Notes under the pieces: generated by a model
What the model saw: only the letters and a program-made list of their open reading frames with translations
Database searches by the model: none
Told to the model about the DNA's origin: nothing
Shown: piece after piece, positions 1 to 39,144 of the stretch
How the letters are laid out: each line of letters starts with the position of its first letter
Numbering within the stretch: position 1 is the first letter of the stretch
Assembly: GCA_021791245.1 (NCBI GenBank)
Contig: JAJYWY010000015.1
Coordinates: forward strand, 1 to 39,144
DNA: 39,144 bases
Direction: 5' to 3'
DNA from: Microcaldota archaeon
Lineage (GTDB): Archaea; Micrarchaeota; Micrarchaeia; Micrarchaeales; CABMGC01
Made by a program: the position numbers and the translations under genes

Positions 1-108
1 AAGATGCGCAATCTCACGAATCCATTCATTCCGGCAGCAAATAGGCCAAAGAATTGGGAGGAGCTGAAGAACGACCTACTGGTAAAACTTGACGACTTCC
101 AAAAATAG
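1..108 (+). CDS. C-terminal fragment of an unidentified protein (…NPFIPAANRPKNWEELKNDLLVKLDDFQK*)
   Basis: Open frame from base 1 to TAG at 106-108; 5' end outside the window. Confidence 0.55.
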   Translation, partial: KMRNLTNPFIPAANRPKNWEELKNDLLVKLDDFQK

Positions 109-142
109 CCCCCCGGATTCTCTTAGACTGCTAGTTGATTAG

Positions 143-446
143 TTCAGTGCTCGTAAGAGTGCTTGAAAGCCCCTCCTACTCCGTGCAGGTTCGGGCACTC
201 CGAGCTTCGTTCGGACTGCTGCTACGACTAGGAAACACTCTCAAACCTCTGGTATTTTATTCTTTAATTTCTCTATTTTCATGTTATTACTCTCCTGGCA
301 AGGCGGCCAACACGCTGATCGTGTTGGTTGCTACAGGAGAAACCGACGACAAAAAAAGAGAGAAAACCCCCAATAAAGTAACTTGAGTCAAAGTATTTAA
401 TTTGTCAAGTTCCTATGTTAATCATTCGTTGCGTTACACTTTGACT
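143..446 (+). ncRNA. Candidate structured RNA region (several hairpins), function unknown
   Basis: TTCAGTGCTC-GTAA-GAGTGC(T)TGAA (143-167, GNRA loop); 195-219 hairpin; TCTCCTG/CAGGAGA + GCAA/TTGC + CCAACACG/CGTGTTGG (291-340); AGTCAAAGT/ACTTTGACT (386-394/438-446). GC-rich relative to surroundings, no convincing protein. Confidence 0.45.
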
Positions 447-462
447 TTCTCAGGTCGCTGAG

Positions 463-497
463 GAAGCCCACACCGTTTACGAGTGGGAGGATGTCAC
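463..497 (+). repeat. IS200/IS605-type subterminal hairpin, copy A (gaagCCCACaCCGTTTACGaGTGGGaggatgtcac)
   Basis: Shares stem, bulged A, TTYA loop and …TGTCAC tail with copy B at 35335-35371. Confidence 0.55.
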
Positions 498-512
498 GGT
501 ACCTAAGGAAAC

Positions 513-524
513 CAGTTTAAACTG
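513..524. promoter_or_regulatory. Perfect 12-bp palindrome CAGTTTAAACTG, candidate operator of the mer-like operon
   Basis: Lies directly upstream of the TATA-like box at 541-548 and the first gene of the operon. Confidence 0.4.
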
Positions 525-540
525 CAGGATGCCCAAACTT

Positions 541-548
541 TTATAAAT
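541..548 (+). promoter_or_regulatory. Archaeal TATA-like box TTATAAAT
   Basis: About 26 nt upstream of the ATG at 570, suggesting a leaderless transcript. Confidence 0.5.
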
Positions 549-569
549 ATGATTGGTTATTCATATATT

Positions 570-1082
570 ATGTATGGCAGCGGCAAAACAATAAACGCTA
601 TTCGCATTGTGTTCAATTCCAAGGCATACTATATGGTATTTCTAGTGTTTGCAGCTCTGACCTTCCTTGGTTATTCTTATCTGTTTTCCGGCTCTTCATT
701 AAATCTTGCCATGCCAAAAATAGCTTTTGGACTAAATGCCTATTCATTAATCATATCCATATCGATTAGCATACTCCTAGCTCTCTCATTGGTGATGAAC
801 CTATTCGCGTTTGTGAATGGGGCTGCAATGAATGGAAAATCTGGTTTAGGCGCTGTTATAGCATCAATAATACCGAATAGTCTTTGCTGTACATCTTTGG
901 TGCCGGCCATCTTGGCTGCCTTTGGCGCTCCCACTGCGACAATAATAGGGGTAGCAGGTGAACTCCAGGGCCCATTCGCTACTTACGAAACCCTGTTCAT
1001 CGTTCTCTCGATAGGCCTTCTCTTGCTAAGCATTTTATTGGTTTCAAGAAACATCGCAAAATGTTGCACGGTGAAGAAATGA
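570..1082 (+). CDS. Multi-TM membrane protein with CC pair within a TM segment and CC near the C-terminus; MerT-like candidate
   Basis: ORF 549-1082; start at 570 preferred from TATA spacing. Motif …SLCCTSLVPAILAAFGAP… and C-terminal AKCCTVKK. Confidence 0.75.
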   Translation: MYGSGKTINAIRIVFNSKAYYMVFLVFAALTFLGYSYLFSGSSLNLAMPKIAFGLNAYSLIISISISILLALSLVMNLFAFVNGAAMNGKSGLGAVIASIIPNSLCCTSLVPAILAAFGAPTATIIGVAGELQGPFATYETLFIVLSIGLLLLSILLVSRNIAKCCTVKK

Positions 1083-1642
1083 AAAAGAGTAAGATAGCAA
1101 TAATTGGAATTGGATCCCTGATTGCCATTCTTGCTATAACTTTATTGTTTATGAAATATGGCTCGAATGGCAGTAATACGGCGCCGCAGAACATTACTGT
1201 TGGGTCGATAGCTCCGGACTATAGCTTCCTTCTAAGCAACGGTTCGTATGCGAATTTGTCCGCATACAAAGGGCATGCTGTAGTCCTTTGGTTTGTAGCC
1301 ACTTGGTGCTCATCATGTGCCCAAGGCAATGAGGTGATAAGCCAGAACTACCAGTTTTTCAAACGGCGCGGGATTAAGGTTATTGAACTGGAGCTTTACA
1401 ATGATTTGGGATACAGCGGACCACCTATAACAAGCTTTGTGAATTCATATGCCCCAAGTGCATACTCCAACGGCACAATAATCCCGGCACTTGCAAATTA
1501 TAATATGACTGCAGCCTATGACCCAAAAGGCTATCTGGACATATATTACCTTCTCTCTGGAAACAGCACTGTTTTGTATATAAACGGCTCTCCATCATCT
1601 ACTCTTGGCCAGTTAGAGGAAGCAATAAACAGCACTTTATAG
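1079..1642 (+). CDS. Membrane-anchored TlpA/thioredoxin-like protein
   Basis: N-terminal TM anchor; WFVATWCSSC redox motif; ATGA 4-nt overlap with the upstream gene. Confidence 0.85.
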   Translation: MKKSKIAIIGIGSLIAILAITLLFMKYGSNGSNTAPQNITVGSIAPDYSFLLSNGSYANLSAYKGHAVVLWFVATWCSSCAQGNEVISQNYQFFKRRGIKVIELELYNDLGYSGPPITSFVNSYAPSAYSNGTIIPALANYNMTAAYDPKGYLDIYYLLSGNSTVLYINGSPSSTLGQLEEAINSTL

Positions 1643-1651
1643 CGTGATTGA

Positions 1652-1984
1652 ATGGACAAACTTGAATTCAAGACTTTCTTTTATGCAATAGGCGATTACA
1701 GCAGGTTCAGCATATTGAAATCCCTGGCAAAGAAAGATTTGAATGTAGGCAGAATCTCTGCCATAACTGGAATTGAACAAAGTAATGTATCTCACCACAT
1801 GCAATGCCTTTTGAATTGCGGATTTGTGAATGTAAGGAAAAAAGGCAAGGAGCGCATTTATGCGATCAACCCAGAAATGAGGCAAACAATAAACAGCATC
1901 ATAAGGCACATAGCAATTTACAAAAAACGGATAATATCATGTGATATAGCAAACAGGGAATATATTTCAAAGGTGATTAAATAG
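1652..1984 (+). CDS. ArsR-family winged-helix regulator
   Basis: FYAIGDYSRFSILKSLAKKDLNVGRISAITGIEQSNVSHHMQCL helix-turn-helix pattern; cysteines C-terminal to it. Confidence 0.85.
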   Translation: MDKLEFKTFFYAIGDYSRFSILKSLAKKDLNVGRISAITGIEQSNVSHHMQCLLNCGFVNVRKKGKERIYAINPEMRQTINSIIRHIAIYKKRIISCDIANREYISKVIK

Positions 1985-3396
1985 AAGAATTTGAGTATGC
2001 AATACTCGGTCAAGGGTCCGCTGCCTTCTCGGCAGCAATAAAAGCAAACAGCATTGGGATTAAAACTGCAATGGTAGGCAGGGGTGCAACTAAGGGTGCG
2101 GTGCTTGGCGGCACTTGCATAAACGTCGGATGTGTGCCAAGCAAGAGGCTAATAACAGTAAGCACGTTTATTGAAGAGCTTAGGAAAAAGAGATATTCCG
2201 GACTGGATTACACTGTTGGAAAGCCGGACTATGCGAAGATAGTCAAAGAGAAAGACAGAATTGTAAATGACCTTAGGGCTGAGAAATACAAGGATGTATT
2301 GGAAAGTATGGAAAATGTCACGTTCGTAGATGAAACTGGGACGTTCATAGATGCAAACACAATCAAGGCAGGGGCTAAAGAGATAAGGGCAAAGCACATA
2401 CTAATAGCAACAGGCGCAAAGGCTGCAATACCGCAGATAAAAGGCATAGAAAAAGCAAAATATCTCACGAACGAAGAAGCGCTGTCTATGGATTATCTTC
2501 CTGAGTCGCTAATAGTTGTCGGCGGCAGGGCGCTAGGGCTTGAATTTGCCCAGCTATTTGCCAGATTTGGAGTGAAGGTTACCCTGCTGCAGAGGAGCGA
2601 CAGGATAATACCTAACTGGGAACCGGAAATGAGCAGCTATCTTACAAAATACCTGAAGGAGAGCGGAGTTGAGATAGTGACAAATGCTGCCTTGTCCAAG
2701 ATAAGCTATAGAAACGGGGCAAAGAGCATAACTGCAATGGTTAATGGGAAAGAAGCAGTTTTTGATGCCGAAGAAATACTTTTTGCCACTGGAAGAACTG
2801 CCAATACTGAGAAGCTAAATCTTGAGGCATCCGGAGTTCAACTAAACGAGAGAAATTTCATAAAAGTCGATAAGTCGTTAAAGACAACATCTGAGAACAT
2901 ATATGCTGCAGGAGACGTTACCGGTGAGCCTATGCTTGAGACGCTGGCTGCAAAGGAAGGCAATACAGCTACTTCTAACATCTTCGAAAATGCAAACAAA
3001 ACGATAAACACGAATGAGATACCAAGCGCGATATTTACCTATCCTGAAGCTGCAATGGTAGGCATGACAGAAGAGCAGGTAATAAAAAACAGGATAAAAT
3101 GCAGCTGCGGCCCTGTAGAGTTCAAGTTTGTGGCAAAGGCCGCAATAATCGGAGATACTAGAGGCATAGTTAAGATAGTGATAGATAGCAAAACCAAGAA
3201 GATACTGGGCGTGCACATTCTGGCTCCGCATGCTGCGGATCTTATACATGAAGGTGTGTTGGCGGTGAAATTCGGGTTAACGATAGACGATATAATAGAT
3301 ACCGTGCACGTCTTTCCAACGCTCAGCGAAGGGTTTAAGCTGGCTGCGCAGGCATTCTACGAGGATATCTCAAAGCTTAGTTGCTGTACTGTATAG
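1981..3396 (+). CDS. merA: Mercuric reductase
   Basis: Pyridine nucleotide-disulfide oxidoreductase with GGTCINVGCVPSK, C-terminal LSCCTV* (vicinal Cys pair) and N-terminal FAD motif AILGQGSAAFSAAI, readable only if translation starts upstream of 2071, apparently at ATA 1981. Confidence 0.85.
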   Translation: MEEFEYAILGQGSAAFSAAIKANSIGIKTAMVGRGATKGAVLGGTCINVGCVPSKRLITVSTFIEELRKKRYSGLDYTVGKPDYAKIVKEKDRIVNDLRAEKYKDVLESMENVTFVDETGTFIDANTIKAGAKEIRAKHILIATGAKAAIPQIKGIEKAKYLTNEEALSMDYLPESLIVVGGRALGLEFAQLFARFGVKVTLLQRSDRIIPNWEPEMSSYLTKYLKESGVEIVTNAALSKISYRNGAKSITAMVNGKEAVFDAEEILFATGRTANTEKLNLEASGVQLNERNFIKVDKSLKTTSENIYAAGDVTGEPMLETLAAKEGNTATSNIFENANKTINTNEIPSAIFTYPEAAMVGMTEEQVIKNRIKCSCGPVEFKFVAKAAIIGDTRGIVKIVIDSKTKKILGVHILAPHAADLIHEGVLAVKFGLTIDDIIDTVHVFPTLSEGFKLAAQAFYEDISKLSCCTV

Positions 3397-3636
3397 CAAG
3401 TCCAAAACTCAAAAAGATGCGAATTCCATAAACTTGCAAAGGCATAATGTAAAGCCATGCATGATAAGGAATGCAAAGCAAGTAGGCTCCGATTTCCAAT
3501 GGGCCATATAATGCATTATGCAAAATGCACCATAAATATATCCATTATTGTCTTCACTTGCAGCCTAGATAAATAATACCAATTATTATATCATAAAAGA
3601 GAAAAACAAAATGCAAAGAAACATATAAGCAGATAT

Positions 3637-4560
3637 TCATGAAGTTGCACATGATGAAGGTGTTACGCCACTAGGATATACAGAGCTTCCTGCAGTCCAC
3701 GTGCCGAACCCGCTGCTGCTCACAGATGCATAATAAGGATATGCACCATTACTGCTTATACAATATATATAACCATTGTAAATTCCACATGTACCAGTAG
3801 CTCCTAATCCAACAGGATACGTAGCACTTCCTGCAGTCCACGTCCCGAAACCGCTGCTGCCCACAGACGCATAGTATGGATATTGCCCGATGGAGTTACT
3901 ATCTATGCAATATATATATCCATTGTAAGTTCCACAATAATGAGGTCGTATAAATCCACCAGGATATACAGAGCTCCCTGCAGTCCACGTCCCGAAACCG
4001 CTGCTGCCTACAGACGCATAATAAGGATATGCTCCTGAGTTGTCTATACAATATATATAACCATTGTAAGTTGCACATGTCACAGGATTTCCTACCCCTG
4101 TAAGATACACTGCACTTCCTGCAGTCCACGTTCCGAAACCGCTGCTGCCTACAGACGCATAATATGGATAATTGTTTTTGCTAGTTTCACAATATATATA
4201 ACCATTGTAAGTCGCACATGTACCAGCATTAACAAGCGTACCAGGAAACACCGCACTTCCTGCAGTCCACGTTCCGAAACCGCTACTGCCTACAGACGCA
4301 TAATAAGGATAAAGTCCACTTTGTTGGTTTACACAATATATATATCCATTATAAGTTGCACATGAAGGACCTGCAGGTCCACTTCCAGGAAACACTGCAC
4401 TTCCTGCAGTCCACGTCCCGAAACCGCTGCTGCTCACTGATGCATAATAGGGATATTGGTTGGGGGTATCTACGCAGTATATAAAACTGTTTATAGTCGT
4501 TGTTGAAGAGGTACTTGTAGATGTAGAGGTTGAAGTGGATGTAGATGTAGTCGTTGTAAG
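3637..4560 (-). pseudogene. C-terminal part of surface protein: S/T-rich linker plus six ~40-aa beta-propeller-like repeats (GSSGFGTWTAGSxxYPG…CATYNGYIYC)
   Basis: In frame with 4561-5352, separated from it only by TGA at 4563-4561; no further stop before 3637. Confidence 0.6.
3660..4440. repeat. Six tandem DNA repeats encoding propeller blades
   Basis: Recurrent cttcctgcagtccacgt.ccgaa.ccgct.ctgc…. Confidence 0.85.
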
Positions 4561-5352
4561 TCATACTGTGATTGAATTGCTTGCGCTTCCAAAGGTTGCC
4601 TGCACAAGCACATTAGATGACTGCGACTTGCTTACTACCATATATGAAGTTACGTTGCCGAATGTATCTGTAGTACCTGATGAAGGCGTAATCACAATCG
4701 AAGGCACGTTTGCAGAAAGTTGTATCGTTGCCCCCGGCACAGATGTGCCGAAGAGCTTGACGGTGCTTGTTATTTTTATCACTTTGCTGCTGTTTATTAT
4801 AGGCAATTGGGTTTCCGTTACACTTATTGCAATCTGCTCATTTGTAGAAAGGGTTGTCGAGTGCGCAGAGAACGTTCCGGAATATATCTCCCTTGGCTGG
4901 GAGTTGCACGTGATGGCATTGCCATTCGGGCATAGGCTGCTCTTCACATACAGCTTACCTGCAATGTTTGTTCCATCTGGAAGTGCATTGGGAAGAGTGG
5001 CATTGCATATTATCGCACCGCCAGGTAGCGCATAATTTGTAAAGCATTGTCCGGTTACGTTCTTTCCGCTTACGTTTGCTATCAGGCTCGGGTCTGCTAC
5101 AGGATAGTTCTGCATGTTTGACATATAAAGTGCCAAGAGCGAATTTGAAGTGCCTGGAGGAGTGCCTATTAAGAAGTCATTGCAGTAAATGCCGTAATTG
5201 AAAACGCATGTATTTGCAACAGATTGTGTAGAGGTATAATAAAAATATATTATTCCTATTACAATCGCTATTATAATAAATGCAAAGCCTATCGTGGTAA
5301 TATATTCGAGACCTGCTTGTGCCGTAGTACGAGTAATTCCCATATTTCCCAT
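4561..5352 (-). CDS. Type IV pilin-like-anchored surface protein with Ig-like/invasin-type domain
   Basis: N-terminus …TTAQAGLEYITTIGFAFIIIAIVIGIIYFYY; C-terminal IQLSANVPSIVITPSSGTTDTFGNVTSYMV. Confidence 0.7.
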   Translation of the reverse strand: MGNMGITRTTAQAGLEYITTIGFAFIIIAIVIGIIYFYYTSTQSVANTCVFNYGIYCNDFLIGTPPGTSNSLLALYMSNMQNYPVADPSLIANVSGKNVTGQCFTNYALPGGAIICNATLPNALPDGTNIAGKLYVKSSLCPNGNAITCNSQPREIYSGTFSAHSTTLSTNEQIAISVTETQLPIINSSKVIKITSTVKLFGTSVPGATIQLSANVPSIVITPSSGTTDTFGNVTSYMVVSKSQSSNVLVQATFGSASNSITV

Positions 5353-5394
5353 TCGTACCTAATCTATTTAAAGCAAGATTATATAATATTATTT

Positions 5395-6087
5395 ATGGAG
5401 ACCTCGAAAAAAGGGATTGGCCGCAACTGGAAGCGGATATACGGCGTATATAGAAACATACCAAAAGTGTATGATAGAACTAACAGGTTTATTTCTTTTT
5501 TCCAGGATATAAGATTGCGCAAGGAAGTGCTTGATATAGTTGCGCAAAATACAAAGTCTAACTCTAGAATCCTTGATGCCGGTGCAGGAACAGGAATAAT
5601 GTCTAAACTATATAAGAGCATGAAAAATGCGGATATTACAATGCTTGACTATTCTGCTGAGATGCTGGAGAATTCTGGAATGAAATGTGAAATGGTGCAA
5701 GGCTCTTTTGACAGAATGCCGTTCAGAGAAGGTGCATTCGACTCTGTAATAATGGGCTTCTCGTTCCATGCATCAAGGGACATGTACAGATCTGCCAGCG
5801 AAATAAACAGGATATGCAAACGATGCCTGGGAATAGTGGGATTCGGGAAGCCTTCTGGGATTTTTGACAAGCTTCTCGTATCAGCATACCTAAACTTCTT
5901 GCTTCCTGTAATGGCGTTTATATCTACGCCTAGGCATTACAAGGATTTCCTTATTATAAAAAAGATATATTCCGAGCTTCCTGAGAATGAAGCCTCAAAG
6001 TCGATACTAGAGAAATACTTCAAGACGTTATTCTTCGGCCAGAAAGTCAGGGGTTTCACGTTCCAATTTGTCGGATTAAAGGGATGA
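5395..6087 (+). CDS. Class I SAM-dependent methyltransferase (UbiE-like)
   Basis: ILDAGAGTGIMSKLY motif; start METSKKG rather than the track start. Confidence 0.8.
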   Translation: METSKKGIGRNWKRIYGVYRNIPKVYDRTNRFISFFQDIRLRKEVLDIVAQNTKSNSRILDAGAGTGIMSKLYKSMKNADITMLDYSAEMLENSGMKCEMVQGSFDRMPFREGAFDSVIMGFSFHASRDMYRSASEINRICKRCLGIVGFGKPSGIFDKLLVSAYLNFLLPVMAFISTPRHYKDFLIIKKIYSELPENEASKSILEKYFKTLFFGQKVRGFTFQFVGLKG

Positions 6088-6091
6088 TTGC

Positions 6092-6376
6092 ATTAATGTA
6101 AAGTTTATTGACTTGCTTGCATGCCCAATGTGCAGAGGATATCCACTTAGACTTGAGAGCATTGAAGCCAAAGTATTGCACAATAGAACAAACATAATCA
6201 AAGGAATATTGCTGTGCAGTAAATGCAAAAGATGGTATCCGATTATAAATGGCATCCCGAGAATGCTGCCGGACGAATTCAGGGAGGATTACGGCCATTT
6301 CATAAAGGATCTCCCAAAAGCGATCTACAAGAAGTATAAATTCAACAGGAAATTTTTTACAAAATTTACATCATAA
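6092..6376 (+). CDS. Trm112-like zinc-binding protein
   Basis: (I)NVKFIDLLACPMCRGYPLRL…ILLCSKCKRWYPIINGIPRML; start uncertain (ATT 6092 or TTG 6113). Confidence 0.65.
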   Translation: MNVKFIDLLACPMCRGYPLRLESIEAKVLHNRTNIIKGILLCSKCKRWYPIINGIPRMLPDEFREDYGHFIKDLPKAIYKKYKFNRKFFTKFTS

Positions 6377-6590
6377 ACGAAAAATTGCTGCGACTTTGCT
6401 TGCGTATGAATATCCGCATGCATATTTTTGCCAATGCCAAATCATATTTTGTCTGCGCTTGGCAAGCGAGCAACGCTTATTCGCGGAATGCACATGCGCT
6501 GTGGCATCAAGTTCTTCAAGCATGCAAAATCTTCCTAATTAAAAAATGTTTTGCATCAAATAAGAATATGTGATATGAAGGCGGTATGCT

Positions 6591-7781
6591 ATGGCAGCTA
6601 AAATAAAGATAGCAATATTATCTAATATACCATTACATTCGGGAATGTCAGGAAAAGTCCAGGAACTCAAAAACATCATAGATTTCCTGTGGTCAAAGGA
6701 TGCAGAAATAGCAGTATTTTCGCTGTCATCAAAGATGGCGGTATACAAGGAAGATAAATATATTGAAAGGGAGTTCCAAGATGCATCGCTAAAATACAGG
6801 TCACTGCTTAATCCTGCAAGCCATTTGGCTATTCTGCTCCTAAACTTCAAAGTGGACAACTATATATCAAATCGCAACATAAATATGATAAGGGCGCTAG
6901 TCGATTTCGATCCTGACGTGATAATCCTCGGTACATTCCTTCTTGCCGGAATATTACAAAGGGTACTCAATGGATCAGGCAAGAAAATAAAAGTAATATC
7001 CACTTTTGATTCTCCTGCTGTAATAGACAATTTTACAGCACCCATTTACCAAAAACTGCATGGGAAAATTCCCGAGCCTGCCCTGCGCCAGTATATCAGG
7101 AATTATAAAAAATATAATATGAAGCTTTACAATGAAGCCTTAAAGGCATCTGATTTTTTAGTGCTTCCAACCGAATTAGACATGAATGCGGCTTCACATG
7201 CATTCCCTGAGCAAGAGAAGAAGATTATATATGTACCTAAGCAGTTTGTAAGAAGTGATGTTAAAGCAGGGAGAATTAGAAGATCTATAAAAACCATAGC
7301 GTTTTTCGGAAATTATGCATACCCTCCAAATAGAAGCGCGATAGAGGACATAGCCAAATACATAGCCCCAAGGCTTCCTGAGAAAAAGTTCATTGTCTTT
7401 GGAAATGGGTGCCCAGTAAAAAAAATATCAAATATAGAATACCTTGGCGCGGTTGAAAATCAATACGATGTGCTAAGGGATGTGGATCTTTGCATTGCGC
7501 CTCTGAGCATCGGAAGCGGGTTCAAGGTAAAAATCCTCGATTACTTCACGATGCACAAAGCGGTTATAGGGACGGATATAGCATTTCAGGGCTTCCACGT
7601 GGCAAACCACAAGAACGCAATAATTGAGAACGACATAAAAAAATATCCTGAGGTAATAAGAAACCTTGAAAAAAATAAGAAGAGATTCTACAATATGCAG
7701 AAAGCCTCGCATTCCGCAGTAGAGGAATTCGATAAAGGGAAAATCAGCGCAAAATGGAAACGGCTTGTATCCGTGCGATAG
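6591..7781 (+). CDS. Glycosyltransferase (GT4-like)
   Basis: Overall fold pattern; APLSIGSGFKVKILDYFTMHKAVIGTDIAFQG C-terminal donor-site region. Confidence 0.75.
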   Translation: MAAKIKIAILSNIPLHSGMSGKVQELKNIIDFLWSKDAEIAVFSLSSKMAVYKEDKYIEREFQDASLKYRSLLNPASHLAILLLNFKVDNYISNRNINMIRALVDFDPDVIILGTFLLAGILQRVLNGSGKKIKVISTFDSPAVIDNFTAPIYQKLHGKIPEPALRQYIRNYKKYNMKLYNEALKASDFLVLPTELDMNAASHAFPEQEKKIIYVPKQFVRSDVKAGRIRRSIKTIAFFGNYAYPPNRSAIEDIAKYIAPRLPEKKFIVFGNGCPVKKISNIEYLGAVENQYDVLRDVDLCIAPLSIGSGFKVKILDYFTMHKAVIGTDIAFQGFHVANHKNAIIENDIKKYPEVIRNLEKNKKRFYNMQKASHSAVEEFDKGKISAKWKRLVSVR

Positions 7782-8057
7782 AAAAGTGCGGGGATCATGC
7801 ATTATCTTAACCGCCTCTATTTTACCCTATGATAAAAGGTTTAATAACCGTGTCTCGACATTCTGACATTGCAGTACTTGGCTGTTTGCCGCATTTCCAT
7901 TAATTAATGCTGTGCTTTTCCTCTGTTGCCTCTGGAATTCATAGATCCTTAGGGACTAATAACAAGTTTGAAGTATGTCACGTTTTTATATTTTGCATTT
8001 CAATCAGTATTGGTGATATTCTTGCTTAAAGAAGCTTATTCTGGCTCCATAAAGTAC

Positions 8058-9089
8058 ATGCAGATTCTTGATGAGGAAGGAAACGTAGACCAAAGCATTC
8101 CTTTAGATGATATTGACAATGAGAAAATAATAAGGATGTATAAACTCATGGTGTTCGCACGCGCAGTGGATTCTAAGGTGCTCAGCCTGCAGAGGCAGGG
8201 CAGAATGGCAACGTATGGCCCATGCATAGGGGAGGAGGCAACACAGATAGGGGCAGCAATTGCCATGAACCCCAACGACATATTTGTCCCGAATTTCAGG
8301 CAGCACGCGTTATATCTCGCAAGAGGCATGCCTCTTGAGAATTTCCTTTTGTACTGGAAGGGATATGAGGAGGGGAATATTCCGGCGGCTAAGATAAACG
8401 GGATGCCTGTAATAGTGCCAGTGGGAACGCAGATGCAGCATGCAGTAGGGCTTGCGTTTGCGCAGAAGCAGAGGAAAACAGGAAATGCGGTGGTAGCTTA
8501 TGTTGGGGATGGCGGAACGTCAGAAGGGGATTTTTATGAGGCAATGAATTTTGCAGGAGTTATGAAAGTGCCTGTGATACTAATAATAGAAAATAATGGC
8601 TGGGCCATCTCAGTTCCGAGAAGCAGGCAGAGCGCAGCCGAGACCCTTGCACAGAAGGCAATAGCCGCGGGAATACCTGGGGTGCAGGTAGACGGCAACG
8701 ACGTATTTGCGGTATACAAGGCTGTCAGCGAGGCGATAAGGAATTCAAAAGACGGTGCATTTGTTATAGAGTGCATAACATACAGGATGAGCATGCACAC
8801 TACTTCAGACGATCCTACAAAATACAGAAGCGAAGCAGATGTAAACGAGTGGAAGGCAAGAGACCCTATCCTGAGGCTTAGAAAATACCTAAGCAAGCAT
8901 GGGCTGTGGAACGATGATATGGAGAGTAAGATGAATGAGGAATATGCAAAGCTGATAGATGCTGCAGTAGAGAAGGAGGAGGCATTCAAGCCCGACCCGA
9001 GATCAATGTTCAACTCCGTATACAGCTTCATCCCGCAGGTGCTGCAGGAGGAGATGGACGATGCCGAGGCAAATAATTATTGGAGGTAA
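8058..9089 (+). CDS. pdhA: Pyruvate/2-oxoacid dehydrogenase E1 alpha
   Basis: TPP motif GDGGTSEGDFYEAMNFA…IIENNGWAIS; start MQILDEEG. Confidence 0.9.
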   Translation: MQILDEEGNVDQSIPLDDIDNEKIIRMYKLMVFARAVDSKVLSLQRQGRMATYGPCIGEEATQIGAAIAMNPNDIFVPNFRQHALYLARGMPLENFLLYWKGYEEGNIPAAKINGMPVIVPVGTQMQHAVGLAFAQKQRKTGNAVVAYVGDGGTSEGDFYEAMNFAGVMKVPVILIIENNGWAISVPRSRQSAAETLAQKAIAAGIPGVQVDGNDVFAVYKAVSEAIRNSKDGAFVIECITYRMSMHTTSDDPTKYRSEADVNEWKARDPILRLRKYLSKHGLWNDDMESKMNEEYAKLIDAAVEKEEAFKPDPRSMFNSVYSFIPQVLQEEMDDAEANNYWR

Positions 9090-9094
9090 TTCCT

Positions 9095-10060
9095 ATGCAA
9101 GCTAACATGGTAACTGCGCTGAACAACGCGATCGACCTTCTGCTCAAGGAAGACGAAAACGTGGTAGTTCTTGGAGAAGATGTTGGAAAAGACGGGGGCG
9201 TTTTCAGAGTTACCGACGGGCTGCAGGCGAAATATGGAGACAACAGGGTCATTGATACGCCATTGGCTGAGTCTGCAATAATAGGCACCTCTATAGGCAT
9301 GGCATTGGGCGGCCTAAAGCCTATAGCTGAGATACAGTTTGCGGGATTCATGTACCTGGGCTTTGGGCAGATAATAAACCATTGCTCAAGATACAGGACA
9401 AGGACAAGAGGGACGCGAAGCCTTAATATGGTTATAAGAACCCCTGTCGGCGGAGGCATACGCGCTTTAGAGCACCATTCTGAAAATCCCGAAGCACTTT
9501 ATGCCCATGCTAACGGGCTCATAGTTGTCGAGCCGTCTAACCCTTATGATGCAAAAGGCCTTATGATAAGCGCTATGCACATGAACGACCCTGTGATATT
9601 CCTAGAGCCGACAAAGCTATACAGGCTGTTCAAGCAGGAAGTGCAGGATGGCATGTACGAGGTTGAGATAGGAAAGGCAAATGTAGTCAAGGAGGGAAGC
9701 AAGCTCAGCATAATAACATACGGCACTATGACAAGGATTGTTGAAGACGTTGTAAGCAAGAAGAACGTGGACGCGGAGATAGTGGATCTCAGGACGATAA
9801 GCCCGCTTGACGAGAAGACGATAATAGACAGCGCAAAGAAGACTGGAAGAGTGATGATCGTGCATGAGGCGTCGGCGAGTTTCGGCGTTGGAGCTGAGAT
9901 ATCTGCAAGGATAGCTGAAAAAGCGATATTCGAGCTGCAGGCACCTATACTAAGGGTGGCATCGCCAAGCATCCCAGTGCCATGCCCGGGGTACGAGGAT
10001 TATTATCTCCCTAACGCAAAGAAGATAAGCAATGCCATAGATAAAATACTGTCAGTGTGA
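9095..10060 (+). CDS. pdhB: Pyruvate/2-oxoacid dehydrogenase E1 beta
   Basis: [47 protein letters not shown] ggaggt upstream. Confidence 0.92.
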
Positions 10061-10062
10061 TT

Positions 10063-11409
10063 ATGAAAGAGCTGAAATTTGCAGATGTCGGCGAAGGAAT
10101 AACAGAGGGCCACGTGCAGAAATGGATGTTCAAGGATGGTGACAGGGTCAATGAAGACCAGCCCATAGTGCAGATAGAGACGGACAAGGCAGTTGTCAGC
10201 ATCCCCTCCCCGCTTTCAGGAATACTCAAGATAGCCGTAGGCGAAGGCTCAGACGTACAGGTTGGATCAACGCTCGCGTATATACTGTCAGAGTCTGAAG
10301 TCGGCTCATTTGATCTGCATACAGTTGCGCAGAAGGCAGAGGCAGGTATGAAGGCACCTGAGGCAAAACAGCAGGAGCAGCGTACGAATGCTACAGCATA
10401 TCCTGCGCAGCCCGTGGCTGCCGCAATGCCGCAGAATTCAGGAAAGCCGGCAGATGCACATAAGCGAGATGTTATAGCGACTCCTTCGGTAAGGAAGATG
10501 GCAAGAGAGATGGGGGTAGACATTTCTGCATTAACTGGCACAGGCCCTAATGGAAGGATTACCGAAGATGACATAAAAACGTATGCAAATAGGAATGGAT
10601 CCTCACAAGCGCAACCGCAGGCTGCTGCAGTCCAGCCGCAGGCGCAGAACCTGCAGCCTCTGCAGCAGGCAGCCAACGCAATCCCGGATACAAGCAAGTA
10701 CGGCCCTGAGACCAGAGTCCAGATGCCTCAGGTGAGGAAGACCATAGCCAGGAACATGGAGCTGTCATGGACAATACCAAGGGCAGTGCATATGGACATA
10801 TTGGACGCAACTGCCCTTTTTGACAGGGTGATGAAAGAAAAAGAGAAGGCCATGAAAGAGCTTAACGTGAAGCTCACTTTCCTGCCATTCATAATAAAGG
10901 CGGTGATAGCTGCGCTCAAGGAAGAGAAGAACAAGTTCTTCAATTCCAGTTTCGATCCGGTGACAAGGGAGGTAATACTTAAAGGATATTATAACATAGG
11001 CCTTGCTGCGGCTTCACCAGACGGGTTGAAAGTGATAGTCATAAAGAATGCGGACGAGAAGAGCATAATGGAGATAGCGAAGGAGATATCATTGCTTGCA
11101 GAGAAAGCGCAGAACAAGACGATCTCAGTGGAAGAGATGCGCGGAAGCACGTTTACAATAACAAACATAGGAAGCCTCAAGGGCGGCTTCTTCTCAGTGC
11201 CCATGATAAACTATCCTGAAGCGGCTATAATGGGCGTGCATATGGTAAGGGACTGGCCAATTGTAAAAGACGGTATGGTAAAAATAGGAAAGATGCTCTC
11301 GCTCTCCCTCACATTCGACCACAGGGTTGTAGACGGGGCAGACGCAGTAAGGTTTACGAATTCAGTGATAAAGTATCTAGAGGATCCGGATTTCCTCGAG
11401 ATGCTGTAA
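10063..11409 (+). CDS. pdhC: Dihydrolipoamide acyltransferase E2
   Basis: Lipoyl domain [13 protein letters not shown]; subunit-binding domain; catalytic [10 protein letters not shown]. Confidence 0.93.
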
Positions 11410-11424
11410 GGCGATGGCATGGTT

Positions 11425-12792
11425 ATGGGTTCGCTGCCTGAAGAGGTGGATCTTGCGATAGTGGGGGGAGGAGTAGGCGGTTATGTCGCAGCAATACGCG
11501 CAGCCGAGAGGGGAATGAGCGTGGCGCTGGTAGAGAAGCATAAGCTTGGCGGCCACTGCCTAAACTATGCGTGCATACCGTCAAAGTCGCTCATACATAT
11601 TTCAGACATATTCTATTCCTCACAGCATTCCCAGCAGTTCGGCATAAGCGCAGAGAAGGTCAGCATTGACGCCAAGAAGATGCTGGAATGGAGATTGGGG
11701 GTATCCAAAAAGCTGGAAGAGGGGGTTGCGTTCCTTTGCAAGTCTAATGATGTGGAGGTGTACAATGCCGAGGCTACGTTTCTCAGCTCGAACACGCTCC
11801 AGCTCAGCGGCGGCGAGTCCTTGGACTTCAAGAAGGCGATAATAGCGACTGGATCCGAGCCTATAGAGCTCAAAGGATTCGGCTTCTCTGACAGGATAAT
11901 GGACTACAAGGCAGCGCTTCTCATGGACAGGATACCAAGGTCAATGGCCATAATAGGTGCCGGATACGTTGCAGTAGAGATAGGAATGCTCTATGCAAAG
12001 CTAGGCAGCAAAGTGTCGCTCATAGCAAGGTCTGACGTGCTCTCGAGATTCGATGCTGACGCGGTCAGCATAATTAAGAAGAAGATGGAAGAGCTGAGGA
12101 TCGAAATATACAAAGACGCTCAGCCTGCCTCGTATGACTCCTCATCTCTGACTCTCATCGACAAGCGGAAGGTAGATGCAGAAGCAATAGTGGCAGCAGT
12201 AGGGCTAAGGCCATATACGAAAAACCTCGGGATCGAGAATACTAAAGTGCAGCTGGACGAGAAAGGCTTCATAAGGGTTGACGACCAGCTTTACACAACC
12301 GACAGGAACATACTTGCGGTTGGAGACGTAATCGGCGAGCCTATGCTTGCGCATAAGGCCATAAGGCAGGGAATTGTAGCAGCAGACGTGGCTTCCGGAA
12401 TAAAGGCGGGATTCGACAATAAGGTAATACCTTCAGTCATATTCTCGGATCCGGAGATAGCTGTTGCAGGGAGCATTGAAGAGAAGGAAGGGATAGAGGT
12501 TACGAAGTTTCCAATGTCAGCCATAGGCAGGGCAGTGGCCGTCGGCGCTACAAACGGGTTCGTGAAGATAGCATATGAAAAGGGGACGGGGCTGCTGAAA
12601 GGGGCGGAGATAGTCTCCAGGGAGGCAAGCTCCATGATAAGCGAGATATCGCTTGCAATAGAGATGGGCGCGACAATAGACGATATAGCCATGACAATAC
12701 ATCCTCATCCTACGTTCAGCGAAGGCGTGCAGGAAGCTGCGGAAGCTGCCTTGGGATTCCCTGTACACTTTTTCTACGGAAAGAGGAAATAG
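11425..12792 (+). CDS. lpdA: Dihydrolipoamide dehydrogenase E3
   Basis: GGHCLNYACIPSKSLIH active site; HPHPTFSEGVQEA C-terminus. Confidence 0.93.
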   Translation: MGSLPEEVDLAIVGGGVGGYVAAIRAAERGMSVALVEKHKLGGHCLNYACIPSKSLIHISDIFYSSQHSQQFGISAEKVSIDAKKMLEWRLGVSKKLEEGVAFLCKSNDVEVYNAEATFLSSNTLQLSGGESLDFKKAIIATGSEPIELKGFGFSDRIMDYKAALLMDRIPRSMAIIGAGYVAVEIGMLYAKLGSKVSLIARSDVLSRFDADAVSIIKKKMEELRIEIYKDAQPASYDSSSLTLIDKRKVDAEAIVAAVGLRPYTKNLGIENTKVQLDEKGFIRVDDQLYTTDRNILAVGDVIGEPMLAHKAIRQGIVAADVASGIKAGFDNKVIPSVIFSDPEIAVAGSIEEKEGIEVTKFPMSAIGRAVAVGATNGFVKIAYEKGTGLLKGAEIVSREASSMISEISLAIEMGATIDDIAMTIHPHPTFSEGVQEAAEAALGFPVHFFYGKRK

Positions 12793-12796
12793 CAAT

Positions 12797-13549
12797 ATGG
12801 ATTATCTGTCGGATTTTGACGGCGCGTACGTAAAGACAAGGCTTGGCAAGGTATACTGCAAGAAGCATTTCGAAGGAAACGATAAAAAATCTATATTGCT
12901 GCTGCACGGCTTTGGCGGCACTACGAAAAACTGGACAAGGCTTGTGTCGAACATGCCAGAGGGCTTCAACGTCTATATGCTCGATCTTCTTGGGCACGGG
13001 ATGTCTGAAGCGCCGGAAATAGAGTACAGGATAGACCAGCAGGAGGCGGCAGTTGCAGAGGCTGTATCCAGTCTCGGCATAAAGGATGTCTATCTCTGCG
13101 GCCATTCGTACGGAGGGTGGGTTGCAGCGCTCTATGCGATAAGAAAGAGGAGAATGGGGGGGTTGATGCTCATCGACGCGGCCGGGCTTGAATCGTATTT
13201 CAAGGAGGTTGACATGAACACAAGAATTGGACAGAAGAAGAGAAAGGAGATACTTGACAAGGTATCAGTGTTCAATGCAGGGAGAATGGAGATAATGGAG
13301 AGGATTGCGGAAAGTAACATGCTTGAAGAGCACATAACAGCAGAAGAGCTAAAGAACATAAACTCCCCGACTCTGATAATATGGGGAGAAAATGATGATA
13401 TAATAGACAGGAGATTCGCTGAAGAATTCAGGGATGGAATACAGGGAAGCAGGCTTTTCATAATAAAGGGAGCAAAGCACAATCCTCACTATACGCATCC
13501 AAAGGAGGTTGCAGGGCTATTGCTCAAATTCATCCTTGCAGGGCAGTAG
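12797..13549 (+). CDS. Alpha/beta hydrolase
   Basis: LLLHGFGGTTKNW; nucleophile elbow GHSYGG; GAKHNPHYTHP. Confidence 0.88.
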   Translation: MDYLSDFDGAYVKTRLGKVYCKKHFEGNDKKSILLLHGFGGTTKNWTRLVSNMPEGFNVYMLDLLGHGMSEAPEIEYRIDQQEAAVAEAVSSLGIKDVYLCGHSYGGWVAALYAIRKRRMGGLMLIDAAGLESYFKEVDMNTRIGQKKRKEILDKVSVFNAGRMEIMERIAESNMLEEHITAEELKNINSPTLIIWGENDDIIDRRFAEEFRDGIQGSRLFIIKGAKHNPHYTHPKEVAGLLLKFILAGQ

Positions 13550-13571
13550 ATGCATCTGATCTTCCAAATGG

Positions 13572-14072
13572 CTACCTCATCTCGTTCTTGTCCTCTTTCC
13601 AGTAGCCGCTTATCCCATAGTGGTCTATTATGCTGAAGTATATGGCCCAATGGAAGAGCATGGTGTTAAGCAGGCTTATGTTCATATCCTTGTCTATGTC
13701 AAGCACTATCCCCTTTCTTTCAAGCTCCTCCGCAAGCTCAACCGTAGAGAATTTATCCTTCTTTTTGGATAGAGCGTGCGCAGTCTTGAAAGGCTCTATC
13801 TCGATAAGCAAATCCCTTGCTTTCTTCAGCGCTGCCTCATCGTTTATGTGGAAGTCCTTTCCGAGCTTAGTTATGCTTATGTTGTCTCCTACGACCTTCA
13901 CCAGCTTCAGCATCGTTGCGGCATTTACTTGGGGCAGCAGCGTGTCCACCTCGCTGTCCGACATCCTGCTAAGCTCTGCTATCCCCATCCTGCCTTTATT
14001 GTGTATGAGCATCCGCAGTATGCCGTTTATCGCCGCAAGCCTGGCACCTGAAGGAAATGTCTTTGCCTTCAT
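13572..14072 (-). CDS. AAA-associated C-terminal-domain-like protein (similar to ABC-ATPase C-terminal domain family)
   Basis: Whole-length resemblance; HWAIYFSIIDHYGISGYWKED. Confidence 0.5.
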   Translation of the reverse strand: MKAKTFPSGARLAAINGILRMLIHNKGRMGIAELSRMSDSEVDTLLPQVNAATMLKLVKVVGDNISITKLGKDFHINDEAALKKARDLLIEIEPFKTAHALSKKKDKFSTVELAEELERKGIVLDIDKDMNISLLNTMLFHWAIYFSIIDHYGISGYWKEDKNEMR

Positions 14073-14495
14073 CAGTATCGCTAGGTGAGCGCAAAATAAG
14101 TATTTTAATGTTTTGATTAGGCAAAGCGCGGCTCAGGCTTCCATATTTCCAGGATGCAGCATCATGTAATTTAACGCGCTTATAAATCTGGATCAATATT
14201 GTTTCTGCAGAAGCATGCCACAAAAAGCTATAAGAACGAACATTAGAGAAGATTATACATAACGGCAATATTATAATTTGTAATTTTGCAGCTGTAGAAA
14301 TACCGCATCGCTTTCTTACGGAAAGATTAAGCACAAGCGCATGGGCAAACATGCAAAAGCCGCAATCTTCTGCAGGGGAAATAGAATAAACTGGATGGTA
14401 AAATAATTGGGCAGAAAAGCGGAAATAAGATGTAAAGGAAGGCCAAGATGGCATGAATAAATACCTTTATAGAGAAGATTTAATGAATAGATTAT

Positions 14496-17336
14496 ATGCC
14501 AAAGCCAAAGGAGAGGGATGGTAAAACCCAGGATGAAAAGGGGATAAGAGCAGAGAAGGAACAAAACAAAACGCCTATATCAAAGAGACTTCAGAAGATA
14601 AATCACGAGGAAGGGAACGCAAGGGATAAAAGCAGGGACATAGCAACGCTGCTTCCTCTTTCCGCATATTGGATAAAGGACTTCTTCAGGGCGCTCGCCA
14701 CGCATAAGAACTTCCCAGATGCGCTTGCAACGACATTTGCGCTTCTCAGCCTGTCTATAGCAATTCCATATTTCCCGATGCCAGTGCTTCTAATAATCCT
14801 TGCCATAACATTCATCCTTACTCTTGTGCATCCTCTGTTCGGGCTAGCATCAATGCTCTTCTTTTCCCTGGCATCTCTTATATACCAAGTTCCGCTTCTC
14901 GCATGGCTATTCATAATATTCATAAGCGTGGCACTGATGCTCGGCTACAAGCATTACAGAACAATAACGTTTACATATATGCTCATAACCCTGCCTCTCT
15001 CATACGTAGGATCTCTTCTTGAAATTCCCGCGCTTGTGCTTACAATACTTACAGTAGGATTCAAGAGGTCTGCAATAGCAGTCTCGGTGGCAATACTTAT
15101 TGTAGTTATGGTATCGGGGCTGACAGGCTTGCAGATAACTGGGGGCATAGCATATAATCCTGTCCCTGCGCATTCTGTAATATTGAACCAAGGCAACAAT
15201 TTCGCTGCCGGGGTAGTTCCCGTGAAATATGCAGCTACTACCCTCCAGTTCCTTGGCACAGTGCCTTCCCTCCTTTCCGGCCTGTTCAGCTACAGCGTAG
15301 CTGTAAACATACCGAATGCGATGATAATGGCATTTTATCCATTGGAATTCGGTGCCGTCTTCATCATAATGCAGATAGTGCTATGGGTTATAGTGGCATA
15401 TATCATAAGTTCCTATGCCCTTGCAAGCAGATCCAGGTATAAAGGATCTGAAGCAAGCCTTTTCAGCGCAGTAATAATAGTTGGGTACATATTTTTTTCA
15501 TATGCGTCTGGAAGCCAATTGCAGCTGGAGCCCATCTTTAGCTTAGCGATACTTGTTGCCGCGCTCTTTCTCTTCGAATACAACGGCATGGATGTCGTCA
15601 CTGCAATGAATGTGATGAAAGAAGACTTTAGAAGGAAATTCGGGGAGGGCTTTGAGGATCTCACTACCGGCGCTAACGAGAAGTTCAGGGACATAGCAAA
15701 TTACGATTCTACCAAGGCAGAGCTCAAGGCGGCCATAATGGCGCCAATTGAGCAGAGGGCACTGGCCGGCGCATACAACATAAAGCCTGCGAAGGGCGTG
15801 CTGCTCTTCGGCCCGCCAGGAACAGGAAAAACCCTTATGATGCGCGCGCTTGCGAATGAGCTGCATGCAGGATTCTTTTATGTAAAGGCATCTTCGATAC
15901 TTTCGCCATACTCTGGGGAGACCGCAAAGACAATCTCAAAGATATTTGCAATAGCAAAAAAGAACGCACCATCAATACTTTTCTTTGACGAAATAGACGG
16001 GATAGCTGGCAGCAGGGAGATGAAGAGCAGCGATGAAGGACGGCAGGCGTTGTCTACGCTGCTTGCGGAGCTGGACGGATTCCAGAAAGTAGAGAATATC
16101 GTTGTAGTAGGATCAACGAACATGCCGCAATCCATAGATCCTGCATTAATGAGGCCAGGAAGATTCGACAAGATACTGTACATGCCGCTTCCGGATAAAG
16201 AGGGCAGGAAGAAGATATTCCTGCATTATCTGTCGAAGCTGCCTATAAGCAGGGATATAAACCTTGACAAACTTGCAGAAATAACCGAGAGATATTCGGG
16301 TGCGGATATAAAGAATGTATGCGACGAAAGTGCAAGGCTTGTAGCTGAAGAGGCTTCTAAGAAGAGGACTGTGCTGAAGATAGACATGTACGACATAGTC
16401 TCTGTGATAAGGAAAACAAAGCCTTCCACATCAATATCGCAGCTTGAGCAGTACGATGAATTCAAGATGGATTATGAGAGAAGGACAGGGAAGCCCAACG
16501 ATGCGGAAGAAGCGAATTCGGATGTCACGCTTGACGACGTCATAGGCCTCGACGAAGCCAAGAAGGCGCTTTATGAAGCTGTGGAACTGCCTATACTCCA
16601 TCCAGATCTCATAAAGAAATACAATATAAGCAGCACCAGCGGGATGCTGCTCTTCGGCCCGCCCGGAACCGGAAAGACGATGCTGATGCGCGCAGTTGCG
16701 AATGAGATCGGGGAGGTGAAAGTGATAGTGATCTCAGGGACAGATATAATGAAGGAAGGCAAAGAACGCGCAATACTCGGGATAAAGAAGGCTTTTGACA
16801 GGGCGCGTGAGAATTCGCCTTCGATACTTTTCATAGACGAGATAGATACGGTCTCGCCGTCAAGGGAAACTGCAACTGAGGAAGGCGCATCCATAACAGG
16901 AGAGATTTTACAGGAGATAGACGGGATGAAGGGAAAATACAGGGGAAAGATAGTGTTCATAGGCGCTACCAACAGGCCGGACAATATCGATCCTGCGCTT
17001 CTCAGGCCTGGCCGTTTTGACAATCTCATTTTCGTAAGGCCGCCGAATGCAGATGAGCGCGAATCTCTATTCAAGAGGTATATGAAGGATGCCCCCATCT
17101 CAGATGACATAAACTATCAGAAGCTTGCCGAATCTTCGGAAGGGTATACCGGAGCTGACATTGCTGATATATGCAGGAGGGCCAAGCTCGACGCGCTGGA
17201 AAGGAGCCTTGACGACGGAGAAGAGAAAGTGTCGATGGATGACATAACCAGGCAGCTAAAGTCTGCGAAGCCGTCTGCACCAAGTCAGGAGATAAGTGCA
17301 TATTTGTCATTTCTTATGAGGTACGGGAAAAGGTAA
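14496..17336 (+). CDS. Membrane-anchored tandem AAA+ ATPase (Cdc48-like modules)
   Basis: About 8-10 hydrophobic segments, then two AAA modules: GPPGTGKTLMMRALANE/FFDEIDGIAG and GPPGTGKTMLMRAVANE/FIDEIDTVSP. Confidence 0.9.
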   Translation: MPKPKERDGKTQDEKGIRAEKEQNKTPISKRLQKINHEEGNARDKSRDIATLLPLSAYWIKDFFRALATHKNFPDALATTFALLSLSIAIPYFPMPVLLIILAITFILTLVHPLFGLASMLFFSLASLIYQVPLLAWLFIIFISVALMLGYKHYRTITFTYMLITLPLSYVGSLLEIPALVLTILTVGFKRSAIAVSVAILIVVMVSGLTGLQITGGIAYNPVPAHSVILNQGNNFAAGVVPVKYAATTLQFLGTVPSLLSGLFSYSVAVNIPNAMIMAFYPLEFGAVFIIMQIVLWVIVAYIISSYALASRSRYKGSEASLFSAVIIVGYIFFSYASGSQLQLEPIFSLAILVAALFLFEYNGMDVVTAMNVMKEDFRRKFGEGFEDLTTGANEKFRDIANYDSTKAELKAAIMAPIEQRALAGAYNIKPAKGVLLFGPPGTGKTLMMRALANELHAGFFYVKASSILSPYSGETAKTISKIFAIAKKNAPSILFFDEIDGIAGSREMKSSDEGRQALSTLLAELDGFQKVENIVVVGSTNMPQSIDPALMRPGRFDKILYMPLPDKEGRKKIFLHYLSKLPISRDINLDKLAEITERYSGADIKNVCDESARLVAEEASKKRTVLKIDMYDIVSVIRKTKPSTSISQLEQYDEFKMDYERRTGKPNDAEEANSDVTLDDVIGLDEAKKALYEAVELPILHPDLIKKYNISSTSGMLLFGPPGTGKTMLMRAVANEIGEVKVIVISGTDIMKEGKERAILGIKKAFDRARENSPSILFIDEIDTVSPSRETATEEGASITGEILQEIDGMKGKYRGKIVFIGATNRPDNIDPALLRPGRFDNLIFVRPPNADERESLFKRYMKDAPISDDINYQKLAESSEGYTGADIADICRRAKLDALERSLDDGEEKVSMDDITRQLKSAKPSAPSQEISAYLSFLMRYGKR

Positions 17337-17395
17337 TCTTCAATATATTGCAAAGATGCCTATAGAGAAGCTATTTGATGCAATATTCTTTTCTG

Positions 17396-17761
17396 TCATT
17401 CAAGTTCTTCTGGCCTTGTAACAAGTTCCCTTCTGTCATACGTTTCGAATTCATAGTTCTTTGTAAGGGTCAGGCACTTTGGCGGGCATACCTCTTCGCA
17501 AAGCCCGCAGAACAGGCATCTCGCGTGGTTCACCTGAGGCATCTTCTTCTGCCCTCTATCAGTCTCAACTATTACCATATCTATCGTCTTGTTTGGGCAG
17601 ATTAGCGCACATGCGCTGCAATTTATGCATGTATCCTTGTCAAGCCTCAGCTTTCCCCTATAATTGTCGGGAATAGATTCCCTTTCCTCAGGATACTGCA
17701 CGGTAAATCTCTTTTTCAGCAGGGATGCAGCAGCTTTCGCAATCGGTTCAACTATCATCAT
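17396..17761 (-). CDS. NuoI-like 2x[4Fe-4S] ferredoxin subunit
   Basis: CINCSACALICP and CLFCGLCEEVCP motifs. Confidence 0.85.
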   Translation of the reverse strand: MMIVEPIAKAAASLLKKRFTVQYPEERESIPDNYRGKLRLDKDTCINCSACALICPNKTIDMVIVETDRGQKKMPQVNHARCLFCGLCEEVCPPKCLTLTKNYEFETYDRRELVTRPEELE

Positions 17762-17803
17762 GATATGATATCTAGTGAAATTTATATAAAGGCGTTACGC
17801 AGC

Positions 17804-19006
17804 CTACATTTCTGCATATGACTTTCTAGTTCCTTCCGATGCAATGCCTATGAGCGAAGCGATCTTTCTAGATTCGCTTTCCGCTGCCTTCACCTTGACG
17901 AAGGATCCAAGTTCGTGTGTAGTCCCTCTCTCAATTTTTGAGATGTTTTCGTCTATGCAGATAATAGAGCCGTCAAGCACGTATATTGTCCTTTCCTTGC
18001 CCACCTGAAATATTTCGCTGTCGTATACGGCAAGCATACTACTTACTGTGGCATCATGCATCTCTATCTCGAATTTATACCTTCCTCCGAAGTCTGCCAT
18101 CGGCCCCTTATAAGCGAATGTAAGCCTTCCATTTTCATCCCGTATCCTTATCAGCTCGTCGTTTTCCATTACTGCAGACCCAGTTCTTGTATAATACCTA
18201 TCAAACTGCGCAACATGGCATAATCTAGTAGCGCCCAGCTTTCTTAGCCTTTCTCCGATTGCTTGCTTCTCTTCTTCGGTTATCCTAAATTTGGTATATA
18301 CATCTTTGAATCCGCTTCTCTGTGCCTCAACTAATGGATTGTACCTGTTTTCTATCACCAAATCTGCATTTGCCTTTGTATCCGCGATGTATTTTGCATA
18401 CATCGGCTCTACAGTTTCCAGCATATACTCTATTATCTTCTCAGGTGGCCAAGAGGTCCTGCTGACGTCTCTTAGCAGTCTCCTTATTATCCTCCCATGC
18501 GTGTCTACATCTACGAATATCTTCATATCGCCCGTTTCCTTAAGCTTGTTATTCAGCGCGAATAACCCTTCTAGTATTACGATCCTCCGTGGAGACATTG
18601 CCATGCTGCCTTCAACTTCTCCGCTCACGAAACTGTATTGAGGAATCTCTATATCCTTTCCAGATTTAAGTGCTTCCAGATGCTCTTTAAGCAGATCTAG
18701 GTTTATGACCTCGGGCTGATCGAAGTTGAACATTATCCCTTTTGCCTCCTGCTCTTTCATAAAGTGCAATCCTCTGTAATAGTTATCCATCGACATTACT
18801 GTTGCATCCTGTCCGAATGCCTCTTTGAGCCTCTTCGCAACCGCAGTGGTTTTCCCTGATGCGGAACCGCCAGCAACCAATACCACTATTACTCCCTCTT
18901 TTTCTCTCAGTATCCCATTGATCCTTCCAACTGCCAGTTCAATTCCCTCCTCGAGGTTAAATGCACACCCTTTCGCTGCTTCCGCATGCTTCCGCCCAAG
19001 TTCCAC
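17804..19006 (-). CDS. Uridine kinase-like P-loop kinase fused to CYTH domain
   Basis: VAGGSASGKTT Walker A; C-terminal TRLCHVAQFDRYYT…ELIRIRDENGRLTFAYKGP…FEIEM. Confidence 0.8.
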   Translation of the reverse strand: MELGRKHAEAAKGCAFNLEEGIELAVGRINGILREKEGVIVVLVAGGSASGKTTAVAKRLKEAFGQDATVMSMDNYYRGLHFMKEQEAKGIMFNFDQPEVINLDLLKEHLEALKSGKDIEIPQYSFVSGEVEGSMAMSPRRIVILEGLFALNNKLKETGDMKIFVDVDTHGRIIRRLLRDVSRTSWPPEKIIEYMLETVEPMYAKYIADTKANADLVIENRYNPLVEAQRSGFKDVYTKFRITEEEKQAIGERLRKLGATRLCHVAQFDRYYTRTGSAVMENDELIRIRDENGRLTFAYKGPMADFGGRYKFEIEMHDATVSSMLAVYDSEIFQVGKERTIYVLDGSIICIDENISKIERGTTHELGSFVKVKAAESESRKIASLIGIASEGTRKSYAEM

Positions 19007-19113
19007 ATGATCACCGCATTAACTTGGAAGTGAGATTATAAAAATGTTGCATTTAAAATTCACTACGTATTGTATACATATCAAGATAAATATACAATAT
19101 ATAGTATATCTAA

Positions 19114-19926
19114 TTATTCTACGGTTTTCTCATGGAGAAGGCAGAATCTGAAATCCGTCTTCAGTTTTGAGACGTCAGAGTTCTTTATCCAAGTGCTGTT
19201 GCCATAAGTGCGTTTTACCAAAATATCCGCGTCCTTCAGCACATTTTCCCTTTCCTGTGCGCCCATTCTCATGAAACTGCCAGATGTAAATTTGCGCAGC
19301 ATCGCAGATGCAAGCTCTTTTTTTATATCCTCTTTATTATCTTTATCGTTTATGAACATACTCACGCTAGGCAGCCTATCCAGTTCTTCTTCGTATTCCC
19401 TCTTCAAGTTGAGAAATTCCCTTATCGCTGCGGTATTCCATGGTTTCACCGCTATAACTCCATGATACATCGCAGAATGCCCAAGAGTTAACTTTTGGCC
19501 ATGTCCCGCAACTGGCATTCCGTTTATATTTATGCTGAATACCTCCCCCACTTCTATCTTGCAGCTCTTATCCACAATGGACATTATCGCGTCTACAGTC
19601 ATTGATCCGAAATACTGGTGTATGCTTTCCAAAGTCTCAAGATGCGGATTAACGCCATCTATCTTGGCTATTATGCTGTAAGCGAGTATATTCTCATCTA
19701 CATATATCGGCTTTCCGCTGCTTTTTCTCCTCGTGACGTCAATGCCTTTATCTTTCTTTATGTTATCATAATGGTCAGATATTGAAAGTATTATTGCAGG
19801 CTTCTTGAAGTTGTAGAAACGTATGAAGTGTCTCCCGCTCCTTTCGCATTCGCCTATTAAAGCCTCATCAATAGCCATGTTTGTTGCAGCATCGAACGTG
19901 TCATAGCCAAAAAATGTGAAATCCAT
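19114..19926 (-). CDS. lplA: Lipoate-protein ligase A family
   Basis: NMAIDEAL; FYNFKKPAIILS; VTRRKSSGKPIYVDENILAYSI. Confidence 0.8.
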   Translation of the reverse strand: MDFTFFGYDTFDAATNMAIDEALIGECERSGRHFIRFYNFKKPAIILSISDHYDNIKKDKGIDVTRRKSSGKPIYVDENILAYSIIAKIDGVNPHLETLESIHQYFGSMTVDAIMSIVDKSCKIEVGEVFSININGMPVAGHGQKLTLGHSAMYHGVIAVKPWNTAAIREFLNLKREYEEELDRLPSVSMFINDKDNKEDIKKELASAMLRKFTSGSFMRMGAQERENVLKDADILVKRTYGNSTWIKNSDVSKLKTDFRFCLLHEKTVE

Positions 19927-20041
19927 AATTGCATTATGAATAAAAGAAATAAGAAACTATCATCTGTTTGCAGGCATATGCTGCTGCATTCTACTGCAAC
20001 TTATATATAATTAATTATGTGTATATATTCTCGCTGATTTG

Positions 20042-20302
20042 ATGAAAGTGGATATTATAGAAGACGAGCCTAAGAGCCTTATACTTGAATTTGATGGGAC
20101 TGACAGGGGAGTTGCAGAGTTGCTTAAGGGAGTACTGATGCAGGACAAAGACGTTGACTTCGTGAGCGTAGTAAAGGAGCACCCAGAGATAGGAAAGCTG
20201 AGGCTTGTGCTTAAGGCAGAGAAGCCCAGGGCACTAGTAGTTAAGGCAGCCGAGGAAGCTGAGAAGATGCTAGATCAGGTATCATCAAAACTGAAGAAAT
20301 AA
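20042..20302 (+). CDS. rpoL: DNA-directed RNA polymerase subunit L
   Basis: MKVDIIEDEPKSLILEFDGTDRGVAELLKGVL; archaeal RpoL pattern. Confidence 0.85.
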   Translation: MKVDIIEDEPKSLILEFDGTDRGVAELLKGVLMQDKDVDFVSVVKEHPEIGKLRLVLKAEKPRALVVKAAEEAEKMLDQVSSKLKK

Positions 20303-20306
20303 TTAC

Positions 20307-20858
20307 ATGAAGTCTTCAAAAGGCATACGAATGCTGTCTCTCGATGACGGATCGTTTACAAGGAAGGACAAGAGAGCGCTTGTTGTAGGGATAATAGGCA
20401 GGGAGAGGATAATAGAGGGCGTTTTATCCTTTTTTGTGGATGTTGACGGCACAGATTCTACAGTAAAGCTGATATCCGCAATAAAGAAATCAAGATTCTC
20501 TGGACAGATAAAGGTTATAGTGCTGAATGGCGTATCTTTTGGCGGCCTCAATATAATTGATACATACACTCTGCACAAGAAACTGGATATCCCTGTAATT
20601 GCGCTTACTAGAAGCAGGCCGCGGGTGTCAATGTTAAAGAAAGTGATAGCTGAGCATGATGCTAACTCAAAGGAAAAACTCTTTGTTCTTAAGCGCATGG
20701 CTAAGAGCGTGCTTCTCGAAAAGAAAAACGGCTTTTATGCCCAGATCTTCGGCAGGCTTCCAGAATATGACATATACTCTTACGCATCAGATTTCCTCAG
20801 GCTTGCGCATATAGTAGCTACCGGAGTTACCCGCGGCGAATCCAAGGGAAGATTCTAA
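20307..20858 (+). CDS. DUF99 family protein (endonuclease V-like)
   Basis: LSLDDGSF…VVGIIGRERIIEGVLSFFVDVDGTDST…VLNGVSFGGLNIID. Confidence 0.8.
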   Translation: MKSSKGIRMLSLDDGSFTRKDKRALVVGIIGRERIIEGVLSFFVDVDGTDSTVKLISAIKKSRFSGQIKVIVLNGVSFGGLNIIDTYTLHKKLDIPVIALTRSRPRVSMLKKVIAEHDANSKEKLFVLKRMAKSVLLEKKNGFYAQIFGRLPEYDIYSYASDFLRLAHIVATGVTRGESKGRF

Positions 20859-21191
20859 TTATCTTATTTTATATATGGAATGGTTTTCCAGCATGCTTAC
20901 TTTGTTTCCACAAATTTTCGATAAGTTTGTAAGCGCTTCCTTGTTCTTTTCCTTGCAAAACACCACGAAGCCAAACTTGCCACTTGTTAATCTTACTTCA
21001 GATACTCCTTTGCATTGTGCAAGTTGCATTGCTATCTTGCCAGAGTTCTTGTTTGTTTCAGGCTCTATTAAGAATAGAGCTCCACCAGAAGATCTCATCG
21101 ACGCATCGTTTGCCGCTTTTCTCATATTTCCTGCCATTTTCCCACCAAACCAATATGAAGCAGTGAAAGCCCAAATGCAAAATGCAGACAT
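20859..21191 (-). CDS. Hypothetical protein
   Basis: Intact ORF, convergent with DUF99 gene; internal start near 21135 possible. Confidence 0.5.
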   Translation of the reverse strand: MSAFCIWAFTASYWFGGKMAGNMRKAANDASMRSSGGALFLIEPETNKNSGKIAMQLAQCKGVSEVRLTSGKFGFVVFCKEKNKEALTNLSKICGNKVSMLENHSIYKIR

Positions 21192-21219
21192 AATTGCAAA
21201 TATAAAAAGGCGTAAAAAG

Positions 21220-21274
21220 TTAAGGCGCGCAGGAATTGGGGATTAGGGAACCAAAAAAGAACTACGCGCCTTAA
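21220..21274. promoter_or_regulatory. Inverted repeat TTAAGGCGCG…CGCGCCTTAA with 35-nt G-rich loop
   Basis: 10-bp perfect arms; second hairpin TCCAATG/CATTGGA at 21288-21309. Confidence 0.5.
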
Positions 21275-21473
21275 GATTACATGCCCATCCAATGAATGAA
21301 TCCATTGGACAAATACTTTATTTTTGCTTTATATAAATAAATGAGTATAAAAATAATTCCAAAAAAGGAATCAAATCCCTAAAATTATGCACACTATTTC
21401 CAGATTCGTTCTAATTTGGGGTGGAATCCGAATTAATTGCAGCAGTTGTAATTTAAGCATTTTCCGATATAAA

Positions 21474-21485
21474 GCTTTAAATACC
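21474..21485 (+). promoter_or_regulatory. BRE/TATA promoter for EF-1A (GCTTTAAATACC)
   Basis: Archaeal BRE/TATA pattern about 107 nt upstream of the start, leaving an ~80-nt leader. Confidence 0.5.
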
Positions 21486-21591
21486 TTATCTGATATAGTA
21501 TGAAAGAACAAAATTATTTTTGTGTCGTAATCTTAACATTATATTCTAATTTTAAGATTATGAAATGATTATCTTTAATAGGTGAATTTAA

Positions 21592-22857
21592 ATGGCAGAA
21601 AAACCACACTTGAACATAATTTTCATAGGTCATATAGACCATGGAAAGTCAACGACTGTAGGGAGGCTGTTATTCGAGACAAAGGCAGTCTCAGAGCAGG
21701 AGCTCAAGAAGCTGAAAGAGGAAGCAGCCAAGTTCAACAAGCCTACCTTCGAGTTCGCTTTCGTTATGGACCAGCTCAAGGAGGAGAGGGAAAGAGGAAT
21801 TACGATAGACATAATGCACAAGGATTTCCAGACTCCTAAATATTATTTTACTATAATTGATGCACCAGGACACAGAGACTTCGTGAAGAACATGATAACA
21901 GGTGCAAGCCAGGCTGACGCTGCAGTGCTAGTCATATCTGCAAAAGATGGAATACAAGGCCAAACAAGGGAACATGCGTTCCTTGCAAAAGTTCTTGGAA
22001 TAAACCAATTAATAATAGGAGTAAACAAGATGGATGCAATAGGATTCGACAGGGTGAAATTTGAGGAAGTGAAGATGCAGATAAGCACTTTGTTGAAAAA
22101 TGTAGGATATGATGTTAGCAAGATATTGTTTATACCATACTCCGCCTTAGAGGGAGACAACGTAAAGGAAAAATCTCCAAAGATGGAATGGTACTCCGGA
22201 CCAACGCTGCTTGAATCTCTCGACACGCTTATTGTTAATCCCAAGCCTATCGACAAACCACTAAGGCTTCCTATACAGGATGTATACAACGTATCTGGAT
22301 TCGGAACGGTTCCTGTTGGAAAGGTGGAAACAGGGATGATGAAGCTTGGTGAACAGATAATAATAATGCCGAAGGGTATAAAGACAGAGGTAAAGGGAAT
22401 TGAAATGCACCACAAGGCGCTGCAGCAGGCAGAGCCTGGCGACAATGTGGGATTCAACATAAAGGGAGTAGACAAGAAGGATGTTACAAGAGGGGATGTA
22501 GTAGGGCCTGCAGGCAACCCTCCGACAGTTGCAGAGGAGTTTACTGCCCAGATAGTTGTACTGAACCACCCTACGGCAATAGCCCCTGGATACACTCCTG
22601 TCTTCCATCTTCATACTGCCCAGCTTGCAGCAACAATAGTGGAGATAGTGGAGAAGAAGGATCCCAAGACTGGACAAGTCCAGAAGAATCCTGAATTCAT
22701 AAAAAACGGCGACGTTGCAATAGTGAGGATAAAGCCTTCAAGGGCAATATGCGTAGAAAAATATAGCGATTTCCCTCAACTAGGAAGGTTTGCAATAAGG
22801 GACAGCGGCGCTACAGTTGCGGCAGGAGTAGTCCTCGAAGTGAAGAAGAAGGCATAA
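21592..22857 (+). CDS. tuf: Translation elongation factor 1 alpha
   Basis: [41 protein letters not shown]. Confidence 0.97.
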
Positions 22858-22867
22858 ATGTGGTTGT

Positions 22868-23176
22868 ATGCCTGTCGCCCGCATAAAGATAACAAGCAGG
22901 GATGCAGCACCTCTCACGAGCATCTCCTCGCAGATGACAGAAATAGCGAAGAGCCTTGGAATAAAATATAAGGGACCGATACATATCCCGACCAGGAATA
23001 AAAGGATAACTACGAGGAAGACGCCTTGCGGAGACGGAAGCCATACATACGAGCACTGGACTATGCGCATACACAAGATTATTGTGATAATAGACGGAAG
23101 CGAACAGGCAATGAGGCAGATAATGCGGATTCCTGTGCCAGATACTGTCCATATAGAGATGACGCTGAGCGGATAA
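22868..23176 (+). CDS. rps10: 30S ribosomal protein S10
   Basis: S10 pattern PVARIKITS…KGPIHIPTRNKRITTRKTPCGDGSHTYEHWTMRIH. Confidence 0.95.
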   Translation: MPVARIKITSRDAAPLTSISSQMTEIAKSLGIKYKGPIHIPTRNKRITTRKTPCGDGSHTYEHWTMRIHKIIVIIDGSEQAMRQIMRIPVPDTVHIEMTLSG

Positions 23177-23192
23177 TGCGATTGGTGAGAAA

Positions 23193-23420
23193 ATGGGATG
23201 CGATGATTACCCAAGAAAAGACTATGAAGAAGAAGAAAGAAAAAAAGCAAAAATGTTTAAATCTGAATTAGCTGATGCGCTCATTTCTGTTAGCAGGATT
23301 CCGGGATTTGAATCTATGGCTGAGTTAAGCTCAAAAATAGAAAATATGAAAACGAAAGATGTTTATAAGCTTTATAGTGTATTTGAAATTATACTAAGAA
23401 CAGTGCACAATCATTATTAA
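23193..23420 (+). CDS. Hypothetical small protein
   Basis: ORF with upstream GGTGA directly after S10. Confidence 0.55.
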   Translation: MGCDDYPRKDYEEEERKKAKMFKSELADALISVSRIPGFESMAELSSKIENMKTKDVYKLYSVFEIILRTVHNHY

Positions 23421-23516
23421 AAAATCTGCAAATAATCAATTAACCAATCTCCGCGCCTGCAAACCCCTTTATGGTATTTTGTATTTTGGATAAAATAGCC
23501 GCAATGCCATTAATCC

Positions 23517-24359
23517 CTATATTTTGTCTTTGGTTTCTTTATCTGTATTTCTGTCCTTGTCCCTTGACAAATCTTTGAAATTCTTCTTATTCCTTCCTAT
23601 CGGAAACGGATTTAGATATACCTCTGCCCTTACCCATTCATCAATATCATCAAAGCCCCTCTTTCTTCCTTCTGACAACTTTAGGTATGCTTCTTTAAGC
23701 AATTGATATACTATTTTAGATCTGTATTTTAACGCTACATCGCCCCCTTTCTTGTTTGTTATAGTTATATCTGCGCCATATTTCAACAAAAGTTTGATCA
23801 TCTCCACATCGTCGTTGTCGACAGCCATAATTAATGCCGTATTTCCTTCATAGCTCTCCTTTCTGTTGATGTCTGTGCCGTTCTTGAGAAGAATCTCTGC
23901 CACTTTCAGGTGATCCTGCGTTTTATCTTCATTAAGTGCGACATTTCCTTTTCCATCTGGCTTGATTCTTTTTGACATCAATGTGATAAGAGCAGTATGA
24001 CCTTCTTCGGTAACTACTCCTGCGTTAGCGCCGCAGTCTATTAACAGCTTGACCATCTCCGGACTGTCAAGCGCAAGAGTTAATGCGTTTACTATTATTG
24101 CACCGGTCGGGCAAGGATTAGAAGGGGTTCCGTATCTGCATACAGCATCGTTTGGATCTGCTCCATGTTCAAGCAGGTATCTTGCAATCTCAAGATTGCC
24201 TTTTTCGATACTAGCTATTAACGGGGTGTGCATATGCTTATCACGGGCATGTATATCTGCGCCACTTTCCACGAGGCTGGCAACTTTCCTCGCATTATTC
24301 TCGACGCAGGCATCGAAAAGAGCCTTGTTTATGCTTGTTCTGCTTTTTCTAACTACCAT
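23517..24359 (-). CDS. Ankyrin repeat protein
   Basis: Repeats HTPLIASIEKGNLEIARYLLEHGADPN, NTALIMAVDNDDVEMIKLLLKYGADITITN. Confidence 0.93.
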   Translation of the reverse strand: MVVRKSRTSINKALFDACVENNARKVASLVESGADIHARDKHMHTPLIASIEKGNLEIARYLLEHGADPNDAVCRYGTPSNPCPTGAIIVNALTLALDSPEMVKLLIDCGANAGVVTEEGHTALITLMSKRIKPDGKGNVALNEDKTQDHLKVAEILLKNGTDINRKESYEGNTALIMAVDNDDVEMIKLLLKYGADITITNKKGGDVALKYRSKIVYQLLKEAYLKLSEGRKRGFDDIDEWVRAEVYLNPFPIGRNKKNFKDLSRDKDRNTDKETKDKI

Positions 24360-24381
24360 ATTGATTCGTACCTACTTATTT

Positions 24382-24843
24382 TCATCCTATATTTTCTGCA
24401 TTTTTCATTGATGCCAGATATGAAAGAACCTCATCTGCGTGTGTATTCGGATTAACCTTTTCATATGCCTTGACAATTATCCCATTTTTATCTATAATGT
24501 ACGTATTCCGTGAAGCAATGCCAAGCATGCCTAATGATTCATAAGCCTTCAACACGGCAGCACTAGGATCTGACAACAGAAGTATCTTTAATCCGTGCTT
24601 GTCCCTGAATGCACAGTGAGAATCGTAATTATCCCTGCTTATCCCTATTATAAAAGCGCCTAGGGCATTAAATTGTTCAATATTTTCAGTGAATTTTTTC
24701 GCTTCTATTGTACATCCTGGGGTGTCGTCTTTAGGGTAAAAATACAGTACAAGGGTTTTTCCACTGAATTCCGAGAGTTTGTGCATCTTATTGTCTGAAC
24801 CCATAAGCTCGAATTCTATGGCTCTTGTGCCTTCTTTAAGCAT
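24382..24843 (-). CDS. bcp: Peroxiredoxin, BCP/PrxQ type
   Basis: LYFYPKDDTPGCTIEAKKF; ISRDNYDSHCAFRDKHGL. Confidence 0.92.
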   Translation of the reverse strand: MLKEGTRAIEFELMGSDNKMHKLSEFSGKTLVLYFYPKDDTPGCTIEAKKFTENIEQFNALGAFIIGISRDNYDSHCAFRDKHGLKILLLSDPSAAVLKAYESLGMLGIASRNTYIIDKNGIIVKAYEKVNPNTHADEVLSYLASMKNAENIG

Positions 24844-24984
24844 AGCATCATCTGAGATTATCTGTTCATATCTAATATTTAAGTTTTGAGTTCAATTTTG
24901 ATTTGCTAATCTTCAAAATCGTTTTAAAACAAATTATACACAATCTTTATATATGGTAAAAAATAGGGTATACTTGGTGTACTT

Positions 24985-25221
24985 ATGTACTCGATGAGAC
25001 CTGAAGATGCACTGGAATTAGTGGAAGGGTCAAAAGGAAAATTGGCTCAGGCCATAAGGGAAGGGCTTAGATGCGCAAATGAGCTTGAGAGAGCAGGTTA
25101 CATGAGGGAAGCAAATGAGATAAAGAAACATATGATATTCCCAAATCTTTCAAACAATTCCATGCATTTCAAGGTTTACAGACGCATGGAGGGAAAAATA
25201 TTCACCTTGAAGCATACATAA
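24985..25221 (+). CDS. Hypothetical protein
   Basis: ORF downstream of TATA-like TTTATATATGG. Confidence 0.5.
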   Translation: MYSMRPEDALELVEGSKGKLAQAIREGLRCANELERAGYMREANEIKKHMIFPNLSNNSMHFKVYRRMEGKIFTLKHT

Positions 25222-25240
25222 TTGATTTCTCCATTTAGCA

Positions 25241-25277
25241 TCTGGCACCGCAACATGTCCGCAACATTGTGATGCCA
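25241..25277. other. Intergenic imperfect hairpin CTGGCAcCGCAA…TTGTGaTGCCAG
   Basis: 11 paired positions with one mismatch. Confidence 0.35.
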
Positions 25278-25432
25278 GAAATAAACGAAACCGCAAACTT
25301 AGGGAATATCAATGGATTTTGGGACAGAAAAGTTAAAGCATAATGATATCGGGCATAGTATTGTTTGGGTGTTGGGATTTGGAGATCAATATGAAAGTTT
25401 GAAGGACATGCCACACAAGAAATAGGCAGGCC

Positions 25433-26065
25433 ATGAGTGATTATCTGAACAGGTCAATAATATATAAAGGGAACAACGATACGCTTCTTGGCGAGATAAA
25501 GAGAACTGGATGCAATCCTGCAAATGCCATAGTAATTATAAACGCTTCCGGCACATTAAATCCCGATAAAGAAATAAAAAAGATGGCTTTAGAGATAATG
25601 CATCTTGCCAAAGTCAGGATGGTTCTGCCTAAAGCAGATCCAGAAAGAGAATTCATGGCATTATTAGACATGGCACGGATTATACCAGAAAATGTCGCAA
25701 CCGTTGTCTCGCATATAAAGTCAAAATCCGGGATATTCCTTGGATTTGTAGAACAATATATAGAAGGCTGCACATTAGACGACTTCATCATCCCAAAACT
25801 TAAGATTGCGGAATCAGGATATCTCCTTAATAAGCTTTCATGCATAGTTAGGCGGCTTCATAAAAATAACATTCCCCACGGCGATTTGCATACGGGAAAC
25901 GTGCTTGTAGACAAAAACATGGAAATAAAGCTTATTGATCCTGCCTTTTATGGGCATTCTACATCTATGTCCGCAAACGCGATAAAAAAGGATAAAAGAG
26001 ATCTGAAAGGCATTTTTATCTGGTGGAAGAGCCAGCTGTTGCGCCAAAACCACGACCCTAGGTAA
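25433..26065 (+). CDS. Atypical protein kinase-like protein
   Basis: HGDLHTGNVLVDKNMEIKLIDP catalytic-loop pattern; DFG glycine replaced. Confidence 0.6.
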   Translation: MSDYLNRSIIYKGNNDTLLGEIKRTGCNPANAIVIINASGTLNPDKEIKKMALEIMHLAKVRMVLPKADPEREFMALLDMARIIPENVATVVSHIKSKSGIFLGFVEQYIEGCTLDDFIIPKLKIAESGYLLNKLSCIVRRLHKNNIPHGDLHTGNVLVDKNMEIKLIDPAFYGHSTSMSANAIKKDKRDLKGIFIWWKSQLLRQNHDPR

Positions 26066-26118
26066 CATACGCAGGCATTATATTGTAGCATATGGAACAA
26101 TTGGCATTGAGTGTACCA

Positions 26119-26760
26119 TTACAGATGCAGCGCATAAGTGTTTCTATATATTTTCTTGTTGTTTTTTACCGTGAAGAGGGTATATGATATTGTCGGCTTT
26201 AGCCTTCCTATCTCTATAAACTTTGCAGAGAGTATCTTGCTGCTGACATAAACGTCCAATCCATTGCCTTTTTCTTCGGTTTTGGAAACAAATCCATCGT
26301 ACCTTGAGAAGAATTCGTTTAGCTTCCTTGCCAACTTCTTTACCCTTTCGCTGTTTCCCCTAAGCTGAAATACGGCTTCATAATATCCAGATCTTCTCCT
26401 ATAGCAATCTTGGCACATTACATTCTTTTCATCTGCCCTGAATACAACTTCTGCCTGCAGGACTTCATTATGCTCCCTTTTCGTCGCTATTCCTTCTATA
26501 GTCTTTCCGTTATACGCATAAAGACTGAACTTCAGGGGACTTATCTCCTTTCCTACTATTCGTCCTACTGTATCTGCTTCGTTTTCCTTGTATTCCCCGG
26601 AAAATTTTATCCTTCCGCAGGATTTGCATTTTATTATATCAATCTTCTTGACCTTGCCCTCAAGGTCACCGAGCATTCTCTTCCTTGCGCACGATTCGCA
26701 GAATTCTCCGAAGAATACTGTATCCTCTTCGGACTTGTTGCAGATTGGGCATCTCTTCAT
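26119..26760 (-). CDS. NMD3-like 60S/50S export/assembly factor family
   Basis: N-terminal CPICN…CESC, CKSCG and CQDCY zinc motifs. Confidence 0.75.
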   Translation of the reverse strand: MKRCPICNKSEEDTVFFGEFCESCARKRMLGDLEGKVKKIDIIKCKSCGRIKFSGEYKENEADTVGRIVGKEISPLKFSLYAYNGKTIEGIATKREHNEVLQAEVVFRADEKNVMCQDCYRRRSGYYEAVFQLRGNSERVKKLARKLNEFFSRYDGFVSKTEEKGNGLDVYVSSKILSAKFIEIGRLKPTISYTLFTVKNNKKIYRNTYALHL

Positions 26761-26761
26761 C

Positions 26762-28180
26762 TCAACTTGCCTCAGGTATTATATTGTTAAGTATTATATC
26801 TGGATTGTACTTCACAAGCGCATCATAATCCTCTCCTGTACCGAAGAATATTACAGGTATTTCAGTGTCGCTTAATATGGATAAGGTGTTGCCCCCTTTT
26901 GCATCGCAATCCAATTTCGTCAGTATTATACCATTCAATCCTATTGCGTCATTGAACTTCTTTACCTGCTCAAGCAACGCATTTCCGGCTATGCTCTCCC
27001 CCACGAATATCTTCATATCAGGTTTTGCAATCCGTGTTATTTTCTTCATCTCTTCAAGGAGATTTTTGTTTGTATCCTGCCTTCCTGCCGTATCTATGAG
27101 CACAACGTCAATTCCATGCGCCTTAGCATATGCAATCGCATCGAAGGCTATGCTAGCAGGATCTGCGCCATACTGCCCTTTTATCACGTTTATGCCCAAC
27201 ATGTTTGCGTGGTGTGCAGTTTGCTCTATTGCTGCTGCCCTGAACGTATCGCTTGCAGAGAGAACGCAAGTCATGCCGTTGTCCATGAACATTCTAGCGA
27301 TCTTTGCTATTGTTGTAGTCTTTCCTGCCCCGTTTGGGCCTATAAACATAATTTTGTAGGGCTTCTCCTCTACAGCCTTCTTGCTCGCATCCCCTATTAG
27401 GTCCATGCCCATGCCTTTCTGCAGCGTGGAAGAAAGGGATTCGCGTATTGCCTGCCTTATCCTCTCTTCCATATGCCTAGACTCGAGCTTTCCACCAACA
27501 AGCCTGTCATGCATGTTTTTTACTATCTTGTCTGCAACATCATAATTTACGTCTGACTGAAGCAATGCCATATGGAGATTTTCTAGCAATTCCGATACAT
27601 CGTTTTCATTGATCACTACCTCCTTAAAGAGGATCCCCTTAAGCTTTGTGAGCGCAGATACATTTGCATCCAATTTGTTATCATTGTGCTTTGCAGCGGC
27701 TTCGTCCTTATTTGATATACTTGCATATCCTTTTTTCTCGGCATGCTCCTCATTGCGCGTTTCTGGGATTGCGCGCTTTCCTTCTGATTCATTGCGCCTG
27801 CGCTCGCCTGTTCCTTTTTCATGATGCTGCACTTCAGAAAAAGACTTTGCTGCAACAATCTTCTTCTCGCGTTTTTCTATATCCTCTTCTTCTTTCTGGT
27901 TCTTTGTTCCCTTTATTTCTTCTTTCGCTGCCTTCAAATCTGTTATATGTTCGCGTTCTTCTGCAATTGGCTTGCTTTCGATTAGCCTATCATGCGTCTC
28001 ATGGCTGTTTTCCTTTTCGGATTCATTAGCTTTTTCAGGCTCGCGTATACCATGCATCATTTCATTTGCATCAGGTACACTGGCCTTTTCATCTATTGCC
28101 TCCTTAGCTTGCTTGTCCTCTTCCTTCTTTACGAGTGAATCTATGAAACCGGAGAATTTTTTCTTCAAACCTTCAAACAT
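26762..28180 (-). CDS. ftsY: Signal recognition particle receptor FtsY
   Basis: NG GTPase GPNGAGKTTTIAKIA; DTAGRQDTNKNL; TKLDCDAKGG; charged N-terminal extension. Confidence 0.95.
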   Translation of the reverse strand: MFEGLKKKFSGFIDSLVKKEEDKQAKEAIDEKASVPDANEMMHGIREPEKANESEKENSHETHDRLIESKPIAEEREHITDLKAAKEEIKGTKNQKEEEDIEKREKKIVAAKSFSEVQHHEKGTGERRRNESEGKRAIPETRNEEHAEKKGYASISNKDEAAAKHNDNKLDANVSALTKLKGILFKEVVINENDVSELLENLHMALLQSDVNYDVADKIVKNMHDRLVGGKLESRHMEERIRQAIRESLSSTLQKGMGMDLIGDASKKAVEEKPYKIMFIGPNGAGKTTTIAKIARMFMDNGMTCVLSASDTFRAAAIEQTAHHANMLGINVIKGQYGADPASIAFDAIAYAKAHGIDVVLIDTAGRQDTNKNLLEEMKKITRIAKPDMKIFVGESIAGNALLEQVKKFNDAIGLNGIILTKLDCDAKGGNTLSILSDTEIPVIFFGTGEDYDALVKYNPDIILNNIIPEAS

Positions 28181-28543
28181 TCAAATCACCCAATCTCGGC
28201 AATGAATCCTTCATGCAGCTCTGGCATTTTCCAAGAATAAATCTGCTGGACCCTGCTGCAATTGCAGATGGCTTGGCGTTTATATCATCCATAATCTATC
28301 ATCTCTGTGCGTATATGTGCTGCCCTTTGACATGTCCATATTCGTATGCAATCCGGATATGTTGTTATACATGTTTTTTTGGATTGAAACATGCGCATTC
28401 CCAACTGCGGATTTCGTGCCGCGGCATATCTCATTTTGGCTTATCATGCTCAATTCTGCATATTCTTTCCCATGGCATATTTCGGTCATATGCGAGACCA
28501 GCATCATTATTTCACCAGCAACACATATATTCATTTGCAGTCA

Positions 28544-28573
28544 TCCCTCTCTGAGAGGGACAGGATTCCTGTC
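28544..28573. other. Two adjacent hairpins in the prefoldin-ftsY gap
   Basis: TCCCTCTC/GAGAGGGA and GACAGG-ATT-CCTGTC. Confidence 0.4.
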
Positions 28574-28750
28574 ACACATTCTCTGGCATCTTTCCATATG
28601 CAATTGCAGAGTCTGCAACTGCAGGCAGCTGTTAAATAAGGATCTATATTCGGCTGTGCTTCTATAATATCATTGTTCGGGGCAATGTACCTCTGCCGTG
28701 TGAAGATGCCGCATACCATAGAAAGCGCAGGGCCTTTTGGCATTGGCATA

Positions 28751-29167
28751 CTATTGCATCAAAGAATTTATCCTATAATCTATCTTGAAGAGCTCCTGCT
28801 CGAGCTTCTCCTTTTGTCCGCTCAGCATTGCTAGAGAATCTGTATTCTTCTTTATGCTCTTCTCAATGAACACCTTTGCGTCATCAATGCTCTTTTCCAC
28901 AAGATATCCCGCACCAACATACATTATAATGTTTGTTTCCCCAACATCTTTCACCTTGAGCAAGAGCCCTGAATCTGCAGGCATCAGGAACGTATTTCCC
29001 CTTATCAGATCAATCTTCGAGAGCATCTCGATGCCCCTTCCAAGTGCATCCATGCTTGCCAGATGGCCCGAAATCGCCGCCATCATCTTCTCATATTCCT
29101 GTACGTATATGTCTTGCACCGCCCTTAGCTGGCTTATTTGCTCCTGCCTATTTGTATCATCCATCAT
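28751..29167 (-). CDS. pfdA: Prefoldin subunit alpha
   Basis: Coiled-coil ends with central ADSGLLLKVKDVGETNIIMYVGAGYLVEKS. Confidence 0.88.
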   Translation of the reverse strand: MMDDTNRQEQISQLRAVQDIYVQEYEKMMAAISGHLASMDALGRGIEMLSKIDLIRGNTFLMPADSGLLLKVKDVGETNIIMYVGAGYLVEKSIDDAKVFIEKSIKKNTDSLAMLSGQKEKLEQELFKIDYRINSLMQ

Positions 29168-29334
29168 TTCACCTCCCTTATCTCGCTTATCCTTATCTTG
29201 CCCCTAGATATTCCGTTTCTTGCGCCAATCATTGAGAGTGCAGTCTCTATAGCATGTTTCTTGCTATTCGCATCCACCATCAATATAGCCTGTTTATTCT
29301 GTGTTTCCACACTGCATACAATTTCAAATTTCAT
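29164..29334 (-). CDS. rplX: Ribosomal protein L20a/LX
   Basis: MKFEIVCSVETQNKQAILMVDANSKKHAIETALSMIGARNGISRGKIRISEIREVK*; not in ORF track; conserved order eIF6-LX-prefoldin-FtsY. Confidence 0.8.
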   Translation of the reverse strand: MKFEIVCSVETQNKQAILMVDANSKKHAIETALSMIGARNGISRGKIRISEIREVK

Positions 29335-29352
29335 CAAATCACTTCATCAAGA

Positions 29353-30018
29353 TCATAACATCAATGCATCAGAGATCCTTGCAATCTCGAACCCGGTGCT
29401 TGCCTCCCCGAATATGCATCCTGTAGAATTTGCTATCGCACAAATGCCTATGTTGACGGAGCCAAGGTTTGCAGTAGATCTTTCCGGCTTAAAATGCGTT
29501 GCACTTTCCATACCTGCGGCCTCGTCGTCGCTGCACCTGTTGTTTATCACTATCCCCTTGTTAGTAAGTATGTTGTTTGCACCAACGGTGTCAAATCCTC
29601 CTGTTGATGCCTTTATGACCTCCACATCTAGCGCGTCTTCTATACCTTTTATCCCTTCTGGATCATATTTGGGATTTACTATTGCAACCTTATCGTTTGC
29701 CAGTATATTGTTTCCGAATGCATTCAGGTTTGCGCGCATGGTTGATACCTCAACATCGTCAAGCTCCTTTTTAATGGCATCGAGTTCACGGCCATATATC
29801 AAATCGGGAATAAGTATATGGTGCGAATTAGCCGCTGTATATATCCCTATGAGATTTGATCCGTTTATCGCGGTTCTTATTACCTTAATCCCAAGCGTTT
29901 CTGCCATCTCCTTCTCCCTTGCCATGTGCCCCATCCCCGCAAGCATAAATTTATCTGTGGCCTTTGCGAATACACCTATATATTCGCTTCCTTCTATTGT
30001 TGCTCTTAATGTCTTCAT
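29353..30018 (-). CDS. eif6: Translation initiation factor 6
   Basis: eIF6 repeat pattern …NALGNNILANDKVAIVNPKY-like. Confidence 0.93.
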   Translation of the reverse strand: MKTLRATIEGSEYIGVFAKATDKFMLAGMGHMAREKEMAETLGIKVIRTAINGSNLIGIYTAANSHHILIPDLIYGRELDAIKKELDDVEVSTMRANLNAFGNNILANDKVAIVNPKYDPEGIKGIEDALDVEVIKASTGGFDTVGANNILTNKGIVINNRCSDDEAAGMESATHFKPERSTANLGSVNIGICAIANSTGCIFGEASTGFEIARISDALML

Positions 30019-30078
30019 GCGAACCAGTTCTGCCTATAATTAGGAAAAGACCCTTTATTATCCTTGTCTTTTATCTGT

Positions 30079-30471
30079 TTACTTCTTAGCGCTATCATCT
30101 TCTTTAGCATGTGCCTTCTTTTCCTCATTCTTCACCGCTTTTGCATTTTTATCCGCGCTCTTTGGATTTTGCTGAGGTGTCTCACTAGACTGCACTTTGC
30201 TATCTTTTTTTGGCATTGCCTCCGATTTGTCCGGCTTAACGTTTACTATGCCGCCTGATTTCTCAATGCTTACCTTTATAGGATACATCTTTACTGCCTT
30301 TTTTAATATGATCCCGTTAAGCTTTTTGCTTATCCTAACCTCCTCTGGATTCACTCCCGAGAGTTTTGCCACTCTTTCTTTCAGGTAAATCGGGGCTGCT
30401 CTTAGCCTCCTTCCCTCATGTATCCTTATAAGCCTATTCCTAAGTTTTATATTTGCAGATACTTCAGCCAT
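30079..30471 (-). CDS. rpl31e: 50S ribosomal protein L31e with C-terminal low-complexity extension
   Basis: N-terminal L31e domain; ~50-aa K/E/A/S-rich tail. Confidence 0.88.
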   Translation of the reverse strand: MAEVSANIKLRNRLIRIHEGRRLRAAPIYLKERVAKLSGVNPEEVRISKKLNGIILKKAVKMYPIKVSIEKSGGIVNVKPDKSEAMPKKDSKVQSSETPQQNPKSADKNAKAVKNEEKKAHAKEDDSAKK

Positions 30472-30475
30472 ATGA

Positions 30476-30634
30476 TCACGATTCAGCTTTTATGCGCCTG
30501 TGCCTCCAATCCCTCCTGAACATGTTGGACTCTATTCTCTTGTGTGTCCGGAGTATTGCAAGTAATGGTATCCTCCTAGATCTCTTTCCTGCTTTTCCAA
30601 GCATCATCTTCTTCTTTATGTTTTTTTTGCTCAT
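30476..30634 (-). CDS. rpl39e: 50S ribosomal protein L39e
   Basis: MSKKNIKKKMMLGKAGKRSRRIPLLAILRTHKRIESNMFRRDWRHRRIKAES*; not in ORF track. Confidence 0.9.
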   Translation of the reverse strand: MSKKNIKKKMMLGKAGKRSRRIPLLAILRTHKRIESNMFRRDWRHRRIKAES

Positions 30635-30643
30635 ACAATCACC

Positions 30644-30946
30644 TTACTTATGCCTGAACTCTATCTTTGTCTCGGGCTTCTCGGTAAGCCTTACAAGAAG
30701 AGCGGTTAGCTGTTTCTCGTCTAGCTTTCCTGTAAGCCTCCCAGACTGCGCCATGCTTATCAGCACCTGTATTATCTGGTCATAGAGTTCCTGATTCGAA
30801 TATTTTACGTTCACCAATCTTTCATATGCCTCTGGGGTAAGGTATCTTTTCGCTATCTCCTTCTTCATCTCGTTCTCTCGCATTCTCTTAACGAGCATAT
30901 CCCTTACTTTCTGCTGGTCTTTCTGGTCATCTTCTTCAGGCATCAT
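30644..30946 (-). CDS. PDCD5-family DNA-binding protein
   Basis: AKRYLTPEAYERLVNVKYSNQELYDQIIQVLISMAQSGRLTGKLDEKQL. Confidence 0.9.
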   Translation of the reverse strand: MMPEEDDQKDQQKVRDMLVKRMRENEMKKEIAKRYLTPEAYERLVNVKYSNQELYDQIIQVLISMAQSGRLTGKLDEKQLTALLVRLTEKPETKIEFRHK

Positions 30947-31364
30947 GCACCAGCCCCCTGGCTATCTCGCTGCTTGTTTTATCAAGCAGGGACTTTCCTT
31001 TTGCCGTTATCACCCTGCCCTCGCCGTTCTTTTTCACATATCCGTGCGACTCAAGCACGTCGAATGCATCTTTTATCATGCTTCCTCCTGATCTCTTCTG
31101 GTGATGCCTTGACCTCTTGTGGGCCTGGTTGCTGCCGTACTTGGTCCTTAGCCTGGATATGCCTATAGGCCCGCTTATATAAACAGTCCTAAGTATTGAT
31201 GCACATCTCATGTACCAGAAATTATCGTCGGATGGAGGCCTTTCCCTGCCCGCGCTGCTCTTTACAATGTCTACATATGCGGGCTTCTTTATTCCGCTTT
31301 CCTTAAGCTTCTTTGCAACACTGGCAACGAGCATATTCCCATCAACATCATAAATTGTCGTCAT
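30936..31364 (-). CDS. rps19e: 30S ribosomal protein S19e
   Basis: DDNFWYMRCASILRTVYISGPIGISRLRTKYG. Confidence 0.95.
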   Translation of the reverse strand: MTTIYDVDGNMLVASVAKKLKESGIKKPAYVDIVKSSAGRERPPSDDNFWYMRCASILRTVYISGPIGISRLRTKYGSNQAHKRSRHHQKRSGGSMIKDAFDVLESHGYVKKNGEGRVITAKGKSLLDKTSSEIARGLVHDA

Positions 31365-31509
31365 TAAATTACCATAAAGCGCAGATCCTGAAAGAGTAGC
31401 GCAAAATTGTTTGCAACTTTTATATATAAATAGCGATAATATTAAATACTTTTACATGGTAAACTGAATAACTTTGCGCATTTTGCGCTTCCTTAAATAA
31501 TTGATTTTT

Positions 31510-31809
31510 ATGAGTGACTTAGCTAGAGATGTGAGACTTGCAGTAGATACTGGCAAAGTGGCATTGGGAAGCAGGGAAGTGGACAGGGCCGTATTAAGGA
31601 ATACTGCAAAGGTAGTAATAGCTGCGGAGAGGGCAAGAAAAGATAAGTTAGACGATATAATACATATGTGCGCAGTGGCCAACATAAGGCTGTTGAAGTT
31701 CGATGCTACGTCTAATGGCTTAGGCACAGTGTGCGGAAAGCCGTATCCTGTAGTGGCTGTTGCAATAATAGAACCTGGCAACTCAAATATAATTAACGAG
31801 AAATACTGA
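31510..31809 (+). CDS. rpl30e: 50S ribosomal protein L30e
   Basis: L30e pattern TGKVALGSREVDRAVLRNTAKVVIAA. Confidence 0.9.
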   Translation: MSDLARDVRLAVDTGKVALGSREVDRAVLRNTAKVVIAAERARKDKLDDIIHMCAVANIRLLKFDATSNGLGTVCGKPYPVVAVAIIEPGNSNIINEKY

Positions 31810-31813
31810 TTCT

Positions 31814-32242
31814 ATGCCTAATGGAGAATTTGCAGCAAAAGAACTTATAAAGAAGAGGAAGAGGCAGAGGCTGCTTAAGAAATGGTGGAAAAGGAAGAAG
31901 TTCAAGCTAAAGCAGAAATACGATCCTATGGGAACCGTGCCAAGGGCAAAGGCAATAGTCCTTGACAAGTTTTCGCTACAGCAGAAGCAGCCGCATTCAG
32001 GCTTGATAAAATGCGTTAGAGTGCAGCTTGTGAAGAACAACAAGGTAGTCGGGGCATATGTGCCTTATGATGGCACAATAGGCTTCATAGAGCCTCACGA
32101 CGAAGTAATAATAGAAGGGCTTGGAGGTTCGCAGAGAGGGCAGATGGGATGTATACCAGGAATAAAATACAAGGTGTCCGGGCTCAATGGGATTGACATC
32201 TACCAGATAGTTAAGGGCAAGAAGGAAAAGCCTAAAAGATGA
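31814..32242 (+). CDS. rps12: 30S ribosomal protein S12
   Basis: S12 core KQPHSGLIKCVRVQLVKN…GTIGFIEPHDEVIIEGLGG. Confidence 0.96.
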   Translation: MPNGEFAAKELIKKRKRQRLLKKWWKRKKFKLKQKYDPMGTVPRAKAIVLDKFSLQQKQPHSGLIKCVRVQLVKNNKVVGAYVPYDGTIGFIEPHDEVIIEGLGGSQRGQMGCIPGIKYKVSGLNGIDIYQIVKGKKEKPKR

Positions 32243-32247
32243 TTTTT

Positions 32248-33069
32248 ATGCCAGAGGAAGCCAACAACAACGAAAATATTGAGGCAACACAAATGCATCC
32301 TGCACCTGTGCAGAAGGAAGCGGCAAAGAAAAAGGCTTCACCGAAAAAGAAGGCTGCACAGGAGATAAAGGTTGAAAATGCCGAAGGTCAACCAAAAGAA
32401 GCAAAAGAGGCAAGTGAGGCAAAGGAAGTGATGAAACCTGTGCAAAACGGTATAGGGCTTGAAGAGCCTCTACTCTTCGATAAATACTCATACAGGAACA
32501 TAGAGATAAGGGATGCGAGCCTTGAGAATTACATAAGCCTTACTCCTAAAAGGTATCCGAACACATATGGGAAGAGAGGAAGCACGTTTGCAATATACAT
32601 GGCACAGACCAACATAGTAGAAAGGCTTGTAAACAAGCTGATGAGGGGAGGAACAGGGAAGAAGATAGGCGGCAAGGTTATAAGGACCGAGGGAAGGCTT
32701 CAGGGGAAGAAGACAAAAGTGATACATATGGTGCGTGACGCATTTGCCATAATAGAAAAGCAGACAAATCAAAATCCCATACAAGTGCTCGTAAATGCGC
32801 TAGAGAACGCTGCGCCTATAGAGGATACTACAAGGGTAAGGTATGGAGGGATAATATACAACGTGGCAGTTGATATAAGCTCTGCAAAGAGGCTCAATGT
32901 TGCCTTGAAAAATATAGCCCTAGCTGCAATAACAAACTCATTCAAGAATAGGAGAACGCTTGCAGAAGTTCTTGCGCAGGAGATAATTCTCACAGCCAAT
33001 AAGGATCCGAACAGTTATGCAGTTAAGAAGAGGATAGAGTCGGAGAGGATCGCCAGGAGCGCAAGATAA
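32248..33069 (+). CDS. rps7: 30S ribosomal protein S7 with N-terminal extension
   Basis: S7 core; ~70-aa K/E/A-rich N-terminus. Confidence 0.95.
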   Translation: MPEEANNNENIEATQMHPAPVQKEAAKKKASPKKKAAQEIKVENAEGQPKEAKEASEAKEVMKPVQNGIGLEEPLLFDKYSYRNIEIRDASLENYISLTPKRYPNTYGKRGSTFAIYMAQTNIVERLVNKLMRGGTGKKIGGKVIRTEGRLQGKKTKVIHMVRDAFAIIEKQTNQNPIQVLVNALENAAPIEDTTRVRYGGIIYNVAVDISSAKRLNVALKNIALAAITNSFKNRRTLAEVLAQEIILTANKDPNSYAVKKRIESERIARSAR

Positions 33070-33129
33070 TGCCGTATGCATTTGCTGCGTATTTATATAA
33101 TTAATTTTACTTAATGATTGTTGGTTCTT

Positions 33130-35322
33130 ATGGTAAGGAAAGAAGCCGTTGTCGAAGAGATAGCAAAGACTATGAAAGACCTGGACAGGATTAGGAACAT
33201 CGCAATAATAGCTCACGTAGACCATGGAAAATCAACTCTCAGCGATTCTCTCGTAGCGCTTGCAGGGCTCATATCAAAAGATATGGCAGGAGAGCAAAGA
33301 GTCCTTGACTTCGAGGCTATAGAGCAGGCAAGAGGGATCACGATTAAGGCCGCAGACATATCATTGGGGTTCAATTACAAGAATCTGGATTACATAATAA
33401 ACCTTATAGACACCCCAGGCCATGTCGACTTCGGAGGGCACGTTACAAGGGCGCTCAGGGCGGTAGACGGGGTTGTGCTTGTAGTAGACGCGGTGGAAGG
33501 GATAATGCCTCAGACTGAGACTGTGCTCAGGCAGTCCCTCAATGAGAAGGGAAAGCCAGTAGTATTTATAAACAAGATAGACAGGCTCATAAACGAGCTC
33601 AAGCTCAATTTCGACCAGACGTTCGAGAGGCTGCTCAATATAATAAACGGGATAAACAAGCTCATAGAGAATTATGCACCTGAAGAGTTCAAGGATTCGT
33701 GGAAGATAAATGTAGAGAAGGGCACAGTAGCATTCGGTTCTGCATTCAACAAATGGGCAATATCCGTGCCGCATATGAAGGAATCCGGAATTACATTCAA
33801 GGACATATTCAAGATGAGCTCGGAAGGAGACAATAAGAAGCTGCAGGAGATAGCCCCGGTGGACAAGGTCATCCTATCCATGGTAATCGAAAATTTGCCA
33901 AGCCCAAAAATAGCACAGGTATACAGGATACCAAGAATATGGCACGGTGATCTGGAGACGGAAGACGGAAAGGCCATGCTTGCTGCAGACGCGTCAAAGA
34001 AAGTAAACATAATAATATTTGGAATAACATATGACCCCCACGCAGGCGAAGTTGCGATAGGCAGGGTATTTTCGGGAACAGTGAAGAAAGGAACAGAGCT
34101 CTACTTATCGGGATCCTTAAAGAGAGAGAAGGTACAGCAAGTGGGAATATTTATGGGCGCAGACAGAGTGCTCATTGACGAAGTCTCGGCAGGAAACATA
34201 GCTGCGCTAGTCGGTTTCAAGGACGTTTCAATAGGGGAGACTGCAAGCGAAAACGAGATAGCGCCATTCGAGGCAATAAAGCATTATTCCCAGCCTGTCG
34301 TAGCAAAAGCTATAGAAGCGAAGGAAACAAAAGACACCATGAGGCTCATAGATGCGCTCAGGGCGTTGTCAAAAGAAGACCAGACGCTTTATGTAGAGAT
34401 AAACCAGGAGACGGGAGAGCATATAATCAGAGGCATGGGAGAACTCCATCTTGAGATAATAGAGACCAAGCTTAAGGACGACTTCAAGATCCAGATAACC
34501 ACTAGCGAGCCTATAGTTGTATACAAGGAGACGATAGAGAAGGAAGTAAAGGATATAGAGGGAAAATCCCCAAACAAGCACACGAGGTTCTACATAAACA
34601 TATCCCCGCTGGAGCCAGGGGTAGTGGATTTGCTGGAGAACGGCGTGATAAAAGAGGGAAGGCCGAAAGGGAAGCTCCATGTTGACGAATTGGTGAAGGC
34701 AGGAATGGCAAGGGAGGAGGCAAAGGGGCTTGTTGATGTTTCAAACAAGAGCATGCTCATTGATGCAACCCACGGGGTGCAATATCTAAACGAAGTCATG
34801 GAACTTTTAATAGACGGATTTGAGGAGGCTACGAAAGACGGGCCTCTTGCAAGGGAGAAGTGCACCGGCATAAAGGTGCTTATAACAGATGCCACAATAC
34901 ATGAAGATCCTGTGCACAGGGGCCCTGCGCAGATAATACCTGCGATAAGGAAGCCCATATATGCAGGCATGCTGCTTTCAGGAGTGGTTCTTTTGGAGCC
35001 AAAACAGAAGTTTACCATAAACATACCGCAGGAATACATCTCCGACGTAATCACGCTGCTGCAGAGCAAGAGGGGTCAGGTAATGGACATACAGCAGGAG
35101 AGGGAACAAGCTACCATAGTTGCAAAACTGCCAGTGTCAGAAGTGATAAAAGGCTTCTCTAACGACATGAGGGGAGCCACAAAGGGGAAGGCAATATGGT
35201 ATCCGGAATATGCAGGATACGAGAAACTGCCTAAGGATATACAGGATAAGGTAGTAAAGGAAATAAGAATTAGGAAAGGGCAGCCGCCTGAACCGCCTGC
35301 GCCAAGCCAGTTTATGGATTAA
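33130..35322 (+). CDS. fusA: Translation elongation factor 2
   Basis: AHVDHGKSTLSDSL; DTPGHVDFGGHVTRALRAVDG; diphthamide region IHEDPVHRGPAQ. Confidence 0.97.
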   Translation: MVRKEAVVEEIAKTMKDLDRIRNIAIIAHVDHGKSTLSDSLVALAGLISKDMAGEQRVLDFEAIEQARGITIKAADISLGFNYKNLDYIINLIDTPGHVDFGGHVTRALRAVDGVVLVVDAVEGIMPQTETVLRQSLNEKGKPVVFINKIDRLINELKLNFDQTFERLLNIINGINKLIENYAPEEFKDSWKINVEKGTVAFGSAFNKWAISVPHMKESGITFKDIFKMSSEGDNKKLQEIAPVDKVILSMVIENLPSPKIAQVYRIPRIWHGDLETEDGKAMLAADASKKVNIIIFGITYDPHAGEVAIGRVFSGTVKKGTELYLSGSLKREKVQQVGIFMGADRVLIDEVSAGNIAALVGFKDVSIGETASENEIAPFEAIKHYSQPVVAKAIEAKETKDTMRLIDALRALSKEDQTLYVEINQETGEHIIRGMGELHLEIIETKLKDDFKIQITTSEPIVVYKETIEKEVKDIEGKSPNKHTRFYINISPLEPGVVDLLENGVIKEGRPKGKLHVDELVKAGMAREEAKGLVDVSNKSMLIDATHGVQYLNEVMELLIDGFEEATKDGPLAREKCTGIKVLITDATIHEDPVHRGPAQIIPAIRKPIYAGMLLSGVVLLEPKQKFTINIPQEYISDVITLLQSKRGQVMDIQQEREQATIVAKLPVSEVIKGFSNDMRGATKGKAIWYPEYAGYEKLPKDIQDKVVKEIRIRKGQPPEPPAPSQFMD

Positions 35323-35334
35323 CAATGTGGGCGG

Positions 35335-35371
35335 GAAATCCCACACCATTTATGGGTGGGGGGAATGTCAC
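35335..35371 (+). repeat. IS200/IS605-type subterminal hairpin, copy B, 13 nt after the EF-2 stop
   Basis: gaaatCCCACaCCATTTATGGGTGGGgggaatgtcac. Confidence 0.6.
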
Positions 35372-35421
35372 TACCAAATCGGCTTTCATCAATATGCATA
35401 AGGCTTGCATTTGGATGCAGA

Positions 35422-36168
35422 CTATCTCTTTGCAATTTGCCTGAGATCAGCGAGCCTCCCAAAGTCTAGAGTTTCCGCATCGCCTATGCCGAAAGCATGG
35501 AGCGATTCTATGTTTATGCATTTAAGCAGCGGCGACATATCTGAGATATCATCAATGTTTGCATCGACTCCGCTTGCATAGTAGTTCATTGCAGGGAGGA
35601 TAACTATCTTCTTCCTCCTGCCGTAATTTCCGTAAAGTATGCAGCGCACTTTCTCCTTGACACCTAATTTGCTGTATAATGCTATATCCGGATGCACATG
35701 CCCCATTATAAGCGTATCCCATCCATCGCTTTTTGGAATTTCGTCTCCATGCGAGAACAGCATCCTGCCGATCCCATATTCCTCTTCAAATACATGTATC
35801 CCGAGCGCATCCGTTACTCTGGCAACGAAGTTGTCATGGTTGCCTCTTATCAATATGATTTCCTTCACTCCCAAAGCTTTAACATATTCCGCAAACTCCT
35901 TCATCTCGTTGAACTCGTCCAGATCCATAACAGAGAAATCATTCTTTATATCCCCTGTTATTATAAGCTTTTTTGCATCCGTGAGTCCAATGGCTTTTTT
36001 TACTTCTGCCTTTATATTCTCCAGGTTCTTCTTTGGAAGAAAGGCCCCGTTCTTCGATGCCACGCTCTCGTATCCCAGATGCAAATCGGAGCATGCTACC
36101 GCATTTATGCCCTTTATATATATTAGCGGAAGGCCGTCAATGGCTTCTATGTTTTTGTCAAGCATCAT
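35422..36168 (-). CDS. Metallophosphoesterase (Lhr-associated type)
   Basis: CSDLHLGYE; ITGDIKND; IRGNHDNF; FSHGDE; MGHVHPDI. Confidence 0.9.
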   Translation of the reverse strand: MMLDKNIEAIDGLPLIYIKGINAVACSDLHLGYESVASKNGAFLPKKNLENIKAEVKKAIGLTDAKKLIITGDIKNDFSVMDLDEFNEMKEFAEYVKALGVKEIILIRGNHDNFVARVTDALGIHVFEEEYGIGRMLFSHGDEIPKSDGWDTLIMGHVHPDIALYSKLGVKEKVRCILYGNYGRRKKIVILPAMNYYASGVDANIDDISDMSPLLKCINIESLHAFGIGDAETLDFGRLADLRQIAKR

Positions 36169-38869
36169 CCTGCTCCCTTACCCTTACATTATTGCCTATC
36201 TGCTTCATAACGAGCGCATGAAGCTCCCTTAGCCTCTTCCTTCTATCCGCCATCATGACTACGTCAGCTTCTCCCAATGTTATGAGCATATGGGAGAACG
36301 GCGAAGGTATGTCTGTGCTTATCACCTTATATTTCACTTCGCCATTTTTTATGTCATTCAGAAGGCCCTTGCACCTCTTTATATCCATCACGTCTTCCAG
36401 TATCTCCCTGTATGTTTCCTTTAGCACTGGAAAATCCTCGCCTATGCTTTCAACAGCTTTTATCAATGCGTCAGCATTGAACTGCTGCTTCCTTACGCTT
36501 ATCTTGAATCCCTTGTAATTCTTCAGTATCATGAAACTTCTTGCCGCAGAATGCCTGAACCTCCTTTTTAGCATCTCTGTCCTTCTTATATTCTTTTTTA
36601 TTAGATGGGATATGTCGGCGCCTGATGCGATGTCCATGACCCTTTCCAGGTTCTTCTTGCTCAGCTTCGTATCGCTGTCGGTTATCACTACAAACCCGTT
36701 GTCAGATATGGAAAGCGCAACGTCTACATTGAAGTATTCCCCTATTATCATTGCGATAACCCTTGAAAGGGTATCATTGATCCTCCTTCCGAATAGCGAA
36801 TGGAATATGTAAATATTCCTGTCGTCAGACTGGTTTGCAGTAGCCTCTATGAGTATGAACCTGTCATTAGGTATGTAGCCGCACGAGAGTTTCTGCTCGA
36901 CGAAATAATTTAGTATTGAGATCCTTGCATTCCTGTCTATCGGCATAGACTCAAGCATCCTGCCGGCATCCTTTGAGATTTCAATGTTTTTTCTTCCTAT
37001 CGGGATCGCCTTTCCCTTTATCGATATGCCATTGTCCATTGCCTCCCTAAATCTGCCAATATCAGTTGCAAGTTCGTAAGTAAGGGGCAACTGCTCAGAG
37101 AACCAAGGAGGTATTGTTGGTGATTTTCCGTCAGCCCTCGACACTATGCATCTCATGCCCCTTGCGCTCTCGAACTGATATACCTTCCCTCCGAGTACAA
37201 ATATGTCACCTGGCTTAAGCCTTGATAAGAAATCCTCCTCTATGCTGCCCACTGGCCATTTGTCTTTTGTGTAAACATCGACTGCAACCTCATCAGGTAT
37301 TGTGCCAAGGTTTAGGTAATATATTAGCCGTGCAAGCTTTCCCCTCTTCCCGAACTTCTGCTCTTTCTCGTCATACCATATCTTCCCGTACACTCTTCTG
37401 CTCTCCAAGCCCACATATTTTCCTGCCAGATATTCAAGGGTCCTCATAAAGTCGATCTTGTCAAGAGTGTGGAATGGATAGGCGTTTCTTACCGTATCAA
37501 ATGCAGAATCAACATCCCATACCTTGTTCAGCGACATGCCCATTATGTGCTGCGAGAGCACGTCAAGGCAGTTCTTTGGGGTGCTGAATGAATCTAGATG
37601 GCGTTTTTTTGCGCTGTCAAGCATGACTGCGCATTCTACAAGGTCGTCGCGGTTCAGCACTATTGCTTCCCCCCTGGCAACATCGTTAAAATTGTGGCCG
37701 CTTCTTCCGAACCTCTGCAGCGCGCGCGATACGCTTTTTGGGGATCCAAGCAGAATGACATTGTCTATGGTGCCAATGTCTATTCCAAGCTCGAGGCTTG
37801 TTGAAGACACCACGCATTTGTAATCCCCTTTTTTTAGCATCTTCTCTACTCCAAGCCTCGCCTCGCGTGATAACGACCCATGGTGCGCTGCTATGCTACC
37901 TTCTTCATACTTGAATTTTTTGTAAAGGCTGAACACTGTTCTTTCAGTGCCGCTTCTTGTATTCGTGAATATCAGCGTTGTCCTGTTTTTCTTGACTATA
38001 TTGTTTATTATCCTGTAAACGGAATCCTCTATCCTGCTGTCTGGCGCATTGACTATGTCCTGCATGGGGCACATTGCCACGTATTCCATCTTCTTGTCCC
38101 AGTTTGCATCCACTATGCAGCAATCCCGTTCCTTGCTGCCTTCATACCCAACGAGAAACCTGGCTGCATCCTCAAGTGGGAATAGCGTAGCGCCCAAGCC
38201 TATCCTTATAAATCCATGCCCTATCATCTCGCTTAGCCTCTCAAGCGAAAGCGACAGGTGCACTCCCCTCTTGTTGTTTGCGAGCTCGTGCATCTCATCT
38301 ATTACTACATACCTTAGGTCTTTGAAGCTCTTCGAGAACCTTTCCGAATTTAGCAGTATCGCCAAACTTTCAGGAGTAGTTATAAGTATGTTCGGCGGAT
38401 GTGCGAGCATGCGCTGCCTATCCTTCTGGGTAGTATCTCCAGTCCTTATTCCTATGCCGACCTTCTTAAATCCTTTCATCCCTTGCATCGAGTATATTTC
38501 ATCCAGCGGAACGCTGAGATTTCTGTATATATCGTTGTTCAAAGCCCTAAGAGGGGATACATAAATGCAGTACACCTTCTCTTCAAGGGCATCTTTCCGG
38601 GCTTCATCGACAAGGTCGCTTATTATTGCTATAAATGCCGATAATGTCTTTCCGCTCCCGGTTGGTGCGGTTATAAGAAGGTTTTTCTTATCTTTTATAA
38701 GCTTCAGGGAATATCTCTGCGGAGGTGTAAGGCTTTTGTACTTTCCAGTAAACCACTTACTGACATCCGTATTGAGCCCCGCAAGGCTCTCCTCATCTGA
38801 AAAGTGCTGCTTGCATAGTTCTATCATTATCCGCACCGCGTACTGCATTACTTCCTTTGAATGGTACAA
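36158..38869 (-). CDS. Lhr-like ATP-dependent helicase
   Basis: LLITAPTGSGKTLSAFIAI; VIDEMHEL; LGLGATLF-like; QRFGRSGHN. Confidence 0.93.
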   Translation of the reverse strand: MYHSKEVMQYAVRIMIELCKQHFSDEESLAGLNTDVSKWFTGKYKSLTPPQRYSLKLIKDKKNLLITAPTGSGKTLSAFIAIISDLVDEARKDALEEKVYCIYVSPLRALNNDIYRNLSVPLDEIYSMQGMKGFKKVGIGIRTGDTTQKDRQRMLAHPPNILITTPESLAILLNSERFSKSFKDLRYVVIDEMHELANNKRGVHLSLSLERLSEMIGHGFIRIGLGATLFPLEDAARFLVGYEGSKERDCCIVDANWDKKMEYVAMCPMQDIVNAPDSRIEDSVYRIINNIVKKNRTTLIFTNTRSGTERTVFSLYKKFKYEEGSIAAHHGSLSREARLGVEKMLKKGDYKCVVSSTSLELGIDIGTIDNVILLGSPKSVSRALQRFGRSGHNFNDVARGEAIVLNRDDLVECAVMLDSAKKRHLDSFSTPKNCLDVLSQHIMGMSLNKVWDVDSAFDTVRNAYPFHTLDKIDFMRTLEYLAGKYVGLESRRVYGKIWYDEKEQKFGKRGKLARLIYYLNLGTIPDEVAVDVYTKDKWPVGSIEEDFLSRLKPGDIFVLGGKVYQFESARGMRCIVSRADGKSPTIPPWFSEQLPLTYELATDIGRFREAMDNGISIKGKAIPIGRKNIEISKDAGRMLESMPIDRNARISILNYFVEQKLSCGYIPNDRFILIEATANQSDDRNIYIFHSLFGRRINDTLSRVIAMIIGEYFNVDVALSISDNGFVVITDSDTKLSKKNLERVMDIASGADISHLIKKNIRRTEMLKRRFRHSAARSFMILKNYKGFKISVRKQQFNADALIKAVESIGEDFPVLKETYREILEDVMDIKRCKGLLNDIKNGEVKYKVISTDIPSPFSHMLITLGEADVVMMADRRKRLRELHALVMKQIGNNVRVREQDDA

Positions 38870-38989
38870 ATAGCATATTGAATAGAAATAATATTAATAT
38901 AAGACTTCCTATATTTTGGGTTTTGTTGATTGGCCCTGCATTATCAACATTTTTAGGGTTTTATCTGCAACTTAACCGTGCATAGCGAG

Positions 38990-39022
38990 AAATCCCACAC
39001 CATTCATGGGTGGGATGAAAGC
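38990..39022 (+). repeat. IS200/IS605-type subterminal hairpin, copy C
   Basis: gaaatCCCACaCCATTCATGGGTGGGatgaaag. Confidence 0.6.
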
Positions 39023-39096
39023 GGGTTTCAATCGCTATCTTCTCTCGGCGTTTCTGTATGCAAAGGTATACATAGTTTGCTTTCATATATTAGTAT

Positions 39097-39144
39097 ATGT
39101 CAAGAGGCTATATATCATCAAAGACAAGCGTGCATTATGTCGGA
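39097..39144 (+). CDS. tnpA: Possible N-terminus of IS200/IS605 TnpA (MSRGYISSKTSVHYVG…)
   Basis: Resembles TnpA starts of the S-V-[YH]-x-[LV]-x-Y-H type; truncated by window edge. Confidence 0.4.
   Translation, partial: MSRGYISSKTSVHYVG

Follow-up and report, generated by a model that had tools for sequence, protein, structure and literature searches.

Gene organization of the locus

The stretch of DNA analyzed in this study, hereafter the window, comprises 39,144 nucleotides and represents contig 13 of a host assembly of 839 kb in 42 contigs that is 92.5% complete. The closest named relatives of the host are Candidatus Micrarchaeota MAGs, and others have been deposited as Marsarchaeota, Parvarchaeota, or Nanoarchaeota. 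Four genes on the same strand occupy positions 570-3396 in the order MemT, Trx, ArsR, and MerA (Table 1); MemT is the label that we use for the 170-aa membrane protein encoded by the first gene. An earlier reading of the letters alone (the sequence-only reading) had described the genes as overlapping or almost touching, which the coordinates bear out: MemT and Trx overlap at ATGA, a gap of 9 nt separates Trx from ArsR, and MerA begins within the last 4 nt of ArsR. The coordinates and motifs given in the same reading proved correct, but it had listed ArsR first in the cluster; the regulator gene is actually the third.

Two further open reading frames were noted on the minus strand. The first (3637-4437), adjacent to the operon, contains repeats of the type SSGFGTWTAGSAVFPG...YNGYIYC and encodes a probable surface repeat protein, and the second (4561-5352) encodes a protein with a pilin/archaellin-like hydrophobic N-terminus (TTAQAGLEYITTIGFAFIIIAIVIGIIYF).

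Table 1. Genes and predicted signals of the operon
Feature	Positions	Strand	Remarks
TATA box TTTATAAATA	540-549	+	about 21-30 nt 5' of the MemT ATG
Palindromic operator ATATGATTGGTTATTCATAT	547-566	+	between the TATA box and the MemT ATG; putative binding site of ArsR
MemT	570-1082	+	170-aa MerT-like membrane protein; ATG 570, stop 1082
Trx	1079-1642	+	TlpA/ResA-like thioredoxin; 187 aa from ATG 1079
ArsR/SmtB regulator	1652-1984	+	three invariant cysteines, C52, C56, and C97
Shine-Dalgarno AGGTGAT	1971-1977	+	within the 3' end of arsR; predicted for merA
AUAG	1981-1984	+	predicted merA AUA start overlapping the arsR UAG stop; aligned with ATG in L010/L073 and L019/L082
MerA	1981-3396	+	471 aa; C46/C51, Y103, F445, C468/C469

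MerA carries the diagnostic residues of mercuric reductases

The MerA protein scored 551.7 bits against the NCBIfam equivalog TIGR02053 (cut-off, 454.45) and carries the motifs GGTCINVGCVPSK and LSCCTV, by which it had already been named from the sequence alone. The published criteria for MerA are C207/C212, Y264, F or Y605, and the vicinal pair C628/C629 (PMC8261052). All six diagnostic residues were present in 65 of 65 aligned MerA proteins, and their positions in the window protein are given in Table 1. Position 605 was F in the archaeal and Y in the bacterial members of this alignment, in agreement with PMC8261052. The nearest solved chains were mercuric reductases, and a domain search detected no N-terminal HMA domain in the window MerA. 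Judged by these residues and motifs, the window MerA is an authentic mercuric reductase, and the earlier view of the locus as a mer-like operon holds, since its MerA agrees with every published sequence test.

MemT is related to MerT

The window MemT matched no family in Pfam, NCBIfam, or PHROGs. As had been remarked from the sequence, it contains one cysteine pair in a transmembrane helix and another near the C-terminus, which we located at CC106-107 (DNA 885-890) and CC165-166 (DNA 1062-1067), respectively. Among 34 diverse MemT members, the helix-borne CC was invariant, Tyr35 and Pro112 were nearly so, and the C-terminal Cys was present in over 90%. Positive charges and simple hydropathy suggest a cytoplasmic location for the N-terminus, for the middle loop, and for the C-terminal CC. 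The AlphaFold model of MemT was of moderate confidence (pLDDT 72.9). Comparison with the PDB, by sequence and by fold (Foldseek), returned nothing usable, and no relatives were found in viral contigs.

The sequence-only reading had likened MemT to MerT and proposed comparing it with the MerT, MerC, and MerF families. Profile alignment with hhalign revealed a match between MemT and MerT with a probability of 92.1% and a score of 45.5, in which the last two MemT helices lay on MerT helices 1-2 and CC lay on CC. This score was well above those of 400 column-shuffled controls, half of which kept hydropathy (maximum, 20.8). The window MemT did not match the Pfam MerT family (PF02411), for which the best of the MemT members examined singly scored 22.3 bits against a gathering cut-off of 32.9, and a few members weakly touched the MerT models of Pfam (5.4e-5) and NCBIfam (MerTP, 4.9e-6). 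Classical MerT has three helices, its second Cys pair lying in the loop that leads into helix 3, whereas MemT has two extra N-terminal helices preceding the CC helix, carries its second pair at the C-terminus, and lacks a helix after it. MerT proper was rejected as the identity of MemT on account of this layout and the score below the PF02411 cut-off. Because the MerT core is shared but the helix layout differs, MemT is regarded as a relative rather than a member of MerT; on profile evidence, its C-terminal Cys-bearing hairpin is a remote MerT homolog.

MerF, a two-helix transporter, resembles MemT in its CCxTP helix start and, in some members, in a CC in the C-terminal tail, but is half the length, and its profile match reached 57% over 30 columns. 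MerC and MerH were rejected as the family of MemT. The MerC profile, built from two sequences only, gave a probability of 0.6%, and the single MerH sequence used gave 0.5%. MerH of Mycobacterium marinum pMM23 is similar in its length of about 171 aa, the four helices that it is said to have, its CC, and the ArsR of its mer cluster, but it resembles MerC-domain proteins.

The thioredoxin may act as a mercury carrier

The best start of Trx is ATG 1079, preceded by the Shine-Dalgarno sequence GGTGA. The protein matched AhpC-TSA and Redoxin (34.6 and 30.9 bits, both above the cut-offs), contains WCSSC, and has a single N-terminal hydrophobic helix predicted to serve as an anchor, with the redoxin domain outside; its earlier description as a membrane-anchored TlpA-like thioredoxin was therefore confirmed. 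The CxxC motif was invariant among 65 homologs. Trx shares with the ResA/TlpA oxidoreductases the form of an anchored extracytoplasmic redoxin with WCxxC, but is distinguished by its own conserved block (E.Y.DLG..G and LD.YY) and by its fixed partnership with MemT. In one branch of Micrarchaeota (L051:3643-4374 and its relatives L050, L052, L054, L055, and L057), the anchor helix of Trx has a CC of its own after an N-terminal C2H2-like finger, and some members read CCxxP, like the MerT helix.

It is plausible, as the sequence-only reading suggested, that the TlpA-like protein stands in for the periplasmic carrier or provides reductant. That reading had seen no classical MerP or MerC. Likewise, we detected no HMA/MerP match in the operon or the assembly (approximately 92% complete), with search controls positive in 13 of 14 genomes, and no MerC match in either, for which the search controls were weak. 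A DsbD/CcdA-type electron donor (DsbD_TM) was also not detected in the same assembly, with controls positive in 10 of 14 genomes. Because the genome has neither a detectable HMA/MerP nor a detectable DsbD-type donor, the evidence leans towards Trx being an Hg(II) carrier in the place of MerP rather than a reductase.

Alternatively, Trx may be a reductase. With MemT as the sole carrier of Hg(II), Trx would maintain the cysteines of MemT, or others outside the cytoplasm, in the reduced state, or would free damaged thiols of Hg. Members of the TlpA/ResA family are thiol reductases, the Cys pairs of MemT would oxidize in acid, aerobic habitats, and MemT occurs without Trx in a Shewanella/Pseudomonas transposon that has MerT, MerP, and MerC, all of which speak for such a role. 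We nevertheless consider it somewhat unlikely: with no transmembrane donor detected, the source of electrons is not apparent, and almost all DPANN, Eremiobacterota, acidophile, and Halorussus sets whose flanks could be read include Trx.

ArsR and the predicted operator

The presence of an ArsR regulator, as previously proposed, was confirmed by a match to the HTH_metalloreg family (71.6 bits; cut-off, 55), and the cut-off of the CmtR equivalog was not reached. The residues C52, C56, and C97 were kept in 58 of 58 homologs, bacteria included. ArsR resembles CmtR in having a CxxxC in the recognition region and a C-terminal Cys at the same distance, the metal ligands of CmtR being C57, C61, and C102. 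The two proteins differ in that ArsR lies in a mer operon, and their local identity was 36% over 61 aa.

In nearly all of 29 aligned upstream regions, a TATA box, the palindrome ATATGAnTGnnCAnTCATAT, and the ATG were found within 33 nt. The operator pattern, for which 0.08 matches are expected by chance in the window, was found at this site alone, and no other site in the 839-kb genome fitted the scanned pattern perfectly. The distance from the TATA box to the ATG implies that the transcript would be leaderless. The natural reading of these features is that ArsR is a thiolate metal sensor acting as a repressor, which would bind the palindrome and respond to Hg.

The merA gene is predicted to start at AUA

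The MerA open reading frame was called from ATG 2071, yet the conserved MerA sequence extends upstream to AUA 1981, and a stop codon stands in this frame immediately 5' of the AUA. The ATG falls 30 codons inside the conserved FAD-binding sequence. We compared the 28 relatives that share the MemT-Trx-ArsR-MerA gene order, the window counted among them. In 23 of these, an AUA occupies the same position, and none of the codons ATG, GTG, and TTG is found there or farther 5'; of the remaining five, two carry ATG in place of the AUA, and the other three offer an in-frame ATG or GTG at a more 5' site. The merA Shine-Dalgarno sequence, mostly GGTGAT, is conserved and well spaced within arsR. We infer from this pattern that merA is initiated at AUA 1981.

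Across 251 kb of the host genome, ATG was the codon enriched behind Shine-Dalgarno sites. AUA as a general start codon of the host was rejected, as no other convincing AUA start was found behind a good Shine-Dalgarno sequence in these 251 kb. AUA is a very weak start codon in tested bacteria. The translation of MerA would be coupled to that of arsR through AUAG, presumably at low efficiency.

The weakness of AUA, the 4-nt overlap of the two frames, and the want of a canonical merA start would also fit two other routes to MerA, namely a -1 ribosomal frameshift out of the arsR frame or initiation at ATG 2071. Both routes appear very improbable. A frameshift from arsR is unlikely because the last arsR codon varies (AAA, GAA, AGA, or GCA); moreover, one relative stops a codon earlier, and no slippery site is conserved. 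A start at 2071 would cost the enzyme its FAD-binding motif, whose conservation is at the protein level, and against both routes stand the two relatives with ATG exactly where the AUA sits and the conservation of a Shine-Dalgarno sequence at the proper spacing. With initiation at AUA 1981, gene callers restricted to ATG, GTG, and TTG will truncate this MerA.

MemT co-occurs with MerA

The sequence-only reading had called for a search of MerA neighborhoods across archaea. Among 301 genomes of the phylum, MemT was detected in 65 and MerA above the cut-off in 54; 51 genomes had both, 14 had MemT without MerA, 3 had MerA without MemT, and 233 had neither (Fisher p = 7e-41). In each of the 3 genomes with MerA alone, the contig breaks off beside MerA or just past Trx, at the place where MemT would be expected. 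Several of the MemT-only genomes are at contig ends and four are weak matches; the loci L040, L045, L056, and L062 are true exceptions, having MemT-Trx without MerA nearby. Because a few genomes hold the pair without MerA nearby, MemT-Trx may have another use.

The top 30 loci keep MemT-Trx-ArsR-MerA as far as the contig permits. In the more distant loci, MemT and Trx are still adjacent although the genes occur in eight or more orders; ArsR-MerA-MemT-Trx is one of these, and another has MerA divergent from ArsR-Trx-MemT. The distances in the four protein trees were correlated (Mantel r 0.72-0.96, p = 0.001). The gene set is conserved across dozens of genomes far beyond chance. Rather than belonging to a known unrelated family with no link to MerA, as might have been found, MemT falls in no curated family and co-occurs with MerA near-perfectly. 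A second FAD-dependent disulfide reductase-like gene was observed close by in L040 and L048.

Occurrence beyond the phylum

A scan of species genomes identified the set in Parvarchaeota, Rehaiarchaeum, and bacteria of the Eremiobacterota, where complete MerA copies end in SCC. On plasmids of Acidithiobacillus ferrooxidans YQ-N3 and of two Acidiphilium multivorum strains, merA-redoxin-MemT follows a MerR-family gene. A plasmid of Halorussus vallis carries the arrangement merB-merA / arsR / redoxin-DUF3105 / MemT, with ars genes near the cluster. When an acidophile MemT was used as the sole query, matches of approximately 30% identity were found in Glaciecola, Shewanella ANA-3, and P. aeruginosa pIP40a, in mer transposons adjoining merRTPCA. 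These gammaproteobacterial MemT proteins lack the C-terminal Cys and a Trx partner. Seven of the seven plasmid loci inspected, those of approximately 30% identity included, lie in mer clusters, and none of the plasmid MemT proteins is named in its record.

Two proteins encoded at these loci are of note. In Halorussus, a protein adjoining MemT in the merA/merB plasmid cluster (L131:4536-5987) combines C2H2 fingers, a twin-arginine-like signal, a redoxin domain, and DUF3105. In L133 and L172 (4456-4851 in both), an uncharacterized 131-aa membrane protein (CGRMHCFFSGPFFLG) is encoded between a second MerR and MemT, in the mer transposon of large conjugative plasmids.

These distributions bear on the possibility that MemT-Trx is a general module for thiophilic metals or thiol stress (Hg, Cd, Pb, and As) that MerA has joined and that may export or buffer metal instead of importing Hg(II). 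The pairs without MerA in a few genomes, the ars genes near the Halorussus cluster, and the Cys spacing that ArsR shares with the Cd/Pb sensor CmtR are all in its favor. We regard it as unlikely, given that the association with MerA is near-perfect across genomes and domains, that every plasmid locus inspected is a mer locus, and that the homology of MemT is to an importer, MerT.

Comparison with known mer systems

The operon shares several features with classical merTPA of the Tn501/Tn21 type, namely a C-terminal CC in MerA, a membrane protein with a helix CC and a cytoplasmic-side Cys, an extracytoplasmic CxxC protein, and a metal-responsive regulator. It differs in having a redoxin for the HMA-fold MerP, ArsR for MerR, and a MerA without the NmerA domain. 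Like the mer clusters of Sulfolobus and other archaea, it combines a MerA bearing F605 with ArsR-type regulation. In published archaeal mer operons, merA stands on its own or is joined by arsR and a TRASH protein (PMC3466566), whereas a transporter-like pair is present here. Boyd and Barkay reported that, with the exception of one merP in Ferroplasma, no archaeal taxon has any of the known proteins for the transport and binding of mercury, and that ArsR is negatively correlated with transport genes (PMC3466566). Christakis et al. identified MerA in 22 Micrarchaeota and 10 Parvarchaeota genomes (PMC8261052); no description of such merA neighbors was found there when the text was searched for thioredoxin, ArsR, and Micrarchaeota. 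A search of the open-access literature on mer with redoxin or TlpA also found no prior description. We class the system as a mer operon variant that is new with respect to the open-access literature searched.

Proposed mechanism and significance

Taken as a whole, positions 570-3396 probably constitute a mercury-resistance operon with a MerT-like/Trx import module. The anchored Trx would use its CxxC to bind Hg(II) on the outside, the task of MerP in classical operons, and would hand it to the buried CC of MemT, a putative importer of Hg(II). MemT would then move the ion to the CC at its own cytoplasmic C-terminus, from which it would reach the C-terminal CC of MerA, and MerA would reduce Hg(II) to Hg(0) in the cytoplasm. 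The entry of Hg(II) or a comparable thiophilic metal would free ArsR, through its three-Cys site, from the palindrome that it would otherwise occupy. A more specific proposal is that archaeal mer import rests on a thioredoxin-fold Hg(II) carrier that replaces MerP and on a previously unrecognized four-helix MerT-like family, spread with merA among DPANN archaea, haloarchaea, Eremiobacterota, and acidophile plasmids, one clade having a conserved AUA merA start. We advance this proposal tentatively, giving it a little under an even chance.

The findings indicate that a MerT-related protein with a fixed Trx partner, annotated as hypothetical, accompanies MerA not only in dozens of archaeal genomes but also in bacteria and on plasmids of acidophiles that can be cultured. 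The predicted AUA start of merA in 23 related species would be a rare natural case of a fixed noncanonical initiation codon. Acidiphilium, Acidithiobacillus, and Halorussus are laboratory organisms that carry the MemT system. MemT-Trx supplies a testable mechanism by which mercury may reach MerA without MerP and enlarges the mer gene set to be sought in environmental surveys.
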